Below, one piece after another: positions 1 through 64,000 of a DNA stretch of 64,000 nucleotides. The notes beneath the pieces are model-generated. The model was not told the DNA's origin. It did no database searches and saw only the letters and a list, made by a program, of their open reading frames with translations. The DNA lies in assembly GCF_036345255.1 (NCBI RefSeq), contig NZ_CP107783.1, forward strand, positions 6,866,001 through 6,930,000, in the 5' to 3' direction. The translations under genes and the position numbers were made by a program. This DNA is from Streptomyces sp. NBC_00569 (GTDB lineage Bacteria; Actinomycetota; Actinomycetes; Streptomycetales; Streptomycetaceae). The first letter of the stretch is position 1; every line of letters begins with the position of its first letter.

Positions 1-630
1 GACGTGCCCTTCGACATCGCGGCCCTCATCGGCTGCGGCGTCACCACCGGGCTCGGCGCCGCCATCAACACCGCGGACGTGGCGGCCGGTTCGTCCGTCG
101 CAGTCATCGGCTGCGGCGGCGTCGGCATCTCCGCGATCCAGGGCGCCCGGCTCAAGGGCGCCGCGCAGATCGTCGCCGTCGACCCCGTCGCCTCACGCCG
201 CGAGGCCGCGCTCAGGTTCGGCGCCACCGAGGCCGTCGCCCCCGACGCCCTCGGCGACGCCAAGCAGCGCATCACCGCGGGCGAGGGCTTCGACTACGTC
301 TTCGAGGTCGTCGGCAAGTCCGCCACGGCCCGCACCGCCTACGAGACGACGCGGCGCGGCGGCACCCTGTGCATCGTCGGCGCGGGCGCCCTCGACGACT
401 TCCTCCAGCTCAACATGTTCGAGCTGTTCTTCGACGAGAAGAAGATCCTGCCGTCCATGTACGGCGGCGGCGACGTCCTGACGTCCTACGAGCGGGCCAT
501 CGCCCTGTGGCGGGCCGGCCGCATCGACCTGGAGAGCCTCATCACGCACCGCGTGCAGCTCGGGGAGATCAACGAAGCCCTCGAGCAGATGCGGTCGGGC
601 ACCGCGCTGCGCACCTGCATCGAAATCTGA
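1..630 (+). CDS. Zinc-dependent alcohol dehydrogenase (MDR family), C-terminal part
   Basis: The reading frame is open from the first base of the window, so the N-terminal catalytic half lies outside. What remains is the cofactor-binding half of a medium-chain dehydrogenase: a Rossmann glycine motif (IGCGGVGIS) near residue 38 of the visible part, followed by an acidic residue after strand 2 (VAVDPV) that favours NAD(H). The start IGCGVTTGLGAA is the usual joint between the two domains. It would oxidise an alcohol or a related CH-OH substrate. The next gene, a short-chain dehydrogenase, follows after 19 bp and the two are probably co-transcribed. The substrate cannot be read from the sequence. 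Confidence 0.9.
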   Translation, partial: DVPFDIAALIGCGVTTGLGAAINTADVAAGSSVAVIGCGGVGISAIQGARLKGAAQIVAVDPVASRREAALRFGATEAVAPDALGDAKQRITAGEGFDYVFEVVGKSATARTAYETTRRGGTLCIVGAGALDDFLQLNMFELFFDEKKILPSMYGGGDVLTSYERAIALWRAGRIDLESLITHRVQLGEINEALEQMRSGTALRTCIEI

Positions 631-649
631 GAGAGGACCCCGATCCCCG

Positions 650-1618
650 ATGGCTTCAGAGTCACTGCCGCTTCAGGGCCTGTCCGCGATCGTCACCGGC
701 GCGGGCCGCGGCCTCGGCCGGGCGGAGGCGCTCGAACTCGCCCGGCTCGGCGCGAGCGTCGTCGTCAACGACTTCGGACAGCCGGGACGCGACGGATCCG
801 GCGGCGCCGACGCCACCCCGGCCGAGGAGGTCGCCGCCGAGATCCGGGCCGCGGGCGGCCGGGCCGTCGCCCACCTCGGCGACGTCGCCGACCACGAACA
901 GGCCCGCGCGCTGGTCCAGTTGGCCGTCGACACGTACGGAAAGCTCGACATCCTCGTCAACAACGCGGGCATCCTGCGCGACCGCATGATCTTCTCGATG
1001 AGCGAGGACGAGTGGGACACGGTCATCCGCGTCCACCTCAAGGGCCACTTCAACACGACCCACTTCGCGTCCGTCCACTGGCGCGCACGCTCCAAGGCGG
1101 CGGGAGCACCGGTCTACGGCCGCATCGTCAACACCTCGTCCGAGGCGTTCCTCGCCGGCTCGGCCGGACAGCCCAACTACGCGGCGGCGAAGGGCGGCAT
1201 CGTCGGCCTGACGACCTCCACGGCACTCGCCCTCGGCAAGTACGGCGTCACGTCCAACGTCATCTGCCCCCGCGCCCGCACCCGGATGACCGAGGACGTC
1301 TTCGCGGCCGTCTATCCGATCAAGAGGGGCGCGGAGCCCGGAGCCGGCGAGCTCGACCCGCTGGCCCCCGAGCACGTCGCCCCGCTCGTCGGCTACCTCG
1401 CGTCCCCGGCCGCCGGGAACGTCAACGGCCAGCTGCTCGTCGTGCACGGCGGCATGGTCGCCGTCGTCGAACGCCCCAAGGTCTCCGCCAAGTTCGACAC
1501 CGCGAAGGACGCGTTCAGTTACGAGGAGCTGGACGCGCTGCTCACCCCGCACTACGCGGACCGGCCGCCGAACGAGACGTTCGCCGCGGCCGAGGTGCTC
1601 GGCCTCAAACACGCCTGA
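650..1618 (+). CDS. Short-chain dehydrogenase/reductase (3-oxoacyl-ACP or hydroxyacyl-CoA type)
   Basis: A 322-residue SDR. The cofactor motif TGAGRGLG is at residues 16-23, NNAG near residue 103, and the catalytic Tyr-x3-Lys pair is Tyr177/Lys181 in NYAAAKGG. The length and the insert after NDFG (residues about 40-62) match the group annotated as 3-oxoacyl-ACP reductases or multifunctional-enzyme-type hydroxyacyl-CoA dehydrogenases in actinomycetes. It follows the zinc dehydrogenase with a 19-bp gap containing a GAGAGGA ribosome-binding site. The pair suggests oxidation of acyl-CoA or steroid-like substrates, but that is inference. A strong terminator follows directly. Confidence 0.88.
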   Translation: MASESLPLQGLSAIVTGAGRGLGRAEALELARLGASVVVNDFGQPGRDGSGGADATPAEEVAAEIRAAGGRAVAHLGDVADHEQARALVQLAVDTYGKLDILVNNAGILRDRMIFSMSEDEWDTVIRVHLKGHFNTTHFASVHWRARSKAAGAPVYGRIVNTSSEAFLAGSAGQPNYAAAKGGIVGLTTSTALALGKYGVTSNVICPRARTRMTEDVFAAVYPIKRGAEPGAGELDPLAPEHVAPLVGYLASPAAGNVNGQLLVVHGGMVAVVERPKVSAKFDTAKDAFSYEELDALLTPHYADRPPNETFAAAEVLGLKHA

Positions 1619-1622
1619 CCCC

Positions 1623-1668
1623 ATGACGGAGGGGCCCGGAACCATTCGGTTCCGGGCCCCTCCGTCAT
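1623..1668. terminator. Bidirectional intrinsic terminator, 21-bp perfect stem
   Basis: Positions 1623-1643 and 1648-1668 are exact reverse complements (21 bp) around a 4-base loop ATTC. The hairpin starts five bases after the SDR stop codon. It ends five bases before the stop of a small gene on the opposite strand, so it can serve both. No long U tract follows, as is common in Streptomyces. Confidence 0.9.
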
Positions 1669-1673
1669 GCCGT

Positions 1674-1832
1674 TCAGCCCTGGTCGGACTGGTCCTTGCG
1701 GTGCCGGCCGTGCGGCGCCGCGTTCTCGTCGCGCGAGGACACACCACCACGGTGCCGGCCGGGACCGGCGGACCGGTCCGCCGCCTCCCTGGACTCCGTC
1801 GTGGTCATCTCCGCGTTCATCGTCTCGGCCAT
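1674..1832 (-). CDS. Small hydrophilic protein, 52 aa, unknown function
   Basis: A short reading frame starts at ATG 1832 behind a GGGGTGAG ribosome-binding site and stops five bases from the bidirectional terminator, as expected for a real gene end. The product begins MAETMNAEMTTTESREAADR and is rich in Arg, Asp, Glu, Ser and Gly, with no hydrophobic segment and two GRHR motifs. It is probably a disordered cytoplasmic protein. I do not recognise a family. The support is the start signal, GC-rich third positions, and the fit to the terminator; homologues in other Streptomyces would be the test. Confidence 0.5.
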   Translation of the reverse strand: MAETMNAEMTTTESREAADRSAGPGRHRGGVSSRDENAAPHGRHRKDQSDQG

Positions 1833-1877
1833 CGAAAACTCACCCCGTAACAAGATCCTTCAAACAGCCGTGCGAGT

Positions 1878-3587
1878 CTAACCGGCGGGTGCCGCGCGTC
1901 GCACGAGACCGGCGAGAGGAGCCTGCTGGAGCGGGACGGGACGGGCCGCCGAGGGGGGCCCGGGCGCCGTCTGCGGGGCCCGTTCCTCGACGGGTTCCGG
2001 CACCGACGTGCGCGCGATCCCGCAGGGCACCGACTCGGTGGCGTAAGGGAGTTGCAGCTCACCGTCGCGTGTCCACAGGCCCGCGCCCGCCAGCCAGCCC
2101 TGCGGAGCGGCGAGCTGATGCATCTGGCGCCCGGCGGGCCGCCACAGGCCCAGCCAGGTGCCCGCGGCGCCGTCGATCCGCAGCGCCACCGCACAGCTCT
2201 CCGGCATCAGCGTCTGGCCCGGCTGGATCGCGAACGGCGTCACCGCGCAGTCGGTCAGGCGCAGACACTCCGGGAAGCGCACCGGCAGCGTCGAGCCCAG
2301 CACACCCCAGCCGAGGCGCTCATGGCCGGGCGACGGCGCGTCCGAGCGGATCAGGAGCAGCCCGCTGTCCGGGTCGGCGAGCACCAGCCGGTCCGCGCTC
2401 GACTCCGCGATCTGGAGCAGCGGCGTGACCTCTCCGCCCCGCCCCAGATCCACCGCGACCGTCTTGACGGGACCCCCGTCGAGGGACCGGTCGAGCGCCA
2501 GCATCCGGCCCGCGCGGTCCAGCCACACCCCGCCCGAACAGCGCCCGGGGACCTCGGCCACGAACTCGGGCCCGAACGCCCCGCCCGCCACCATCCACAC
2601 GCCCGTCGACCGCTCGCCCACGGTGATGGCGTACGCGCAGCTGCCGCCCGGCGCAGGCGGGAGCAGCGTCAACTCCCCTCCGCTCACCGCCCCGAGGGGC
2701 ACCTCGCCCGTGCGCGGACCCGTCGGATACAGCAGCGAGAAGGAGTGCCGGCCGTCCACCAGTCGCCGGATGAGGACACGCCCGTCGCCCATCGGGACGA
2801 CCTCCGTCCCGGGCTCCTCCGGCTGATTCCCCGGCAACGGCACCGCGTACGGCTCGGGCCCGTCCAGGGTCCACCGCTCCGGAAACCAGGACGTGCCGTC
2901 GGACGCGAGCCGCGCGGCGTACGCCCCGTCGGCGGTGATGACACAGGCGGGGCGAGAACTGGGGGGTGCGGGCTCGGGGACGCTCGCCGGGGTCGAGCCG
3001 GGTGTCTGCGCGCTCACGGGGGCGGGGGCAGGGGGTTGCGGGCTTACGGAGGCTGGACCGGGGACAAGGGGCTGCACGCTCGCCGGGGCTGGACCGGGGG
3101 CAGACAGCTGCGCCGGGGCTGGGCCGCTCTCCGGGGCTTGCGGGTACTCCGGTCCTGGGGTGCCGTCAGGAACTTGAAGGCTCACCGGTCCTGGGGTGCC
3201 GTCCGGCCGGGTACCGGCGTCCCGGGCCGGCTCGCACTCGGTGGCGGGCTCGCTCTCGGGCGGCTGCCCGTGCTGCGTGGTGGGCCGGTTCTCGGGTGCC
3301 CCGCTGTACTCGGTGGCGGGCTCGCTCTCGGGCGGCTGCCCGTGCTGCGTGGTGGGTCGGCTCTCCGGCGCCCGCCCGTCCTCCCGGTCCGGGACCCCGC
3401 TCGGCTCCGGGTCCGGGTCCTGTCCGCTCTCCGGATCGTTTCTGCTGTCCGGGGCCGGTCCGCTTGCCGGGCCCGGTCCGCTCTCCAGCTCCGTCGTGGG
3501 CTCGATCGCCAAGGCCGTCATGGGATCACTCACCTCCGGTTCGTCCGAGCCGAAGCTAGTTTTCGTACGCGCTGCCGTGGCACTCAC
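1878..3587 (-). CDS. Hypothetical protein with repetitive Pro/Glu-rich N-terminal half and beta-rich C-terminal half
   Basis: 569 residues. Residues about 30-215 are low complexity, rich in Pro, Glu, Ser and Gly. They include a 24-residue tandem repeat (core RPTTQHGQPPESEPATE) present twice, followed by PAPAS-type runs. Residues about 215-520 form a Gly/Val/Leu-rich domain with recurring WxxxGG and DGRxLxxR patterns, suggestive of a beta-propeller but not proof of one. There is no signal peptide or membrane span. It is divergent from the siderophore-binding protein gene. Proteins of this layout are known as conserved Streptomyces hypotheticals; I cannot assign a function. Confidence 0.75.
   Translation of the reverse strand: MSATAARTKTSFGSDEPEVSDPMTALAIEPTTELESGPGPASGPAPDSRNDPESGQDPDPEPSGVPDREDGRAPESRPTTQHGQPPESEPATEYSGAPENRPTTQHGQPPESEPATECEPARDAGTRPDGTPGPVSLQVPDGTPGPEYPQAPESGPAPAQLSAPGPAPASVQPLVPGPASVSPQPPAPAPVSAQTPGSTPASVPEPAPPSSRPACVITADGAYAARLASDGTSWFPERWTLDGPEPYAVPLPGNQPEEPGTEVVPMGDGRVLIRRLVDGRHSFSLLYPTGPRTGEVPLGAVSGGELTLLPPAPGGSCAYAITVGERSTGVWMVAGGAFGPEFVAEVPGRCSGGVWLDRAGRMLALDRSLDGGPVKTVAVDLGRGGEVTPLLQIAESSADRLVLADPDSGLLLIRSDAPSPGHERLGWGVLGSTLPVRFPECLRLTDCAVTPFAIQPGQTLMPESCAVALRIDGAAGTWLGLWRPAGRQMHQLAAPQGWLAGAGLWTRDGELQLPYATESVPCGIARTSVPEPVEERAPQTAPGPPSAARPVPLQQAPLAGLVRRAAPAG
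3236..3356. repeat. 72-bp tandem repeat inside the hypothetical gene
   Basis: Positions 3236-3284 and 3308-3356 are identical over 49 bases at an offset of 72 bp, and the intervening bases are similar. The repeat is in frame and encodes a 24-residue peptide unit. Such exact repeats expand or contract by recombination without shifting the frame. Confidence 0.85.
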
Positions 3588-3677
3588 GGCTCAGGCTTCA
3601 CACCAAAGGGTGGCCATGTCCGTATCTGCCTGAAAGGGGTGGGTCGGATGTGCTGGCACGACCGGAAGTGCCTGATG

Positions 3678-3696
3678 TTAGGTTTGCCTAACCATA
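3678..3696. promoter_or_regulatory. Iron box (IdeR/DmdR1-type operator)
   Basis: The sequence TTAGGTTTGCCTAACCATA matches the left half and core of the DmdR1/IdeR consensus (TTAGGTTAGGCTCACCTAA) and contains the inverted pair TTAGG and CCTAA. It lies 44 bp upstream of the start of the iron-siderophore binding lipoprotein gene, where a bound repressor would cover the promoter. Confidence 0.8.
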
Positions 3697-3739
3697 TTTG
3701 AGGCGGCCTGACGCCACGAAGTTCGGAGCTGGAACACCC

Positions 3740-4795
3740 ATGGCCCTGCGAACAAGTCCTCGCACCCGCGGCACCACCGCCGTAGCCCTCGCCGTGGCCG
3801 CCGCGCTGTCGCTCGCGGCCTGCGGGTCGGGCGACTCCGGCTCGTCCGCCGGCTCCGGCAAGTCCGACAACGGCAGCGGCTCCAAGGCCGTCGCCCAGGG
3901 CGGCGAGGACTTCGCCAAGGCGGCCTCGCAGACCGCGAAGATGGGCACGACCGCCAAGGCCGGCCAGTTCCCGCGCACCATCGAGCACGCCATGGGCAAG
4001 ACCGAGATAAAGGCGCAGCCCAAGCGGGTCGTCGTTCTCGACGTCGGCGAGCTCGACAACGTCGCGTCCCTCGGCGTCAAGCCCGTCGGCTACGCCCCCA
4101 CCGAGGGCGACGACGGCGTCCCGTCCTACCTGAAGAAGACGGCGGGCACCCCCAAGGACGTCGGCACGATCAACTCCCTCAACCTCGAGGCGATCGCCAA
4201 TCTCCACCCCGACCTGATCCTCGGCAGCGAGCTGCGCGCCGCCAAGCTCTACCCGCAGCTCTCCAAGATCGCCCCGACGGTCTTCTCCATCCGCCCCGGC
4301 TTCACGTGGAAGGAGAACTACCTCCTCAACGCGTCCGCCCTCGACAAGACCGCCGAGGCCAAGGCGAACCTCGCCGCGTACGAGAAGAAGGCGAAGAAGC
4401 TCGGCGACGACATCGGCGAGAAGAAGCCCACCGTCACGATGCTGCGCTACATGCCCGGCATGATCCGCCTCTACGCGAAGGCGTCCTTCATCGGCACGAT
4501 CCTCGACGACGCCGGCATCCCGCGCCCCAAGAACCAGCAGGTCGTGGACCTCGCCACGGAGGTCAGCCCGGAGAAGATCGACCAGGCCGACGCCGACTGG
4601 ATCTTCACCGGTGTCTACGGCGACGCGAAGAAGACCGACCGCGCCACCGCCGAGGGCAACCCGCTGTGGAAGAAGCTCGGCGCGGTGAAGAGCGGACAGG
4701 CCAAGGACGTCCCGGACGAGACCTGGTACCTGGGGCTCGGTGTCACGGCGGCGAACCTGGTCCTCGACGACCTGCACGGCTACCTCGTCAAGTAG
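3740..4795 (+). CDS. Iron-siderophore ABC transporter substrate-binding lipoprotein (FecB/FepB family)
   Basis: 351 residues from ATG 3740, chosen because the lipoprotein signal peptide begins there (ALRTSPRTRG, hydrophobic core, lipobox LAAC). A Ser/Gly-rich linker follows, then a periplasmic-binding fold of the FecB type: RVVVLDVGELDNVASLGVKPVG near residues 100-115 and NLHPDLILGSE near residue 155. It would capture ferric siderophores outside the membrane. No permease or ATPase gene is next to it, so it must feed a transporter encoded elsewhere. The iron box upstream predicts repression when iron is plentiful. Confidence 0.9.
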   Translation: MALRTSPRTRGTTAVALAVAAALSLAACGSGDSGSSAGSGKSDNGSGSKAVAQGGEDFAKAASQTAKMGTTAKAGQFPRTIEHAMGKTEIKAQPKRVVVLDVGELDNVASLGVKPVGYAPTEGDDGVPSYLKKTAGTPKDVGTINSLNLEAIANLHPDLILGSELRAAKLYPQLSKIAPTVFSIRPGFTWKENYLLNASALDKTAEAKANLAAYEKKAKKLGDDIGEKKPTVTMLRYMPGMIRLYAKASFIGTILDDAGIPRPKNQQVVDLATEVSPEKIDQADADWIFTGVYGDAKKTDRATAEGNPLWKKLGAVKSGQAKDVPDETWYLGLGVTAANLVLDDLHGYLVK

Positions 4796-4815
4796 CCGAC
4801 TGTCGGTGGCCGGTA

Positions 4816-4837
4816 GCGGTACGTGAGCCCGTACCGC
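4816..4837 (+). terminator. Possible hairpin terminator
   Basis: GCGGTACG (4816-4823) pairs with CGTACCGC (4830-4837) around a 6-base loop, 20 bp after the binding-protein stop codon. The stem is only 8 bp and no U tract follows, so the call is tentative. Confidence 0.45.
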
Positions 4838-4900
4838 CCCCGGCCGCGGCCGTACGTGAGCCAGGGCCGACGGGGCATGGAGGGAAGGTAGCCTTTCACC

Positions 4901-5758
4901 GTGCCCCGTCTGTCTGAAGTCATCGCCGCGCTCGAGAAGCTGTGGCCCTCCGAGCGGGCCGAGTCGTGGGACGCGGTCGGCACGGTCGCCGGCGACCCCG
5001 ACGCCGAGGTCTCCCGGGTGCTGTTCGCCGTGGACCCCGTCCAGGAGACCGTCGACGAGGCGGTGAAGCTGGGCGCCGGCCTCCTGGTCACGCACCACCC
5101 GCTCTATCTGCGCGGCACGACGACCGTCGCCGCCACCACCTTCAAGGGCCGCGTCGTCCACACCCTGATCAAGAACGACGTCGCGTTGCACGTCGCGCAC
5201 ACCAACGCCGACCGTGCCGACCCGGGCGTCTCCGACGCGCTCGCGGGAGCCCTCGACCTCCGGGTCACCGGGCCCCTCGTGCCGGACCCGACCGACCCGG
5301 CGGGCCGCCGCGGACTCGGCCGGATCTGCGAACTCGAACACCCCCTCACCCTGCGCGAACTGGTCGGCCTGGCCGCCGACCGGCTGCCCGCCACCGCGCA
5401 GGGCATCCGCGTCAGCGGCGACCTCGACGCGACGATCCGTACGATCGCCGTCAGCGGCGGCTCCGGTGACAGCCTCTTCGACGACGTGCGCGCCGCGGGC
5501 GTCGACGCCTTCCTCACCGCGGACCTGCGCCACCACCCCGCCTCCGAGGCGCGCGAGCAGAGCCCGCTCGCCCTGCTCGACGCCGCCCACTGGGCCACCG
5601 AGCAGCCCTGGTGCGAGCTGGCCGCAGCCCAGCTCGACGAGATCTCCGACCGCAAGGGATGGGGACTTCGCGTCCACGTCTCGAAGACGGTCACCGACCC
5701 CTGGACCGCCCACGCGGCGTCCAACGCCACACCGATCCCAACTGGAGCCCCCAACTGA
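4901..5758 (+). CDS. NIF3-like dinuclear metal centre protein (DUF34)
   Basis: 285 residues from GTG 4901. Metal-binding motifs of the NIF3/YbgI family are present: THHP near residue 66, HTNAD near residue 104, and the C-terminal pair SGGSGDS and ADLRHHPASEA. These proteins form toroidal hexamers with two metal ions per subunit. Their role is not firmly established; links to metal insertion and to GTP cyclohydrolase-like activity have been proposed. The stop codon overlaps the start of the zinc-ribbon gene, so the two are translationally coupled and with the RNase HI gene form a three-gene operon. Confidence 0.92.
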   Translation: MPRLSEVIAALEKLWPSERAESWDAVGTVAGDPDAEVSRVLFAVDPVQETVDEAVKLGAGLLVTHHPLYLRGTTTVAATTFKGRVVHTLIKNDVALHVAHTNADRADPGVSDALAGALDLRVTGPLVPDPTDPAGRRGLGRICELEHPLTLRELVGLAADRLPATAQGIRVSGDLDATIRTIAVSGGSGDSLFDDVRAAGVDAFLTADLRHHPASEAREQSPLALLDAAHWATEQPWCELAAAQLDEISDRKGWGLRVHVSKTVTDPWTAHAASNATPIPTGAPN

Positions 5759-6498
5759 ACGCCGCGCCCGCCGACCAGATCCGACTTCTCGACGTCCAGG
5801 CCCTGGACGTACGACTGTCGCAGCTCGCGCACAAGCGCAAGTCGCTGCCCGAGCACGCCGAGATCGAATCGCTGAACAAGGACCTCACGCAGCTGCGCGA
5901 CCTGCACGTCGCCGCGCAGACCGAGGAGAGCGACTGCGCCCGCGAGCAGACCAAGGCCGAGCAGGACGTCGACCAGGTCCGCCAGCGCGCCGCCCGTGAC
6001 CAGCAGCGCCTGGACTCCGGCGCCGTCACGTCCCCCAAGGACCTGGAGAACCTCCAGCGCGAGATCGCCTCGCTCGCCAAGCGCCAGGGCGACCTGGAGG
6101 ACGTCGTCCTCGAGGTCATGGAGCGCCGCGAGTCCGCGCAGGAGCGCTTCGAGGAGCTCACCGGCCGGGTCGCCTCCGTCCAGGGCAAGATCGACGACGC
6201 GACGGCCCGCCGTGACGCCTCCTTCGAGGAGCTCGACGGTGAGACGGCCACGGCCATGAAGGAGCGCGGGATCGTCGCCGGTTCCGTCCCCGACGACCTG
6301 CTGAAGCTCTACGACAAGCTGCGCGTCAAGGAGGGCGGCGTCGGTGCGGCCCGCCTCTACCAGCGCCGCTGCGAGGGCTGCCAGCTGGAGCTGAACATCA
6401 CCGAGCTGAACGAGGTCCGGGCCGCGGCGCCCGACTCCGTGGTGCGCTGCGAGAACTGCCACCGGATCCTGGTGCGCACGTCCGAGTCCGGCCTGTAG
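5755..6498 (+). CDS. Zinc-ribbon protein, CT398-like (C4-type, DUF164), CTG start
   Basis: 247 residues. Residues about 15-170 are a long charged heptad region predicted to form a coiled-coil hairpin. The C-terminal zinc ribbon has CEGCQLEL and CENCHRIL (two CxxC pairs). The most likely start is CTG 5755, which overlaps the upstream TGA as CTGA and has a GGAG ribosome-binding site seven bases before it. No ATG or GTG lies near enough, and the family begins with this NAAPADQIRLLDVQ segment. Function unknown; the family is thought to be nucleic-acid or protein-scaffold related. It always travels with NIF3 and RNase HI genes in Streptomyces. Confidence 0.9.
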   Translation: MNAAPADQIRLLDVQALDVRLSQLAHKRKSLPEHAEIESLNKDLTQLRDLHVAAQTEESDCAREQTKAEQDVDQVRQRAARDQQRLDSGAVTSPKDLENLQREIASLAKRQGDLEDVVLEVMERRESAQERFEELTGRVASVQGKIDDATARRDASFEELDGETATAMKERGIVAGSVPDDLLKLYDKLRVKEGGVGAARLYQRRCEGCQLELNITELNEVRAAAPDSVVRCENCHRILVRTSESGL

Positions 6499-6506
6499 GA
6501 GCCTTC

Positions 6507-7748
6507 GTGGTGCGGGAGTTCATCGTCGAGGCCGACGGCGGTTCCCGGGGCAACCCGGGTCCCGCGGGCTACGGCTCGGTCGTCATCGACGCGGCGACGG
6601 GCGAGACCCTCGCGGAGGCCGCCGAGTACATCGGCGTCGCCACGAACAACGTCGCCGAGTACCGGGGACTCGTGGCCGGCCTGCGCGCCGCGCACGCCCT
6701 CGACCCGCAGGCGTCGGTGCACGTCCGGATGGACTCCAAGCTCGTCGTCGAGCAGATGTCGGGCCGCTGGAAGATCAAGCACCCCGACATGCGGCCCCTC
6801 GCCGCGGAGGCGGCGACCGTGCTGCCGGCGTCGCAGGTGACGTACGAGTGGATCCCGCGCGAGCGGAACAAGCACGCGGACCGGCTCGCCAACGAGGCGA
6901 TGGATGCGGGCAAGCAGGGCAGGCAGTGGGAGCCCTCACGCTCGACCGCCGAGCTGGACACGTCGCGGTCCCGGGCGGACCGGGGAGCCCCGCCCGGGGA
7001 CGCGGCGGCCGGGGCGGCGAAGGCGCGGGCCGCGCTCGCGGGAGCGCGGGGGAACGCGGACGCGCGGGCCGCGGGGAACGTGGCGAGCACCGCGTCCCAG
7101 GGCTGGTCGGCGGCGCCCGACCTCGGGGCGCCCGCCACCTTCGTACTCCTGCGGCACGGCGAGACCGCGCTCACCCCCGAGAAGCGGTTCTCCGGCTCCG
7201 GCGGCGCCGACCCCGAGCTGTCCGCGGCGGGGCGCGCGCAGGCCGAGCGGGTCGCCGCCGCGCTCGCCGCGCGCGGCACCGTCCAGGCGATCGTCTCGTC
7301 ACCGCTCAAGCGGTGCCAGGAGACGGCGCGGTCCGTCGCCGCCCGCCTCGGGCTCGACGTCCACATCGAAGAGGGCCTGCGCGAGACGGACTTCGGTGCG
7401 TGGGAGGGCATGACCTTCGGGGAGGTCCGCGAGCGCTTCCCGGACGACATGAACGCCTGGCTGGCCTCGTCGAAGGCCGAGCCGACCGGGGGCGGCGAGA
7501 GCTTCGCGGCGGTCGCCCGCCGGGTCGCCGCGACGCGGGACCGGCTCGTCGGGCAGTACGCGGGACGCACGGTCCTCCTGGTCACGCACGTCACGCCGAT
7601 CAAGACGCTCGTACGGCTCGCGCTCGGCGCGCCGCCGGAGTCACTGTTCCGGATGGAGCTCTCGGCGGCGTCGCTCTCGGCGGTCGCGTACTACGGGGAC
7701 GGCAACGCGAGCGTGCGCCTTCTCAACGAGACGGCGCACCTGCGCTGA
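6507..7748 (+). CDS. Bifunctional RNase HI / acid phosphatase (phosphoglycerate-mutase-like)
   Basis: 413 residues. Residues 1 to about 135 form an RNase HI domain with the acidic active-site positions visible in VEADGGSRGNPGPAGYG, NNVAEYRGL, VRMDSKLVVEQ and NKHADRLAN. An Ala/Arg-rich linker (about 140-200) leads to a histidine-phosphatase domain whose catalytic LLRHGET has Arg216/His217. It removes RNA from RNA/DNA hybrids and hydrolyses small phosphate esters; a Streptomyces coelicolor protein of this design (SCO2299) has both activities. The start is GTG 6507 with AGGAG before it; GTG 6510 is an alternative. Confidence 0.95.
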   Translation: MVREFIVEADGGSRGNPGPAGYGSVVIDAATGETLAEAAEYIGVATNNVAEYRGLVAGLRAAHALDPQASVHVRMDSKLVVEQMSGRWKIKHPDMRPLAAEAATVLPASQVTYEWIPRERNKHADRLANEAMDAGKQGRQWEPSRSTAELDTSRSRADRGAPPGDAAAGAAKARAALAGARGNADARAAGNVASTASQGWSAAPDLGAPATFVLLRHGETALTPEKRFSGSGGADPELSAAGRAQAERVAAALAARGTVQAIVSSPLKRCQETARSVAARLGLDVHIEEGLRETDFGAWEGMTFGEVRERFPDDMNAWLASSKAEPTGGGESFAAVARRVAATRDRLVGQYAGRTVLLVTHVTPIKTLVRLALGAPPESLFRMELSAASLSAVAYYGDGNASVRLLNETAHLR

Positions 7749-7756
7749 CGTCCGGG

Positions 7757-8377
7757 CTACTTGAGGCCGGCCGCTTCGCGGGCCAGCGTCTCGATGCGCG
7801 CCCAGTCCTTCGCCGCGACCGCGTCCGCGGGAAGCATCCAACTGCCGCCCACGCAGCCGACGTTCTTGAGCGCCAGGTACGAGGGCGCCGAGCCGAGGGA
7901 GACACCGCCGGTCGGGCAGAACCGCGCCTGGGGCAGCGGACCGGCCAGCGACTTCAAGTACGGCACACCGCCCGCGGCCTCGGCGGGGAAGAACTTCATC
8001 TCGCTCACCCCGCGCTCCAGGAGCGCCACGACCTCCGACGTCGTGGAGACGCCCGGCAGGAACGGCACGCCGGACTCCTTCATCGCGTCGAGCAGCGTGT
8101 CGGTCCAGCCGGGGCTGACCAGGAAGCGCGCTCCGGCCGCGACGGAGTCGGCGACGTTCCGCGGGGAGATGACCGTGCCCGCGCCGACGACGGCGTCCGG
8201 CACCTCGTCCGCGACGGCGCGGATCGCGTCCAGCGCGGCCGGCGTCCGCAGCGTCACCTCGATCGCCCGCAGGCCGCCCGCGACGAGCGCCCGCGCGAGC
8301 GGCACGGCGTCGGCGACGTCCTCCACGACGACGACGGGTACGACAGGGGCGAGATCGAGCACGGAGGAATCATTCAT
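7757..8377 (-). CDS. eda: KDPG/KHG aldolase (2-dehydro-3-deoxy-6-phosphogluconate aldolase)
   Basis: 206 residues; ATG 8377 (MNDSSVLDLAPVVPV) is chosen over longer in-frame starts because the fold begins here and the operator lies upstream. It is a class I aldolase of TIM-barrel form that splits KDPG into pyruvate and glyceraldehyde 3-phosphate. The catalytic Glu sits in the GLRAIEVTLRTP segment and the Schiff-base Lys in EMKFFPAE. GAGTVISP and FLVSPG are family motifs. It is convergent with the RNase HI gene (8 bp apart). No other Entner-Doudoroff gene is nearby, so it may serve sugar-acid breakdown. Confidence 0.92.
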   Translation of the reverse strand: MNDSSVLDLAPVVPVVVVEDVADAVPLARALVAGGLRAIEVTLRTPAALDAIRAVADEVPDAVVGAGTVISPRNVADSVAAGARFLVSPGWTDTLLDAMKESGVPFLPGVSTTSEVVALLERGVSEMKFFPAEAAGGVPYLKSLAGPLPQARFCPTGGVSLGSAPSYLALKNVGCVGGSWMLPADAVAAKDWARIETLAREAAGLK

Positions 8378-8405
8378 GGGGCCATCCTGCCCCGTGCTGT
8401 GCAGC

Positions 8406-8427
8406 ATGCGCAAAGGGCGTTGCGCAT
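8406..8427. promoter_or_regulatory. Inverted-repeat operator upstream of the aldolase gene
   Basis: ATGCGCAA (8406-8413) and TTGCGCAT (8420-8427) are exact inverted repeats separated by six bases, 29 bp upstream of the aldolase start. A further TTGCA half-site follows. The form and place suit an IclR- or GntR-type repressor. The regulator is not encoded next door. Confidence 0.5.
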
Positions 8428-8452
8428 GTTGCAATGAAACGCGGGCGGGTGC

Positions 8453-9259
8453 TCAGTGGATCTGTGTCACCACCACGTCGAGCGCCCACGCCGCCCCCGC
8501 TTTCGCGGGCGCCTGCGCCTCCACCACATGACCGAGATCCCGCAGCGCCTCGACCAGCTCGGCGGGGTCCGCGGGCGTGGTGCCGGTCTCCAGGAGCGTG
8601 CGCACGATCCGGCCCTTCGTCGCCTTGTTGAAGTGCGACACGACCGAACGCTTCTCCGCACCGGTCACCGGATCCGTCTGCGCGTGCAGCACCCGCACCG
8701 TCGCCGTACGCCCCGCGACCTCCCCCTTCGGCTTCCACGCACTCGTGTACGCGGACGACCTCAGGTCGAGCACGAGCCCGTCCCCGGCCACCTCGGGAAG
8801 CACCTCGGCCATCGGCCCGCGCCAGTGCGCGCCGAGCGCCCCGAGCCCCGGCAGCTTCACACCCATCGAGCAGCGGTAGGACGGAATCCGGTCGCTCACC
8901 CGCACCGCGCCCCACAGGCCCGAGAACACCAGCAGCGAACGCGTCGCCCGGCGCTTCGCCGCCGCGTCCAGGGTGGCGAGACCGAGCGCGTCGTAGAGGA
9001 CCCCCGTGTAGATCTCACCGGCCGGGCGCGCGCCCGCGGTACGCAGCTCCACGTTCTTCGCGATCTCGCCGCGCAGCCCCTCGCTGAGGCCGAGGACCTC
9101 GCGGGCCTTGTCCTCGTCGGCGGCACACAGCTCCACCAGCTCGTCGAGCACGGCCTGCCGCGCCCCGGCGAGCCCCGCCAGGGACAGCGACTCAGGCTTC
9201 AGCGGGGCGCCGCGGCCCGACGGGGCCTTGCCTTCGGACGGCGGCAGCAGCACGAGCAC
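8453..9259 (-). CDS. yaaA: Peroxide stress protein YaaA (UPF0246/DUF328)
   Basis: 268 residues from GTG 9259. The N-terminus MLVLLPPSEGKA is the family signature, and LLVFSGLWGAVRVSDRIPSYR and VVSHFNKATKGRIVR match the conserved core. In Escherichia coli YaaA lowers free iron and limits damage during hydrogen peroxide stress; whether the Streptomyces protein does the same is inference. It is a cytoplasmic protein with no membrane span. It sits on the same strand upstream of the aldolase gene, but the 75-bp gap with an operator suggests separate transcription. Confidence 0.9.
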   Translation of the reverse strand: MLVLLPPSEGKAPSGRGAPLKPESLSLAGLAGARQAVLDELVELCAADEDKAREVLGLSEGLRGEIAKNVELRTAGARPAGEIYTGVLYDALGLATLDAAAKRRATRSLLVFSGLWGAVRVSDRIPSYRCSMGVKLPGLGALGAHWRGPMAEVLPEVAGDGLVLDLRSSAYTSAWKPKGEVAGRTATVRVLHAQTDPVTGAEKRSVVSHFNKATKGRIVRTLLETGTTPADPAELVEALRDLGHVVEAQAPAKAGAAWALDVVVTQIH

Positions 9260-9430
9260 GATCGGACTCCTCGGGACAGTGATGCGGAACAGGGGGTGCG
9301 GCCCCAGCGAAAGCGTACGGAAGAGAAGGTGGTGCCGGGGAACGCGGGGCGCCGCGGATCCCGGGGGCCCCGGTCCCGGGGGCCGCGGTCACAGGGTGCC
9401 GACGTCCCCGCCGCGTCCTACGCTCGGTGC

Positions 9431-10879
9431 ATGCCCCGCCGTCATCTCCGTGTGACCGGCGCAGCCGAGGCCCCGCTGCGTGCCGCACTGCGTGAACTGC
9501 GTACGACCCTGGACGTCCCCGGGGCCTTCCCGGCCGACGCCCTCGCGGAGGCGGAACGGGCCGCGGCGGCCCCGCACCCGCCGGAACCGGCCGGCGAGGA
9601 CGCCACCGACATCCCCTTCTTCACGATCGACCCGCCGACCTCCGTCGACCTCGACCAGGCGATGCACCTCTCGCGCCGCGACGGCGGCTACCGGGTCCGG
9701 TACGCCATCGCCGACGTCGCCGCGTACGTCACGCCCGGCGGCCCCCTCGACACCGAGGCCCAGCGCCGCGTCACCACGCTCTACTTCCCCGACGAAAAGG
9801 TCCCCCTGCACCCCACCGTGCTCAGCGAGGGCGCCGCCAGCCTGCTCCCGGGCCAGACCTGCCCCGCCGTCCTGTGGACCCTCGACCTCGACGCCGAGGG
9901 GCGCACCGTCGCCACCCACGTGGCCCGCGCCACCGTCCGCAGCCGCGCCAAGCTCGACTACGAGGGCGTGCAGCGGGCCGTCGACGACGGCACCGCCGAG
10001 GAACCCGTGGCGCTGTTGCGCGACATCGGGCGCCTGCGCGAACAGCTGGAGACCGAACGCGGCGGCATCTCCCTCAACGTCCCCGAACAGGAGATCACCG
10101 AACGCGACGGCCGCTACGAGCTCGACTACCGCGCCCCGCTCCCCGCCGACGGCTGGAACGCCCAGATCTCCCTGCTCACCGGCATGGCCGCCGCCGACCT
10201 CATGCTCGCCGCCGGCACCGGCATCCTGCGCACCCTGCCCGCCGCCCCCGACGGCGCCGTCGGCCGCCTGCGCCGCACGGCCCTCGCCCTGCACATCGAC
10301 TGGCCGCACCACGTCCCGTACGCCCAGCTCATCCGGTCCCTCGACCCGAAGAAGCCGCACCACGCCGCCTTCCTCCAGGAGTGCACGACGCTCCTGCGCG
10401 GCGCCGGCTACACCGTGTTCAGCGGCGGCACGCTCCCCGAGCTCACCGTCCACGCCGCGGTCGCCGCGCCCTATGCCCACTGCACGGCCCCGCTCCGCCG
10501 CCTCGCCGACCGATACGCCGGCGAACTGTGCCTGGCCGCCTGTGCGGGCACCCCGCCCCCCGAGTGGGTACTCGCCGCGCTGCCCGGCCTGCCGAAGGAG
10601 ATGGCGGACGGCACGCGCCGGGCCAATGCCGTCGAGCGCGGCTGCGTCGACATCGTCGAGGCGGCGCTCCTCAAGGACCGCGTCGGCGACGTCTTCGAGG
10701 CGTGCGTCGTCGACGTGAAGGACCACGAACCGGCCGTCGGCACCGTCCAGTTGACCGACCCCGCGGTCGTCGCCCGCATCGAGGGCGGTACGGCACCGCT
10801 GCCGCTGGGGGAGCGGCTGCGGGTACGGCTGACGCAGGCCGACCCCGGAGCGGCGAAGGTTCAGTTCGCCCCGGCCTGA
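9431..10879 (+). CDS. RNase II/R family exoribonuclease (RNB domain)
   Basis: 482 residues from ATG 9431. The RNB domain begins near residue 58 with DIPFFTIDPPTSVDLDQAM, holding the acidic residues that bind catalytic magnesium, and continues with YRVRYAIADVAAYV and FPDEKVPLHPTVLSEGAASLLPG. The usual N-terminal cold-shock domains are missing. The tail after about residue 370 is a short OB-like segment. It would degrade RNA processively from the 3' end. This short RNB form is typical of actinobacteria. It is immediately upstream of the RNase P RNA gene, so two RNA-processing genes are adjacent. Confidence 0.9.
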   Translation: MPRRHLRVTGAAEAPLRAALRELRTTLDVPGAFPADALAEAERAAAAPHPPEPAGEDATDIPFFTIDPPTSVDLDQAMHLSRRDGGYRVRYAIADVAAYVTPGGPLDTEAQRRVTTLYFPDEKVPLHPTVLSEGAASLLPGQTCPAVLWTLDLDAEGRTVATHVARATVRSRAKLDYEGVQRAVDDGTAEEPVALLRDIGRLREQLETERGGISLNVPEQEITERDGRYELDYRAPLPADGWNAQISLLTGMAAADLMLAAGTGILRTLPAAPDGAVGRLRRTALALHIDWPHHVPYAQLIRSLDPKKPHHAAFLQECTTLLRGAGYTVFSGGTLPELTVHAAVAAPYAHCTAPLRRLADRYAGELCLAACAGTPPPEWVLAALPGLPKEMADGTRRANAVERGCVDIVEAALLKDRVGDVFEACVVDVKDHEPAVGTVQLTDPAVVARIEGGTAPLPLGERLRVRLTQADPGAAKVQFAPA

Positions 10880-10902
10880 GCGCCGGGTAGCATGGTCGGC
10901 AC

Positions 10903-11331
10903 GGCAGACGAGCCGGGCGGACGGCCGCGTGAGGACCCTTTCACCAGGGTTTTCCCGAGGAACGTCCGGGCTCCACAGGGCAAGGTGGTGGCTAACGGCC
11001 ACCCGGGGTGACCCGCGGGACAGTGCCACAGAAAACAGACCGCCGGGGACCGCAAGGCCCTCGGTAAGGGTGAAACGGTGGTGTAAGAGACCACCAGCGC
11101 CTGAGGTGACTCAGGCGGCTAGGTAAACCCCACCTGGAGCAAGGTCAAAAGGAGTCGCTTCCTCGAAAGAATGAGGCGGCTCTGCGCGGACGTTCGAGGG
11201 CTGCCCGCCCGAGTCCGCGGGTAGACCGCACGAGGCCGGCGGCAACGCCGGTCCTAGATGGATGGCCGTCTCCCCGGCCGCCGCGAGGCGACCGGGCGAC
11301 AAAACCCGGCGTACAGCCCGACTCGTCTGCC
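10903..11331 (+). ncRNA. rnpB: RNase P RNA, bacterial class A
   Basis: The ends form the P1 helix: GGCAGACGAGCCGGGC (10903-10918) with GCCCGACTCGTCTGCC (11316-11331). The conserved core blocks are visible: GAGGAACGTCCGGGCTCCACAGG near 10958 (P4 and J-regions), CAGTGCCACAGAAAACAGACCGCC, GGTAAGGGTGAAACGGTG, and TAGATGGATGGCCGTC near 11255. The 429-nt length and the tetraloops fit actinobacterial class A RNA. It is the catalytic RNA that matures the 5' ends of tRNAs. Exact transcript ends may differ by a few bases. Confidence 0.96.
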
Positions 11332-11360
11332 TGCCAGGTCCTTGACCTGTGCCTATCCAC

Positions 11361-11636
11361 TCACCGCAGCATGTGTGACGTACGGCCCGACGCCTCGTCG
11401 ATCTCGTCGTGTGCCTTCGTCAGCATCTTCATCGCCAGCTCGTTGAGCGCCCTCGCTCCCGCGACCTCCTCGCCGACCCGCGGCTGGTTCGCGTCGGAGG
11501 GGTGGCGGCTCGCGTAGCCATGGGCCCGTACCTCGCTCCCGTCGGGGAGCCGGACGAGCGCGGCGGCACGCGTGCGATGGGTGTCTTCCTCGAATTCCAG
11601 CTCGACATGCCATCCGACAGCGGTCTGTGCCGACAT
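11361..11636 (-). CDS. DUF1876 domain protein
   Basis: 91 residues from ATG 11636, which has a GGAGGTG ribosome-binding site; a longer frame upstream lacks one. The product (MSAQTAVGWHVELEFEEDTH...) is the small alpha/beta fold of DUF1876, found in many actinobacteria, with the segment RTRAAALVRLPDGSEVRAHGYA resembling a dsRBD-like sheet. Function unknown. It is cytoplasmic, with no signal peptide. It ends 30 bp from the RNase P RNA, on the opposite strand. Confidence 0.85.
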   Translation of the reverse strand: MSAQTAVGWHVELEFEEDTHRTRAAALVRLPDGSEVRAHGYASRHPSDANQPRVGEEVAGARALNELAMKMLTKAHDEIDEASGRTSHMLR

Positions 11637-11723
11637 CGTGATCACCTCCGGGACTGCTATTACCAGGGTGCGCCTGTCGGGCTCCCGACGCACCACGTCC
11701 CGCCCCGCGGCTCGCGAACCGGC

Positions 11724-12617
11724 TCAGATCACCGGTGGCCGCCCGAGTCGCGTCATGCGCCACGCGGTGCGCCAGCGCATCGGCCGCCGGCCCCCGCAGG
11801 GCGTGCGCACGCCCTCCACGAAGCCGCCCGCCCACGCGCGCAGCCCCCCGGCGGACCGGGTGCGGGCGAGCGTGAGGAGGGTCCAGGTGCCGAGGTAGAG
11901 CGGGATCAGGGGGAGCGGGAGCCGGCGGCGGGCCAGCCAGACGCGGTTGCGGGCCGTCATGCGGTGGTAGACGGCGTGCCGGGCGGGCGAGGTCTTGGGG
12001 TGCTGGAGCAGGAGCGACGGCTCGTAGACGACCTTCCAGCCGGCGTCGAGGGCGCGCCAGGCGAGGTCGGTCTCCTCGTGCGTGAAGAAGAAGTCGGCGG
12101 GCCAGTCGCCGGTCTCGGCGAGCATCCGCATCGAGAACGCGTGGCCGCCGCCGAGGAACGCCGTCACCTCACCTCCCCGCATCGGGTCCTTCGCGCGCAG
12201 CCGCGGCACGTGGCGGCGCTGTGTCTCGCCGTGCTCGTCCGCGATGCGGAAGCCGACGATGCCGAGGCGCGGGTCGCCGGCGTACAGGTCGCGGACGGTA
12301 CGGAAGACGTCCGCGTCGACGAGGAGCCCGTCGTCGTCGAGCTCGACCGCCACGTCCACGTCGCCGAAGCCGCGCAGCCGCGCCAGGGCGACGTTGCGGC
12401 CGCCCGGGCAGCCGAGGTTGTCGTCGAGTTCGACGGTCGTGACGGTGAAGGGCAGGCCGGAGCCGGTGAAGTCGGGCAGCGGCGAGCCGTTGCCGACGAG
12501 GACGACCCGCGTCGGCGGCACGTCCTGTTTCGCCACCGCCGCCAGGAGGGCGTCGACCTCCCTGGGCCTGTTGCCCATCGTCACGATCGCGACGCCCAGA
12601 CGCGGCGGTTGCTCCAC
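11724..12617 (-). CDS. Glycosyltransferase family 2 (A-fold)
   Basis: 297 residues from GTG 12617 with GGGGAG before it. The GT2 features are the N-terminal strand VAIVTMGNRP, the donor-site segment NLGCPGGRNVALAR, the metal-binding acidic cluster ELDDDG near residue 92, and the acceptor-side FFTHEETDLAWRALDAGWKVVYEP with its ED/E motif near residue 170. One hydrophobic stretch near residues 236-252 could anchor it to the membrane face. It would transfer a sugar from a nucleotide donor; donor and acceptor are unknown. It stands alone, with no polysaccharide genes beside it. Confidence 0.88.
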   Translation of the reverse strand: MEQPPRLGVAIVTMGNRPREVDALLAAVAKQDVPPTRVVLVGNGSPLPDFTGSGLPFTVTTVELDDNLGCPGGRNVALARLRGFGDVDVAVELDDDGLLVDADVFRTVRDLYAGDPRLGIVGFRIADEHGETQRRHVPRLRAKDPMRGGEVTAFLGGGHAFSMRMLAETGDWPADFFFTHEETDLAWRALDAGWKVVYEPSLLLQHPKTSPARHAVYHRMTARNRVWLARRRLPLPLIPLYLGTWTLLTLARTRSAGGLRAWAGGFVEGVRTPCGGRRPMRWRTAWRMTRLGRPPVI

Positions 12618-12709
12618 GGCCGACTCCCCATTCCTCGGACATCCCGGTGCGGTGCCCGTGATCGTAGCCGTTCACCGGGAAGTCACCGGGCAGCCAGGGG
12701 GAGTTGGGA

Positions 12710-13300
12710 TCAGGCGCCGGGTTCCGCCGTCCACCCCGTCTCGGCCGCCCAGGGTTCCGCGGCCGCCACCACCAGGTCGACCACCGGGTCCTTCACGTCG
12801 GCGTAGGTGCCGGTGTCGGCGACCCGGGAGGCGAGGGCGTACTTGAAGTGGGCGTAGGCCGTGACCGCCTCCGGGTGGGCGCGGAACCAGTCGCGGAACA
12901 GCAGGGCGAGCCGTTCGTTGGGGGAGCCGGCGAGGCGTACGTGCAGGTTGACCGGCTCGGCGGGCGTGCCGCGCCGGGACCAGAAGCGCTTGGCCCAGCG
13001 GGTCGGTACGTCGTCCAGGCCCGCCGGTACGTGGTCCCGTCGGTAAGGGGAGAGCCGGAAGCCCAGGTCTGCGAGGGGGCCCGCGAAGGCGGCCTCCGCC
13101 TCGTCGAGGTCGGCGACGCTCACCTGGAGGTCGTAGACGGGCTTGGCCGCCATTCCGGGGATCGCCGTGCTGCCGATGTGTTCGGTCCGCAGGGCCGTCG
13201 GGCCGAGCGCCGCGCCGAGTTCGGCACACAGCGCGCGGCCCCGCTCCGGCCAGGCCGGGTCGTACGGGGCGACGACGGGGATCTCCGGCTCGGGCATCAT
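12710..13300 (-). CDS. GrpB-like nucleotidyltransferase-fold protein (UPF0157)
   Basis: 196 residues. The start is ATG 13300, which overlaps the stop of the MOSC gene by one base (TGATG); ATG 13297 directly after is equally possible. The GrpB family motif TEHIGSTAIPGMAAKPVYDLQV (residues about 40-60) with the invariant GSTAIPG is clear, and VNLHVRL and FRDWFRAHPEAVTAYAHFK complete the family pattern. It belongs to the nucleotidyltransferase superfamily, and its biochemical role is not settled. Translational coupling to the MOSC gene suggests joint expression. Confidence 0.88.
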   Translation of the reverse strand: MMPEPEIPVVAPYDPAWPERGRALCAELGAALGPTALRTEHIGSTAIPGMAAKPVYDLQVSVADLDEAEAAFAGPLADLGFRLSPYRRDHVPAGLDDVPTRWAKRFWSRRGTPAEPVNLHVRLAGSPNERLALLFRDWFRAHPEAVTAYAHFKYALASRVADTGTYADVKDPVVDLVVAAAEPWAAETGWTAEPGA

Positions 13301-13857
13301 CAGACGGCTGCCAGGGCGACGTGCGGCCCGGCCGGCAGGACCACGCGGATCACGTCGCCGGGGCGCACCACGCCGCCGGTCCGCACGACGCCCATGATCC
13401 CGGCCTTGCGGACGACCGCCCCGTTCTCGTCGCGCCCGACGACCCGCTTGAGCAGTCCGTCCTGGAAGCGGTCGATCTGCAGGCACGGGTTGCGCAGGCC
13501 CGTGACCTCGACGACGGCGCCGTCCTCGCCCAGATGCAGGAGCGTGCCCGCGGGCAGTGCGAGGAGGTCGATGCCGGTCGTCGTGACGTTCTCCCCGAGG
13601 TCGCCGGGAGCGACGTCGTGGCCCTGCCCGGCGACCTCGGCGAACAACTCGTCGTGCATCAGGTGGACCTGCCGCAGGTTCGGCTGCGTCGGGTCCTTCG
13701 CGACGCGGGAGCGGTGCTTGACCGTGACGCCCGCGTGCACGTCGCCCTCGACACCGAGCCCGGCGAGCAGCGTGATGCTCTCCTGGTTCGGCTTCGTGAA
13801 GGAATACGTCTCGTTGCTGCTGACCGCGATGACCTCGCCGCCGTCGAACCTGCCCAT
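13300..13857 (-). CDS. MOSC domain protein
   Basis: 185 residues from ATG 13857 (MGRFDGGEVIAVSSNETYSF); an upstream extension is Arg/Gly-rich and unlike a protein. The molybdenum-cofactor sulfurase C-terminal (MOSC) domain is shown by GLGVEGDVHAGVTVKHRSR, DLGENVTTTGIDLLALP and VTGLRNPCLQIDRFQ, the last containing the conserved Cys. Stand-alone MOSC proteins bind Moco or reduce N-hydroxylated compounds (YiiM/YuaD type). It is the first gene of a two-gene unit with the GrpB-like gene. Confidence 0.88.
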   Translation of the reverse strand: MGRFDGGEVIAVSSNETYSFTKPNQESITLLAGLGVEGDVHAGVTVKHRSRVAKDPTQPNLRQVHLMHDELFAEVAGQGHDVAPGDLGENVTTTGIDLLALPAGTLLHLGEDGAVVEVTGLRNPCLQIDRFQDGLLKRVVGRDENGAVVRKAGIMGVVRTGGVVRPGDVIRVVLPAGPHVALAAV

Positions 13858-13970
13858 GCCGGGCCCCCGTTTCCGCGCCGGTGATCCCTGATCCCGGCCG
13901 CCTGATCCGTGATCCCGGCCGTCCGGACCGCGATCCACGCCGAGCCTAACCCCGCCGGACACGAGGGGCT

Positions 13971-14090
13971 TCAGCCCACGCGCTCCGCGCACCGCGCCAC
14001 CCGGCGCAGCGCGTCGGCGTACGGCGCGACGAGCTCCTGTGCCGTGGTGGTCCTGCAGGCGCCGAAGCCGCGGCTCAGCCGGAGGGTCAC
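13971..14090 (-). CDS. Possible 39-aa coupled small protein
   Basis: GTG 14090 overlaps the stop codon of the MazG-like gene in the four-base arrangement GTGA, typical of translational coupling. The frame runs 39 codons to TGA with G or C in all but one third position. The product, ending APYADALRRVARCAERVG, contains a likely amphipathic helix and two Cys residues. I do not know a family. It could also be a chance extension, so it needs proteomic or comparative evidence. Confidence 0.4.
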   Translation of the reverse strand: MTLRLSRGFGACRTTTAQELVAPYADALRRVARCAERVG

Positions 14091-14452
14091 GAGGTGAGCG
14101 ACCTCTCCGCCACCCGGCGCAGATGCGCCGCCAGCACTTCGGGGGCCTGAGGGGTGAGCGTGCGCAGGGCGACCAGGGCCGTCACCACGACGTCGCAGAG
14201 TTCGGACTCGACGTCCTGCCAGGAGTGGCTCTCGCCCTTGCGCGGGTTCTGGCCCGTCGCGCCGATGACCGCCTGGGCGACCTCGCCGACCTCCTCCGAC
14301 AGCTTCAGCACCCGCAGCAACAGGGCCTCGTCCGCGCTGCGGCGGTTGTGCGATTCGAGCCACGCGAGCAGCCCGTCGACGGTCTGCCACACGCTGTCGT
14401 ACGTGGGCGGGGCGAGGTCGTGCCGGGCGCTGGGCCGCGTGGTGTCGGACAT
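14087..14452 (-). CDS. MazG-like nucleotide pyrophosphohydrolase
   Basis: 121 residues from ATG 14452. The all-alpha NTP-PPase signature is visible: LKLSEEVGEVAQAVIGATG (EExxE near residues 53-57) and, further on, WQDVESELCDVVVTALVAL with the second acidic set (ExxD). Members hydrolyse nucleoside triphosphates to monophosphate and pyrophosphate, often as a house-cleaning or stringent-response function. Typical MazG-like proteins are 100-125 residues, so this one is complete. A short coupled frame follows. Confidence 0.88.
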   Translation of the reverse strand: MSDTTRPSARHDLAPPTYDSVWQTVDGLLAWLESHNRRSADEALLLRVLKLSEEVGEVAQAVIGATGQNPRKGESHSWQDVESELCDVVVTALVALRTLTPQAPEVLAAHLRRVAERSLTS

Positions 14453-14475
14453 ACCCGCAGCCTGCCACGGACGGG

Positions 14476-15048
14476 CTACTCGCCCATGACGTCCGGGGAA
14501 TACTCCCCCGGACCCGGCTGCGGACCAGGCCCGCCCACCCGCTTGTTGCGCGACGCCACGACCGCGAGCGCCGCCGCGGCGCTGCCCACGAGCGCGGCCG
14601 GGACCATCCAGTGCCGGTCCAGGGCGTGGCCGAGCGCGTGGTCGAGGGAGTAGCGGCCCGCGCCGGTCACCGCGAGTCCCGCAGCGATGAAGCCGAGGAA
14701 GGCCGGGTACTCGTAGCCGCCGCCCTGGGCGAAGAAGCCGTTGGGCGCGTGCACCGCGACCGCGCCGGCCATCGTGCCCGCCGCTGCGGCCCCGCCGACG
14801 GGGGTGGCGAGGCCGAGGGCGAGCAGGACGCCGCCGCCCGCCTCGCCGACGCCGGCGGCCAGGGCGCTCGCCTTCGGCGGGGCGTAGCCCATGGCCTCCA
14901 TCGCGGCGGTCGTGGCGCCCAGGCCCCCGCCGCCGAACCAGCCGAGCAGCTTCTGCGCTCCGTGCGCGGCGAGGACACCGCCCGTGCCCACGCGCAGCAC
15001 GAGCAGCCCCAGGTCTTTGCGGTCCACACAGGTCTTGTGACAGGTCAT
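14476..15048 (-). CDS. DoxX family membrane protein
   Basis: 190 residues from ATG 15048. Four hydrophobic segments are seen at about residues 12-32, 52-75, 80-98 and 108-128, plus one near 150. Family motifs include LRVGTGGVLAAHGAQKLLGWFGG and the Gly/Ala-rich second helix. A Cys pair lies at the N-terminus (MTCHKTCVDRK). DoxX/SURF4-type proteins act in membrane redox or thiosulfate metabolism in some species; the role here is unknown. It ends 23 bp before the MazG-like gene start on the same strand, so the two may be co-transcribed. Confidence 0.88.
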   Translation of the reverse strand: MTCHKTCVDRKDLGLLVLRVGTGGVLAAHGAQKLLGWFGGGGLGATTAAMEAMGYAPPKASALAAGVGEAGGGVLLALGLATPVGGAAAAGTMAGAVAVHAPNGFFAQGGGYEYPAFLGFIAAGLAVTGAGRYSLDHALGHALDRHWMVPAALVGSAAAALAVVASRNKRVGGPGPQPGPGEYSPDVMGE

Positions 15049-15236
15049 GGTCCTAACGGTCCGGCAGGCCGGGCCGCGGCACCCGGTACGCGGGCCCGTT
15101 CGGGTGGCGTGTCCCGGGCCGCGGTGTGAGTCTGGGCCGGGGGCCGTGGCCCGTGCGGCCGGGGTCCCCGGCCCGGCGACGAACGACCGGAAGGTCCGGC
15201 ACCGTGGCGCCGGAAGGAGAGGCAGGAGACGGCGAC

Positions 15237-15560
15237 ATGCCCATCCAGACAACCAAGCTCAGCGACCCGGCCGTCCGGGCCTTCGTCACCGCGGTGAACG
15301 CCCACGACCGGGAGGCCTTCCGGGCCGCCCTCGCGCCCGGCGCGACCATGTCCGACGACGGGTCGGACCGGGACGTCGAGGAGTGGACCGGCCGCGAGAT
15401 CTTCGACTCCAACGGGCACATGGAGATCGAGAAGGAGTACGCCCACGGCCTGGCCCTGACCGCCCTCTACCGCAACGACGCCTGGGGCGAGATGCGGACG
15501 AAGTGGCAGTTCGTCGTGGCGGGCGGCAAGGTGACCCGCTTCGAGACCGGTCAGGCGTAA
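15237..15560 (+). CDS. SnoaL-like / nuclear transport factor 2 fold protein
   Basis: 107 residues from ATG 15237, with AGGAG upstream; the longer frame is Arg-rich and unlikely. The NTF2-like cone fold is suggested by VRAFVTAVNAHDREAFRAALAPGATMSDDG, then WTGREIFDSNGHMEIEKEY and a final beta-sheet WQFVVAGGKVTRFETGQ. Proteins of this size are small binding or isomerase domains. The substrate is unknown. It is divergent from the DoxX gene and convergent with the PhzF gene. Confidence 0.82.
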   Translation: MPIQTTKLSDPAVRAFVTAVNAHDREAFRAALAPGATMSDDGSDRDVEEWTGREIFDSNGHMEIEKEYAHGLALTALYRNDAWGEMRTKWQFVVAGGKVTRFETGQA

Positions 15561-15581
15561 CTCCCCGGTCGGCACTCCCGG

Positions 15582-16442
15582 TCAGCCGGGAATCCGTACC
15601 GCCGAGCCGCTCACCCGGACCCGAGGGTCGCCCTCGCGCAGTGTCACCGTCAGCTCGCCCGGGCGGCCCATGTCCTCGCCCTGGTGGAGGGTGAGGACCG
15701 CCTTGGAGGGGACGAGTCCGAGTGCGCGCGCGTACGCGCCGAACGCGGCCGCGGCGGCGCCCGTCGCCGGGTCCTCCACGACACCGCCGACCGGGAACGG
15801 GTCACGGGCGTGGAAGACGGACTCCGAGGCGCGCCAGACCAGTTGGACCGTGGTGAGGTCGAGGCGGTGCATCAGGGCCTCGAGGCGCGCGAAGTCGTAG
15901 GAGAGGTCCGCGAGCCGCGCGCGGGTGGCGGCCGCGAGGACGAGGTGGCGGGCGCCCGCGTACGCGATGCGCGGCGGGAACGCCGGGTCGAGGTCGGCGG
16001 CGGGCCAGCCGAGCGCGGCGAGCGCCTCGGACAGGTCTTCGGGCGCCACGTCGGTGATGTGCGGCTCGACGCTCGTGAGCGTCGCGCGCGGGGTGCCGTC
16101 GGCGTCCTGGGCGACCGTCACCGGCACCTCGCCGGCCTGCGTGGCGAAGAGGTAGTCGCCGGGGCCGTGGATCTCGCTGAGCGCCACGGCCGTCGCCACG
16201 GTGGCGTGCCCGCAGAACGGGACCTCGGCCTTGGGGCTGAAGTAGCGCACGGTGTACGAGCGTTGCGTGCCGTCGGGCGCCGGTGTCACGAACGCCGACT
16301 CGCTGTATCCGAGCCGCGCCGCGATGGCGAGCATCTCCTCGTCGTCGAGCGCACGCGCGTCGAGCACGAGGCCGGCGGGGTTGCCGCCCGCGGGGTCTGT
16401 GGTGAAGGCGGTGTAGCGCAGCACGTCCGAGTCGGTGTTCAT
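15582..16442 (-). CDS. PhzF family isomerase/epimerase-like protein
   Basis: 286 residues from ATG 16442. Family motifs: FTTDPAGGNPAGLVLD at the N-terminus, ARLGYSESAFVTP with the catalytic Glu (Glu in YSESAF, near residue 46), FSPKAEVPFCGHATVATAVAL, and the C-terminal PATGAAAAAFGAY. PhzF proteins share the diaminopimelate-epimerase fold. The phenazine member isomerises dihydrohydroxyanthranilate, but most have unknown substrates. No phenazine genes are nearby. A second, shorter PhzF paralogue lies at 33 kb. Confidence 0.92.
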   Translation of the reverse strand: MNTDSDVLRYTAFTTDPAGGNPAGLVLDARALDDEEMLAIAARLGYSESAFVTPAPDGTQRSYTVRYFSPKAEVPFCGHATVATAVALSEIHGPGDYLFATQAGEVPVTVAQDADGTPRATLTSVEPHITDVAPEDLSEALAALGWPAADLDPAFPPRIAYAGARHLVLAAATRARLADLSYDFARLEALMHRLDLTTVQLVWRASESVFHARDPFPVGGVVEDPATGAAAAAFGAYARALGLVPSKAVLTLHQGEDMGRPGELTVTLREGDPRVRVSGSAVRIPG

Positions 16443-16562
16443 GACGGGGGAGCGTAGCGCGGGCAGCCGCAGCGCGGCCCGGGTTCTCCTGCGGTCCCGT
16501 CGGCAGGTCCCCCCTGCCCCCGGGCCGCGGAACGGCTGCCCGCCTTCCCCCTCGGAAGTGGC

Positions 16563-17024
16563 TCAGTGGCAGCTGATCCCGCCGGGCCCGTCGCCCCACG
16601 AGCAGGAGTCGAGCTGGGCGCCGCTCGGCTTGATGAGGCGGGCCTTGTCGCCGGTGTTGTTCCAGACGTACGAGCCGCGGCCCCAGTAGCGCACGCCGGA
16701 GGCGTCGGTGCCCCTGCCGGTGCGGACCTTGACCGTCTTGCCGGCGCCGATGTTGTAGCTGCCGAACGTGTACGTGTAGCCGGTGTTGTCCTTCAGCTTG
16801 TAGCCCTTGAGCTGGATCGCGGAGCGGGTGTTGTTGTGGATGTTCACCCACTCCGCGTTCAGCGAGGAGTTCGACCGGTTGTCGCTGCCGGGGCTGTCGT
16901 ACTGGATGTAGCCCAGGTGCAGACCGCCCTGGTGGGCGGCGGCGGAGGCCGGCGACGCGGCGAGCGGGGAGACCGACAGGACGCCGGCCGCCAGGGCGGC
17001 CGAAGCCGCGGAACGTGTGCGCAA
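16563..17024 (-). CDS. Secreted lamin-tail domain (LTD) protein, TTG start
   Basis: 153 residues. The start is TTG 17024, with GGAG six bases upstream and a clean signal peptide (MRTRSAASAALAAGVLS, cleavage after SPASAA near residue 29). The mature part is a lamin-tail beta-sandwich: LGYIQYDSPGSDNRSNSSLNAEWVNIHN, then LKGYKLKDNTGYTYTF and VYVWNNTGD-like strands. Two Cys near the C-terminus (CSWGDGPGGISCH) can form a disulfide. Such proteins are exported; LTDs often bind nucleic acid or accompany extracellular nucleases, but none is adjacent. Confidence 0.88.
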   Translation of the reverse strand: MRTRSAASAALAAGVLSVSPLAASPASAAAHQGGLHLGYIQYDSPGSDNRSNSSLNAEWVNIHNNTRSAIQLKGYKLKDNTGYTYTFGSYNIGAGKTVKVRTGRGTDASGVRYWGRGSYVWNNTGDKARLIKPSGAQLDSCSWGDGPGGISCH

Positions 17025-17129
17025 GGTGTGCTCCGAATGTGAAGTTCTCGTGGAGAGATCCCGAGCATACGGGCCGCGCTGCCCTGGATTAGGCCGGTGG
17101 GTCCCATTCCGCTTGTGGAGGTTCGCCCC

Positions 17130-17909
17130 TCAACCGCGGCCGATGTACGGCATGTTGGTCGCCAGGACCGTCGCGAACTGCACGTTCGCCTCCAGGGGCA
17201 GTTCGGCCATGTGCCGCACCGTGCGTGCCACGTCCGCGACATCCATCACCGGCTCCGGCGCCAGCGTTCCGTTCGCCTGGAGGATCCCGGTCTGCATGCG
17301 CTCCGTCATGTCCGTCGCCGCGTTGCCGATGTCGATCTGGCCGCACGCGATCCGGTACGGACGCCCGTCCAGGGACAGCGACTTCGTCAGCCCGGTCAGC
17401 GCGTGCTTCGTCGTCGTGTACGCCGTCGAGCGCGGACGCGGCGTGTGTGCCGAGATGGAGCCGTTGTTGATGATCCGGCCGCCTTGCGGGTCCTGCTCCT
17501 TCATCTGCCGGAACGCCGCCTGCGCGCACAGGAACGCGCCGTTGAGGTTCGTGTCGACGACGTGGCGCCAGGCGTCGTACTCCAGGTCCTCGACCGGGGA
17601 CGCGGGCCCGAACGTGCCCGCGTTGTTGAAGAGCAGGTCGAGGCGGCCGAACCGGTCGCGTACGGCGGAGAAGAGCGCGGCCACGTCCTCGGGGCTCGAG
17701 ACGTCGGTCCGTACGGAGAGCGACCCGGCCGCGGCCCCGGGGGCGAGGGCCGCCGTCGCGTCGAGGGTCTCGGTGCGGCGGCCCGCGAGCGCCACCTGCC
17801 AGCCCGCGCGGAGCAGTTCGACGGCGACGGCCCGGCCGATGCCGGAGCCCGCGCCGGTCACCACGGCGGTCGGTACGTGCGGTTCCGGGGCGTTGTTCTG
17901 AGCGTTCAT
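17130..17909 (-). CDS. Short-chain dehydrogenase/reductase
   Basis: 259 residues from ATG 17909 ([14 protein letters not shown]); ATG 17939 is an alternative start. The nucleotide motif TGAGSGIG is at residues 19-26, NNAG near residue 98, the catalytic Ser in NNGSIS near 147, and the YTTTK pair near 161-165. The Arg in AGRR after strand 2 suggests NADP(H). The substrate is not evident. It is divergent from the PhoD gene across a 134-bp region. Confidence 0.88.
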
Positions 17910-18043
17910 GGCCCCGGAGCGTACGGCAGGAGGGGTCATACGGAGATCACTCATCCGCCATGTGGCGGCCGTGCGCATGACAGGTCACGGTCGTCCCCCG
18001 GCACTCCAATTTCCTCTGACAACAACCGTCAGGGGAGGGCCAC

Positions 18044-19693
18044 ATGACAGCCGAAGGACGCCATCCGAACCAGCACTCGCCCGAACTGCGTGTCGCGGCC
18101 GGTCACTTGGGCCGCCGCCGCTTCCTCACCGTCACGGGCGCCGCCGCCGCGCTCGCCTTCGCCACGAACCTGCCGGCCGCGGGCACGGCGAGCGCCGCCG
18201 AGTTCGACGCGCGGAAGATCACCGCCGACCCGTTCACGCTCGGCGTGGCCTCCGGCGACCCGCTGCCCGGTTCCGTCCTGCTGTGGACGCGTCTGGCCCC
18301 GTCCCCGTACGAGGCCGACAGCGGACTGCCCGCCCAGCGCATCGCCGTCGAGTGGGAGCTCGCGCACGACGAGCGCTTCCGGCGCGTCGTCCGGCGCGGC
18401 ACGGCCACCGCGCACCCCGAGTTCAACCACTCCGTCCACGTCGAGGTCGACCACCTCGCGCCGGGCGGCGTCTACTACTACCGCTTCCGCACCGGCAAGT
18501 GGGTCAGCGGGACCGGCCGGACGCGCACGGCGCCCTCCGCCCACGCCCGCACCTCGGCCCTCACCCTCGCCGCGGTCTCCTGCCAGGCCTACCACGACGG
18601 CTACTTCACGGCCTACAAGCACCTCGCCGCCGACCCCTCCGTGGACGTCGTCTTCCACCTCGGCGACTACCTCTACGAGTACGCCGTGAACTCCGCCGGC
18701 GGCGTCCGCGCCTACACGGGCGGCGACGTACTGCCCGCCCACTTCAACCACGAGACCGTGACGCTGGAGGACTACCGGCTGCGGTACGCGCTCTACAAGT
18801 CCGACCCGGACCTGCGGGCCGCGCACGCCGCGCACCCCTTCGTCGTCACCTGGGACGACCACGAGACCGAGAACAACTACGCGGACGACATCGACGAACA
18901 GGACGGCCCGCCCGCCGAGTTCCTGCTCCGCCGCGCCTCCGCGTACCGCGCCTACTGGGAGAACCAGCCCCTGCGCCGCCCGCAGCTCCCGCAGGGCCCT
19001 GACGCCCAGATGTACCGGCGCCTGACCTGGGGCAAGCTGGCCCAGTTCGACATCCTCGACACCCGCCAGTACCGCTCCAACCAGGCGTACGGCGACGGCT
19101 CCCACGTCCCCGGGCCCGAGTCGGACGACCCGGCGCGCACCATCACCGGCGCCACGCAGGAGCGGTGGCTCATCGACGGCTGGCGCCGCTCGCACGCCCT
19201 GTGGAACGTCGTCCCGCAGCAGGTCACCTTCTCGCAGCGCAAGCTCGACCTGAACGCGGCCGCGAAGGTGTCCATGGACGCGTGGGACGGCTACCGCGCC
19301 TCGCGTCAGCGCGTCCTCGCCGGGGCCAGAGCGGCCGGCGTCGACAACCTGATGGTGCTCACCGGCGACGTGCACGTGGGCTACGCCTTCGACATCAAGG
19401 ACAACTTCGACGACCCGTCGTCGAAGACCCTCGGCACGGAGATCGTCGCCACGTCCGTCAGCAGCGGCAAGGACGGCGCGGACAAGCCGGCGAACTGGGG
19501 CACGTACACCCAGGCCAACCCGCACCTGAAGTTCTACAACGGACGGCGCGGCTACGTGACGGTCGCGCTCGGCGAGCACGAGGCCCGCGCCGACTTCAAG
19601 ACGGTCCCTGCGGTCACGACGCCCGGAGCCCCGATCACCACGGCGGCGTCGTTCGTGACGACGGTGGGCGAGCAGGGCCTGCGTCCGGCATAA
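18044..19693 (+). CDS. phoD: Alkaline phosphatase D (PhoD), Tat-exported phosphodiesterase
   Basis: 549 residues from ATG 18044 behind GGGGAGGG. A twin-arginine signal RRRFLTVTG is at residues 24-32, with a hydrophobic core and AxA cleavage near residue 49. An N-terminal Fn-like domain (FTLGVASGDPLPGSVLLWTRL) precedes the metallophosphatase: HLGDYLYEYA, VTWDDHETENNYADD and LTGDVHVGYAF carry the iron/calcium ligands. It releases phosphate from phosphodiesters such as teichoic acid and nucleotides outside the cell. I see no clear PHO box (GTTCACC repeats) in the 134 bp upstream. Confidence 0.93.
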   Translation: MTAEGRHPNQHSPELRVAAGHLGRRRFLTVTGAAAALAFATNLPAAGTASAAEFDARKITADPFTLGVASGDPLPGSVLLWTRLAPSPYEADSGLPAQRIAVEWELAHDERFRRVVRRGTATAHPEFNHSVHVEVDHLAPGGVYYYRFRTGKWVSGTGRTRTAPSAHARTSALTLAAVSCQAYHDGYFTAYKHLAADPSVDVVFHLGDYLYEYAVNSAGGVRAYTGGDVLPAHFNHETVTLEDYRLRYALYKSDPDLRAAHAAHPFVVTWDDHETENNYADDIDEQDGPPAEFLLRRASAYRAYWENQPLRRPQLPQGPDAQMYRRLTWGKLAQFDILDTRQYRSNQAYGDGSHVPGPESDDPARTITGATQERWLIDGWRRSHALWNVVPQQVTFSQRKLDLNAAAKVSMDAWDGYRASRQRVLAGARAAGVDNLMVLTGDVHVGYAFDIKDNFDDPSSKTLGTEIVATSVSSGKDGADKPANWGTYTQANPHLKFYNGRRGYVTVALGEHEARADFKTVPAVTTPGAPITTAASFVTTVGEQGLRPA

Positions 19694-19707
19694 CGGGGGC
19701 CGGCCAC

Positions 19708-19740
19708 CCCGCGCCCCTGATTGCTTTCCGGGGGCGCGGG
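19708..19740. terminator. Hairpin terminator between convergent genes
   Basis: CCCGCGCCCC (19708-19717) pairs with GGGGCGCGGG (19731-19740) around a 13-base loop that contains a T-rich run. It is 15 bp past the phoD stop codon and lies between phoD and the convergent oxidoreductase gene. Confidence 0.65.
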
Positions 19741-19815
19741 AGTCGCTTCTTCGGCGCGGACGGCTGCCGTTCAGGCGCGCCGGGGACCGCCTTCTCGGGG
19801 GCGCAGGTACCTGTC

Positions 19816-19853
19816 TTCAGGGCGCGGGGAACCGCGCGACCAGCCCCCACCGG
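19816..19853. repeat. Copy of a common Streptomyces intergenic repeat
   Basis: The string GGGCGCGGGGAACCGCGCGA followed by CCAGCCCCCACCGG belongs to a short imperfect palindromic sequence that I know to recur hundreds of times between genes in many Streptomyces genomes, often past gene ends. Its self-complementary CGCGG and CCGCG parts form a hairpin. It may act as a transcription end or a REP-like element. Confidence 0.7.
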
Positions 19854-19898
19854 ACCGTCACCCGGCAGCGAAACCGCTACGCGCCGGCCGGCATGCCG

Positions 19899-20900
19899 CT
19901 ACCCCTCCGACGGATACCGCACCCCGATCCGCTCCCGGACGGAGTCCAACGTGCGCATCACGGCGAGCGACCCCGCCAGCGGCACGAGCGGCGACTCCGT
20001 ATCGCCGGCCCGCACCCGGTGCATCACCTCGCCCGCCTCATGCCGGAGGCTGTCGCGCGGCCCGTCCCCCGGCTCCGCCGTGAACTCCTGCGGCTCCCGG
20101 CCGTCGCGGTGCAGCACGAACCGGTCCGGGTAGAAGAAGCCGTGCGGAATGTCGATACGGCCCTGGGAACCGGTGATCGACGCGGTGACCGGAGTGCCCG
20201 CGTCGATCGAGCAGTCGAGCAGCGCGTGAGCACCGCTCTCCCACGAGAGCAGCATTCCCGTACGGAGATCGACGCCCTCGTCCGAGAGCGCCGCTCTCGC
20301 GGTCACCTCCGAGGGCTCCCCGAGGATCAGGTGAGCGAAGGACACCGGATACACGCCCAGATCGAGCAGTGCGCCGCCGCCCTGCGCGGGATCCCGCAGC
20401 CGGTGCGCCGGAGGGAAGGGCCCCGCGAGCCCGAAGTCGGCCTGCACCGTGCGGACGTCACCGACCGCACCGTCGTCGACCAGTGCCTTCAGCCTCCTGA
20501 TCAGCGGATGGCAGTACATCCACATGGCCTCCATCAGGAAGAGGCCACGGCTGCGGGCGAGCGTCACCAGCTCCTCCGCCTCGCCGGAGTTCAGCGTGAA
20601 CGCCTTCTCGCACAGGACCGCCCGGCCCGCCTCCAGGCACAGCCCCGCGGCCGCCCGGTGCGCGGAGTGCGGGGTCGCGACGTACACGACGTCGACGTCC
20701 TCGTCCTCGGCGAGCGAGGACCAGTCCCCGTACGCCCGCGGGATCCCGAACCGCTCCGCGAACGCCTTCGCCGAGGCGTCGGAGCGGGACGCCACGGCGA
20801 CGACCTCCGCGTCCGGCATGTCGAGAAGATTCGCCGTGAAGGACGCGGCGATGCCCCCGGTCGCCAGGACGCCCCACCGCACACGCTCACGTTCCACCAC
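19899..20900 (-). CDS. Gfo/Idh/MocA family NAD(P)-dependent oxidoreductase
   Basis: 333 residues from GTG 20900. The N-terminal Rossmann motif is ATGGIAASF (residues 13-21). The family Glu-Lys signature appears as VLCEKAF near residue 98, where Lys is catalytic. The C-terminal half has the open beta-sheet domain beginning GALLDLGVYPVSFAHLILG, with the conserved Asp and Tyr/His-type region. Members oxidise sugars, inositols or trans-dihydrodiols; this branch (with MEAMWMYCHPLI) is close to dimeric dihydrodiol dehydrogenase-like proteins. It stands alone. Confidence 0.9.
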   Translation of the reverse strand: MVERERVRWGVLATGGIAASFTANLLDMPDAEVVAVASRSDASAKAFAERFGIPRAYGDWSSLAEDEDVDVVYVATPHSAHRAAAGLCLEAGRAVLCEKAFTLNSGEAEELVTLARSRGLFLMEAMWMYCHPLIRRLKALVDDGAVGDVRTVQADFGLAGPFPPAHRLRDPAQGGGALLDLGVYPVSFAHLILGEPSEVTARAALSDEGVDLRTGMLLSWESGAHALLDCSIDAGTPVTASITGSQGRIDIPHGFFYPDRFVLHRDGREPQEFTAEPGDGPRDSLRHEAGEVMHRVRAGDTESPLVPLAGSLAVMRTLDSVRERIGVRYPSEG

Positions 20901-21021
20901 TGAAGGCCCCCTACCAGGTTCCGGCCACTGCCCTTGCCGTCACGTCACGAAATGTGGTCTCAACCAATGCACCTGAGCTGAGAGCATAGGTAATCGAATG
21001 AACGACCGGGAGGGGAACCGC

Positions 21022-22335
21022 ATGCCGGATCACGGCCGCCAGCACGCGTCCGCGCGTGAGACCCAGCGCATACCCGAGGCATCACCCGTCGCGGGCCCCT
21101 CGCTCACCGCCCGCCGCCGCACCGGCTTCCTGGTCACCCTCGTACTCGGCGGACTCACCGCCGTACCCCCGCTGTCCATGGACATGTACCTCCCGGCGCT
21201 GCCGGAGGTCACCGGTGCGCTGCACACCTCGGCCGCCACCGCCCAGCTCACCCTCACCGCCTGCCTGACCGGCATGGCGCTCGGGCAGCTCGCCGTCGGC
21301 CCGATGAGCGACAAGTGGGGCCGCAGGCGCCCCCTCCTCATCGGCCTCCTCGTCTACATCGCCGCCACCGCGGTCTGCGCCTTCGCCCCCACGGCCCCGC
21401 TCCTCATCGGCTTCCGTCTGGTGCAGGGCCTCGCCGGGGCCGCCGGCATCGTGATCGCCCGGGCGGTCGTGCGCGATCTGTACGACGGCGTCGAGATGGC
21501 GCGCTTCTTCTCCACCCTCATGCTGATCTCCGGCGTGGCGCCGATCGTCGCGCCACTCATCGGCGGCCAGGTCCTGCGGGTCACGGACTGGCGCGGCATC
21601 TTCGTCGTCCTCACCGCCGTCGGCATCGCGCTGACCGCCCTCGTCTGGAAGGGCCTGCCGGAGACGCTCGCCCCCGAGCGACGGCACGGCGGCGGCACCG
21701 CCGAGGCGCTGCGCACCATGCGCGGCCTCCTCGCCGACCGCGTCTTCACCGGCTACATGATCGCGGGCGGCTTCGCCTTCGCCGCGCTGTTCGCCTACAT
21801 CAGCGCCTCGCCGTTCGTGGTCCAGGAGATCTACGGCGCCTCGCCCCAGACCTTCAGCCTCCTGTTCGGCATCAACTCCGTCGGCCTGATCGCCGTGGGC
21901 CAGATCAACGGCAAGCTCCTCGTCGGCCGCGTCAGCCTCGACAAGGCGCTCGCCGTCGGCCTCTGCGTCATCGCGGTCGCCTCCGCCGCGCTGCTGCTCA
22001 TGGCGACCGGCGTCTTCGGCGACGTGGGACTCGTACCGATCGCGGCAGGGCTGTTCGTCCTCATGTCCGCGATGGGCCTCGCCATGCCCAACACCAACGC
22101 CCTCGCCCTGATGCGCACCCCGCATGCCGCGGGCTCCGCGTCCGCGCTCATCGGCACGACTTCCTTCCTGGTCGGCGCGATCGCCTCCCCGCTCGTCGGC
22201 ATCGCGGGCGAGGGCACCGCCGTCCCGATGGCCGTGGTCCAGCTGGCCTGCGCCCTGGCGGCCATCGCATGCTTCTTGGGACTGTGCCGCCCCTGGCGGC
22301 GCGGGACCGGACCGACGCGGGAGGCGGAGCACTGA
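21022..22335 (+). CDS. MFS multidrug efflux transporter, Bcr/CflA type
   Basis: 437 residues. ATG 21022 is preferred because GGGAGGGG lies just before it; ATG 20998 is in frame but has no clear ribosome-binding site. Twelve hydrophobic segments start with GFLVTLVLGGLTAVPPLSMDMYLPALP, the Bcr/CflA N-terminal signature; the MFS loop motif is GPMSDKWGRRRP. An extra hydrophilic N-tail of about 30 residues precedes it. It would export drugs or small metabolites with proton antiport. The stop codon overlaps the start of a serine-hydrolase gene, so the two are co-expressed. Confidence 0.92.
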   Translation: MPDHGRQHASARETQRIPEASPVAGPSLTARRRTGFLVTLVLGGLTAVPPLSMDMYLPALPEVTGALHTSAATAQLTLTACLTGMALGQLAVGPMSDKWGRRRPLLIGLLVYIAATAVCAFAPTAPLLIGFRLVQGLAGAAGIVIARAVVRDLYDGVEMARFFSTLMLISGVAPIVAPLIGGQVLRVTDWRGIFVVLTAVGIALTALVWKGLPETLAPERRHGGGTAEALRTMRGLLADRVFTGYMIAGGFAFAALFAYISASPFVVQEIYGASPQTFSLLFGINSVGLIAVGQINGKLLVGRVSLDKALAVGLCVIAVASAALLLMATGVFGDVGLVPIAAGLFVLMSAMGLAMPNTNALALMRTPHAAGSASALIGTTSFLVGAIASPLVGIAGEGTAVPMAVVQLACALAAIACFLGLCRPWRRGTGPTREAEH

Positions 22336-23459
22336 GCACCCCACGACTGCGCCCCGGCACTCCCGAACGCGCCGGGCTCGACCCCGACGAGCTGCGCCGC
22401 CTCGTCCAGGACGTGCGCGAACTGCCCCGCGGGGCGCACCCCTGGTGCGCGGGCGCCGTCGTCCTCGCGGGCCGCGGCCCGGTCGTCGCCGTGCACGAGG
22501 CGGCGGGCTGGGCGATGCGGTACCTCGCCTACGACGAGACGGCGGACCGGGGCGTCGAACTCCCGCCCGCGTCCCGCGTCCCCATGCGCCCCGACACGGC
22601 CTTCGACCTCGCCTCCCTCACCAAGCTCTTCACGACCGTCGCAGCCGTGCAGCAGCTGGAGCGCGGCACCCTCGGCATCGACGCGCGGGTGGGCGCCTAC
22701 GTCCCCGAGTTCACCGCCGCCGCCGAGCACGACGTCACGATCCGCCAGCTCCTCACCCACACGTCCGGCCTGCGCCCCGAACTCCCGCTGTACGACTGCC
22801 CGGACGACGCGGCGCGCCTGACGGCCCTGCGCACCGAGGCCCCGTCGTCCCCGGCCGGCGCGTACCTCTACTCCGACCTCAACATGCTGCTGCTTCAGCA
22901 CGTCCTGGAGCGCATCGCGCAGCGCCCCCTCGACGCCCTTGTGCGTGACGGCATCACCCGGCCCCTCGGCATGACCGCGACCGGCTTCGGCCCGCACCCC
23001 GGCGCCGCCGCCACCGAGGACCAGCGCCGCCCCTGGGCCAAGGCCGACCGCGGTCTCCTGCGCGGCATCGTCCACGACGAGAACGCATGGGCCCTCGGGG
23101 GCGTCGCCGGCCACGCGGGCCTCTTCTCCACGGCGTACGACCTCGCGGTCCTGTGCCGCACCCTGCTCAACGGCGGCTCGTACGGCACCGCCCGCATCCT
23201 CGGCCCCGACTACGTCGAGCTGATGCTCACGGCCCCCGGCCTCGGCTTCCAGCTCGACCAGCCCCGGTTCATGGGCGAGCTCGCGGGCCGCGGCGCGGCC
23301 GGACACTGCGGCTTCACCGGCACGTCGCTCGTCCTCGACCGCGTCACGGACACGTTCGTGATCCTCCTCGCGAACACGGTCCACCCGCGCCGCAGGGCCC
23401 CGCAGAACGGGCCGCGCGCCTCGGCGGCGACGCGTCTCGCGCGGGCCGTGGGCGCGTAG
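22332..23459 (+). CDS. Serine hydrolase, class C beta-lactamase/DD-peptidase family, CTG start
   Basis: 375 residues. The probable start is CTG 22332, overlapping the upstream TGA as CTGA, with GGGAGG eight bases earlier; no ATG or GTG sits before the conserved N-terminal region. The catalytic SxxK is SLTK in FDLASLTKLF near residue 98. The second motif YSD appears in LYSDLNMLLL and the third as HCGFTGTS (H/KxG). No signal peptide is visible, so it is probably cytoplasmic, unlike true beta-lactamases; it may be an esterase or peptidase. It is coupled to the efflux pump gene. Confidence 0.88.
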   Translation: MSTPRLRPGTPERAGLDPDELRRLVQDVRELPRGAHPWCAGAVVLAGRGPVVAVHEAAGWAMRYLAYDETADRGVELPPASRVPMRPDTAFDLASLTKLFTTVAAVQQLERGTLGIDARVGAYVPEFTAAAEHDVTIRQLLTHTSGLRPELPLYDCPDDAARLTALRTEAPSSPAGAYLYSDLNMLLLQHVLERIAQRPLDALVRDGITRPLGMTATGFGPHPGAAATEDQRRPWAKADRGLLRGIVHDENAWALGGVAGHAGLFSTAYDLAVLCRTLLNGGSYGTARILGPDYVELMLTAPGLGFQLDQPRFMGELAGRGAAGHCGFTGTSLVLDRVTDTFVILLANTVHPRRRAPQNGPRASAATRLARAVGA

Positions 23460-23489
23460 GGGCCCTCGGGGCGACCGTAGAATCACGGG

Positions 23490-24506
23490 GTGAACGCCCC
23501 CCTCTCCTCTTACTCGCCGGTCTCCCCGGCCGACACCCTGCGCGCGGCCCTCGCGGGGCTGCTCGACGGGCTGCCGCCCACGCAGGCGGCGCGCGCCGTC
23601 GAACGGCTGATCGCGAGCTACCGGGGGACCACCCCGACGGACGCGCCGATCCTGCGGGACCGTGCCGACGTCGCCGCCTATGCCGCGTACCGGATGCCGG
23701 CCACCTTCGAGGCGGTCCGCTCGGCGCTCGGCGCGCTCGCCGACGCGGCGCCGGAGGGCTGGGCGCCCCGGAGCCAGGTGGACGTGGGTGGCGGGACGGG
23801 CGCCGCGGTCTGGGCCGTCGCCGACACCTGGGCGGGCGAGCGCGATGTCACCGTCCTCGACTGGGCCGAGCCCGCGCTCGCCCTCGGGCGTGAACTGGCC
23901 GGTTCCTGCGACCGGTTGACCTCCGTGCGCTGGCAGCGCTCACGTATCGGAGCGGCGCTCACCATCGAGAGCGCCGATCTCGTCACGGTGTCGTACGTCC
24001 TCAAGGAGCTGACCGCCGACGACCGCCGCGCCGTGGTCGACGCCGCGGCCGCCGCCGCGAGTCCCGACGGGGCCGTGGTCGTCGTCGAGCCCGGCACCCC
24101 CGACGGCTACGAGCGGATCATCGAGGCGCGCCGCCGTCTGACCGACGCCGGATTCCACATCGCCGCGCCCTGCCCCCACAGCGCGGCCTGCCCCATCGAG
24201 CCCGGCACCGACTGGTGCCACTTCTCGGCCCGGGTCAGCAGGTCGTCGCTGCACCGCCAGGTCAAGGGCGGTTCCCTCGCGTACGAGGACGAGAAGTTCA
24301 GCTACGTGGCCGCGACCCGGTTCGCGCCCGAGCGCCCCGCGGCCCGGATCACCCGCCGCCCCCAGATCCGCAAGGGCCAGGTACTCCTGGACCTGTGCGA
24401 GGCGGAGGGCGCGCTGGGCCGCGAGACGGTGACGAAGCGGCACGGGCCGCTGTACCGGGCGGCCCGCGACGCCGACTGGGGCGACGCCTGGCCGCCGGCT
24501 CCCTAG
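23490..24506 (+). CDS. Rsm22-like small ribosomal subunit methyltransferase family protein
   Basis: 338 residues from GTG 23490. The SAM-binding motif is VDVGGGTGAAVW near residue 92. The Rsm22 signature follows: a Cys-rich cluster CPHSAACPIEPGTDWCHFSAR near residues 226-246, which in the mitochondrial family binds an iron-sulfur or zinc centre, then SYVAATR. The family is linked to mitochondrial small-subunit assembly. The bacterial role is inferred to be ribosome or rRNA related. It is the last gene of the efflux-hydrolase run, after a 30-bp gap. Confidence 0.9.
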   Translation: MNAPLSSYSPVSPADTLRAALAGLLDGLPPTQAARAVERLIASYRGTTPTDAPILRDRADVAAYAAYRMPATFEAVRSALGALADAAPEGWAPRSQVDVGGGTGAAVWAVADTWAGERDVTVLDWAEPALALGRELAGSCDRLTSVRWQRSRIGAALTIESADLVTVSYVLKELTADDRRAVVDAAAAAASPDGAVVVVEPGTPDGYERIIEARRRLTDAGFHIAAPCPHSAACPIEPGTDWCHFSARVSRSSLHRQVKGGSLAYEDEKFSYVAATRFAPERPAARITRRPQIRKGQVLLDLCEAEGALGRETVTKRHGPLYRAARDADWGDAWPPAP

Positions 24507-24530
24507 GAGGCGTGGGCGCGTCAGCGCGCC

Positions 24531-24553
24531 GTCACGGGGTGCGGGGCCGTGAC
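24531..24553 (+). terminator. Short hairpin after the Rsm22-like gene
   Basis: GTCACGG (24531-24537) pairs with CCGTGAC (24547-24553) around nine bases and is followed by CTTTC. It lies 24 bp past the stop codon and before the convergent DDAH-like gene. Confidence 0.5.
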
Positions 24554-24614
24554 CTTTCGCGGCTTCGCCGCGCGGGCGCGAACCACCACGGACCCCCGCA
24601 CCCGGCGAACCGGC

Positions 24615-25463
24615 TCAGGCCCCGAGTTCCAGGCCGCGCGGCTGCTCGCCGCGAAGCTCCGCCGTGCAGCACTTCACGCTGCCGCCGCCCTTGAGCAGCT
24701 CGGAGAGATCCATCCCGACGGGCTCGAACCCGCGGTCCCTCAGCGGCTCGAACAGGCCGACGGCAGCCTGCGGCAGCAATACGTGCAGCCCGTCGGAGAC
24801 CGCGTTCAGGCCGAACGCCGCGGCGTCCGGCTCCGTGGCGATCAGCGCGTCGGGAAAGAGGCGTTCGAGAACGGCCCGGCTGCCCGGCGAGAACGCCTCC
24901 GGGTGGTACATGACCTCGTCCGCCCCGTCGTCCAGGACACCGAGCGCGGTGTCCAGGTGGTAATAGCGCGGGTCGACGAGGTCGAGGCCGATGACCGGGC
25001 GGCCGAAGAACTCCTGCGCCTCGGCGTGCGAGAGCGGACTGGAGCGAAAGCCCCGGCCTGCCAGGACGTACGAGGCGGTGACCGCGAAGTCGCCCTCGCC
25101 CTCGTTGATGTGGACGGGCTCGTGGACCGCCGTGTAACCGCGCTCCCTGAACCAGTCCAGGTGCGCCGCTGCCTCGGCGGTGCGCTGGGGATGGGCGAAG
25201 CGGGCCCCGAGCACGCGTCCGTCGACGACGGTCGTGCCGTTCGCCGCGAAGACCATGTCGGGCAGGCCGGGGAGGGGTTCGAGCTCGTCGACGCGGTGTC
25301 CGAGCGAGCGGTAGCGGTCCCGCAGGTCCTCCCACTGCGCGAGCGCGAGCGGGACGTCGACCGGCTTGGCGGGATCCATCCAGGGGTTGATCGAGTACGT
25401 GACTTCGAAGTGTGCCGGTCGGCACATCAGGTAACGCCGGGGTGTGGCGCGGCGACCAGGCAA
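24615..25463 (-). CDS. Dimethylarginine dimethylaminohydrolase-like protein (DDAH/amidinotransferase superfamily), TTG start
   Basis: 282 residues. TTG 25463 is chosen because GGAG lies six bases upstream; ATG 25427 (MCRPAHFEVTY) is the alternative. Superfamily signs are YLMCRPAHFEVTYSINPWMD, DMVFAANGTTVVDG with the substrate-binding Asp/Asn, YYHLDTALGVLDDG with the catalytic His, and a C-terminal GGGSVKCCTAEL with the nucleophilic Cys. It would hydrolyse methylated arginines or a related guanidine to citrulline and amine. The five-blade fold length (about 270) is complete. It is a cytoplasmic protein. Confidence 0.88.
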   Translation of the reverse strand: MPGRRATPRRYLMCRPAHFEVTYSINPWMDPAKPVDVPLALAQWEDLRDRYRSLGHRVDELEPLPGLPDMVFAANGTTVVDGRVLGARFAHPQRTAEAAAHLDWFRERGYTAVHEPVHINEGEGDFAVTASYVLAGRGFRSSPLSHAEAQEFFGRPVIGLDLVDPRYYHLDTALGVLDDGADEVMYHPEAFSPGSRAVLERLFPDALIATEPDAAAFGLNAVSDGLHVLLPQAAVGLFEPLRDRGFEPVGMDLSELLKGGGSVKCCTAELRGEQPRGLELGA

Positions 25464-25558
25464 TGAGGGCTCCTCACGACCGCAGTGGCAGATGCGCCCA
25501 TGGTGCGGTGCGAGGAGCCCCCACCGCTGTGCACCGAACGGGTGGTCCCTCTGAGTCA

Positions 25559-25648
25559 CCGGCCCGCATGTCACCGGTCGGCATGTCGCTTGCGGGCATG
25601 CCGCAGGCCGGCAACCCACCGGCCCGCGTGCCACCGGTACACGACCCG
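25559..25648. repeat. 15-bp imperfect tandem repeat, about six units
   Basis: Units begin at 25559, 25574, 25589, 25604, 25619 and 25634 with the consensus CCGGYCSGCATGYCA, varying at two to five positions. The array lies in the 244-bp gap between the DDAH-like and DUF6243 genes. Because 15 is a multiple of 3, every frame reads as a five-residue repeat, but no start signal supports translation. Confidence 0.75.
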
Positions 25649-25707
25649 CCGCCCCCGCCGCTCACCGTCCCGGCCCCACCGGCCGGGGCCCCGCTCTCAC
25701 GACGGCG

Positions 25708-25890
25708 TCACGAACCCTCGCCCGCCGTGCGTTCCTCCCGGAGCCTGCGCAGCAGCTCCCGCTTCTGCGCCTGCGGGTCGAGCCCGCCGCCGACCCGGCC
25801 GCCGCGGCCGCCGCCGCGCAGGGTCTTGCGGGAGAGATTGCTGCGGGTGCCGCCGACGCCCAGCATGTTCCCGGATCCACCTCGGCTCAT
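25708..25890 (-). CDS. DUF6243 family small protein
   Basis: 60 residues from ATG 25890 behind GAAGGGAG. The product starts MSRGGSGNMLGVGGTRSNLS and has a Gly/Arg-rich centre (RGGGRGGRVGGGLDPQ) and a charged helical end (KRELLRRLREERTAG). This layout is that of DUF6243, a small basic protein common in Streptomyces with no known function. It may bind nucleic acid. It is divergent from the TetR gene, and three operator-like sites lie between them, so its expression may be under that repressor. Confidence 0.85.
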   Translation of the reverse strand: MSRGGSGNMLGVGGTRSNLSRKTLRGGGRGGRVGGGLDPQAQKRELLRRLREERTAGEGS

Positions 25891-25952
25891 CGTGGTCTCC
25901 CTTCGACCTTCGAATGGTGCTGTCCCGGGCGGGAGTTGAACCGCCCAGAAGC

Positions 25953-26031
25953 GAGACGAGTCGTCTCGCCAACGATGTCCACTGTCGGCGAGACGCATCG
26001 TCTTGTCAAGAGAGTTGAGACGGTACGTCTC
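25953..26031. promoter_or_regulatory. Three TetR operator-like inverted repeats
   Basis: Three sites of the form GAGACG-N3-CGTCTC lie at 25953-25967, 25990-26004 (one mismatch) and 26017-26031, with centres 37 and 27 bp apart. They fill the gap between the DUF6243 gene and the TetR gene. Such multiple palindromes next to a TetR gene are typical autoregulatory operators. Confidence 0.8.
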
Positions 26032-26057
26032 GCCTCGCTCGCTGATACATTCGAGCC

Positions 26058-26684
26058 ATGGCCCAGAAGACCGCTCCCGACTCCAACCGCCGCAGCGAGC
26101 GTTCGCGCCGCGCGATCTACGACGCCGCCCTCGCCCTCGTCGGCGAGATCGGCTACCCCAAGACGACCATCGAGGGCATCGCCGCCCGCGCGGGCGTGGG
26201 CAAGCAGACGATCTACCGCTGGTGGTCCTCCAAGGCGGAGGTCCTCATGGAGGCCTTCATCGACCTCGGCGTCCAGGCGGCGGAGGCCGCCGGAGCGGGT
26301 GACTGGGCGGAGGCGGACGGCATCCCGGACACCGGCGACGTCGAGGCCGACCTCAAGGCGGTCCTGCGCGCCACCGTCGACGAACTGCTCGACCCCCGCT
26401 ACGACGCCCCCGCCCGCGCCCTCGCCGCCGAGGGGGTCGCCAACCCGGCCTTCGGCGAGGAGTTCGTCGGCCGCCTCCTCATGCCCGCCCTCGAGCTGTA
26501 CGTACGCCGGCTGCGCGCCGCGCAGGACGCCGGCCAGATCCGCGCCGACGTCGACCCGTACATCGCCCGCGACCTGTTCTCCGCGCCGCTCGCCCAGCGC
26601 TGGCTCCAGGGCACGGGCCCCCTGGACCACGCCTATGCCGACACACTCGTCGAGTACGTCCTCTACGGGCTCAGCCCCCGCTGA
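26058..26684 (+). CDS. TetR/AcrR family transcriptional regulator
   Basis: 208 residues from ATG 26058. The N-terminal helix-turn-helix is residues about 15-65 (RRAIYDAALALVGEIGYPK, TTIEGIAARAGVGKQTIYRWW), followed by an all-alpha C-terminal ligand domain of the TetR_C type with Trp and Glu-rich segments. It starts 27 bp after the third operator-like palindrome and probably represses itself and perhaps the divergent DUF6243 gene. The ligand is unknown. Its 3' end overlaps the convergent GDPD gene by 14 bp. Confidence 0.93.
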   Translation: MAQKTAPDSNRRSERSRRAIYDAALALVGEIGYPKTTIEGIAARAGVGKQTIYRWWSSKAEVLMEAFIDLGVQAAEAAGAGDWAEADGIPDTGDVEADLKAVLRATVDELLDPRYDAPARALAAEGVANPAFGEEFVGRLLMPALELYVRRLRAAQDAGQIRADVDPYIARDLFSAPLAQRWLQGTGPLDHAYADTLVEYVLYGLSPR

Positions 26685-27516
26685 CCCGTACCCGCACGTC
26701 CGACGGGGTGCGGGTCAGCAGGCCCGGCGCGTCCGAGATCACGCCGTTGCAGCCGAGCCGCAGCACCCGGTCCCGCTGCCGCGGCGAGTTCACGGTGTGC
26801 GCCCACACCCGCGGGATCCCGGACCGCGCGGCCCGTACGAGATCGGCGTCACGCGCCTGGTAGTCCACGTCGAGCAGGTCGACGAACCGGGCCCAGCGCG
26901 CCGGGTGGTCCGTGCGCATCTGGACCTTCGAGCGCCACAGCTGTGCCATGAGGCCCATGTCGTGGGCGCGCAGGGCGACGGCGGGGTCGTTGGAGTTCAC
27001 GAACACCGACCTGACCAGGCCCCGGCGTCGGATCATCGCGGCGAGCCCGTCCAGGCTCCGCGGGTCCTTCGCCTCCAGGGTCAGCACGATGCGCCCGCCC
27101 AGGCGGTCGAGGACCTCGTCGGCCGTCGGCAGCGGCTCGGCGTGCCAGCGGCCCGGCAGCGAGGCCTTCGGGCGCATCCGCACGCGCGTCCACTGCCGCG
27201 CGTCGAGTCTGTCCACGGGGCCCGACGTGTACGTCGTGCGGTCCAGGGTCGGGTCGTGCATCACCACGATCGTGCCGTCGCGCAGCATCCGCGTGTCGAA
27301 GTCGAGGACCTGCGCGGTACCGCGAGCGTAGGCGGCCGTCAGGCCCGACATGCTGTTCTCCGGGACCTCCAGGGCGCCGCCGCGGTGCGCCGTGTAGACG
27401 ATGCCGTGGAGGCTGGCGACGGTCAGGGGGCCGGAGTCCCACTCGAGGGGGGCGAGGGTCGGCGGGGCGAGGGCCAGGAGCCCGCCGAGGCCCGTCAGCG
27501 CAATCCGTGTGACCAT
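26671..27516 (-). CDS. Glycerophosphodiester phosphodiesterase
   Basis: 281 residues from ATG 27516; GTG 27543 is in frame upstream. A hydrophobic N-terminal stretch (IALTGLGGLLALAPPTLAPL) suggests export or membrane anchoring. The GDPD active site is clear: TAHRGGALEVPENSMSG near residues 42-58 (His, Arg, Glu), LDFDTRMLRDGTIVVMHDPTLDRTT (Glu-to-Asp substituted ExD site and second His) and LTLEAKD. It hydrolyses glycerophosphodiesters to glycerol 3-phosphate and alcohol, consistent with phospholipid or teichoic acid turnover. It overlaps the tetR gene tail-to-tail by 14 bp. Confidence 0.92.
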   Translation of the reverse strand: MVTRIALTGLGGLLALAPPTLAPLEWDSGPLTVASLHGIVYTAHRGGALEVPENSMSGLTAAYARGTAQVLDFDTRMLRDGTIVVMHDPTLDRTTYTSGPVDRLDARQWTRVRMRPKASLPGRWHAEPLPTADEVLDRLGGRIVLTLEAKDPRSLDGLAAMIRRRGLVRSVFVNSNDPAVALRAHDMGLMAQLWRSKVQMRTDHPARWARFVDLLDVDYQARDADLVRAARSGIPRVWAHTVNSPRQRDRVLRLGCNGVISDAPGLLTRTPSDVRVRVSGG

Positions 27517-27696
27517 GCCGACCACGGTAGGCAGGCAAATCACCGTAAACCCGCTAATGACACCCGATTATCTTCTGCGTCTCGTGTCGCTCCGTATCGC
27601 CCCGGGTACCCCGGATGTGGACAGTGGCCACCCGCGGCGCAGGATGGTGCGACCATGGGACATGCTTCTCGGTACTACGGCGAGGTGAGGGGATTG

Positions 27697-28422
27697 ATGG
27701 GCGCGGAGTTCGGCCGCCGGTCCGGCGGACAGGGCAGGATCTCCCAGTGGCTGCGTGCCAGGCGCCCGAAGGAGACCGAGGGCGACGGCGGCCGCGAGGC
27801 GCTGCTCCTGGCAGCGGCCGACGCGGGGCTTCCGCTCGCACCCGCCGCGTACCCCACCGACTACCGGTGTTCGTGCAGCCGCATCGGCTGTCCCACGCCC
27901 GGCAGGCACCCCGTCTCGTTCGCCTGGCAGACGCAGTCCACGACGGACCGCGGCCAGATCGAGCGCTGGGCCAGGCATCAGCCGCAGGCCAACTTCATCA
28001 CCGCGACCGGCATGGTCCACGACGTCCTGGACGTCCCCCTGGAGGCGGGCCGCGAAGCCCTCGAACGCCTCCTCGCGGCGAGCATCGACGTCGGCCCCGT
28101 GGCCGAGTCGGGCGGCGACCGCATGCTCTTCTTCACCGCCACTCGCGGCACCCCCGAGGACGAGGACGAGTGGTGGCCCTGCGAGCTGGACTGCCACCCC
28201 GAGACGATGGACGAGCACCCCGGCCTGCGCTGGCACTGCCGCGGCTCGTACGTCCCCGTGCCGCCCGCCCGGCTCCCCGGTGACCTGACCGTCGACTGGC
28301 TGCGAGGCCTCGAACACCCGCTGCCGGACCCGCTCACCCTGCTCGAAGCCCTCACGGACGCCTGCGCACGGTACGTGGGCGAGGAGAGGGACTTCACGAC
28401 GGCCTGGCCCTCGCGCGGCTGA
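27697..28422 (+). CDS. Bifunctional DNA primase/polymerase-like (prim-pol) domain protein
   Basis: 241 residues from ATG 27697 behind GAGGTGAGGGG; ATG 27655 is in frame. The family start is followed by ALLLAAADAGLPLAPAAYP and the Cys motif CSCSRIGCPTPGRHPVSFAW, then the prim-pol core with its acidic positions weakly kept (HDVLDVPLEAGREALERLL). The catalytic D-h-D motif of true archaeo-eukaryotic primases is not obvious, so it may lack polymerase activity. Short stand-alone versions recur in Streptomyces core chromosomes, here without a helicase or phage gene. Role unknown. Confidence 0.82.
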   Translation: MGAEFGRRSGGQGRISQWLRARRPKETEGDGGREALLLAAADAGLPLAPAAYPTDYRCSCSRIGCPTPGRHPVSFAWQTQSTTDRGQIERWARHQPQANFITATGMVHDVLDVPLEAGREALERLLAASIDVGPVAESGGDRMLFFTATRGTPEDEDEWWPCELDCHPETMDEHPGLRWHCRGSYVPVPPARLPGDLTVDWLRGLEHPLPDPLTLLEALTDACARYVGEERDFTTAWPSRG

Positions 28423-28460
28423 CGGACCGGGGCCAGGGGCTCGCACAGAGCCCCGGGACC

Positions 28461-29447
28461 CTAGCTGCCCTTCGCGCCCGTCAGACCCTCGAGCCGCGTC
28501 AGTATCTCGACGTCGCCACCCTTGGCCGGGTCGACGGCGACCTGGTTCGAGACGCGCTCCAGTGTCAGCGACTGCTTGACGTCGCCGGTCATCAGGGCCT
28601 TCACGTTCTCGTTGTCGACCGTGATGCTCAGGCCCTTGGACGCCGTCTGCTTCTCGTAGTGGTGCGTCGCGAAGAACACCATCGCCCCGCCGTCCGCGGT
28701 CCGAAGGGCCAGCGGCGCGTAGTCGCCCGACGTCATCGGCTCGTCGACGTACTGCCGGGCGAGACCCGGACGGCTCGCGTTCTTCTCCCGGGTGGTCCGC
28801 CACTGCGACGTGTGCCGGCCCGGCGCGAAACCGTCCCCGCCGTCCTTCAGATACGTCGCGTACGCGCGGCTCATGTCCTGCGGCGCCACCGCGAGCCCCG
28901 CGGCGTCCGCCGTCACGGGCCGCGCCCAGCCGTCCTTGTCCTTCTTGAACTCGGGGACGTCACCGGGCGACATGAGCGTCAGATACGCCACCTGCCAGGG
29001 CCGGTTCACCTCGTCACGGGTGAAGACGAGCATCCACCGGAAGTCGCCGCCCCGGTTGGCCTTCGTGTTCGCGACGAACCAGCGGGGCCAGCCCGCCTTC
29101 TTGGGAATGGTGAACTCGGCGTCCGACAGCTCCAGATCCGAGTGGCCGGGGTTGCCGTCGGGGTGGTTGGTGTGACCGGCCTTCAGCTTGGCGGCGTCGA
29201 TCGCGCCGAGCGCGCCCGTCACATGGTCCTCGTCGAGGGACCCGTCGTACGCCTTGTCGGCCTTGTTGTACGCGGTGGTGAAATCCTTCAGGGCGCGGGC
29301 GGCCTCGGCCTTCGTGGCCGCCGGGAGGACCTCCCGCTCCCCGTGCACCGTCACACACCCGCTCGCCGTCAGCGCCACGGCGGTCGCGAGGGCCACCGCC
29401 GTAACCGGCTTCCTGAGACCACGAGGCCTGCGGAGGAGCTTGCTCAT
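28461..29447 (-). CDS. Predicted lipoprotein of unknown function, last gene of the efe unit
   Basis: 328 residues from ATG 29447. A lipoprotein signal peptide runs to the lipobox TASGC near residue 31. The mature part begins with a helical region (ATKAEAARALKDFTTAYNKADKAYDGSL), then WPRWFVANTKANRGGDFRWMLVFTRDEVNRPWQVAYL. The layout resembles actinobacterial extracytoplasmic proteins with two NTF2-like halves. No enzymatic motif is evident. It is 69 bp after efeU on the same strand and may be co-transcribed with it. Function in iron uptake is only suggested by position. Confidence 0.8.
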   Translation of the reverse strand: MSKLLRRPRGLRKPVTAVALATAVALTASGCVTVHGEREVLPAATKAEAARALKDFTTAYNKADKAYDGSLDEDHVTGALGAIDAAKLKAGHTNHPDGNPGHSDLELSDAEFTIPKKAGWPRWFVANTKANRGGDFRWMLVFTRDEVNRPWQVAYLTLMSPGDVPEFKKDKDGWARPVTADAAGLAVAPQDMSRAYATYLKDGGDGFAPGRHTSQWRTTREKNASRPGLARQYVDEPMTSGDYAPLALRTADGGAMVFFATHHYEKQTASKGLSITVDNENVKALMTGDVKQSLTLERVSNQVAVDPAKGGDVEILTRLEGLTGAKGS

Positions 29448-29516
29448 CGGTTCTCTTCACCTTCCCCTTCCCGGGCCCGAACCCTATCGGGGAGGGGAGC
29501 GGCGCGAGCGTCCGGA

Positions 29517-30374
29517 TCAGGCTTTGGCGGACTCACGGGAAGACTGCGCCTCGGTCTTCGGCTTCCGGGACAGGAAACCGGCGGGCGCGAAGAACACCGC
29601 GAGCGTCGGGATCAAGTACAGCAGCCAGACGACGACTTGGAGGACCGTCGGATCGGGCTGGAAGTTGAACACGCCCTTGAGGAGCGTGCCGTACCAGCTG
29701 TCCGGCGGAATCGTCTCGCTGATGTCGAACGCCTTGCTGGACAGACCTCCCAGGAATTGCGCCTCCTGAAGGTCGTGCACGCCGTACGCGAGGACGCCCG
29801 CCGCCACGATCACCAGCATGCCGCCGGTCCACGTGAAGAACTTCGCCAGATTGATCTTCAGGGCGCCCCGGTAGAACAGCCAGCCGAGGACGACCGCCGT
29901 CAGCAGGCCCAGCAGGACACCGATCAGCGGCCCGTGCGTGCCGTCGTTCGACGCGCGCACCGACGCCCAGACGAACAGGGCGGTCTCAAGACCCTCGCGG
30001 CCCACCGCCAGGAAAGCGGTCGCGACCAGCGCGGCCGTACCCATCTGGAGTGCCGCGTCCAGCTTGCCGTGCAGCTCCGACTTCAGATGCCGCGCCGTGC
30101 GCCGCATCCAGAAGACCATCCACGTCACCAGGCCCACGGCGACGATCGACAGCGAACCGCCGAGCGCCTCCTGCGCCTCGAACGTCAGCTCCTGAGAGCC
30201 GAAGGTCAGCGCGAAACCGAAGCCGAGCGCCACGGCGACGGCGATGGCGATGCCGATCCAGATGGGACGCAGCGCGTCACGCCGGTCCGTCTTCACCAGA
30301 TACGCGATGAGGATGCAGACGACGAGGCTGGCCTCGAGTCCCTCGCGCAGGCCGATCAGGTAGTTGCCGAACAT
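29517..30374 (-). CDS. efeU: Iron permease EfeU (FTR1 family)
   Basis: 285 residues from ATG 30374. Seven hydrophobic segments are present. The two REGLE iron-passage motifs are REGLEASLVV near residue 9 and REGLETALFV near residue 126, as in FTR1/EfeU. It moves ferric iron through the membrane after oxidation of ferrous iron by partners. It starts 7 bp after the efeB stop, so the two are coupled in an operon that reads efeO-efeB-efeU. That order differs from efeUOB of Escherichia coli. Confidence 0.95.
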   Translation of the reverse strand: MFGNYLIGLREGLEASLVVCILIAYLVKTDRRDALRPIWIGIAIAVAVALGFGFALTFGSQELTFEAQEALGGSLSIVAVGLVTWMVFWMRRTARHLKSELHGKLDAALQMGTAALVATAFLAVGREGLETALFVWASVRASNDGTHGPLIGVLLGLLTAVVLGWLFYRGALKINLAKFFTWTGGMLVIVAAGVLAYGVHDLQEAQFLGGLSSKAFDISETIPPDSWYGTLLKGVFNFQPDPTVLQVVVWLLYLIPTLAVFFAPAGFLSRKPKTEAQSSRESAKA

Positions 30375-30381
30375 CGTGTCC

Positions 30382-31665
30382 TCATGCCTCCTTGGAGAAC
30401 AGCGCCCGGCCCCACCAGTCGCCGGAGTCCCGGACGCCCGGCGGGACGGCGAAGACGGCCGAACCCACGTGCTGGATGTACTCGTTGAGCGCGTCGCTGC
30501 GCGACAGGTTGCGCTGCACGCGGATGAACCCCTTGCGCACGTCCTTCTGGTAGGCCAGGAAGAACAGGCCGGCCTCCAGACGGCCGAGGCCGTCCGTGCC
30601 GTCGGTGAAGGAGTAGCCGCGGCGCAGGATGGTCGCCCCCGCGTTGGAGTCGGGGTGCGCGAGCCGCACGTGCGCGTCCGGCTTCATCGCCTTCAGGAAC
30701 GGCTCGTCGCGCTCCTTGGCTTTGCCGACCGGGGCGCCCTCGCCCTTGTCGCGGCCGAAGACGTCCTCCTGCTCCTGGAGCGACGTACGGTCCCACGTCT
30801 CGATGTTCATCCGGATGCGCCGGGCGACGAGGTACGAACCCCCGGTCATCCAGGCCGAGCCCGCGTCCGTGTCCTTGGCGCCGACCCATACGTGCCGGTC
30901 CAGACGGTCCGTCTCGGTGCCGGCGATGTTGCGGGTGCCGTCCTTGAAGCCCATCAGGTTGCGCGGGGTCTGCGCGTCCGGAGTGGTCGACGACGTCTTG
31001 CCGAAGCCGAGCTGGGACCAGCGGACGGCGACCTTGCCGAAGCCGATCCTGGCGAGGTTGCGGATGGCGTGCACGGCGATCTGTGGATCGTCCGCGCATG
31101 CCTGGATGCACAGGTCGCCGTCACTGCGGGCCTTGTCGAGATTGTCGCCGGGGAACTTGGGCAGGTCGACGAGCGCCTCCGGCCGCCGGTCCGCAAGCCC
31201 GAACTTCTCGAACAGGGACGGGCCGAAGCCGATGGTGAGGGTGAGCCGGGACGGCTTGAGGCCGAGCGCCTCGCCGGTGTCGTCCGGCGGTGCCTCGGGC
31301 AGACCGCCGTACGCTCCCTCGCCGACCGCGTGCCCCTCCGTCATGCGGGACGCGGCCTTCGTCCAGTCCTTCAGGAGCTGCACGAACTCGTCGCGGTCGT
31401 CGGTCTTCACGTCGAACGACGCGAAGTGCAGACGATCCTGCACGGCGGTGGCGATTCCGGCCTGGTGCGCGCCGTGGAACGACACGGCGCCGCCCGAGTC
31501 GGCGACCGGCTGGGGATCGTCACCGGTCCGCGTCACGGCGACGGCGCCCCCCGCGGCGGCGGCACCGAGCGCGAGCCCGGCACCGCCCACCGCGAGCAGC
31601 GAACGACGCGACGGCGTACGGGAGTTGTCCGATCCGACCGAGACATCGGTGGTGGTGTCCGTCAT
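30382..31665 (-). CDS. efeB: Deferrochelatase/peroxidase EfeB (DyP type), Tat-exported
   Basis: 427 residues from ATG 31665. A twin-arginine motif SRRSLLAVGG lies at residues 19-28. The DyP-peroxidase signature is GFKDGTRN (GxxDG), followed by WVGAKDTDAGSAWMTGGSYLVARRIRM and a C-terminal haem region (GLFFLAYQKD, FIRVQRNL). EfeB binds haem and is credited with iron extraction or peroxidase activity in the periplasm-like space. It lies between efeO and efeU with gaps of 30 and 7 bp. All are under one predicted iron-responsive promoter. Confidence 0.95.
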   Translation of the reverse strand: MTDTTTDVSVGSDNSRTPSRRSLLAVGGAGLALGAAAAGGAVAVTRTGDDPQPVADSGGAVSFHGAHQAGIATAVQDRLHFASFDVKTDDRDEFVQLLKDWTKAASRMTEGHAVGEGAYGGLPEAPPDDTGEALGLKPSRLTLTIGFGPSLFEKFGLADRRPEALVDLPKFPGDNLDKARSDGDLCIQACADDPQIAVHAIRNLARIGFGKVAVRWSQLGFGKTSSTTPDAQTPRNLMGFKDGTRNIAGTETDRLDRHVWVGAKDTDAGSAWMTGGSYLVARRIRMNIETWDRTSLQEQEDVFGRDKGEGAPVGKAKERDEPFLKAMKPDAHVRLAHPDSNAGATILRRGYSFTDGTDGLGRLEAGLFFLAYQKDVRKGFIRVQRNLSRSDALNEYIQHVGSAVFAVPPGVRDSGDWWGRALFSKEA

Positions 31666-31695
31666 CCCTGACCCCTTACCTGCGTACCCGGAGGG

Positions 31696-32853
31696 CTACT
31701 TGACGACGACGGCGGCGGCGAGCTTGGACAGCGGCTCCGCGAGCGCGTTCACCGCGTCCTGGAGCTCCTTGCGGTCCGCCTTGCCGACCTTGTCGTAGGA
31801 GGTGAACTCGTAGGAGGTCTTGTCCTTGCGGTACTTGTCGAGCAGCGTGTCCAGGGCGGCGAACTGCTTGTCGAGCTCCTTCGTCAGCGCGGCGTCGTTC
31901 TCCGCGGCGACGGGCTTGAGCAGGTCGTACGCCTTCTCGGCACCCTCGACGTTGGCCTTGAAGTCGACGAGGTCGGTGTGCGAGTAGCGCTCCTCCTCGC
32001 CCGTGACCTTGCCGGTGGCGACCTCGTCGAGGAGCTCCTTGGCGCCGTTGGCCATGGAGGTCGGCGTGATGTCCGCCTTGCCGACGCGGGTCTGCCAGTC
32101 CTTGAGGTCCTTGTCGAGCTGTGTCGCCAGCTCCTTCTCCCGCGAGCCGATCTTCTTGTCCTGCCACAGCGCCTTCTCCAGGCGGTGCCAGCCGGTCCAG
32201 TCCGTCTTCGGGTCCTGCCCCTCCTCCAGGCCGTCCGCGCGGACGTCGACCTTCGGGTCGATGTCACCGAAGGACTCGGCGACGGGCTCGGTGCGCTCCC
32301 AGCCGAGACGGGACGGGGCGTACGCGGCCTGCGCGGCCTTCAGGTCGCCCTTGCGCACGGCGTCCGTGAACGTCGTCACCTTGGGCAGCGTCTCATCGGC
32401 CTGCTCCTGCGCGTACGTCCGGTAGGCGGCGACGGCCTTGTCCAGGCGGGCGTCACGCTTGACGGCCTTGCCGCCGGTGACGGTCACCTTCTGGCGGATG
32501 CCGTCGCCCTTCATGCCGGGCTTGCAGGCGATCTCGTACGAGCCGGCCTTCACCTCGGCGGTCAGCTTCTGCTTGGTGCCGGGGCCGATGTTCTCGCGCT
32601 CGCTGACGATCCGGTCGTCCGGGAACAGGACATAGACCTCGGTGACCTTGGAGCCCTTGTTCTCTATGGACAGCTCGACATGGCCGGCCGGGAAACGGGT
32701 CTTGGAGACATCGCACTTGTCGTCCGTGGCGGTGACCTCGACGACGCGGTCGCCACCGGACTTGGCGTCGCTCTTCTGGGTGCAGCCCGTGACGGCGGCC
32801 AGGGTCGCCGCGGTGGCGGCGGCGGTGACAACAGTGAGTCGGACGGCTCGCAT
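31696..32853 (-). CDS. efeO: Iron uptake lipoprotein EfeO (cupredoxin plus M75 imelysin-like)
   Basis: 385 residues from ATG 32853, which has GGAG just upstream; ATG 32877 lacks one. The lipobox is AAVTGC near residue 24. Residues about 40-125 are a cupredoxin-like domain (FPAGHVELSIENKGSKVTEVYVLFPD). The rest is the imelysin-like M75 domain with the GWHRLEKALW metal-binding HxxE motif near residue 223. EfeO binds metal outside the membrane for EfeU. It is the first gene of the operon and carries an iron box 44 bp upstream. Confidence 0.95.
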   Translation of the reverse strand: MRAVRLTVVTAAATAATLAAVTGCTQKSDAKSGGDRVVEVTATDDKCDVSKTRFPAGHVELSIENKGSKVTEVYVLFPDDRIVSERENIGPGTKQKLTAEVKAGSYEIACKPGMKGDGIRQKVTVTGGKAVKRDARLDKAVAAYRTYAQEQADETLPKVTTFTDAVRKGDLKAAQAAYAPSRLGWERTEPVAESFGDIDPKVDVRADGLEEGQDPKTDWTGWHRLEKALWQDKKIGSREKELATQLDKDLKDWQTRVGKADITPTSMANGAKELLDEVATGKVTGEEERYSHTDLVDFKANVEGAEKAYDLLKPVAAENDAALTKELDKQFAALDTLLDKYRKDKTSYEFTSYDKVGKADRKELQDAVNALAEPLSKLAAAVVVK

Positions 32854-32896
32854 GCGGGCTCCAAGACGGTGAGGCACAGTGAGTGAGGCGGACCTA

Positions 32897-32915
32897 ACTT
32901 AACCGAGGCTTACCT
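32897..32915. promoter_or_regulatory. Iron box upstream of efeO
   Basis: Read on the minus strand the site is TGAGGTAAGCCTCGGTTAA, matching 12 of 19 positions of the DmdR1/IdeR consensus and containing the core AGGTAAGCCT. An additional TTAGG half-site lies five bases further upstream in that reading. It is 44 bp from the efeO start. Confidence 0.75.
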
Positions 32916-33059
32916 CAGTGCTACCCGGGGGTCCAGTGATTCAGCTCTCACAAAAGAGCACCGATCGCGCCCCGGCCACAAGCGACCCATGGACGACCCG
33001 GGAAACGGCAAACGGAAGGCAAAAACCCGCGACGCCCCACTGAATGATTGACTGTCCGG

Positions 33060-33701
33060 GTGACGGACTACGACGTGCTCCGAGTCTTCTGCGGACCCCA
33101 TGGCGACCACGGCAATGAGCTCGGGGTCGTACGAGAGGGAAGCGACGTCCCCGACGAGGGCGACCGGCAGGCTCTGGCGGCGAAGCTCGGCTTCAGCGAG
33201 ACGGTGTTCGTGGACGACCCCGAGCGCGGCGTCATCGACATCTACACGCCGACCGTGCGCCTCCCCTTCGCCGGACACCCGTGCGTCGGTACGGCCTGGC
33301 TCCTGGACGTGCCCGAACTGGTCACCCCCGCGGGAGTGGTGGGCACGCGGCTGGACGGCGAGTTCACCTGGATCGAGGCGCGACCGGAGTGGGCGCCGCC
33401 CCGGACGCTGCGCGAGTACGGCTCGGCGGCGGAGGTGGAGAACCTCCCGGTTCCCCCGCCGGGGGAGTGGATCTACGCCTGGGCGTGGGAGGACGTGGCG
33501 GCAGGAAGGGTGAGGGCCCGGGGGTTCCCGGGCAGGAACGACGGAATCGACGAGGACGAGGCGACCGGAGCGGCAGCACTCCTGCTCACGGCGCACCTGC
33601 ACAGGGCCCTGAACATCACGCAGGGCAAGGGCTCCCAGATTCTCACGGCCCCCCAGCCCGACGGTCTGATCGAAGTGGGCGGCAGGGTCCGCCTGACCTG
33701 A
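33060..33701 (+). CDS. Short PhzF-family protein
   Basis: 213 residues from GTG 33060 (MTDYDVLRVFCGPHGDHGN); TTG 33048 is in frame. The fold matches PhzF: the N-terminal strand, KLGFSETVFVDD with the catalytic-type Glu near residue 49, YTPTVRLPFAGHPCVGTAWLL, and the C-terminal DEDEATGAAALLL. It is shorter than typical members (about 280) by loss of central segments, so it may be a simplified isomerase. The paralogue at 15.6 kb has full length. It is convergent with and directly abuts the heme oxygenase gene. Confidence 0.85.
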   Translation: MTDYDVLRVFCGPHGDHGNELGVVREGSDVPDEGDRQALAAKLGFSETVFVDDPERGVIDIYTPTVRLPFAGHPCVGTAWLLDVPELVTPAGVVGTRLDGEFTWIEARPEWAPPRTLREYGSAAEVENLPVPPPGEWIYAWAWEDVAAGRVRARGFPGRNDGIDEDEATGAAALLLTAHLHRALNITQGKGSQILTAPQPDGLIEVGGRVRLT

Positions 33702-34352
33702 TCAGGCGGCGCTGCTGAACTCCTCGCCGAGAGCCCTGAAGACGGCGGTGTTGAGGGCGAACGCCCGCTTGCACTCGGCCACGATGCGCAGCTTCTCGAG
33801 CTCGTCGGCGCGAACTCCGTCGAGCAGAACGCGATAACTCCGCTTGAAAGCCGCAGGGTTCGGAACACCCTCGAACACGTAGAACCGCACGCCATCACCC
33901 TTGCGGGCGAAGCCCCAGTTCTTCTCGGCCTTGTCGCGAATGATCTGGCCGCCGGACAGATCCCCCAGGTACCGGGTGTAGTGGTGGGCGACGTAGCCCC
34001 CGGGCCAGTCCTGGGCGCACTCGGCGACGCGCGAGGCGTACGCCTGGGTGGCCGGCAGTGCGGAAACGCCGTCGCGCCACCCGGCCCCGCGGAGGTGGGC
34101 CAGATCCCGCTCGATGGCGGGAACCCGGAACAGCTCGGCCTGGATGAACGGGCCGGCGACGGCGGACCCCTCCAGCCCCTTCGCCGCCTCCTCCAAGGCC
34201 CGGTAGACGAACCAGAGTTGCTCGGTGTACCGGGCGTAGGCGTCGACGCCGAGGGATCCGCCGAGAAGGTCGCTCATGAACGTGGTGCTCTCGGCCTCTG
34301 TGTGCTGCTCGTGAGAGGCGGTGCGGATCAGGGTGGAGAACGGCGTACCCAT
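33702..34352 (-). CDS. hmuO: Biliverdin-producing heme oxygenase
   Basis: 216 residues from ATG 34352 behind CTGGAGG. The proximal haem ligand by alignment is His17 (HEQHTEAESTTFMSDLL), and the distal helix has the kinked YLGDLSGGQ. It opens haem to biliverdin, CO and iron, giving an iron source from haem. Size and motifs fit the corynebacterial HmuO type. The start is 21 bp from an iron box, so it should be expressed when iron is short. Its stop codon abuts the stop of the PhzF gene with no spacer. Confidence 0.95.
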   Translation of the reverse strand: MGTPFSTLIRTASHEQHTEAESTTFMSDLLGGSLGVDAYARYTEQLWFVYRALEEAAKGLEGSAVAGPFIQAELFRVPAIERDLAHLRGAGWRDGVSALPATQAYASRVAECAQDWPGGYVAHHYTRYLGDLSGGQIIRDKAEKNWGFARKGDGVRFYVFEGVPNPAAFKRSYRVLLDGVRADELEKLRIVAECKRAFALNTAVFRALGEEFSSAA

Positions 34353-34373
34353 GAGGCCTCCAGATCGCTAAGC

Positions 34374-34392
34374 TTAGGCTTGCCTAACTTAC
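34374..34392. promoter_or_regulatory. Iron box upstream of the heme oxygenase gene
   Basis: TTAGGC-TT-GCCTAA (34374-34387) is an exact inverted repeat and the extended site TTAGGCTTGCCTAACTTAC follows the DmdR1/IdeR pattern. It lies 21 bp upstream of the heme oxygenase start, over or just downstream of the expected promoter. Confidence 0.85.
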
Positions 34393-34453
34393 CAGGTTCC
34401 CGACGCCCTGTCGGTAAAAACGCTACCCCGATCACTCACCGGGGCAACACAAA

Positions 34454-34482
34454 AGGCCCGCCCCCATGAGAGGGGCGGGCCT
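34454..34482 (-). terminator. Intrinsic terminator of the methionine aminopeptidase gene
   Basis: AGGCCCGCCCC (34454-34464) pairs exactly with GGGGCGGGCCT (34472-34482) around a 7-base loop. Read on the minus strand a TTTT run follows the stem. It is 16 bp past the aminopeptidase stop. Confidence 0.9.
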
Positions 34483-34497
34483 GTGGGCGAATCCCGG

Positions 34498-35355
34498 TCA
34501 GGGCAGAGTGAGGATGTCCGCACCGGATTCGGTGACAACGAGTGTGTGCTCGAACTGAGCGGTCCGCTTGCGGTCCTTGGTGACCACGGTCCACCCGTCG
34601 TCCCACAGGTCGTACTCATGGGTGCCGAGCGTGAGCATGGGCTCGATGGTGAAGGTCATCCCGGGCTGGATGACGGTGGTGGCGTGCGGGCTGTCGTAGT
34701 GCGGAATGATCAGGCCGGAGTGGAACGACGAGTTGATCCCGTGCCCCGTGAAGTCCCGCACGACCCCATAGCCGAAGCGCTTGGCGTACGACTCGATGAC
34801 GCGGCCGATGATGTTGATCTGGCGCCCGGGCCGGACGGCATTGATGGCGCGCTTGAGGGACTCACGGGTCCGCTCGACAAGAAGCCGGGACTCCTCGTCG
34901 ACATCGCCGACCAGGTAGGTCGCGTTGTTGTCGCCGTGGACGCCGCCGATGTACGCGGTGACATCGAGGTTGACGATGTCGCCGTCCTTGAGGACGGTCG
35001 AGTCGGGGATCCCGTGACAGATGACCTCGTTGACGGAGGTGCACAGCGACTTCGGGAAGTTGCGGTAGCCGAGGGTCGAGGGGTACGCGCCGTGGTCGCA
35101 CATGTAGTCGTGCGCGATGCGGTCGAGCTCGTCCGTGGTCACGCCGGGTGCGATGGCCTTGGCGGCCTCCTCCATGGCCCGCGCGGCGATCCGGCCGGCG
35201 AGGCGCATGGCCTCGACCGTCTCCGGGGTCTGGATCTCCGGACCTTTGTACGGCGTCGGCGCGGGCTTGCCCACGTACTCGGGACGCCGGATGTTTCCGG
35301 GTACGGAACGAGTGGGAGAGAGCTCCCCTGGTACGAGCAGCGACTGGCCAGACAT
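34498..35355 (-). CDS. map: Type I methionine aminopeptidase
   Basis: 285 residues from ATG 35355 ([20 protein letters not shown]). Metal ligands of the pita-bread fold are visible: Asp pair in [17 protein letters not shown], His in DFTGHGI, Glu in FTIEPML and Glu in AQFEHTLV. The catalytic His is in VICHGIPD. It removes the initiator Met from nascent proteins. The N-terminal extension of about 35 residues is typical of actinobacterial MetAPs of the Rv2861c type. It is divergent from a small conserved gene, with 58 bp between the starts. Confidence 0.95.
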
Positions 35356-35413
35356 GCCAGCGAGTGTATCGAGCGGCCGTGGGGGACCATGGTCATGGCG
35401 AGAGGAGCCGCAG

Positions 35414-35647
35414 ATGGCCCTGTTCAAGAAGCGGACCGTCGGGAAGCCCGGCGAGTGGTACTACTGCCTGGAGCACCAGAAGGTGGAGGAGGGGCCCGAG
35501 TGCCCCAACAAGGACCGTTTCGGCCCGTACGCGACGCGTGCCGAGGCGGAGCACGCGATGGAGACGGCGCGTGAACGAAACCTCGAATGGGAGACGGACC
35601 CCAAGTGGCACGACGCCAAGGCCAAGGACGGGGACGAAGAGGCCTGA
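35414..35647 (+). CDS. Small conserved actinobacterial protein, 77 aa
   Basis: Starts at ATG 35414 behind GAGGAG. The sequence begins [20 protein letters not shown] and has an aromatic-rich centre with two Cys ([21 protein letters not shown]), then a charged helix ([20 protein letters not shown]). The helix after [11 protein letters not shown] recalls a half SPOR-like repeat, but I cannot assign a domain with certainty. It is cytoplasmic. It lies next to the aminopeptidase gene in this and, from memory, other Streptomyces chromosomes. Function unknown. Confidence 0.8.
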
Positions 35648-35697
35648 CGACGGCCCGTAGCCGCTGAGCGCCCCGACCGGCACCAGGGGCCCGCGCA

Positions 35698-35839
35698 GGC
35701 GGCGAGTCCCACCGGCGTTGAGACGCCGACGAGACGGGAGGGGACGCGGGGGCATGTGCGCGCGGAGCCACCAGCACCACGTACAGGCAATCAGCGTGCC
35801 GGCGTGCCCCCGTAAAGCAGCGGGCAAGTACACGCCCCC
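35698..35839 (-). repeat. 142-bp structured repeat, copy 1 (partly decayed)
   Basis: Aligns with copy 2 over 142 bases without gaps. The block from 35749 to 35780 (GCGGGGGCATGTGCGCGCGG and on) is identical, while the far end differs at several positions and the inner stem seen in the other copies no longer pairs. The element is read on the minus strand by comparison with copy 3. It fills most of the 445-bp gap between the small gene and the next minus-strand gene. Confidence 0.85.
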
Positions 35840-35861
35840 TGGAATTCGCCGTCAGAGGGAG

Positions 35862-36019
35862 GGCGGCGAGTCCCACCGGCGGTGAGACGCCGACGAGACG
35901 GGAGGGGACGCGGGGGCATGTGCGCGCGGAGCCACCAGCACCACGCACAGGCAATCAGCTCGCCGGCGTGCCCCCGTAGAACAGCGAGCACGTACATGCC
36001 CCCGCGGCCCCGCACCCGA
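35862..36019 (-). repeat. 142-bp structured repeat, copy 2
   Basis: Starts 164 bp after copy 1, in the same direction, and shares its right end (GCGGCCCCGCACCCGA) with copy 3. Read on the minus strand it has an outer stem GCGGGGGCATGTACGTGC with GCGCGCACATGCCCCCGC (one mismatch and one wobble in 18 bp), an inner stem GCTCGC/GCGAGC, and a separate hairpin at 35870-35888. The rest of the gap to 36092 is C/A-rich and also resembles the flank of copy 3. Confidence 0.85.
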
Positions 36020-36092
36020 CAACACAACGGCCACAGACGCCCCGCACCCAAAAAAGCACCACCACCCACCACCCACCCTTCGAGCGAGCCTC

Positions 36093-36695
36093 CTACCACC
36101 CCGCGGGCGGCGGCGAAGTCAGATGATCCGCCAGGCGGGACAGCCGATCGCGGAAGCGCCGCCGGGGCCCCCGGGCCGGCCCTCCGCCGGGATTCTCGCC
36201 CGCCGCCGCGCTGACCAGATGCTGCGCCGTATCGAGGTCGAGATCAGGCCCGGGCGTGAGGGCCTCATGAGCCATGGCATGCAGATCGCGGTCACCCGAG
36301 TCGATCGCCAGAACCGTGGCCCCCGCCCGCCGAGCGTCATGCACCCGCTCCAGCAACTCCTCACCGGGCGCCCCGGGCGCCACGACCAGCAGGGTCTCGC
36401 CCCGTCGGGCCGCCTCGATGCGCCCGAGCCCCACGGCAAGATGGGCCGGATCCCCACCCCCCGCCCGGTGCCGCACGAGCGTGGGCGACAGCTCGGGCAT
36501 GCCGGACCAGGCGGCCTCGTCCACGAGATGCGCCGCGAGATGCCACGGCTCGTACTCGGGCGTGCCGACGAGGAGCAGCCCACCTCCGTGCGGCACGACG
36601 GAGGTCCGCAGCGCACCCGCGAAGCGGCGCGCGGCGCCCAGCCACTCGGTTCCGGCGAGCACTTCCCGCAGCAGTGCGACCCGTACGGCGTCCAT
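36093..36695 (-). CDS. Conserved actinobacterial hypothetical protein
   Basis: 200 residues from ATG 36695. The protein has an alternating alpha/beta pattern (GALRTSVVPHGGGLLLVGTPEYEPWHLAAHLVDEA, GETLLVVAPGAPGEELLERVHDARRAGATVLAIDSGD) that looks like a Rossmann-type or SIS-like sandwich with GGD and DSGD loops. The C-terminus is Arg/Pro-rich. There is no signal peptide. I do not recognise a characterised family. It stands between the structured repeats and the sialidase gene, divergent from the latter. Confidence 0.8.
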   Translation of the reverse strand: MDAVRVALLREVLAGTEWLGAARRFAGALRTSVVPHGGGLLLVGTPEYEPWHLAAHLVDEAAWSGMPELSPTLVRHRAGGGDPAHLAVGLGRIEAARRGETLLVVAPGAPGEELLERVHDARRAGATVLAIDSGDRDLHAMAHEALTPGPDLDLDTAQHLVSAAAGENPGGGPARGPRRRFRDRLSRLADHLTSPPPAGW

Positions 36696-36774
36696 GCCTG
36701 CGCATACTGCCGCAACAGTCCACTCGTCAGGCCGAGTTCACCGGGAATTCCCTCTGGGTGGGGAGGGATGGGGG

Positions 36775-37860
36775 GTGCTGACTGAGACGTCTGTTCCCTT
36801 CCGCGCGGGGCGCGAGGGATACGCGAGTTTCCGGATCCCCGCGGCTGTCACGACACACTCCGGCGTGCTGCTCGCGTTCTGCGAGGGACGAGTGGGGTCG
36901 AGGGAGGACTACGGGAACATCGACGTGGTCCTGAAGAGATCCACGGACGGCGGCCGCACCTGGGACCCGCTCCAGGTGGTGGCGGCGAACGGTGACGACC
37001 TGGCGGGGAACCCGGCGCCGGTGGTCCTGGACACGGGACGGGTCCTGATCGTCCACGTACGGAACGCGGCGCGGGCGACGGAAGCGGCGATCAGACGAGG
37101 CGAGGTGGAGCCCGAGGACGGGCGCCGGGTCTGGGTGCAGCACAGCGACGACGAGGGAGTGACCTGGTCCGCGCCCAGGGAGATCACGGCGCAGGCGAAG
37201 GACAGGGCCTGGCGCTGGTACGCCACGGGCCCCGGCCACGCGATCCAGACACGGAGCGGACGCGTGGTGGTGCCGGCCAACCACTCGCTCCCGCCCGCCG
37301 GAGGCGACACCGGCACGGAGGGAAAGTACGACGGAGGCCACTGCCTGCTGAGCGACGACCGGGGCAGGACCTGGCGGCTCGGCTACGTGGACGACCATCC
37401 GGACGGCTATGTGAACGTGAACGAGACGACCGCGGCCGAACTGGCCGACGGGCGGCTGTACTTCAACGCCCGCAACGACTCGCCGGCGCCGGGCACGAGG
37501 GCGGACGCGACATCGGAGGACGGCGGCGAGAGCCTGGTCAGGGCGTTCCGGCCGCAGGCGGGCCTCGTGGGCCCGGTCGTGGAGGGGAGCCTGCTGAGGC
37601 TGGGGGAGGTGCTGCTGTTCGCCGGCCCGGCGGACCCCGGGTCCAGGGCACTGATGAGCGTGCGGGCGAGCGAGGACGAGGGAGTCACCTGGCGCGTGGC
37701 CCACACGGTGGACGGCCTGCCCGCCGCGTACTGCGACCTCGTACGGATCGATGCCTCGACGGTCGGGCTCCTCTACGAGACGGGAGACTTCGGCGCGTAC
37801 GAGACGATCACGTTCAGACGGATCCCGGTCGCCGCGCTACTGACCCGTACGCCTGAGTAA
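36775..37860 (+). CDS. Exo-alpha-sialidase (GH33-type), probably cytoplasmic
   Basis: 361 residues from GTG 36775 behind GGGAGGG. The FRIP motif (FRIPAAV, residues 19-22) carries the first catalytic Arg. Four Asp boxes follow: STDGGRTW, SDDEGVTW, SDDRGRTW and SEDEGVTW, one per propeller blade. NARND and the late acidic Tyr-containing segment (LPAAYCDLVRID) are as in sialidases. No signal peptide or cell-wall anchor is present, so it would act inside the cell, perhaps on imported sialosides or related nonulosonic acids. No sialic-acid transporter or lyase lies nearby. Confidence 0.9.
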   Translation: MLTETSVPFRAGREGYASFRIPAAVTTHSGVLLAFCEGRVGSREDYGNIDVVLKRSTDGGRTWDPLQVVAANGDDLAGNPAPVVLDTGRVLIVHVRNAARATEAAIRRGEVEPEDGRRVWVQHSDDEGVTWSAPREITAQAKDRAWRWYATGPGHAIQTRSGRVVVPANHSLPPAGGDTGTEGKYDGGHCLLSDDRGRTWRLGYVDDHPDGYVNVNETTAAELADGRLYFNARNDSPAPGTRADATSEDGGESLVRAFRPQAGLVGPVVEGSLLRLGEVLLFAGPADPGSRALMSVRASEDEGVTWRVAHTVDGLPAAYCDLVRIDASTVGLLYETGDFGAYETITFRRIPVAALLTRTPE

Positions 37861-37869
37861 GGTCACCGT

Positions 37870-38574
37870 ATGACCTCTACCGACAGTGTGCAGAAGGCGC
37901 CCGCGAAGGACCCCTGGGACCTCCCCGACGTATCGGGCCTGGTGGTCGGCGTGCTGGGCGGCACGGGCGACCAGGGCCGCGGGCTCGCGTACCGGCTGGC
38001 CCGGGCGGGCCAGAAGGTGATCATCGGATCCCGCGCGGCGGAGCGCGCCGAGGCGGCCGCGGGCGAGCTGGGCCTGGGCGTCGAGGGCGCGGCCAACGCG
38101 GAGTGCGCGCGCCGCAGCGACATCGTGATCGTGGCGGTGCCGTGGGAGGGCCACGGCAAGACGCTGGAATCGCTGCGCGAGGACCTCGCGGGCAAGCTCG
38201 TGGTCGACTGCGTCAACCCGCTGGGCTTCGACAAGAAGGGCGCGTACGCGCTGAAGCCGGAGGAGGGGAGCGCGGCGGAGCAGGCCGCGGCGCTGCTGCC
38301 GGAGTCGAGGGTGACGGCGGCGTTCCACCACCTGTCGGCCGTACTCCTCCAGGACGAGGCGATCGCCGAGATCGACACGGACGTGATGGTGCTGGGCGAG
38401 GCGCGGGCGGACACGGACATCGTCCAGGCGCTGGCGGGCCGCATTCCGGGCATGCGGGGAGTCTTCGCGGGCCGGCTGCGCAACGCGCACCAGGTGGAGT
38501 CGCTGGTCGCGAACCTGATCTCGGTGAACCGCCGCTACAAGGCCCACGCGGGGCTGCGGGTCACCGACGTGTAG
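37870..38574 (+). CDS. npdG: F420H2:NADP oxidoreductase (NPDG)
   Basis: 234 residues from ATG 37870. An N-terminal tail of about 25 residues precedes the nucleotide site VGVLGGTGDQGRGLAYRLA, then IIGSRAAERA with the Arg that fits NADP phosphate. VVDCVNPLGFDKKG and FHHLSAVLL are the family's F420-side motifs. It transfers hydride between NADPH and coenzyme F420 and supplies reduced F420 to dependent enzymes. It follows the sialidase gene by 9 bp, so the two are probably co-transcribed, with no obvious metabolic link. Confidence 0.93.
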   Translation: MTSTDSVQKAPAKDPWDLPDVSGLVVGVLGGTGDQGRGLAYRLARAGQKVIIGSRAAERAEAAAGELGLGVEGAANAECARRSDIVIVAVPWEGHGKTLESLREDLAGKLVVDCVNPLGFDKKGAYALKPEEGSAAEQAAALLPESRVTAAFHHLSAVLLQDEAIAEIDTDVMVLGEARADTDIVQALAGRIPGMRGVFAGRLRNAHQVESLVANLISVNRRYKAHAGLRVTDV

Positions 38575-38684
38575 AGCGCGGCCGCGCTCCACGGCCGGTA
38601 CGCGGAGCCGACGTGCGGCCGCGGAAGGGACATGGGGGACACTGGTCGGCGTACGACCTCTCCGTCCGACAGGAGCCGACCCCC

Positions 38685-38882
38685 ATGCCCCGCCTCGCTC
38701 TGTACGCCCTAGTCGTCTGCGTCCTCTCGGTGGTCGCCGCCGTGGTCGCCTTCGTGCAGGGCAGCCTGCTCGGCATCGTCTGGGTGCTGCTCGCGGGCCT
38801 CACCTCGAACATGACCTGGTACTACCTGCGCCGGGCCAAGGCACAGAAGCAGGCGGAGGCGGCGGTCGCGCCTACTGCGTGA
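38685..38882 (+). CDS. Small membrane protein, 65 aa
   Basis: Starts at ATG 38685 with AGGAG upstream. Two hydrophobic helices are seen, residues about 4-24 and 27-42 (LLGIVWVLLAGLTSNMTWYY), with a Lys/Arg-rich C-terminal tail that would face the cytoplasm. No family is recognised. The last 11 bases overlap the 3' end of the convergent M50 protease gene. Confidence 0.75.
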   Translation: MPRLALYALVVCVLSVVAAVVAFVQGSLLGIVWVLLAGLTSNMTWYYLRRAKAQKQAEAAVAPTA

Positions 38883-39672
38883 CGACGGGGATGTCAGGGG
38901 TGCCCTGCCAGAAGCGATAGAACTCCTGCCCCCAGTAGGTGTCCCACTCGGTGACACCGAGGGAGCGCAGGATCGCGTGGATCGCGTCGAAGAACACCTC
39001 GTTCACCTCCGGGATCCACAGGATGCCGAAGACGGCGAGCAGCCCGAACGGGGCGAACGGCTCCACCTGCTGCCGGAAGCTCCGGGACAGCCAGGGTTCG
39101 ATGACGCCGTAGCCGTCCAGGCCGGGGATCGGCAGGAAGTTCAGGATCGCCGCGGTCACCTGGAGCAGGGCGAGGAAGCCGAGCGCGTAGCGGAAGGTGT
39201 CCGGCACCCCGTTCAGCGCGTCCAGCCAGAACGGCGCCGTGCACACGACGGCGAACAGGATGTTGGTCAGCGGGCCCGCCGCCGAGATGAGACTGTGCCG
39301 CCAGCGGCCCCGGATCCGGCCCCGCTCGATGAAGACGGCGCCGCCGGGCAGACCGATCCCTCCCATGATCACGAAGATGACGGGCAGCACGATGCTGAGC
39401 AGGGCGTGCGTGTACTTCAGCGGGTTCAGGGTCAGATAACCCTTCGCGCCGATGGAGATGTCGCCGCTGTGCAGGGCCGTGCGCGCGTGGGCGTACTCGT
39501 GCAGACAGAGCGAGACGATCCAGGCGCCCGTCACGAACAGGAAGACGGCGATGCCGGGCTGCGCGGCGAAGTCCGTCCACACGGCCCAGCCGGCGACGGC
39601 GGTGACGGCGGCGATGCCGACGAAGACGGGGCTGATCCTGCGATCGCTGCGACGGGTGGCGGCGGTGGTCAT
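38872..39672 (-). CDS. Site-2 protease family (M50) membrane metalloprotease
   Basis: 266 residues from ATG 39672. The zinc motif HEYAH is in LCLHEYAHAR near residue 58, and the third ligand is the Asp of PIPGLDGYG near residue 178. Six hydrophobic segments are visible. M50 enzymes cut within membranes, often to release sigma or transcription factors; the rip1-like proteins are larger and contain PDZ domains, which this one lacks. It belongs to the short actinobacterial form (FtsH-like stress or unknown). It is divergent from the SARP gene. Confidence 0.9.
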   Translation of the reverse strand: MTTAATRRSDRRISPVFVGIAAVTAVAGWAVWTDFAAQPGIAVFLFVTGAWIVSLCLHEYAHARTALHSGDISIGAKGYLTLNPLKYTHALLSIVLPVIFVIMGGIGLPGGAVFIERGRIRGRWRHSLISAAGPLTNILFAVVCTAPFWLDALNGVPDTFRYALGFLALLQVTAAILNFLPIPGLDGYGVIEPWLSRSFRQQVEPFAPFGLLAVFGILWIPEVNEVFFDAIHAILRSLGVTEWDTYWGQEFYRFWQGTPDIPVVTQ

Positions 39673-39921
39673 GGAGGATGGCTCCCGGGGTGCGTGCGGC
39701 CTGGTGCGGTGAGGGGACGACGGGCTGACCGTATCGGTGGTGCGGTGTGGGGGGAACGAGCCGGGGCAGGTCCCGGGTTCCGCGAAACCGGCGCGGACGT
39801 GCCCACTGCCCGGTCCGAACGGTGTCTGCCCGCCGCCGGAAAACCCGTGCTCCACGTCCCGGATCGCCCTCCCGTCGAAACCCGGGCGCGGTCCGGCCGC
39901 CCGTTTGGGGACAATGGGCCG

Positions 39922-42900
39922 GTGCGCTACCGCATCCTCGGCTCCACACAGGCCTTCCGCGACGACGGCACGGCCGTCCCCGTCGGCGGGGCGCGGCTGC
40001 GTGCCCTGCTGACCGTGCTCGCGCTGCGCCCCGGCCGCACCGTCCCGCCGCAGGTGCTCGCCGACGAGGTGTGGGGCGCCGAACCGCCCGCCGACGCGAC
40101 CGGCGCGCTCCAGGCACTCGTGGGCCGGCTGCGCAGGGCGATCGGCGCCGACGCGGTGCACTCGCTCGACGGCGGCTACCGGCTGGCCGCCGGCTCCGAG
40201 GACATCGACCTGTTCCGCTTCGACCGGCTCGTGAGGGACGGGGTACGGGCGCTGGCCGACGGAGACCCGGGCAAGGCCGCGGCCGTCCTCGACGACGCGC
40301 TCGCCCTGTGGCGCGGCCCCGCCCTGGCCGATCTGCCGGACCGCTCGGCGGACGCCGCCCGCTGGGAGGCCCTCCACCTCGACGCCCGGCGCACCCGGCT
40401 CGCCGCGTCACTCGCGCTGGGCATGGCCGAGACCGCCCTGCCCGAACTGACCGCGCTGTGCGACGCGCATCCGCTCGACGAGCCGCTCCAGGCGCTGCGG
40501 CTGCGCGCCCTGCGCGACGCGGGCCGCACCGCCGAGGCGCTGGCGGCCTACGAGGGGGTACGCGTCGAGCTCGCGGAGCGGCTGGGAACCGACCCCGGCC
40601 CGGAACTGCGCGCCCTGCACGCCGGCCTGCTCGCGCCGCACCCCGTTGCCCCCTCCCCGCAGGACGCGAACCTGTCCGCCCCCGTCAGAGCGCCCGCCCC
40701 CACCGGCAACCTCCGCGCCCGGCTCACCTCGTTCGTGGGGCGCAGCGGAGACATCGGGGCGATCCGTGAGGACCTCGGACGCGTGCGGCTCGTGACGCTG
40801 CTCGGCCCGGGCGGCGCCGGGAAGACCCGGCTGTCCCAGGAGGCCGCCGAGGGCATGGACCTGCCGGACGGCGTGTGGCTGGCCGAGCTCGCGCCCGTCG
40901 AGGACCCGGACGCCGTCCCGGAGGCCGTCGTCACGGCGCTCGGGGCCCGTGAGACCGTGCTGCGCGGCGCCGGCGCCGAGGAGCTGCGGGTGGCGTCCGA
41001 CCGGCACGGCGAGGACCCCCTCGTACGCCTGGCCGAGCACTGCGCGCACCGCCGCATGCTGCTGATCCTCGACAACTGCGAGCACGTGATCGAGGCCGCC
41101 GCCCACCTCGCCGAGCAACTGCTCAGCCAGTGCCCCGGCCTGACGGTTCTCGCGACGAGCCGCGAACCCCTCGGCGTGCCGGGCGAGTTGCTGCACCCGG
41201 TGGAGCCGCTGCCGGAGCCGTTCGCCCTGCGCCTGTTCGGCGAGCGGGGCGCCGCCGTGCGGCCCGGGTTCCGGGTCGGGGACGACGAGCGGGCCGCGGC
41301 CGAGATCTGCCGGCGCCTCGACGGGCTGCCCCTCGCCATCGAACTCGCCGCCGCCCGGCTGCGGATGCTCACGCCCCGCCAGATCGCCGACCGCCTCGAC
41401 GACCGCTTCCGCCTGCTCACCTCGGGCGCCCGCACCGTCCTGCCGCGCCAGCAGACGCTGCGGGCCGTCGTCGACTGGTCCTGGGACCTCCTCGACGAGG
41501 AGGAGCGGACCGTCCTGGGCCGGCTGTCGGTCTTCAGCGGCGGCTGCGACCTCGCGGCCGCCGAGGCGGTGTGCGGCCCCGCCGCCCTCGACGCGATCGG
41601 CTCGCTCGTGGACAAGTCTCTTGTGGTGGCTGCCCCTTGGGGCGGCGACGAGCCTGAGAGGGAAGGCGACGCGGACGACGCTCACGCCGAGGACGGCACC
41701 CGCGACCAGGCCGGCGCCATGCGCTACCGGCTCCTGGAGACCGTCGCCGAATACGCCGGGGACCGGCTCGACGAGGCCGGTGACCGGGCCGACGCCGAGC
41801 GCGCCCACCTCACGTACTACCGCGAACTGGCCCGCACCACCGACCCGCAGCTGCGCGGCCACGGCCAGCTCGCCGCCATCGCCCGTCTGGAACGCGAATA
41901 CGAGAACCTGCGCACCGCCCTGCGGCACGCCGTCGCCGCCCGGGACGAGCAGGAGACCCTCTCCCTGGTGCTCTCACTGGCCTGGTTCTGGCAGATGCGC
42001 GACCTGCGCGTCGACGCCCGCAACTGGTCGCGGGAGGCCACCGGGCTCGGCCCCGACCCGTTCGCCCCGCCGGCCGCCCCCGCGCCCCCGCTCCACGAGC
42101 GCTGCACCGACGTCCCGCCGCCGCTCGGCCCCGAGCTCCTCGTGGAGGCGCGGCGAGGGGTGCATCTGCTCCGCCTCGCCTACATGGACATGGAGATGGA
42201 GACCTGGCAGACGGAGGAGGGCGGCGCGAAGCTGCGCGCCATCGCGCAGGCGTACAGTCCGGGCCTCCCGCAGACCTGCCGCTCCCCGGGCAACCTCTGG
42301 TTCTACGCGGTGATGATGAGCGGCGACATGGACGCGCTGTGGAACCTCGCCGACGTCACCGTGCGGACCTGCCGCGAACTCGGCTACACCTGGGAGCTCG
42401 CCCTCACGCTCCAGCTGCGGGCCAACATCCTCGCCAACCGCAGTGACTGGGCGGGCAACGCCGTCCGGGACGCGGACGAGGCCATCGAACTGTTCACCCG
42501 GCTCGGCGACCGGTGGGGTGTCGCCGAGGCGCTGTCCGCGCGGGGCGAGGCCCACGAGCGCAGCGGGGCGTACGCCGCGGCGGCCGAGGACTACACGGCC
42601 GCCATCGAGGCCGCCGAACGTCTCGGCGCGCAGGCGCAGGTGGCGATCCTGAACGCGCGGCTCGGGCAGGCCCTCATCGAGGACGGTGACGGCGAACGCG
42701 GCGAGCGGCTGCTGCTCGGCATCCTCGACCCCGGCAAGCGCCATGCGAACGAGGCCTGGCCCGCCGCCCGCATGTTCCTGTCCGGGCGGTACGGCGCCAC
42801 CGGCCGTGTCGCCGAGGCGCGTGAGCAACTGCGGCTCCTCCAGGACGAGTTCAAGGCGATGAACTTCGTCGTCTTCCGGGGCTTCATCGTCGGGATGAAC

Positions 42901-43278
42901 GCCTGGCTCGACTCGGAGGACGGCCGCGCGGCGGAGGCCCTCGCCGGCGTCACCGAGGCCCTGGAGCTGTCGACCGACCCGCTGTCCCTGGTGATCGCCC
43001 CGCACATGCCCGCCATGCACCTGGTCACCGCCGCGCGCTCCCTGAACCTGAGCGGCGACACGGCCGACGCGTGCGACGCCGCCCGCCTCATGGGCGCCGC
43101 CGACGGACAGCTCCCGTCCCGGCATGTGCGGTCCTACCTGGAGCGTGACGCCCGCGCGTCCGCCGAGTCCGCGATCCGTGAGGTCATCGGCGACCACGCG
43201 TACGAGGCCGCGTACGCCGAGGGCGGCGACCTGTCTCTCGACGAGGCCGCCGCCCTGCTGGGACGCGATCGCGGTTGA
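39922..43278 (+). CDS. SARP-family transcriptional regulator with NB-ARC ATPase and TPR-like tail
   Basis: 1118 residues from GTG 39922. Domains: OmpR-like winged helix (1-95, with VGGARLRALLTVLALRPG and recognition region TGALQALVGRLRRAIG), BTAD (100-245, ending AERLGTDPGPELRALHA), NB-ARC ATPase (275-600) with Walker A GPGGAGKTRLS near 296 and LLILDNCEHV as Walker B, and a helical TPR-like region to the end. A short acidic insert lies near residues 575-595. AfsR-like proteins of this type activate secondary metabolism, gated by nucleotide. It converges on a DrrAB-type exporter, which may be its target. Confidence 0.93.
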   Translation: MRYRILGSTQAFRDDGTAVPVGGARLRALLTVLALRPGRTVPPQVLADEVWGAEPPADATGALQALVGRLRRAIGADAVHSLDGGYRLAAGSEDIDLFRFDRLVRDGVRALADGDPGKAAAVLDDALALWRGPALADLPDRSADAARWEALHLDARRTRLAASLALGMAETALPELTALCDAHPLDEPLQALRLRALRDAGRTAEALAAYEGVRVELAERLGTDPGPELRALHAGLLAPHPVAPSPQDANLSAPVRAPAPTGNLRARLTSFVGRSGDIGAIREDLGRVRLVTLLGPGGAGKTRLSQEAAEGMDLPDGVWLAELAPVEDPDAVPEAVVTALGARETVLRGAGAEELRVASDRHGEDPLVRLAEHCAHRRMLLILDNCEHVIEAAAHLAEQLLSQCPGLTVLATSREPLGVPGELLHPVEPLPEPFALRLFGERGAAVRPGFRVGDDERAAAEICRRLDGLPLAIELAAARLRMLTPRQIADRLDDRFRLLTSGARTVLPRQQTLRAVVDWSWDLLDEEERTVLGRLSVFSGGCDLAAAEAVCGPAALDAIGSLVDKSLVVAAPWGGDEPEREGDADDAHAEDGTRDQAGAMRYRLLETVAEYAGDRLDEAGDRADAERAHLTYYRELARTTDPQLRGHGQLAAIARLEREYENLRTALRHAVAARDEQETLSLVLSLAWFWQMRDLRVDARNWSREATGLGPDPFAPPAAPAPPLHERCTDVPPPLGPELLVEARRGVHLLRLAYMDMEMETWQTEEGGAKLRAIAQAYSPGLPQTCRSPGNLWFYAVMMSGDMDALWNLADVTVRTCRELGYTWELALTLQLRANILANRSDWAGNAVRDADEAIELFTRLGDRWGVAEALSARGEAHERSGAYAAAAEDYTAAIEAAERLGAQAQVAILNARLGQALIEDGDGERGERLLLGILDPGKRHANEAWPAARMFLSGRYGATGRVAEAREQLRLLQDEFKAMNFVVFRGFIVGMNAWLDSEDGRAAEALAGVTEALELSTDPLSLVIAPHMPAMHLVTAARSLNLSGDTADACDAARLMGAADGQLPSRHVRSYLERDARASAESAIREVIGDHAYEAAYAEGGDLSLDEAAALLGRDRG

Positions 43279-43298
43279 TCTTCCGATCCGGCTGAACG

Positions 43299-44123
43299 TC
43301 AGTTCTTCGTACGGAACTTGTGGATCGCGATCGGGGCCATCACGAGCGTGAGGACCGCGGACCAGATCACCGTCACCCACACGTCGTGCGTGACCGGGCC
43401 GCCCACCATCAGGCCGCGCGCGGAGTCCGCGAGCGAGGAGAGCGGGTTGTAGTCGGTGAAGGCCTGGAGCCAGCCCGGCATCGACTGCGTCGGCGCGAAG
43501 ATCGACGAACCGAACTGCAGCGGCATCAGGACCAGGAAGCCCATGCCCTGCACGGCCTGGGCGCTCTTCATCACGACGCCGAGGACCAGGAAGATCCACA
43601 TGATGGACGTGCCGAAGAGGGCGGTGAGGCCCACGGCGGCGAACAGTCCGGGCCAGTTCGTGATGTCGAAGCCCACCAGGATGCCGACGATCATCATGAT
43701 CGTCGTCGCGATGAGGAGCCGCATCAGCTCCACCACGATCTTGGCGAAGAGGACCGAGCCCTGGCCGATCGGCAGGGTCCGGAAGCGGTCCATGATGCCG
43801 TTCTGGAAGTCCTGGTTGAACCCCGTGCCCACCGCCATGGCGATGTTCATGCTCATCATCGCCATCATGCCCGGGACCACGTACTGCACGTACTGGTCCT
43901 GGCCGCCGCCGAGCGCCTGGCCGATGGAGCCGCCGAAGACGTACACGAACAGGAGCGTGAAGACGATCGGCATCAGGACCGCGTCGAACATCGACTCGGG
44001 GTCCTGGCGGATCCACAGGAGATTGCGGCGGACCAGCGCGCCGGTGTGACGGATATGGGAGCGCAGGGAGATGCGCGAGTCGGCCTCGAGATTCAGGGGA
44101 GGTGTCAGCGTGGTGGCGCTCAT
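43299..44123 (-). CDS. ABC-2 type transporter permease (DrrB-like)
   Basis: 274 residues from ATG 44123. Six hydrophobic segments begin near residue 47 (FDAVLMPIVFTLLFVYVFGGSIG). The ABC-2 signature region FNQDFQNGIMDRFRTLPIG (the DRFRTLP loop) and PLSSLADSARGLMVGG are as in daunorubicin exporter DrrB. It forms the membrane channel of a drug exporter with the ATPase encoded just upstream, whose stop overlaps this start by four bases (ATGA). It confers efflux of a probably bulky natural product or drug. Confidence 0.93.
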   Translation of the reverse strand: MSATTLTPPLNLEADSRISLRSHIRHTGALVRRNLLWIRQDPESMFDAVLMPIVFTLLFVYVFGGSIGQALGGGQDQYVQYVVPGMMAMMSMNIAMAVGTGFNQDFQNGIMDRFRTLPIGQGSVLFAKIVVELMRLLIATTIMMIVGILVGFDITNWPGLFAAVGLTALFGTSIMWIFLVLGVVMKSAQAVQGMGFLVLMPLQFGSSIFAPTQSMPGWLQAFTDYNPLSSLADSARGLMVGGPVTHDVWVTVIWSAVLTLVMAPIAIHKFRTKN

Positions 44124-45160
44124 ACGGCGGCCCCCTCGAGCTCGGAGGTGCGGGTGTCGTCCTGCGGGGCACTGGCCTTCTGGCCGGTGATGGACAGGAA
44201 CACCTCGTCCAGACTGGGCAGTTCGGTGGCGATCGAGCCGATCGTGATGCCGCGCGCGGTGACCGCGCCGACCACGGCGGTGAGCTGCTCGTCGCTGAGG
44301 ATCGGGACCAGGACGGCGCCGGCCTCGGCGTCCACCGTCGACGTGGCGAGCCCGGTGAGGCCCATGTCGTCGAGGGCGGTGGCCAGCGGGCGCAGCTCCA
44401 GCGGGTCGGCCGGGCGGATGCGCAGGGTGCGGCCGCCGACCTTCGCCTTGAGGTCGTCGATGGCGCCGCCCGCGATGACCTTGCCGCGGTCGATGACCGT
44501 CAGCTCGTTCGCGAGCTGCTCGGCCTCCTCCATGTACTGGGTGGTGAGGAGCACGGTGACGCCGTCGCCGACCATGCGCTTGACCTCGCTCCACACCTCG
44601 TTGCGCGTGCGCGGGTCGAGGCCGGTCGTCGGCTCGTCCAGGTAGAGGACGGCCGGGCTGCCGATCATCGACGCGGCGAGGTCGAGCCTGCGGCGCATAC
44701 CGCCGGAGTACGTCTTCGCCGGGCGCGTGGCGGCGTCGGTGAGGGAGAACCGCTCCAGGAGCGCGTCGGCGCGGGAGCGGGACTCCTTGCGGGACAGGTC
44801 GAGGAGGCGGCCGATCATGTACAGGTTCTCGCGGCCGGAGAGCTTCTCGTCGACCGCGGCGTACTGGCCGGTGAGGCCTATCACGCGGCGCAGCTGCCGG
44901 GGCTGCTTCGCCACGTCGTACCCCGCGACGAACGCCGTGCCCGAGTCGGGGGTGATGAGGGTGGACAGGCAGCGGACGAGGGTGGTCTTGCCCGCGCCGT
45001 TCGGGCCGAGCACACCCATGACCGTGCCTTCGTGCACGTCCAGGTCCACGCCGTCCAGCGCCTTGGTCTCGCCGTAGTGCTTGACCAGCCCCCGCACGGT
45101 GACGGAGGCCGTCCGGCCGCCGACGTCACTGTGTGAGGTCTTCTTGTCGATTCGCGTCAT
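44120..45160 (-). CDS. ABC transporter ATP-binding protein (DrrA-like)
   Basis: 346 residues from ATG 45160 (MTRIDKKTSH); GTG 45190 is in frame. The ABC signature set is complete: Walker A GPNGAGKTT near residue 56, Q-loop GLTGQYAAVDEKLSG, signature YSGGMRRRLDLAASM, Walker B LYLDEPTTGLDPRTR, and the H-loop replaced by Gln (LLTTQYMEEAEQLA), as is usual in the DrrA family. It has the C-terminal extension of DrrA proteins. It powers the permease encoded next, with a four-base overlap. Confidence 0.95.
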   Translation of the reverse strand: MTRIDKKTSHSDVGGRTASVTVRGLVKHYGETKALDGVDLDVHEGTVMGVLGPNGAGKTTLVRCLSTLITPDSGTAFVAGYDVAKQPRQLRRVIGLTGQYAAVDEKLSGRENLYMIGRLLDLSRKESRSRADALLERFSLTDAATRPAKTYSGGMRRRLDLAASMIGSPAVLYLDEPTTGLDPRTRNEVWSEVKRMVGDGVTVLLTTQYMEEAEQLANELTVIDRGKVIAGGAIDDLKAKVGGRTLRIRPADPLELRPLATALDDMGLTGLATSTVDAEAGAVLVPILSDEQLTAVVGAVTARGITIGSIATELPSLDEVFLSITGQKASAPQDDTRTSELEGAAV

Positions 45161-45325
45161 GACGTACAAGGTGCCAGGTGCCACCGACAATCCACCGACA
45201 GGCGGCCGACAGCCCCGTGTACGGCACCTGCAGAACGGCGACAGGGCGGCGGAAACGGCAGCAGCCCGCCGACGGGGGAAGATCGACGAGCTGCTGTGGT
45301 GCCACTGTGGTTCAGGTGGTCCGGG

Positions 45326-46192
45326 TCAGTGGACCGAGTGCTCCTCCTGGGGGAACGTTCCGCCGACCACGTCCTGCGCGAAGGCCTTCGCCGCCTCGCC
45401 CATGACGCCGCGCAGATCCGCGTACTGCTTCACGAAGCGCGGCATCTTGCCGCCGGTGAGGCCGAGCATGTCGGTCCAGACGAGGACCTGGGCGTCGCAC
45501 TCGGCGCCCGCGCCGATGCCGACGGTCGGGATCTGCAGGGACCGGGTGACCTCGGCGGCCAGCTCGGCCGGGACCAGTTCGAGGACGACGGCGAACGCGC
45601 CGGCGTCCTGCGCGGCCTTGGCGTCACGCAGCAGCCGGTGCGCGTCCTCGTCGCCGCGGCCCTGGACGCGGTACCCCATCGTGTTCACGGACTGCGGGGT
45701 GAGGCCCAGGTGGGACATGACCGGGATGCCGGACTGCACGAGCAGCTCGGTCTGGGCCAGTGAGCGCTCACCGCCCTCCAGCTTCACGGCGCCGACCCCG
45801 GCTTCCTTGACCAGGCGCGTCGCGGACCGCAGGGCCTGTACGGGACCCTCCTGGTACGAGCCGAAGGGGAGGTCACCGACGATGAGGGCGCGCTTGGTGC
45901 CCCGTACGACGGCGGCCGAGAGCATCGTCATCTCGTCGAGGGTGACGGGCACGGTGGTCTCGTACCCGAGGTGACAGTTGCCCGCGGAGTCGCCGACGAG
46001 CATGACCGGGATGCCGGCCTCGTCGAAGACGGACGCGGTCATCGCGTCGTACGCCGTGAGCATGGGCCACTTCTCGCCGCGTTCCTTGGCGAGCGTGATG
46101 TCGCGCACCGTGATGCGCCGGTTGCTCTTGCCCCCGTACAGCGCCTTGCTGCTGCTGTCGGGGGTGTTCTGGGCAGCCGAGAGCTGCGTCAT
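45326..46192 (-). CDS. panB: 3-methyl-2-oxobutanoate hydroxymethyltransferase
   Basis: 288 residues from ATG 46192. The conserved regions are LTAYDAMTASVFDEAGIPVMLVGDSAGNCHLGYETTVPVT (substrate and Mg site Asp), LIVGDLPFGSY, AVKLEGG and PVMSHLGLTPQSVN. It uses methylene-tetrahydrofolate to make ketopantoate, the first step of pantothenate and coenzyme A synthesis. It acts in the cytoplasm. No other pan gene is next to it. It lies 165 bp after the start side of the exporter operon on the same strand. Confidence 0.96.
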   Translation of the reverse strand: MTQLSAAQNTPDSSSKALYGGKSNRRITVRDITLAKERGEKWPMLTAYDAMTASVFDEAGIPVMLVGDSAGNCHLGYETTVPVTLDEMTMLSAAVVRGTKRALIVGDLPFGSYQEGPVQALRSATRLVKEAGVGAVKLEGGERSLAQTELLVQSGIPVMSHLGLTPQSVNTMGYRVQGRGDEDAHRLLRDAKAAQDAGAFAVVLELVPAELAAEVTRSLQIPTVGIGAGAECDAQVLVWTDMLGLTGGKMPRFVKQYADLRGVMGEAAKAFAQDVVGGTFPQEEHSVH

Positions 46193-46355
46193 CGCAACGG
46201 CTCCTTCTGTTGTCTCGAGGCGCCCTCACGGCGTCCCCGGATCCCCTCCATGGTGGCACCGCGTGCCGAGGAATGGCTAGAGGGGTGGGGGCCGGGTGGG
46301 TCACCCCGCTGGCGAGGCGGCCGCCGGGTTCGTAAAGTCTTCTTAAGGACTTCCA

Positions 46356-46374
46356 ATACGAGACGGTCTCGTAT
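46356..46374. promoter_or_regulatory. Palindromic operator upstream of the EmrB-type pump gene
   Basis: ATACGAGAC-G-GTCTCGTAT is an exact inverted repeat of 9 bp around one base, 24 bp upstream of the pump start. It resembles the GAGACG/CGTCTC core of the TetR sites at 26 kb. The most likely binder is the TetR protein encoded downstream of the pump. Confidence 0.8.
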
Positions 46375-46398
46375 CGAAATGCCTTTAGGCTGAGCCCC

Positions 46399-47991
46399 AT
46401 GACCACTCCTGCCGTTCCCGCACCGCCGCGCATACCGGAGGCCGTGCACCGCCGCCGATGGGCGATCCTCGGCGTGCTGATGCTCAGCCTGCTGATCGTC
46501 GTGCTCGACAACTCCATCCTGAACGTCGCGATCAAGACGATCTCGACCCCGGCCCCCACGGGCCTCGGTGCCACGCAGAGCGAGCTGGAGTGGGCGATCA
46601 ACGCCTACACGCTGGTCTTCGCCGGACTGCTCTTCACCGCGGGTCTGCTCGGCGACCGGATCGGGCGCAAGAAGGTGCTCGTCGGCGGCCTCGTCGTCTT
46701 CGGCCTCGGCTCCGCCCTCGCCGCCGAGTCCGGCTCGCCGGTCCAGCTCATCATCTTCCGGGCGGTCATGGGCATCGGCGCGGCCTTCGTGATGCCCGCG
46801 ACGCTCGCCGTGCTCATGAACGTCTTCGAGCGGGACGAGCAGCCCAAGGCCATCGGCATCTGGGCGGGCGGCGTCGGCCTCGCCATCGCCATCGGCCCCA
46901 TCACCGGAGGCCTGCTCCTCGACCACTTCTGGTGGGGCTCGGTCTTCCTGGTCAACGTGCCGATCGTGATCATCGCGGTCGTCCTGATGCTGGCCCTCGT
47001 GCCGGACTCCAAGGACCCCAATCCGGGCCGTATCGACCTGGTGGGCGTCGCTCTCTCCGTCGTCGGGCTCGTCCTGCTCGTCTACGGCATCATCAAGGGC
47101 GGCCAGCTCGCCGACTTCACGGACCCCGCGGTCCTCCTGACCGTCGCGGCCGGACTCGTCGTCCTCGTCGGCTTCGTCCTGTACGAGAAGCGCAGCGACC
47201 ACCCGTCGATCGACATCTCGTACTTCAAGAACAAGGTGTTCTCCGCGGCGATCGCCGCCATCGCGCTCGTCTTCTTCGCGCTGATGGGCGTCACCTTCTT
47301 CTCGGTCTTCTACACCCAGAGCGTGCGCGGCTACTCGCCGCTGCAGACCGGCCTCCTGATGCTGCCGCTCGCCGCCGCCCAGCTGATCTTCGCGCCGCGC
47401 GCCCGGCTCGTCGTCGACCGCTTCGGCGTGCGCGCCGTCACGACCGGCGGCCTGGTGATCCTCGGCGCGATGCTCGCCGCGTTCACGATCCTCGACGCGG
47501 ACACGCCCATCTGGATCCTGGAAGTCATCTTCTTCCTCATGGGCATGGGCATGGCGCACGTCATGACCCCCACGAGCGTCGTCATCATGCAGGCCCTGCC
47601 GCGCGAGAAGGCGGGCTCCGCGTCCGCGCTCAGCAATACGTTCCGCCAGGTCGGCGGTGCCCTGGGCATCGCCGTACTCGGTTCCGTGCTGTCCACCGCG
47701 TACCGCAGCGGCATCGAGGACAAGCTCGCCCTGCTGCCCGCCGGACTGCGGCACACGGCCGGCGAGTCCATCGAGGCCACCCTCGGCATCGCGGCGAAGC
47801 TCGGCCCGCGCGGCGACGCGCTGGTCGGCGCGGCCAACGACTCCTTCCTGCACGCCATGCACGTGACCGCCCTGTGCGGGGCCGGGATCGCGCTGGTCAG
47901 CGCCGTCGTCACCGTCCTGTTCCTGCCGGGGCGCCCGCCGGGGACGGCGGCCGAGGAGAGCACCGAGGAGGCCGTCGGGGTGAGTCGCTGA
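46399..47991 (+). CDS. MFS drug efflux transporter, DHA2 (EmrB/QacA) type
   Basis: 530 residues from ATG 46399. Fourteen hydrophobic segments are expected. The DHA2 motifs are [15 protein letters not shown] in helix 1, [32 protein letters not shown] (motif A, GDRIGRKK), and [19 protein letters not shown]. It exports drugs or antibiotics in exchange for protons. The downstream TetR gene (78 bp later, same strand) and the palindrome over the promoter make a typical pump-plus-repressor unit. Confidence 0.94.
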
Positions 47992-48069
47992 CGGCACCTG
48001 TCCGGGCAGGTCGGTGACCTGCTGAGACAATCGCCGCTACACCGGGCGGCGGAAAGGCGGAGAGGCGGA

Positions 48070-48678
48070 GTGGTCGTGGACGTGGATGCGGGGCGCGCGG
48101 TGCGGGGGCGCCCGCGCAGCGAGGCCGTCGAACGGGCCATCGTCGAGGGCGTCCTCAAGCTGATCGAGGACGGTGTCCCGCTCACGGAGCTGTCCATCGA
48201 GCGGATCGCCCGCACCGCCGGAGTCGGCAAGGCGACCATCTACCGGCGCTGGTCCGGCAAGGAGGAGCTCTTCGTCGAGGTCCTGCGCATCATGGAGGAC
48301 CCCGAGCCCGAACTGCCGGGCATCTCCATGCGCGACGACCTGATCAGCCTCCTGGAGCATCTGCGCCGACGCGGTGTGTCCCTGCGTTCCTCGGCCCTGC
48401 TGCACAACGTCTTCGCGCAGATGAAGAGCCTGCCGAAGCTCTGGGACGCGTACCACGCCACCGTGATCGAGCCGCGCCGCCGCGTCATGTTCGACGTGCT
48501 GCGGCGCGGCGTCGAGAACGGTGAGCTGCGCGCCGACGTCGACATAGAGCTCGCCAACGACTTCATCGTCGGGCCGATGCTGCTGCGCACGATGATCCGG
48601 CCCGACGCGCCGCTCGCCGACGACCTCTCGGAGCGGATCGTCGACTGCGCGCTCGCCGGGTTGCGGCCACCGGACTGA
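48070..48678 (+). CDS. TetR family regulator, likely repressor of the adjacent pump
   Basis: 202 residues from GTG 48070; GTG 48076 is also possible. The helix-turn-helix lies at about residues 20-65 with TELSIERIARTAGVGKATIYRRWSGKEELF. The C-terminal domain carries TetR_C-type helices including MKSLPKLWDAYHATVIEPRRRVMFDVLRRG. It probably binds the palindrome at 46356-46374 and releases it when the pumped compound binds. The recognition helix (VGKATIYRRW) resembles that of the TetR at 26 kb, and so do the sites. Confidence 0.92.
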   Translation: MVVDVDAGRAVRGRPRSEAVERAIVEGVLKLIEDGVPLTELSIERIARTAGVGKATIYRRWSGKEELFVEVLRIMEDPEPELPGISMRDDLISLLEHLRRRGVSLRSSALLHNVFAQMKSLPKLWDAYHATVIEPRRRVMFDVLRRGVENGELRADVDIELANDFIVGPMLLRTMIRPDAPLADDLSERIVDCALAGLRPPD

Positions 48679-48854
48679 ATGTGCGCGTTTCGTCACAGAG
48701 GCCCCAGGCGCACCGCAGATCCGGAACCTCGGCCGCCCATGCGTTCGTCCTCGTGCCCGTACGGCCGTCGTGGACGGCGAGGAGGGCGCCGATCATCCCC
48801 TAGGGTTTCAGGGCGAGGTCGGTGTGCACGGCAGGGCAGTGAGGCGACGACGGT

Positions 48855-49883
48855 ATGGCGCAGGGGTTCAGGACGGAAACGGGTGGCGGCGGCTCGGGGC
48901 ACCAGCCTTCCAGAGACCCGCTGCGCCGCCTGACCGGCGGGTGGCGTGACCGGGGGATCTGGCGCCGCGGGGCGGTCCTCGCGGTGCTGGCCGTTCTGGT
49001 CGCGCTCGTGATGCTCTTCCACGCCCAGATCCCCAACACCCTCGGAAACCTGGGCTCCCTCACCGAGACCTTCCTTCCCTGGCTCGGCGTGTTCGTGCCC
49101 GTCCTGCTCGTCCTGGCCGTCGTGCGAAAGTCCGCGACGGCCCTGATCGCGGTACTGATCCCGGGCATCGTCTGGCTCAACCTCTTCGGCGGGCTCCTCA
49201 CCGACAAGACCGCGGGCGGCGGCGACCTCACCGTCGCCACGCACAACGTCAACGCGGAGAACCCCGACCCGACCGGCACCGCCGCCACGATCGCCGCCTC
49301 CGGGGCGCAGGTCGTCGCCCTGGAGGAGCTGACGTCCGACGCCGTCCCCGTCTACGAGAAGGCGCTCGCGAAGACGTATCCGTACCACTCCGTCGCCGGC
49401 ACCGTCGGGCTGTGGAGCAAGTACCCGCTGAGCGCGACGCGGCCCGTCGACATCCAGCTCGGCTGGACGCGCGCCATGCGCACCACGGTCGCCACGCCCC
49501 AGGGTGACGTCGCCGTGTTCGTCGCGCACCTGCCGTCGGTCCGGGTCAAGCTGCACGCCGGGTTCACCGCCAGCCAGCGCGACACCTCCGCCGACGCGCT
49601 CGGTGAGGCCATCGCCGACGAGACGCTCGACAAGGTCATCCTGCTCGGCGACCTCAACGGCACGATGAACGACCGCGCGCTGAACGGCGTGACGTCGCAG
49701 ATGCGCTCCACGCAGGGTGCCGCCGGCAGCGGCTTCGGGTTCAGCTGGCCCGCGTCGTTCCCCATGGCCCGTATCGACCAGATCATGGTCAAGGGTGTGG
49801 AGCCGGTCACGTCGTGGACCCTGCCCGAGACCGGCAGCGATCATCTGCCGATCGCGGCGAAGGTCGATCTCAACCGGTCCTGA
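48855..49883 (+). CDS. Membrane-anchored endonuclease/exonuclease/phosphatase (EEP) family protein
   Basis: 342 residues from ATG 48855. A cytoplasmic tail of about 37 residues precedes three hydrophobic helices (residues about 40-58, 72-90 and 94-113). The EEP domain lies outside the membrane: THNVNAENPDP with the Asn ligand, VVALEEL with the catalytic Glu, VAHLPSVR, ILLGDLNGT with the Asp/Asn pair, and SDHLPIAA with the final His. It would cleave phosphodiesters or phospholipid-like substrates at the cell surface. The exact substrate is not evident. Confidence 0.9.
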   Translation: MAQGFRTETGGGGSGHQPSRDPLRRLTGGWRDRGIWRRGAVLAVLAVLVALVMLFHAQIPNTLGNLGSLTETFLPWLGVFVPVLLVLAVVRKSATALIAVLIPGIVWLNLFGGLLTDKTAGGGDLTVATHNVNAENPDPTGTAATIAASGAQVVALEELTSDAVPVYEKALAKTYPYHSVAGTVGLWSKYPLSATRPVDIQLGWTRAMRTTVATPQGDVAVFVAHLPSVRVKLHAGFTASQRDTSADALGEAIADETLDKVILLGDLNGTMNDRALNGVTSQMRSTQGAAGSGFGFSWPASFPMARIDQIMVKGVEPVTSWTLPETGSDHLPIAAKVDLNRS

Positions 49884-50033
49884 CGTCCGGGTTCGCTCAC
49901 CTCACCCGTTGTTGACTCGGTGGAAACCGGGGCCTCACCTCACGGAATACTTGGCACGGGAGAGTTTGTTCCGCGCGTAAACTTACGGATTCCCGCGTCT
50001 CCCGCCCGTCTTCCCGTGGAAGGTCTCTTCTTC

Positions 50034-51290
50034 ATGCCCCTGGCCCTGCTCGCCCTCGCCGTGGGCGCCTTCGGCATCGGCACCACCGAGTTCGTGATGA
50101 TGGGCCTCCTGCCCAACGTCGCCGACGATCTGCACATCTCCATCCCCTCCGCCGGCCACCTCGTCTCCGCGTACGCCCTCGGCGTCGTCATCGGCGCCCC
50201 GCTCCTCGCCGCCCTCACCGCGCGCATGCCCCGCCGACGCGTCCTCGTCGCGCTCATGGTGCTCTTCGTCGCCGGCAACGCCGTGTCCGCGGCCGCGCCC
50301 GACTACCACCTCCTGATGGCCGCGCGGTTCGTCAGCGGGCTGCCGCACGGCGCCTTCTTCGGCGTCGGCGCCGTCGTCGCCACCTCGCTCGTCGCACCCG
50401 AGCGCAAGGCCCGGTCGGTGTCCCTGATGTTCCTCGGGCTCACCGTCGCCAACGTCATCGGCGTCCCCATCGCCACGCTCATGGGCCAGCAGCTCGGCTG
50501 GCGCGCCACGTTCCTCGCCGTCAGCGCCATCGGGCTCGGCGCGATCACCGCACTCCTGCTGCTCGTTCCCGCCGACCACGGCCACGGCGAGACCGGCGGG
50601 CTGCGCGGTGAGCTCAAGGCGCTCGGCTCGCTGCCCGTGTGGCTCTCCCTCGGCACAACCGTCGCCGGGTTCGGCGCGCTCTTCGCGGCGTACAGCTATG
50701 TGACGCCGATGCTCACCGGCGCCGCCGGGTTCGCGGAGGCCAGTGTCACGCTGCTGCTCGCCCTGTTCGGCGTCGGCGCCACCGCCGGGAACCTGCTCGG
50801 CGGGCGGCTCGCCGACCGGTCCCTGCGCGGGACCCTGTTCGGCGGGCTCGTCTCGCTCGGTGTGGTGCTGGCGCTGTTCCCTGTGCTGATGCGTGCCGAG
50901 TGGAGCGCCGCGGTCGCCGTCGTGCTGCTCGGTACGGCCGCCTTCATCACCGGGTCGCCGCTCCAGCTCATGGTCATGGAGAAGGCCTCCGCCGCGCCCT
51001 CCCTCGCCTCCTCCGCCAACCAGGCCGCCTTCAACCTCGCCAACGCCGGTGGCGCCTGGATCGGCGGGCTCGCCCTCGCCGCCGGGTTCGGGCTCACGTC
51101 CCCCGCGGTCGCCGGGGCCGCGCTCGCCGTCCTCGGGATCGGGGTCGCGGGGGTTGCCTACGGGGTCGACCTGCGGCGCTCCCGGGCCGTTGCCGCGTCC
51201 GCCACGACGGGGCACGGGCTCCTCGTTGCCTCGCATGTGCCCGAGGTCGTCTTGGCTCCGGGCGCGGGGGAGCCCACCCGTCGCCGGTGA
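50034..51290 (+). CDS. MFS transporter, DHA1 (chloramphenicol/arabinose-exporter-like)
   Basis: 418 residues from ATG 50034, with GGAAGG upstream. Twelve hydrophobic segments begin PLALLALAVGAFGIGTTEFVMMGLLPNVADDL, which is the AraJ/Cml-type signature. Motif A is partly kept as TARMPRRRVL and GLPHGAFFGVGAVVA marks helix 4. It would export a sugar or drug by proton antiport. A pentanucleotide repeat begins at the stop codon. It precedes the convergent nadE gene by 142 bp. Confidence 0.93.
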   Translation: MPLALLALAVGAFGIGTTEFVMMGLLPNVADDLHISIPSAGHLVSAYALGVVIGAPLLAALTARMPRRRVLVALMVLFVAGNAVSAAAPDYHLLMAARFVSGLPHGAFFGVGAVVATSLVAPERKARSVSLMFLGLTVANVIGVPIATLMGQQLGWRATFLAVSAIGLGAITALLLLVPADHGHGETGGLRGELKALGSLPVWLSLGTTVAGFGALFAAYSYVTPMLTGAAGFAEASVTLLLALFGVGATAGNLLGGRLADRSLRGTLFGGLVSLGVVLALFPVLMRAEWSAAVAVVLLGTAAFITGSPLQLMVMEKASAAPSLASSANQAAFNLANAGGAWIGGLALAAGFGLTSPAVAGAALAVLGIGVAGVAYGVDLRRSRAVAASATTGHGLLVASHVPEVVLAPGAGEPTRRR

Positions 51291-51347
51291 CGTGACGTGA
51301 CGTGACGTGACGTGACGTCGCATCACGTTGCGTTGCGTTGCGTTGTG
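51288..51347. repeat. Pentanucleotide microsatellites TGACG(6) and TTGCG(3-4)
   Basis: Six exact TGACG units run 51288-51317, starting with the TGA stop of the MFS gene. After ten bases three exact TTGCG units (51328-51342) and a TTGTG variant follow. Slippage would change the spacing of the convergent gene ends but not the proteins. Confidence 0.95.
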
Positions 51348-51432
51348 GGGCGGGTGGGCTCCGGGGGGTGGGGTCGGGGCTGGGCCTTTGGGGTTCGGGC
51401 CGGGCTTCGGGGGTTGGGATCTGGGGCGGTGA

Positions 51433-53190
51433 CTACCGCGCCGTCTCCCGCCACCTGTTCGTGATCGGCAGGCGGCGGTCCTTGCCGAAGCCCTTCGCCG
51501 AGATCTTCGTGCCCGGCGGGTACTGGCGCCGCTTGTACTCCGCCGTGTCCACCATCCGCAGCGTCTTCGTCACCAGGTTCGCGTCGAACCCGGCTGCCAC
51601 GATCGCGTCCGCGCCCTTGTCCCGGTCCACGTACATCTCCAGGATCGCGTCCAGCACCGGGTAGTCCGGCAGCGAGTCCGTGTCCACCTGGTCCGGGCGC
51701 AGTTCCGCGCTCGGCGGCTTCGTGATCGAGTTCTCCGGGATCGGGGGCGTCCGGCCGCGCTCCGCCGCCGCCCGGTTGCGCCACTCGGCCAGCCGGAAGA
51801 CCGACGTCTTGTACACGTCCTTGATCGGGCCGTACGCGCCCACCGAGTCGCCGTACAGGGTCGAATAGCCCACCGCCAGCTCGGACTTGTTGCCCGGCGC
51901 GAGCACGATGTGGCCCTCCTGGTTGGAGACCGCCATCAGCATCGTGCCGCGCAGCCTCGACTGGAGGTTCTCCTCCGCGAGCCCCGTCAGGCCCAGCGAT
52001 CCCATGTACGCGTCGAACATCGGCTCGATCGGGACCGTACGGAAGTTGAGGCCCGTACGGTCGGCCAGCTCCGCCGCGTCGCCCTTGGAGTGCTCCGACG
52101 AGTACTTCGACGGCATCGCGATGCCGTACACGTTCTGCGCGCCCAGCGCGTCGCACGCGATCGCCGCCGTCAGCGCCGAGTCGATGCCGCCCGACAGGCC
52201 GATCAGCACCGAGCGGAAACCGTTCTTCGCGGCGTAGGCGCGCAGGCCCACGACCAGAGCCGAGTAGACCTCCTCGTCGTCGTCCAGGCGGTCCGCGTAG
52301 CCGCCGGTCAGCTCCGGCTCGTACGCCGGGACGTGGTCCTCGGAGATCGTCAGGTGGTCGATGCGCAGGCCGTCGTCGACCGTCCCCGTCGGGGCCTTCG
52401 GCTCGGCCGCCGGGAGGTCCAGGTCCAGGACCACGCAGCCCTCCGCGAACTGGGGCGCCCTGGCGACCACTTCGCCCGCCGCGTCCACCACGATCGAGTC
52501 GCCGTCGAAGACGAGCTCGTCCTGGCCGCCGATCGTGGCGACGTACGCCAGCGTGCAGCCCGCCTCCTGGGCGCGCTTGCGCACCAGGTCCAGGCGAGTG
52601 TCGTCCTTCTTCTGCTCGTACGGCGACGCGTTGATCGAGATCAGGAGGCCGGCGCCGGCGGAGCGCGTGGCCGGGACGCGGCCGCCGTCCTGCCAGAGGT
52701 CCTCGCAGATGGCCAGTGCCACGTCGATTCCGCGTACGCGGATCACGGGCATCGTGTCGCCCGGCACGAAGTAGCGGAACTCGTCGAAGACGCCGTAGTT
52801 CGGGAGGTGGTGCTTGGCGAACGTCAGCGCCACGCGGCCGTTGTGGAGGACGGCGGCGGCGTTCTGGGGGGCGCCGGCGGGCTGGCCGTACTTCGGCTGC
52901 GCCTTCTCCGAGCGGTCCAGGTAGCCGACGACCACGGGGAGGTCGCCGTGGCCCTCGTCGGCCAGGCGCTCGGCCAGCGCGGTCAGTTCCCGGCGGGATG
53001 CCTCGACGAAGGACTCGCGCAGGGCGAGGTCCTCCACCGGGTAGCCGGTCAGGACCATCTCGGGGAACGCGACCAGGTGCGCTCCCTGTTCGGCGGAGTG
53101 CTTGGTCCAGCGGATGATCGCCTCGGCGTTCCCGGCGAGATCTCCGACGGTCGAGTCGATCTGGTTCAGGGCGAGACGTAGTTGAGGCAC
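51433..53190 (-). CDS. nadE: Glutamine-dependent NAD+ synthetase
   Basis: 585 residues from GTG 53190. The N-terminal nitrilase-type glutaminase (1-275) shows Glu in FPEMVLTGYP, Lys in FAKHHLPNYG and nucleophilic Cys in AICEDLW. The C-terminal synthetase (310-585) has the PP-loop IGLSGGIDSALTAAIA and ELRPDQVDTDSLPDY. It converts deamido-NAD with glutamine and ATP to NAD+ in the cytoplasm. Length and order match the actinobacterial two-domain form, an octamer with an ammonia tunnel. Confidence 0.96.
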   Translation of the reverse strand: MPQLRLALNQIDSTVGDLAGNAEAIIRWTKHSAEQGAHLVAFPEMVLTGYPVEDLALRESFVEASRRELTALAERLADEGHGDLPVVVGYLDRSEKAQPKYGQPAGAPQNAAAVLHNGRVALTFAKHHLPNYGVFDEFRYFVPGDTMPVIRVRGIDVALAICEDLWQDGGRVPATRSAGAGLLISINASPYEQKKDDTRLDLVRKRAQEAGCTLAYVATIGGQDELVFDGDSIVVDAAGEVVARAPQFAEGCVVLDLDLPAAEPKAPTGTVDDGLRIDHLTISEDHVPAYEPELTGGYADRLDDDEEVYSALVVGLRAYAAKNGFRSVLIGLSGGIDSALTAAIACDALGAQNVYGIAMPSKYSSEHSKGDAAELADRTGLNFRTVPIEPMFDAYMGSLGLTGLAEENLQSRLRGTMLMAVSNQEGHIVLAPGNKSELAVGYSTLYGDSVGAYGPIKDVYKTSVFRLAEWRNRAAAERGRTPPIPENSITKPPSAELRPDQVDTDSLPDYPVLDAILEMYVDRDKGADAIVAAGFDANLVTKTLRMVDTAEYKRRQYPPGTKISAKGFGKDRRLPITNRWRETAR

Positions 53191-53249
53191 GGGGTCAGTT
53201 TATCGTCTGACTGACGCGATGTCGTCTTGATCTGTGGAGTGGAGTGGAG

Positions 53250-53456
53250 GGGTGGGGTGGGGGTGCGTTTTCGGGTGCGCCGTCGTCGTGCCGGGTTGTC
53301 TTTCGGGTGCGGGGCCGCGGGGGCATGTACGTGCTCGCTGTTCTACGGGTGTACGTCGGCGAGCTGATTGCCTGGGTGTGGTGCTGGTGGCTCCGCGCGC
53401 ACATGCCCCCGCGTCCTCGTCCGTCTCGTCGGTGTCTCACCGCCGGTGGGACTCGC
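53250..53456 (+). repeat. 142-bp structured repeat, copy 3, inverted relative to copies 1 and 2
   Basis: The reverse complement matches copy 2 over about 140 bases without gaps, apart from scattered changes, and the similarity runs a further 60 bases into the flank (GCACCC and A-rich blocks). The outer stem (53317-53334 with 53394-53411) and the inner GCTCGC/GCGAGC stem both pair. It lies in the 413-bp gap between nadE and the lacI-type gene, in the opposite orientation from the pair at 35.7-36.0 kb. Confidence 0.85.
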
Positions 53457-53470
53457 TCCTTCGGAGGCGC

Positions 53471-53600
53471 GTCTCGTCTGCGGCCGTCCGGTCGGTGGAG
53501 CTGCTCCGTCTCCGGCGGTGGGTCTTGTCTCGTGTGCGGCCGGTCGTTGGGTGGGGCTGCCCTGTCTCCGGCGGTGGGCTTGTCCCGTGTGCGGCCGGTG
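53471..53600. repeat. 55-56-bp imperfect tandem repeat, 2.3 units
   Basis: Units begin at 53471, 53527 and 53582 with GTCYCGTSTGCGGCCG, and share CTGTCTCCGGCGGTGGG-like ends. The array fills the gap between the structured repeat and the LacI gene end. I see no coding signal in it. Confidence 0.75.
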
Positions 53601-53603
53601 TGC

Positions 53604-54650
53604 TCAGTGGTGGTGGGGGCGGACGCTGTTTCTGATCACTATGTGTGTGCCCAGGAGGTGGCGTTGCTGGCCCGGGCGAGACGTGCCTGTCAGGGCCAGT
53701 CTTACGGCCGTGCGGCCCATTTCCGCTGCCGGGATGTGGACCGTGGTGAGGCCGGGGGTGATGTCCGCCGCTACGGGGTCGTCGTTGTAGCCGACCACCG
53801 AGATGTCCTCGGGGACCCGCAGACCCGCCTCCGCCAGTGCGCGGATCGCCGCTGCCGCCACGCGGTCGTCGCCCGCGAAGACCGCCGTGAAGTCCGGCTT
53901 GCCGTTGCACTTGTCGAGCAGGTCCCGCATCGCCTCGTAGCCGTGGTGCTGGCCGAAGCCGATGCCGTGCAGGATCGCGTCCGCGCGGGGGACCCCGTGG
54001 TCGTCCAGGGCTCTGAGGTAGCCCGTTACGCGGTCCTCGCCCGTGGTGTTGCCCGGCTGGTAGCCGATCATCGCGATCTTCCGGTGGCCGGCGCCCAGCA
54101 GGTGGCTGGTTATCGCGTGTGCGCCCGCTCCGTTGTCGTACTCCACGACGAGTGCGGGGACGTCGGGTGCCGGTGCCGGTCTGCCGCACAGGACCAGGCG
54201 CGAGCCCGCCGCCGCGAGTGCCTGCGCGTAGTGCGCCATCCGCTCGCGGTACTCGTCGTCCTCGATGACCCCGCCGACCAGGACCACGGCCTCCGCGGCC
54301 TGCTCGCGCATCATCTGGACCAGGGCCAGTTCGCGGGCCGGGTCGCCGCCCGTCGAGCAGACCAGGGTGAGTCTGTTGTGCTGGGCCGCTTCCATCTCCA
54401 CGCCCTGCGCCACGGCCGCGTAGAACGAGCTGACCACGTCGAACATCAGGACCGCGATCGTCTTGCGTCCGGTGCCGGCGAGGGCTCGGGCATGCGCGTT
54501 GACCACGTAGTCCAGGTCCTTGACCGCTCTTTGGACCTTGGCGCGCGAGGCCGCCGATGTCGGGTAGTTGCCCGCCAGGACCCGTGAAACAGTCGCGACC
54601 GAGACGCCCGCGCGTGCGGCCACATCACGGATGGTGACCCGCTCACCCAC
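53604..54650 (-). CDS. LacI family transcriptional regulator
   Basis: 348 residues from GTG 54650 with GGAG upstream. The N-terminal helix-turn-helix is VTIRDVAARAGVSVATVSRVLAG (residues 5-27), followed by a hinge helix (SRAKVQRAVKDLDYVVNAHARALAGTG) and a sugar-binding periplasmic-like core (TIAVLMFDVVSSFYAAVAQGVE...). It would release DNA upon binding a sugar-derived inducer. It follows the transporter genes on the same strand. Palindromes GTAACCGGTTAC in front of the nearby units are its likely operators. Confidence 0.94.
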   Translation of the reverse strand: MGERVTIRDVAARAGVSVATVSRVLAGNYPTSAASRAKVQRAVKDLDYVVNAHARALAGTGRKTIAVLMFDVVSSFYAAVAQGVEMEAAQHNRLTLVCSTGGDPARELALVQMMREQAAEAVVLVGGVIEDDEYRERMAHYAQALAAAGSRLVLCGRPAPAPDVPALVVEYDNGAGAHAITSHLLGAGHRKIAMIGYQPGNTTGEDRVTGYLRALDDHGVPRADAILHGIGFGQHHGYEAMRDLLDKCNGKPDFTAVFAGDDRVAAAAIRALAEAGLRVPEDISVVGYNDDPVAADITPGLTTVHIPAAEMGRTAVRLALTGTSRPGQQRHLLGTHIVIRNSVRPHHH

Positions 54651-54673
54651 TGTTGTGTCTCCTCAACTTGCCC

Positions 54674-54700
54674 GTCCGGGGCGGCGATGCCGCCCCGGAC
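54674..54700 (-). terminator. Terminator between the solute-binding protein and LacI genes
   Basis: GTCCGGGGCGGC (54674-54685) and GCCGCCCCGGAC (54689-54700) pair exactly over 12 bp around a 3-base loop. It sits 23 bp past the solute-binding protein stop, so most transcripts of the transporter unit should end here and lacI may be expressed at a lower level. Confidence 0.85.
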
Positions 54701-54722
54701 CATCATGGACGATGCCGTACGG

Positions 54723-56375
54723 TCAGTGCGCCGCCTCGTACTCCTTGGCGAATTCCTCCAGTGCCTGCTGCCCGCCCTGGTTCAGCCACTTCTTGTACAC
54801 GGCGTCCCAGTCGGAGATCTTCCGGCGGCCCGTGACCGTGGCCGTCACGCCGTCGCTGATGATCTGGTCGAGCGTCGCGCCCTGCTTGTTGTACGTGTCC
54901 GACTGCAGGCCCCAGCGGTCGTTCGGCACCATCATCGGGATCACCTTCTGCTGCCACGCGTGGAGGCGTTCGACGATGTCTCCGTAGCCCGGCGCGTACA
55001 GGACCTGGGGTGCGTCGCTCAGGTACACGAACGGCAGGTTCACCTTCGACTCGATGAGGCCCAGCGGTGTCGCTATCGGGTTGTTGTCCTTGTCCCGCTT
55101 GAAGTGTGTTCCCTCCAGGCCGAAGTGCACCAGCTCGTACTCCTCGGTGCCGAACGGCGAGGCCAGGTAGTCGAGGATGCGCAGCATCAGCTTGACGCGG
55201 TCCTTGGAGGCCTTCTTGATCACCGTGTAGCCGAAGATGCCCTGCGACTGCTGGTAGCCGGGTGTGGTCCCCTCCGGGACGTAGGGGACCAGCGCGTTCA
55301 GGTCGAAGGCATTCTTGATGCCCTGTGCCGAGCCCGGGTACGAGAGGAAGCCGTCGGTCATCGAGAGGACCGTGCCGTTCCAGAACTGCGTCTTGAGGTC
55401 CACCTGGGAGACCGACGTCGCCTCCGGGTAGTACACACCGGCCTTGCGCAGGTTCGACATGAACTCGAGCGCGGTCTTGAACTCGTCCGTGCTCGCGAAG
55501 AACGTCGCCTTGTTGTCCTTGATGCGCCACTGGTTCGGCGCACCGTGCCACGTGGCGTGTGTCTTGAAGCCGAAGAACGCGGTCGACGAGGCGCCCAGAG
55601 CCCACTTCTTGGACGTCGTCGTCTCCTTCGCCATGGCCGCGAAGTCCCCTGCCGACATGCCCGGCTTGTAGCCCGCCTTGGTGAAGGCCTGGTTGTTGAA
55701 GTAGAGGGTGTCCTGCGGCTTGGGGCGCTCGACCGGGACTCCGAAGATCCTGCCCGAGATCCGGCCCATGCCCTGCCAGGCGTACGTCGGGATGCCCGCC
55801 AGGTTCGGGTAGTCCTTCACCGCGTCGCCCGACAGGTACTCGGTGAGGTCCTCGCAGCGGGTCTTCACGAACTGCGCCTCGCGCGGCAGCACGTAGCCGC
55901 CGCCGATGTTGATGATGTCCGGCAGGTCGTCGCCCGCGAACAGCGTCGCCATCTTGGTGCGGAAGTCCGCGTCCGGGACCACGGTGAACTCGACGTCCAC
56001 GCCGAGCGCTTCGTTGATCGCCGCCCACAGCTTGTTCTGCGCCGCCGGCTTCGGCGGGGTGCCGTATGTGATGGAGAGGACCTTGATCTTCTCCTTGCCC
56101 GTACCGGGCTTCTCGGCGACGGCCTTGACCAGCTTCGCGGGGTACGTGGTGTAGCCCGCCTGGACGCCCTCCGCGGTGGCCGCCAGGTCCGGCTTCGCGC
56201 CGGTGGCGGGGGTGTACGTCGGCCACGCGGCCGCCTTCTTGCCCGCGTTGGAGACCGAGCCGCCGCCACCCGAGTCGGTGGAGCAGGCGGTGAGGAAGGA
56301 CGGGGCGGCCAGGGCGGCGCCGCCGACCGCTATGGAACGCAGCAGGGTGCGACGCGACATCGAGGAACCGGACAC
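54723..56375 (-). CDS. Carbohydrate ABC transporter solute-binding lipoprotein (Lpl/YtcQ-type)
   Basis: 550 residues. GTG 56375 is chosen for its GAAGGG site; the second Met lacks one. A Tat-like twin Arg (SRRTLLRSIAVGG) precedes a lipobox LTAC near residue 31. The large size and motifs such as DIINIGGGYVLPREAQFVK fit family 1 extracellular binding proteins of the LplA/YtcQ group, which take up oligosaccharides such as unsaturated rhamnogalacturonan. It is the third gene after two permease genes, with a 34-bp gap. No ATPase is present, as usual when a shared MsiK-type ATPase is used in Streptomyces. Confidence 0.92.
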   Translation of the reverse strand: MSGSSMSRRTLLRSIAVGGAALAAPSFLTACSTDSGGGGSVSNAGKKAAAWPTYTPATGAKPDLAATAEGVQAGYTTYPAKLVKAVAEKPGTGKEKIKVLSITYGTPPKPAAQNKLWAAINEALGVDVEFTVVPDADFRTKMATLFAGDDLPDIINIGGGYVLPREAQFVKTRCEDLTEYLSGDAVKDYPNLAGIPTYAWQGMGRISGRIFGVPVERPKPQDTLYFNNQAFTKAGYKPGMSAGDFAAMAKETTTSKKWALGASSTAFFGFKTHATWHGAPNQWRIKDNKATFFASTDEFKTALEFMSNLRKAGVYYPEATSVSQVDLKTQFWNGTVLSMTDGFLSYPGSAQGIKNAFDLNALVPYVPEGTTPGYQQSQGIFGYTVIKKASKDRVKLMLRILDYLASPFGTEEYELVHFGLEGTHFKRDKDNNPIATPLGLIESKVNLPFVYLSDAPQVLYAPGYGDIVERLHAWQQKVIPMMVPNDRWGLQSDTYNKQGATLDQIISDGVTATVTGRRKISDWDAVYKKWLNQGGQQALEEFAKEYEAAH

Positions 56376-56409
56376 GTGAGTGGACCCTTCGGGAAAGGTG
56401 GGCAGCTGG

Positions 56410-57318
56410 CTAGCTTTTGACGGCGCCGGTGAGCACGCCCTTGGTGAAGTACTTCTGGAGGAACGGGTAGACGAGGAGGATCGGGACGGTGGCGATCACC
56501 AGGACCGCCATCTGCGTCGTCTGCGGGGCCGAGACCATGCCGGCCTCGCTGAGGCCCGTGTCGCTGATCTGCGCGCCGCCGATCACATAGGTGCGCAGGA
56601 CCTGGGAGAGCGGCCAGTGGTCGGACTCCAGGTAGATCGAGGCGTTGAACCAGGCATTCCAGTAGCTCACCGCGTAGAACAGGCCGACCACCGCGAGGGC
56701 CGCCTTGGACAGCGGGAGCACGATCCGCCAGAACACCGTCCAGTCGCCCGCGCCGTCCAGGCGCGCCGCCTCGTACAGCTCCTCCGGTATTCCCTGGAAG
56801 AAGCCTCGCAGGACCACGAGGTTGAAGACGTTGATCAGGACGGGGGCGACGAGGGCCGCGTACATGTTCTGCAGCCCCAGGCCCTTGACCAGGAGGAACG
56901 CGGGGATCATGCCCGGGGGGAAGAGGAAGGTGAAGAGGATGATCAGGAGGATCGGTTTGCCGCCCAGGACCCCTGGGCGGCTGAGTGCGTAGGCCAGGAA
57001 AGAGGTGCAGGCCAGGGAGGCCAGGGTGCCTGTCAGGGTTACGCCGATGCTGACGCCCAAGGCCTTGGTGACGATGCCGCCGCTGAGGATGTTGCGATAG
57101 GCGCGCAGCGTCGGGTCCGTGGGCCACAGGACCCAGCCGCCGTTGGCCACTACTTCCTTGTTCGAGGCCAGTGACGTGGAGATGATCACCAGGAACGGGA
57201 TCAGGACCAGGGCCAGGACGACCGCTATCGCCACCGCTTTGGCTGCTTGGGTGGCCGGTTTCGGGTTTTCCTTCCAGGCCGGGCGCGTGGGGTTCTTGGT
57301 GTTCATGGCTGTGGTCAT
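56410..57318 (-). CDS. Carbohydrate ABC transporter permease (LplC/AraQ-type)
   Basis: 302 residues from ATG 57318, which overlaps the upstream permease stop by four bases (ATGA). Six hydrophobic segments follow a short N-terminal tail. The EAA loop is EELYEAARLDGAGDWTVFWRIVLPLSKAAL (EAA---G motif near residues 190-215), where the ATPase docks. It forms the channel with the other permease for a sugar oligomer. Expected to be membrane-integral in the cytoplasmic membrane. Confidence 0.94.
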   Translation of the reverse strand: MTTAMNTKNPTRPAWKENPKPATQAAKAVAIAVVLALVLIPFLVIISTSLASNKEVVANGGWVLWPTDPTLRAYRNILSGGIVTKALGVSIGVTLTGTLASLACTSFLAYALSRPGVLGGKPILLIILFTFLFPPGMIPAFLLVKGLGLQNMYAALVAPVLINVFNLVVLRGFFQGIPEELYEAARLDGAGDWTVFWRIVLPLSKAALAVVGLFYAVSYWNAWFNASIYLESDHWPLSQVLRTYVIGGAQISDTGLSEAGMVSAPQTTQMAVLVIATVPILLVYPFLQKYFTKGVLTGAVKS

Positions 57319-58310
57319 CGGTAGATCCCCTGCTCACCCAGCTTGTGCGCCACCCGGTTCGCGGTGAAGACGAGCACCGCGCCCACCAGGCCCTTGAACA
57401 GGCCCGCCGCTGCCGCGTATCCGGTGTCGCCGCCGACGATTCCCTGCCAGAACACGAACGTGTCCAGGACCTCGCCCACCTCCGGGCCCACCGACTGGCG
57501 CTGGAGCAGCATCTGTTCGAAGCCGACCGACAGGATGTCGCCGAGCCGCATGATCAGGAGCAGCACGATGATCGGGCGGATGGACGGCAGCGTCACGTGC
57601 CAGAAGCGGCGCCAGGGGCCCGCACCGTCGATCGCGGCCGCCTCGTACTGCTGCTCGTCGACCTGCATCAGCGCCGCGAGGAAGATGATCGTGCCCCAGC
57701 CGGCGTCCTTCCAGACCACCTCGGCGACCACCAGCGGACGGTACGCGTCCGGGTTGCCGATGATGTCGACCGTGTGGATCCCCGAGTCGCTCAGGAACGA
57801 GTTCAACAAGCCCGTGTCGGACAGGACTTGCTGGAAGAGCGCGACGACGATGACCCAGGACAGGAAGTGCGGCAGATAGACGACGGACTGCACGAAGCGG
57901 CGCAGGAAGTCCGACGTCAGGCTGTGCAGGAGCAGAGCGACGGCCAGGGGGATGGGGAAGAAGAACGTCAGCTGGAGCACCGCTATGTAGAAGGTGTTCC
58001 ACGTCGCGTGCCAGAAGTCCGCGTCGCCGAACATCCGGGTGAAGTTCTCGAAGCCCACCCAGGGGCTGGCCCAGAGGCCGTCGAACGGGACGTACTCCTT
58101 GAACGCCACGACGTTGCCGACGAAGGCGCCGTAGTGGAACAGCAGGAAGTAGGCCAGGCCCGGGACCATGAGCAGCAGGAAGGTGCGGCTGCTCCGAAAC
58201 CGTTTCCCGAAGCTGTCCTGCCTGGGTTTGTGCGTCTTTGACCCGCTGGCCGGGGTGCCGGGAGGCTTCACCGCCTCGGTCTCGGGCCTGTCCTTCGCCA
58301 CCGTGGGCAC
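57315..58310 (-). CDS. Carbohydrate ABC transporter permease (LplB/UgpA-type)
   Basis: 331 residues from GTG 58310 with GGAGGGG upstream. A cytoplasmic tail of about 40 residues is followed by six hydrophobic segments beginning FLLLMVPGLAYFLLFHYGAFVGN. The EAA loop is EQQYEAAAIDGAGPWRRFWHVTLPSIRPI. It is the first gene of the transporter operon, and the LacI-like site lies 42 bp upstream. It pairs with the next permease and the Lpl-type binding protein. Confidence 0.94.
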   Translation of the reverse strand: MPTVAKDRPETEAVKPPGTPASGSKTHKPRQDSFGKRFRSSRTFLLLMVPGLAYFLLFHYGAFVGNVVAFKEYVPFDGLWASPWVGFENFTRMFGDADFWHATWNTFYIAVLQLTFFFPIPLAVALLLHSLTSDFLRRFVQSVVYLPHFLSWVIVVALFQQVLSDTGLLNSFLSDSGIHTVDIIGNPDAYRPLVVAEVVWKDAGWGTIIFLAALMQVDEQQYEAAAIDGAGPWRRFWHVTLPSIRPIIVLLLIMRLGDILSVGFEQMLLQRQSVGPEVGEVLDTFVFWQGIVGGDTGYAAAAGLFKGLVGAVLVFTANRVAHKLGEQGIYR

Positions 58311-58351
58311 GGAAACCCCTCCGTTGTTGGAACAAGGTGAGCGGGAATCTA

Positions 58352-58361
58352 AAACGGTTAC
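58352..58361. promoter_or_regulatory. LacI-type operator, transporter side
   Basis: AAACGGTTAC (58352-58361) is a strong half-site GGTTAC with a degenerate other half TAAAAC, 42 bp upstream of the first permease start. It matches the sites at 58440 and 59557. Confidence 0.7.
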
Positions 58362-58439
58362 TACGCTGGGTCAACCCCCCAGTCCCTGAGATCTCTTGAC
58401 CATCTCTCAGCATTGGGCCTAGCCTCCTGACATCTTGAG

Positions 58440-58451
58440 GTAACCGGTTAC
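58440..58451. promoter_or_regulatory. LacI-type operator, perfect palindrome
   Basis: GTAACCGGTTAC is a perfect 12-bp palindrome with the central CG typical of LacI family operators. It lies 31 bp upstream of the hydroxyacid dehydrogenase start, in the promoter region, and 130 bp from the transporter gene start. Confidence 0.85.
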
Positions 58452-58481
58452 TAAATATCTGCAGCTGGAGGGTGGTAGCGC

Positions 58482-59489
58482 GTGGCAGCACACCGACCGA
58501 TCGCGGCACTGGCCATGGACGCCGAGGTGCTCGACCGGGTCATCCCGTCGGACCTGCGGCAACGGCTCGGACGGTGCGTCGACCTCGCACCCGTGCCGCT
58601 GACCGGGCCGCTCGGTACCCCCGAGGCCCGCGCGGTCCTCTCGGGGGTCGAGCTGCTGGTCACCGGCTGGGGCTGCCCGCAGCTCACCTCGGACGTCCTG
58701 GCGCACACGCCCCGGCTCCGCGCCGTCGTGCACGCCGCCGGTTCGGTCAAGCCCGTCGTCTCGGACGCCCTGTGGGACCGGCCCGGCATCATCGTGTCCT
58801 CCGCCGCCGACGCCAACGCGGGCCCGGTCGCCGCCTTCACGCTCGCCGCGATCACCTTCGCCGCGAAGAAGGCGTTGCCCGTCGCCGCCCGCTACTCCGG
58901 CGGCTGGCCCGGCTTCACCGCGCGCGAAGGGGCCGACGGCCGCATCGTCGGGATCATCGGCGCCTCCCGCATCGGCCGCCGCGTCATCGCCGGGCTCCGC
59001 GCCTCGGACGCCGGGTACCGGATCCTGCTCACCGATCCGTACGTCACCGAGGCCGACGCCGCCGCACTCGGCGCCGAACTCGTCGACCTGCCCGAACTGT
59101 GCCGGCGCAGCTCCATCGTCAGCGTCCACGCCCCCCAGCTTCCGGAGACACGGGGATTGTTGGGGGAGGAGATGCTGAAGCTCGTGCCGGACGGGGGCGT
59201 CGTCGTGAACACGGCCCGGGGCTCGCTCGTCGACACCGAGGCGCTGGCTCGTGAGTGCGCCGCCGGACGGCTCGACGCGTTTCTCGATGTCACCGACCCC
59301 GAACCGCTGCCCCCCGGGCACCCGTTGCTCACCCTTCCCAACGTCCTGGTCACCCCGCACATGGCGGGCGCGCAGGGCAGTGAGGTGCGTCGGCTCGGGG
59401 TGTACGCGGTGGAGGAGGCCGAGCGGTTCGCGCGCGGTGAGGAACTGCTCGGGCGGCTTCGGCGGGAGGACCTCGCCCGGCTCGCCTGA
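58482..59489 (+). CDS. D-2-hydroxyacid dehydrogenase family oxidoreductase
   Basis: 335 residues from GTG 58482 behind GGAGGG. The NAD site is VGIIGASRIGRRVI near residue 155 (GxSxxG in place of GxGxxG). Conserved catalytic positions are Arg in NTARGSLVDTEAL, Glu in DVTDPEPLP and His in TPHMAGAQ. It would reduce or oxidise a 2-hydroxy/2-keto acid. Placed opposite the transporter with a shared operator region, it probably processes a sugar-acid product; this last point is inference. Confidence 0.93.
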   Translation: MAAHRPIAALAMDAEVLDRVIPSDLRQRLGRCVDLAPVPLTGPLGTPEARAVLSGVELLVTGWGCPQLTSDVLAHTPRLRAVVHAAGSVKPVVSDALWDRPGIIVSSAADANAGPVAAFTLAAITFAAKKALPVAARYSGGWPGFTAREGADGRIVGIIGASRIGRRVIAGLRASDAGYRILLTDPYVTEADAAALGAELVDLPELCRRSSIVSVHAPQLPETRGLLGEEMLKLVPDGGVVVNTARGSLVDTEALARECAAGRLDAFLDVTDPEPLPPGHPLLTLPNVLVTPHMAGAQGSEVRRLGVYAVEEAERFARGEELLGRLRREDLARLA

Positions 59490-59556
59490 CGGGGCGGGGC
59501 TCGGCTTGTCCGCGAGGGCGGCGGGGTGTCGGGGGAGAGGTGTGCGGTCAGCGAAT

Positions 59557-59566
59557 GTAACCGTTT
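59557..59566. promoter_or_regulatory. LacI-type operator upstream of the beta-helix gene
   Basis: GTAACCGTTT, the reverse complement of the transporter-side site, lies 78 bp upstream of the beta-helix gene start. A further weaker ACCGGTTAC is inside the first codons at 59649-59657. Both suggest control by the same LacI protein. Confidence 0.65.
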
Positions 59567-59643
59567 CCCGTCCGACCATTGACCTCAACGGCCTTGCTGG
59601 GCACGGTACTTGCCGGACTTCTCTCCGATCCCCAGGAGTAAGA

Positions 59644-61641
59644 ATGGCACCGGTTACATCCCGGCTCCGAAGAGCCTGCACCACGCTCGCGGCCGGCCTC
59701 GCGCTCGCCGCCTCCGCCCTCGTCTCCCCGCCGGGCGCCCAGGCCGCCGGGTCCGCGCACCCCGGCCACCCGCCCCACCCCGCGCAGTCCGCGAGCACCC
59801 CCTACTACGTGGACTGTTCCGCCGCCGAGAACGGCGACGGCAGCCTCGCCGCGCCCTACAACAGCCTCGCCGCGGCCGACGCCGTCACCTACGGGCCCGG
59901 CGACCGGCTCTACTTCAAGCGCGGAGCCACCTGCCGCGGCCAGCTCAAGCCCACCGGATCGGGCTCCGCGGCGGCCCCCGTCAGGGTCGCCCCCTACGGC
60001 TCGGGCGGCGCTCGGCCCGTGATCGAGGGCGGTGGCACGGTCTACGCCGCCGTCCATCTGCTCAACGTCGAGCAATGGGAGATCCGCGGTCTGGAGGTCA
60101 CCAACAAGGGCGCCACGGACGCCGAGCGCAACGGCATCCTCGTCGAGCTCGCCGACCACGGAACCGGCACCCACTACGTCCTCGACGACGTCTACGTCCA
60201 CGATGTCGACGGCGGCGACACCAAGAGCAGCAACGGCATCCAGTTCCGCGTCTCCGGCACGGCGACGCCGACCCGCTTCGACGACGTACTCGTCGAGAAC
60301 AGCGAGATCTACAAGGTCGACCGCGAGGGCCTGACCACCCAGTCCAGCTGGGCCTGCCGCGCCGTCTACGGCTGCACCGGCGGTCCCGCGTGGACGGCGA
60401 GCACGCGTGTCGTGTTCCGTGGCAACAAGATCCATGACATCGGCGGCGACGGCATGGTCGTCCGCGTGACCCGGGACGCGCTGGCCGAGCACAACGAGGC
60501 GTACGACATCTGGATGCGCTCGGCCGGCAACAACGCGGGCCTGTGGACCATCAACAGTGACGGGACCGTCTTCCAGTACAACGAGGTCCACCATGTGCGC
60601 CGCAAGGCGGGCATGAACGACGGCATGGCCTTCGACGCCGACTTCGGCACGCGCGGCGCCCTGTTCCAGTACAACTACAGCCACGACAACGAGGGCGGCT
60701 TCCTGCTGCTGTGCGGGGCCTGCGGAGGCGGCGCGAACACGGCCGGCACGGTCGCGCGTTACAACCTCTCCGTCAACGACGGCTCGCGCATCCTGTACGC
60801 CGTCGGCGACGCGGCCGCGCAGATCCTCAACAACACCTTCTACATGGGGGCGGGTTCCACCACGTCGGTCGTGGAGAGCAGCGGTGGCGCGTCCACCACG
60901 CTGTGGAGCAACAACATCTTCTACAACCTCGGCACCGGCGGTTACGGCGGCAAGCCCGCCGAGCACACCTGGCGCAACAACGTCATGTACGGCAACCACC
61001 CGGCGTCCGAGCCCGCCGACCCCGGCAAGGTGACCGCCGACCCGCTCCTCGCCGACCCGGGCTCCGCCGATCCCGCGGGGTACAAGCTGAAGGCCGGATC
61101 CCCGGCGCGCGGCGCCGGGCAGGTCACCACCGGCTCCGGCGGCGAGGACTACTTCGGCGCTCCCGCCCCCGTCGCCTGCCGTCCCGACATCGGCGCCCAC
61201 CAGGTCTCCGCGTTCGACGACGCCGCCTGTTCGGGCGGGACCAACCTGGTCGCCAACCCCGGCTTCGAGACGGGCGTCTCACCCTGGGCGCCCTCGGGGG
61301 CCGTCGCGGCCGACACCGCGGATCCGCACGGTGGCGGCTCCAGCCTGCGCGTCTCGGGGACGCCGAGCACGGCCGAGCAGAAGATCACCGTCGCGCCGAA
61401 CACCACGTACACGCTCTCCGGCTGGGGGCGCGTCGACGCGTACGACACTCAACTGGCCGTGGGAGTGAAGAACTTCGGCGGGTCAGAGACCCGGATTCCG
61501 GCCTTCAGCGCGTTCGGCTGGCGCACCGGCAGCATCACCTTCACCACGGGCGCCACCAATACCTCGGCGACCCTCTACTGCTACACCCGCACCGGTAAGG
61601 GCAGCGGCTGGTGCGACGACCTGAGGGTCGTCAAGCATTAG
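59644..61641 (+). CDS. Secreted right-handed beta-helix protein with C-terminal carbohydrate-binding-like domain
   Basis: 665 residues from ATG 59644 with AGGAG upstream. A signal peptide (MAPVTSRLRRACTTLAAGL) ends near residue 36. Residues about 50-495 form a parallel beta-helix with many short Asn/Val-containing turns (LLNVEQWEIRGLEVTNKG, NNTFYMG, NNIFYNLG), the fold of pectate lyases and related polysaccharide lyases or isomerases. Residues about 535-665 are a jelly-roll like CBM4/CBM16 (NLVANPGFETGVSPW). No family catalytic motif is certain. It probably degrades or binds an extracellular polysaccharide whose products enter by the Lpl-type transporter. Confidence 0.88.
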   Translation: MAPVTSRLRRACTTLAAGLALAASALVSPPGAQAAGSAHPGHPPHPAQSASTPYYVDCSAAENGDGSLAAPYNSLAAADAVTYGPGDRLYFKRGATCRGQLKPTGSGSAAAPVRVAPYGSGGARPVIEGGGTVYAAVHLLNVEQWEIRGLEVTNKGATDAERNGILVELADHGTGTHYVLDDVYVHDVDGGDTKSSNGIQFRVSGTATPTRFDDVLVENSEIYKVDREGLTTQSSWACRAVYGCTGGPAWTASTRVVFRGNKIHDIGGDGMVVRVTRDALAEHNEAYDIWMRSAGNNAGLWTINSDGTVFQYNEVHHVRRKAGMNDGMAFDADFGTRGALFQYNYSHDNEGGFLLLCGACGGGANTAGTVARYNLSVNDGSRILYAVGDAAAQILNNTFYMGAGSTTSVVESSGGASTTLWSNNIFYNLGTGGYGGKPAEHTWRNNVMYGNHPASEPADPGKVTADPLLADPGSADPAGYKLKAGSPARGAGQVTTGSGGEDYFGAPAPVACRPDIGAHQVSAFDDAACSGGTNLVANPGFETGVSPWAPSGAVAADTADPHGGGSSLRVSGTPSTAEQKITVAPNTTYTLSGWGRVDAYDTQLAVGVKNFGGSETRIPAFSAFGWRTGSITFTTGATNTSATLYCYTRTGKGSGWCDDLRVVKH

Positions 61642-61661
61642 GGAAGGCGCGGGAATTGAGG

Positions 61662-61700
61662 GCGGCGCCCGTCCCGGGGATGTCCTGGGACGGGCGCCGC
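61662..61700. terminator. Strong hairpin terminator, convergent gene ends
   Basis: Positions 61662-61675 and 61687-61700 pair exactly over 14 bp around an 11-base loop, and TTTCT follows. It is 20 bp past the beta-helix gene and 9 bp before the S53 protease stop. Confidence 0.92.
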
Positions 61701-61709
61701 TTTCTCGGG

Positions 61710-63656
61710 TCAGCGACGGCCGAAGGACGTCACATAGCCCGGCGCCGGCGAGCCGACACCCGTCACGTCGTCGTAGCCGCGGACGGCCTTGAGCGAGCTG
61801 TCCTTGCCGAGGCTGCGCAGGGAGGTCAGCAGGCCGTCGGCCGCGTCGAACCCGTTCGCGTAGTCGACACGGACGACCGCGAGGTCATGGCCGTTCGGCT
61901 TGTCCGTCACGTCGTGGTAGATCTTCGAACCGGAGCGGTCGTAGATCGCCGGGTTGGCGAAGCCGAGCGCGTGCCCGCCGCGGGCCTCCTGGACCAGCGC
62001 CTGGACACCCGCGATGACGGGCGCCGCCAGCGACGTGCCGCCGATGCGGTACTCGTCGTACTTGAGCGAGCCGTCGGGGAACGTCTGCGACTGGCCGACG
62101 AGGAAGCCGGTGTTCGGGTCGGCCACCGCGGAGATGTCCGGCACCGTACGCATCTTCTGCGAGCCGCCGTTGGCGCGCGCCAGCGAGTTCGGGACGACAC
62201 CGCTCTGGTAGAACGGCTGCTTCACCGTCTTGCTGGTGCCGCCGCCCGCACCCGAGGTGTACGCCCCGGGGAAGGCGTCCCAGCTCTTGCCGTTGGCCGA
62301 CAGGTTGGCCTTGAGCGTGCCCCAGCCGGTCTCGAACTGGTACTTGTCGCCCTTGCCGACGGCCAGCGACGTACCGCCGACCGACGTCACCCACGCCGAG
62401 TTGGCGGGCACGTCGACCTGCTTCGTGCCGGTGTGCGCCACCTCGTCGCCGTTGTCGCCGGACGAGAAGTAGAAGCCGATGCCCTCGATCGCGCCGTACT
62501 GGAAGATCTGGTCGTACGCGGCGGCGAGGTCGGGGGTCTGGTTGGCCTCGATGTCGCCCCACGAGTTCGACACGATGTCGGCGAGGTGGCCGTCGACGAT
62601 CTTGCCGAGCGAGTCGAGCAGCGCGTCGTCGTAGCAGGACGCGGCGCCGACGTAGGTGATGTCGGCCGCGGGCGCCACGGCGTGCACGGCCTCGACGTCG
62701 AGGGTCTCCTCGCCGTACCAGCCGGACGCCCCGCACTCCTCGGTCTTGGTGTAGTCCGCGGGCAGGACCTGCTTCAACTGGCCGCTGCGGTAGGCCGCGT
62801 CACCGTTGCGCTTGGCGTAGGTGGCCGCGTCCTTCGCGATGGTCGGCGAGGCGTACGCGTCGGTGATGGCGACGCGGACCCCCTTGCCGGTCTTCTTGCC
62901 GGCGCCGTAGGCGGCCCGCAGCTGCTTGCCGGTGTAACCCTTCACCGCGTACGGGGCCTTCTGGCCGTACGCGGACGGCAGGGTGCTCGCCGTCTTCGAG
63001 CCGTAGTACGACGAGAAGGGGCCGGCGTTGTGGAACACGGCGTCCGGCGGCGGCAGCGTCTCGTCGTGGTCCGCCTTGTGCGGCGCGCTGTCCAGGCCGG
63101 TCACGGTGAGGACCGCGCCGTTCAGGGACGCGGGCACCGTCGCGGCGGCCGTGGGCGCGCGGTAGGTGTGCTTGCCCTTGGCGTAGTTGTGCAGCTGGGC
63201 GCCGAACGCCTTCTCGGCGGCGGCGACTTCGCCCGAGACGGAGATGTAGTGCTTGCTGACGTCGGTCACGGTGAGGCCCGAGGATTCGAGCCACTTCGTG
63301 ACCTCGGCTATCTGGGCCTTGGTCGCGCCGAAGCGGGCCTGGGCCTGCTTGGCGCTGAGGTACTTGCCGTACGACGCCGACTGCGGGTCGGACACGGCCT
63401 TCGCGTACGCCGCGAGCCCCGCCGCGTCACGCCCCGCGAGGTAGACGCGGGCGTGCACGGTGGAGCTGTTCGACGTGGCGCCCTGGTCGGCCTTGGCCGT
63501 TGCCCACAGCGGCTTGGTGCCGGTCAGTGCGTCGCGGGCGCCCGGGTTCGGGTCGGCCTGGGCGACGGGTGCTGCGATGGCGAGCGCGCCGGCGAGCAAT
63601 GGCAGTGTCGCTGCCAGGCTGAGCCCGGCGCGGGCCGCGGCACGGGTGGATCTCAT
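61710..63656 (-). CDS. Secreted S53 family serine-carboxyl protease (sedolisin/kumamolisin-like)
   Basis: 648 residues from ATG 63656 with AGGGGG upstream. A signal peptide ends near PVAQA (residue 34). A long activation pro-domain (residues about 40-230) contains VYLAGRDAAGLAAYAKAVSDPQSASYGKYLSAKQ. The catalytic Glu and Asp are in WYGEETLDVEAVHAVAP, the oxyanion-side Asp in SSGDNGDE, and the nucleophilic Ser in GGTSLAAPV. These enzymes are pH-adapted extracellular endoproteases matured by self-cleavage. The Ca site is expected near the C-terminal DDVTGVGSP. Confidence 0.93.
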   Translation of the reverse strand: MRSTRAAARAGLSLAATLPLLAGALAIAAPVAQADPNPGARDALTGTKPLWATAKADQGATSNSSTVHARVYLAGRDAAGLAAYAKAVSDPQSASYGKYLSAKQAQARFGATKAQIAEVTKWLESSGLTVTDVSKHYISVSGEVAAAEKAFGAQLHNYAKGKHTYRAPTAAATVPASLNGAVLTVTGLDSAPHKADHDETLPPPDAVFHNAGPFSSYYGSKTASTLPSAYGQKAPYAVKGYTGKQLRAAYGAGKKTGKGVRVAITDAYASPTIAKDAATYAKRNGDAAYRSGQLKQVLPADYTKTEECGASGWYGEETLDVEAVHAVAPAADITYVGAASCYDDALLDSLGKIVDGHLADIVSNSWGDIEANQTPDLAAAYDQIFQYGAIEGIGFYFSSGDNGDEVAHTGTKQVDVPANSAWVTSVGGTSLAVGKGDKYQFETGWGTLKANLSANGKSWDAFPGAYTSGAGGGTSKTVKQPFYQSGVVPNSLARANGGSQKMRTVPDISAVADPNTGFLVGQSQTFPDGSLKYDEYRIGGTSLAAPVIAGVQALVQEARGGHALGFANPAIYDRSGSKIYHDVTDKPNGHDLAVVRVDYANGFDAADGLLTSLRSLGKDSSLKAVRGYDDVTGVGSPAPGYVTSFGRR

Positions 63657-63860
63657 ACAACCCCCTGCGATGTGGTTCGTCGCGTGTGGCGACTGTGATG
63701 CGCGTGCGCCGATCGAGCTGCGCACGCAACTGATCACTGTTGCGCCGAACCGTTCATGCAAGGGGAATGGAAGCGCCAAGAAGAGCCCAAGGAACGCCAT
63801 TCGAGGGCGATTTGGGGCGGTACGTAATCGGGGTGGGGGTTCCCTCGGGGTCCCCCCTGC

Positions 63861-64000
63861 CTACGACCGGTCCTTCAACATCCCCGCCATCAGGTCGATT
63901 TCCGACTTCTGCGAGGCGACCATGCCCGCCGCGAGCCGTTTCTCCACCCCGACCTTGCAGCGCTCGACGCACCCCTCGGCCATATGGACGCCGCCCTTGT
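63861..64000 (-). CDS. DUF305 protein, C-terminal fragment cut by the window edge
   Basis: Reading in from the right edge on the minus strand, the frame is open and gives KGGVHMAEGCVERCKVGVEK then RLAAGMVASQKSEIDLMAGM to a TAG stop at 63861. GGVHMA and EIDLMxGML are the conserved helices of DUF305 (ferritin-like, often periplasmic). The rest, including any signal peptide, is outside. The 204 bp between its end and the S53 protease start hold the protease promoter and nothing else that I see. Confidence 0.85.
   Translation of the reverse strand, partial: KGGVHMAEGCVERCKVGVEKRLAAGMVASQKSEIDLMAGMLKDRS

Follow-up and report, generated by a model that had tools for sequence, protein, structure and literature searches.

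A Streptomyces family of small structured interspersed repeats that looks like a previously unrecognised mobile element acting in folded form

Repeats of the ERIC and NEMIS type are intergenic sequences that are co-transcribed as RNA hairpins, the MIRU/VNTR loci of mycobacteria are tandem intergenic units of actinobacteria, and the units in the variable array of BOX elements are about 45 nt long. MIRUs are, to our knowledge, not defined by a covarying hairpin. The pneumococcal BOX element is described, in the parts of the report used here (PMC3049150), as built of modular tandem units, with a predicted stem-loop and an excess of copies between convergent genes, and its authors state there that this may be taken as evidence of mobile, parasitic entities. 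REPs are given a length of 20-40 bp in sections of PMC3733652, where GTAG REPs are said to lie often near RAYT genes, and ERIC and NEMIS-type transcribed repeats are named in a portion of PMC1590033. Here we analysed a stretch of 64,000 nucleotides from Streptomyces sp. NBC_00569 (hereafter the window) that contains three copies of a structured repeat. No description of this element was recognised among the papers listed by literature searches on Streptomyces repeats (MITE, REP, tandem/interspersed, and BOX/ERIC).

The window copies and their surroundings

Copies 1 (35698-35839) and 2 (35862-36003) align without a gap over 142 nt, as described in an earlier note made from the letters of the window; they are 94% alike and form a direct pair with a spacing of 164 nt. 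Copy 3 lies on the minus strand (window 53303-53456, genome 6919303-6919456) and makes an inverted pair with copies 1 and 2 at a distance of 17 kb. The opposite-strand match of this third copy was confirmed by BLAST (94% over 154 nt); the further similarity that had been seen in its flank proved to be only weak. The features of the two places are as follows.

35414 to 35647, plus strand: ORF of 77 aa without a Pfam match, upstream of copies 1 and 2 and in the same direction
35698 to 35847, plus strand: copy 1, a decayed tandem duplicate with a broken 3' arm
35872 to 35903, plus strand: last upstream unit of copy 2, CCCACCGG...ACGAGACGGGA, leading into the hairpin
35904 to 36011, plus strand: intact hairpin of copy 2, with arms at 35904-35927 and 35988-36011 and a middle of ~60 nt
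within 35904 to 36011, plus strand: core of the copy 2 hairpin, ATGTGCGCGCGGAGC ... GCGAGCACGTACAT
36012 to 36080, plus strand: 3' tail of copy 2 (GCACCC...AAAA...CACC), with weak similarity to sequence 3' of other own-genome copies
36093 to 36695, minus strand: convergent ORF downstream of copy 2, with a DUF4350 match under the curated cut-off
51433 to 53190, minus strand: NAD synthetase gene downstream of copy 3
53310 to 53419, minus strand: hairpin of copy 3, with arms at 53310-53334 and 53395-53419
53471 to 53599, minus strand: array on the 5' side of copy 3, with 2.3 copies of a 56-nt direct repeat
53604 to 54650, minus strand: LacI-family regulator gene upstream of copy 3 and in the same direction

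Copy 3 is thus oriented like both of its neighbours, the LacI-family gene and the NAD synthetase gene. Copies 1 and 2 lie between the small ORF on the plus strand and a convergent one on the minus strand (36093 to 36695), the latter being absent from the codon-usage gene calls. The close relative G185 has one copy only at the place orthologous to copies 1 and 2.

The outer stem proposed in the earlier note was found in both copy 2 and copy 3, and their RNA folds, taken in the orientation that copies 1 and 2 share, were better than 200 of 200 shuffles (z -4.2 for copy 2 and z -4.6 for copy 3). The stem letters given in that note are those of the plus strand at copy 3; at copies 1 and 2 the strand selected for folding (see below) is the plus strand. 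The fold of copy 1 was unremarkable (z -1.0, with 29 of 200 shuffles equally good) because mutations have degraded its 3' arm. Strong folding was seen for the opposite strand of copy 2 as well (z -4.8), and the direction of the element is therefore not given by folding energy alone.

Distribution, turnover and genomic context

Using copy 2 as query, 13 places were found by DNA similarity in the own genome (10.3 Mb), together with one fragment of 30 nt. A covariance model (R1) gave 19 matches there, 18 of which were among the matches listed (about 18 copies). Across 392 genomes of the genus the DNA search detected the element in 7 at E <= 1e-8, including the own genome, and R1 detected it in 108 (28%); a further model (R2), built on 86 copies, was positive in 48 of 121 Streptomyces genomes (40%). 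Covariance model searches of wider samples were positive in 37 of 147 genomes from the order, all in one of five genera, and in 10 of 246 genomes from the class, all in the own genus among the 103 genera covered, so that no member of the family was found outside the own genus in either sample. The genome samples, which were capped in size, comprised one genome per species, filters were stricter for searches covering over 40 genomes, and copy counts per genome are to be read as at least the number given. A pattern scan of named genomes retrieved at least 118 stretches, with 78 from Streptomyces among the 80 matches listed; a stretch titled Kitasatospora aureofaciens carried a copy cut by the stretch end, and an Actinophytocola bin carried a pattern match without paired arms. 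The family is widespread yet patchy within one genus and absent from the sampled genomes elsewhere.

A comparison of the window copies with Rfam identified no family, positions 35400-36300 giving one match (E 0.25) below the gathering score, and the sole match in the whole window was an ordinary RNase P RNA (10909-11329, plus strand). The element was not found by blastn in phage and plasmid collections. When IMG/VR was scanned, the broad pattern matched one contig with one copy (L242; R2 93.5 bits) and the pattern of the own subfamily had no match. A second subfamily with a loop of its own coexists in the own genome and in G185 (L060, L244, L245, L246). Two R2 matches, L283 (genome G197, 42.7 bits) and L282 (genome G119, 46.6 bits), have very divergent hairpins with other cores and are possibly distant relatives or chance matches.

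Many hairpins of the own genome are preceded by direct repeats of ~49 nt, the last of which runs into the hairpin. Of the 13 own-genome copies shown, most have a similar upstream block, which in several forms a tandem array with a unit of ~49 nt; including the last one there are 1 to 7 units per copy, and at locus L008 the array comprises 6.9 copies of a 48-nt unit. Upstream arrays were not evident in 16 copies from other species. Repeats of other kinds were observed nearby: a 73-nt tandem repeat of 4.5 copies lies directly 3' of the element at L009:1188-1513, and a long tandem array with a GC-rich unit of ~26 nt adjoins the element at about 600-1000 of L141. On contig 88 of genome G187 (L070), element units at a spacing of ~219 nt lie inverted on both sides of a LuxR-family gene.

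Three own-genome sites are shorter in G185. Two of them are 297 and 298 nt long in the own genome and 11 and 14 nt long in the relative, so that about 285 nt were gained or lost, and at the third G185 has sequence resembling the 5' unit and the hairpin is absent. Target-site duplications, which the earlier note had named as a pointer to a mobile element, were not clear at any of these three sites when compared with G185 (about 90% identity). A search for empty sites among the fetched loci gave 45 candidate pairs, of which two places were aligned; some candidates were elements that the pattern had missed (e.g., L005/L049), and the alignment of L237 with L161 contained a possible CCCGG repeat, the pair itself being ambiguous.

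Nine places are occupied in both the own genome and G185. At six of them the copies are closer to other copies of the same genome than to their ortholog, the margin being slim for L054 on the G185 side (0.828 vs 0.825), and at the other three this was not observed. G185 also carries two inverted copies, 17.5 kb apart, that are identical over 169 nt, and their orthologs in the own genome differ from them by 10-13%. The alignments of this one species pair indicate that copies have been homogenised within genomes. Some places are common to distant species: the birA place is occupied in the own genome, in G185 and in G126 (locus L218 from the named genomes is the same DNA as the G126 place over 4.5 kb), with one loop type in the former two and another in G126, and the L009 place is common to G185 and G321. 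A helicase place is occupied in two species (L298, L300) with different stems that are both paired, and in six genomes matched just once by R1 or R2 a long stem is still kept.

For the gene context, genes were called by codon usage, not taken from annotation. Among 196 elements, 167 could be classified, 28 had no gene on one side, and one overlapped a gene call. The 111 non-orthologous sites comprised 41 convergent, 54 co-directional and 16 divergent ones, compared with 29, 201 and 124 for the 354 intergenic regions of 120 nt or longer that lack the element; copies are intergenic and enriched between convergent genes. At the co-directional sites the element lies in sense direction 35 times and in antisense direction 19 times (p 0.04), and the complete-genome set, which has own-genome sites in common with the former, gave 34 vs 19. 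At about a third of the sites (35/111) no gene on the upstream side is directed into the element. A protein product had been thought unlikely, and this view was upheld at most places, with gene calls overlapping none of 88 sites and one of 196 elements. It does not extend to every copy, since a few ORFs cross elements elsewhere: a cruder caller placed ORFs across loci L051, L070, L071 and L072 of G187 and L052 of G105, and one gene call spans the L304 element.

Orientation relative to replication was determined for 116 copies in 12 single-contig genomes in which dnaA could be located (100 fetched copies, 99 of them recognised, and 17 own ones, taken from the copies listed; the listed sites left out are four from G007 and G117 and two from G270). 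Eighty copies are head-on and 36 co-directional to the fork. Restricted to non-orthologous copies, 57 of 87 face the fork (p 0.005; this set and the 111-site set have own-genome sites in common), as against 254 of 520 genes in the same stretches. For G007 and G142, whose contigs carry dnaA near the start, circular permutation was assumed, and leaving both out gives 70 vs 26. The bias is strongest in G221, G441 and G447 (31 vs 5); G117 (3:6) and G007 (2:5) show no bias or the opposite one.

Hairpin structure, folded strand and candidate partner enzymes

The unit is a single long imperfect hairpin of ~125 nt, whose conserved core is in part non-Watson-Crick. Read along the strand of copies 1 and 2, the 5' part has the consensus GGGG-M-CGYGNNGGN-ATGT-S-CGC-V-CGSAGC, followed by a variable middle of ~60 nt and the 3' part GCGAG-N-ACG-N-ACAT-NCCNN-CGCGGCCCC. 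The core, ATGT-S-CGC-V-CGSAG ... CGAG-N-ACG-N-ACAT, combines a constant C·A mismatch with an internal loop (GSA/GA). The mismatch is present in 40/40 copies of a first alignment (A1) and in 85/86 copies of a larger one (A3), and the GSA/GA loop is almost constant, which makes this core a likely candidate for a site read by a protein. Loci from the named-genome scan were picked by the exact core pattern, so that the core is invariant there by selection.

A1 was built by MAFFT alone from 40 of 42 distinct copies, extracted by the presence of both arms (copies with inserts or broken arms were excluded), and it agrees with A3. It has 54 double-changed cells, compared with 15.7 in shuffles; one pair occurs as UA, GC and CG and another as GC, CG and AU. 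Two of its 25 pairs are poor, columns 18-123 being unpaired in 32/40 copies (mostly A·G) and columns 32-109 in 11/40. A3 was fitted to the R1 structure, towards which its counts therefore lean, and 16 of 100 sources without a match at the threshold were left out. In this alignment 93.8% of cells are paired, changes on both sides occur in 17 of 25 pairs, and 192 cells are double-changed, against 46.7 expected from shuffles; sliding the partner by one column lowered pairing to 32-42%. The apical stem covaries too: one of its pairs is TG, CG, GC or TA in 109 of the 111 distinct GTCCGCCCG-type copies. The many intergenic copies and compensatory base changes that had been named in advance as support for a structured element were thus obtained.

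Two structural proposals of the earlier note did not extend to the family. GCTCGC, the partner in the inner stem, occurs mid-element in just 6 of the 40 aligned copies, all of them from the own genome, and the middle block TGCCCCCG (this strand), from which two exclusive folds had been derived, occurs in one of the 40, namely copy 2; copy 1, which lies outside the 40-copy alignment, carries the block as well. Damaged arms were seen in copy 1 of the window and in L049 and L054. In several copies of G321 (L061, L062, L064-L068) a hairpin of ~43 nt (CTGGGGGTACCTCCCAGGCCCTTAAGGCACTGGGGGAG type) replaces core bases in one or both arms; this is a second repeat nested inside the element.

A hairpin of single-stranded nucleic acid tolerates G·T and rejects A·C, and an inverted repeat read as a duplex cannot distinguish the two, so that wobble counts can test which strand is folded. 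Over the 25 counted pairs of the 86 copies in A3, G·T cells number 80 (in 11 pairs) and A·C cells 4 (in 2 pairs); 44 of the 80 G·T cells fall on a single pair, without which the count is 36 vs 4. A count on 50 distinct outer arms gave 43 vs 4 (119 matches less 46 repeats of counted arms and 23 dropped, of which 19 were out of register or poorly paired and 4 too short), and the GTCCGCCCG-type set gave 186 vs 4. All three counts omit the constant C·A of the core, where the opposite strand would read G·T. A mutational strand bias was considered as the source of the excess and found no support, as minor cells in the loop are about equally C-to-T (262) and G-to-A (249). The wobble excess without a matching bias in the loop indicates that the strand of copies 1 and 2 has been under selection for folding, as RNA or as single-stranded DNA. 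Folding energies by themselves do not settle the strand: with DNA parameters the selected strand is favoured in 68/86 copies, and with RNA parameters in 28/86 and 42/111, the non-selected strand being slightly better folded on average.

Y1 transposase genes were found in 7 of 25 element-rich genomes and in 6 of 25 comparison genomes, five of which (G003, G008, G024, G157, G197) later gave 1 to 4 R2 matches; without these the comparison value is 5/20. A link to reverse transcriptases was likewise not seen (7/25 element-rich genomes vs 9/20 genomes without R2 matches), and since these enzymes are no commoner where the element is abundant, an origin as a retroelement-derived repeat is not supported.

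Explanations and comparison with known systems

In our judgement the family probably belongs to the BOX/ERIC/REP kind of interspersed repeat, its members being small, structured and non-autonomous; dispersed intergenic copies, a stem-loop and tandem units make it BOX-like as a kind, not as a homolog. The suggestion that the repeat might be an RNA, a MITE or a REP-like family therefore survives as far as a dispersed, intergenic, structured repeat is concerned, and fails for a REP in the strict sense and for a two-state switch. Under the reading as a mobile repeat, a trans-acting enzyme would copy or move the element on recognising its core, folded in single-stranded nucleic acid, and insertion or retention would favour gene ends and the fork-facing strand. 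Against this reading count the want of an associated Y1 transposase or reverse transcriptase and of a clear target-site duplication, the core C·A that would be G·T on the opposite strand, the energies with RNA parameters, the fork counts of G117 and G007, and the three places at which homogenisation was not observed. Read-through from an upstream gene would place the same strand in the transcript as a very stable 3'-UTR hairpin, which would be likely to influence 3' ends or mRNA decay. A dedicated copying enzyme acting in trans presumably exists. A bolder version, which we hold to be speculative and rather improbable, is a hitherto undescribed copying system in which folded RNA or single-stranded DNA would be recognised through its C·A / GSA-GA core and copied at replication forks, into or over existing copies and without a Y1 transposase or reverse transcriptase; it would jointly explain the selection for folding on one strand, the fork-facing orientation and the homogenisation within genomes.

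The main rival to a mobile repeat is a resident role as a functional structured RNA at transcript 3' ends (a terminator, RNase III site or mRNA stabiliser), selected locus by locus with copying incidental. We regard this as possible without expecting it, and both roles may coexist. Selection for folding on one strand, where the counted pairs admit G·U rather than A·C, and the prevalence of the sense direction in co-directional regions speak for it, and the places common to distant species, the different yet paired stems of two species at the helicase place and the single-match genomes with long stems fit a resident functional RNA. It accounts less well for the third of sites without an upstream gene pointing into the element, for the presence in only 48 of 121 genomes, for copies with damaged arms, and for an orientation that tracks the replication fork when the genes of the same stretches do not. 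An ordinary MITE, with terminal inverted repeats of a DDE-type transposon read as double-stranded DNA, would share the inverted arms, the dispersed intergenic copies and the patchy distribution; recognition as a duplex predicts equal numbers of G·T and A·C where 80 and 4 were counted, the stem inside the arms covaries as well, and no clear target duplication was seen at own sites compared with G185, so that we consider this explanation unlikely. A REP/RAYT-type system, in which an IS200-like Y1 transposase moves hairpins of single-stranded DNA, agrees with the one-strand hairpin, the mismatches in its conserved core and the replication-linked orientation. It is nevertheless very unlikely here, given that Y1 transposases are not associated with the element and that its unit length and tags are unlike those of REPs as described in sections of PMC3733652; an HUH or single-strand enzyme other than Y1 may be the mover. 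Finally, a regulatory switch RNA with two exclusive folds is hardly credible: copies 1 and 2 do hold a second block able to pair with an outer arm, but among the aligned copies this block and the inner-stem partner are confined to one and six of the 40.

The probable mobile repeat would be of interest in several respects. It represents a strongly covarying nucleic-acid family present in 28% (R1) to 40% (R2) of the sampled genomes of a genus, its conserved folded core offers a concrete substrate that some protein may read, and in the species pair compared it points to bacterial concerted evolution among dispersed repeats of ~170 nt. The element could supply structured 3' UTRs, tandem arrays and inverted repeats, and inverted copies such as the 17-kb pair of the window could be routes of rearrangement of Streptomyces chromosomes.

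Compared with described repeats, the element resembles ERIC and NEMIS-type sequences, which occur in other hosts, in being an intergenic hairpin of similar size, and MIRU/VNTR units are similar in size to its 5' array, both likenesses being by description only. It shares with REP/BIME sequences, as presented in sections of PMC3733652, a palindromic intergenic repeat, a mismatched hairpin and possible recognition as a single strand, and it differs from REPs in its unit of ~125 nt, in the absence of a GTAG/CGTC tag among the invariant columns and in having no Y1 association. By description it is also close to BOX of Streptococcus pneumoniae, for which the parts of PMC3049150 used here likewise describe a small intergenic interspersed repeat with a stem-loop if transcribed, a variable array of short units and an excess between convergent genes. 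Judged from the same parts, it differs from BOX in its host, in its GC-rich sequence and in having its hairpin as one block beside the array, whereas the BOX hairpin is split around it. Beyond BOX, the Streptomyces element adds folding of one strand, as supported by covariation and by wobble counts, a constant core, a fork-facing orientation in most genomes tested, and homogenisation in one species pair; taken together, it looks like a previously unrecognised small mobile repeat that acts in folded form.
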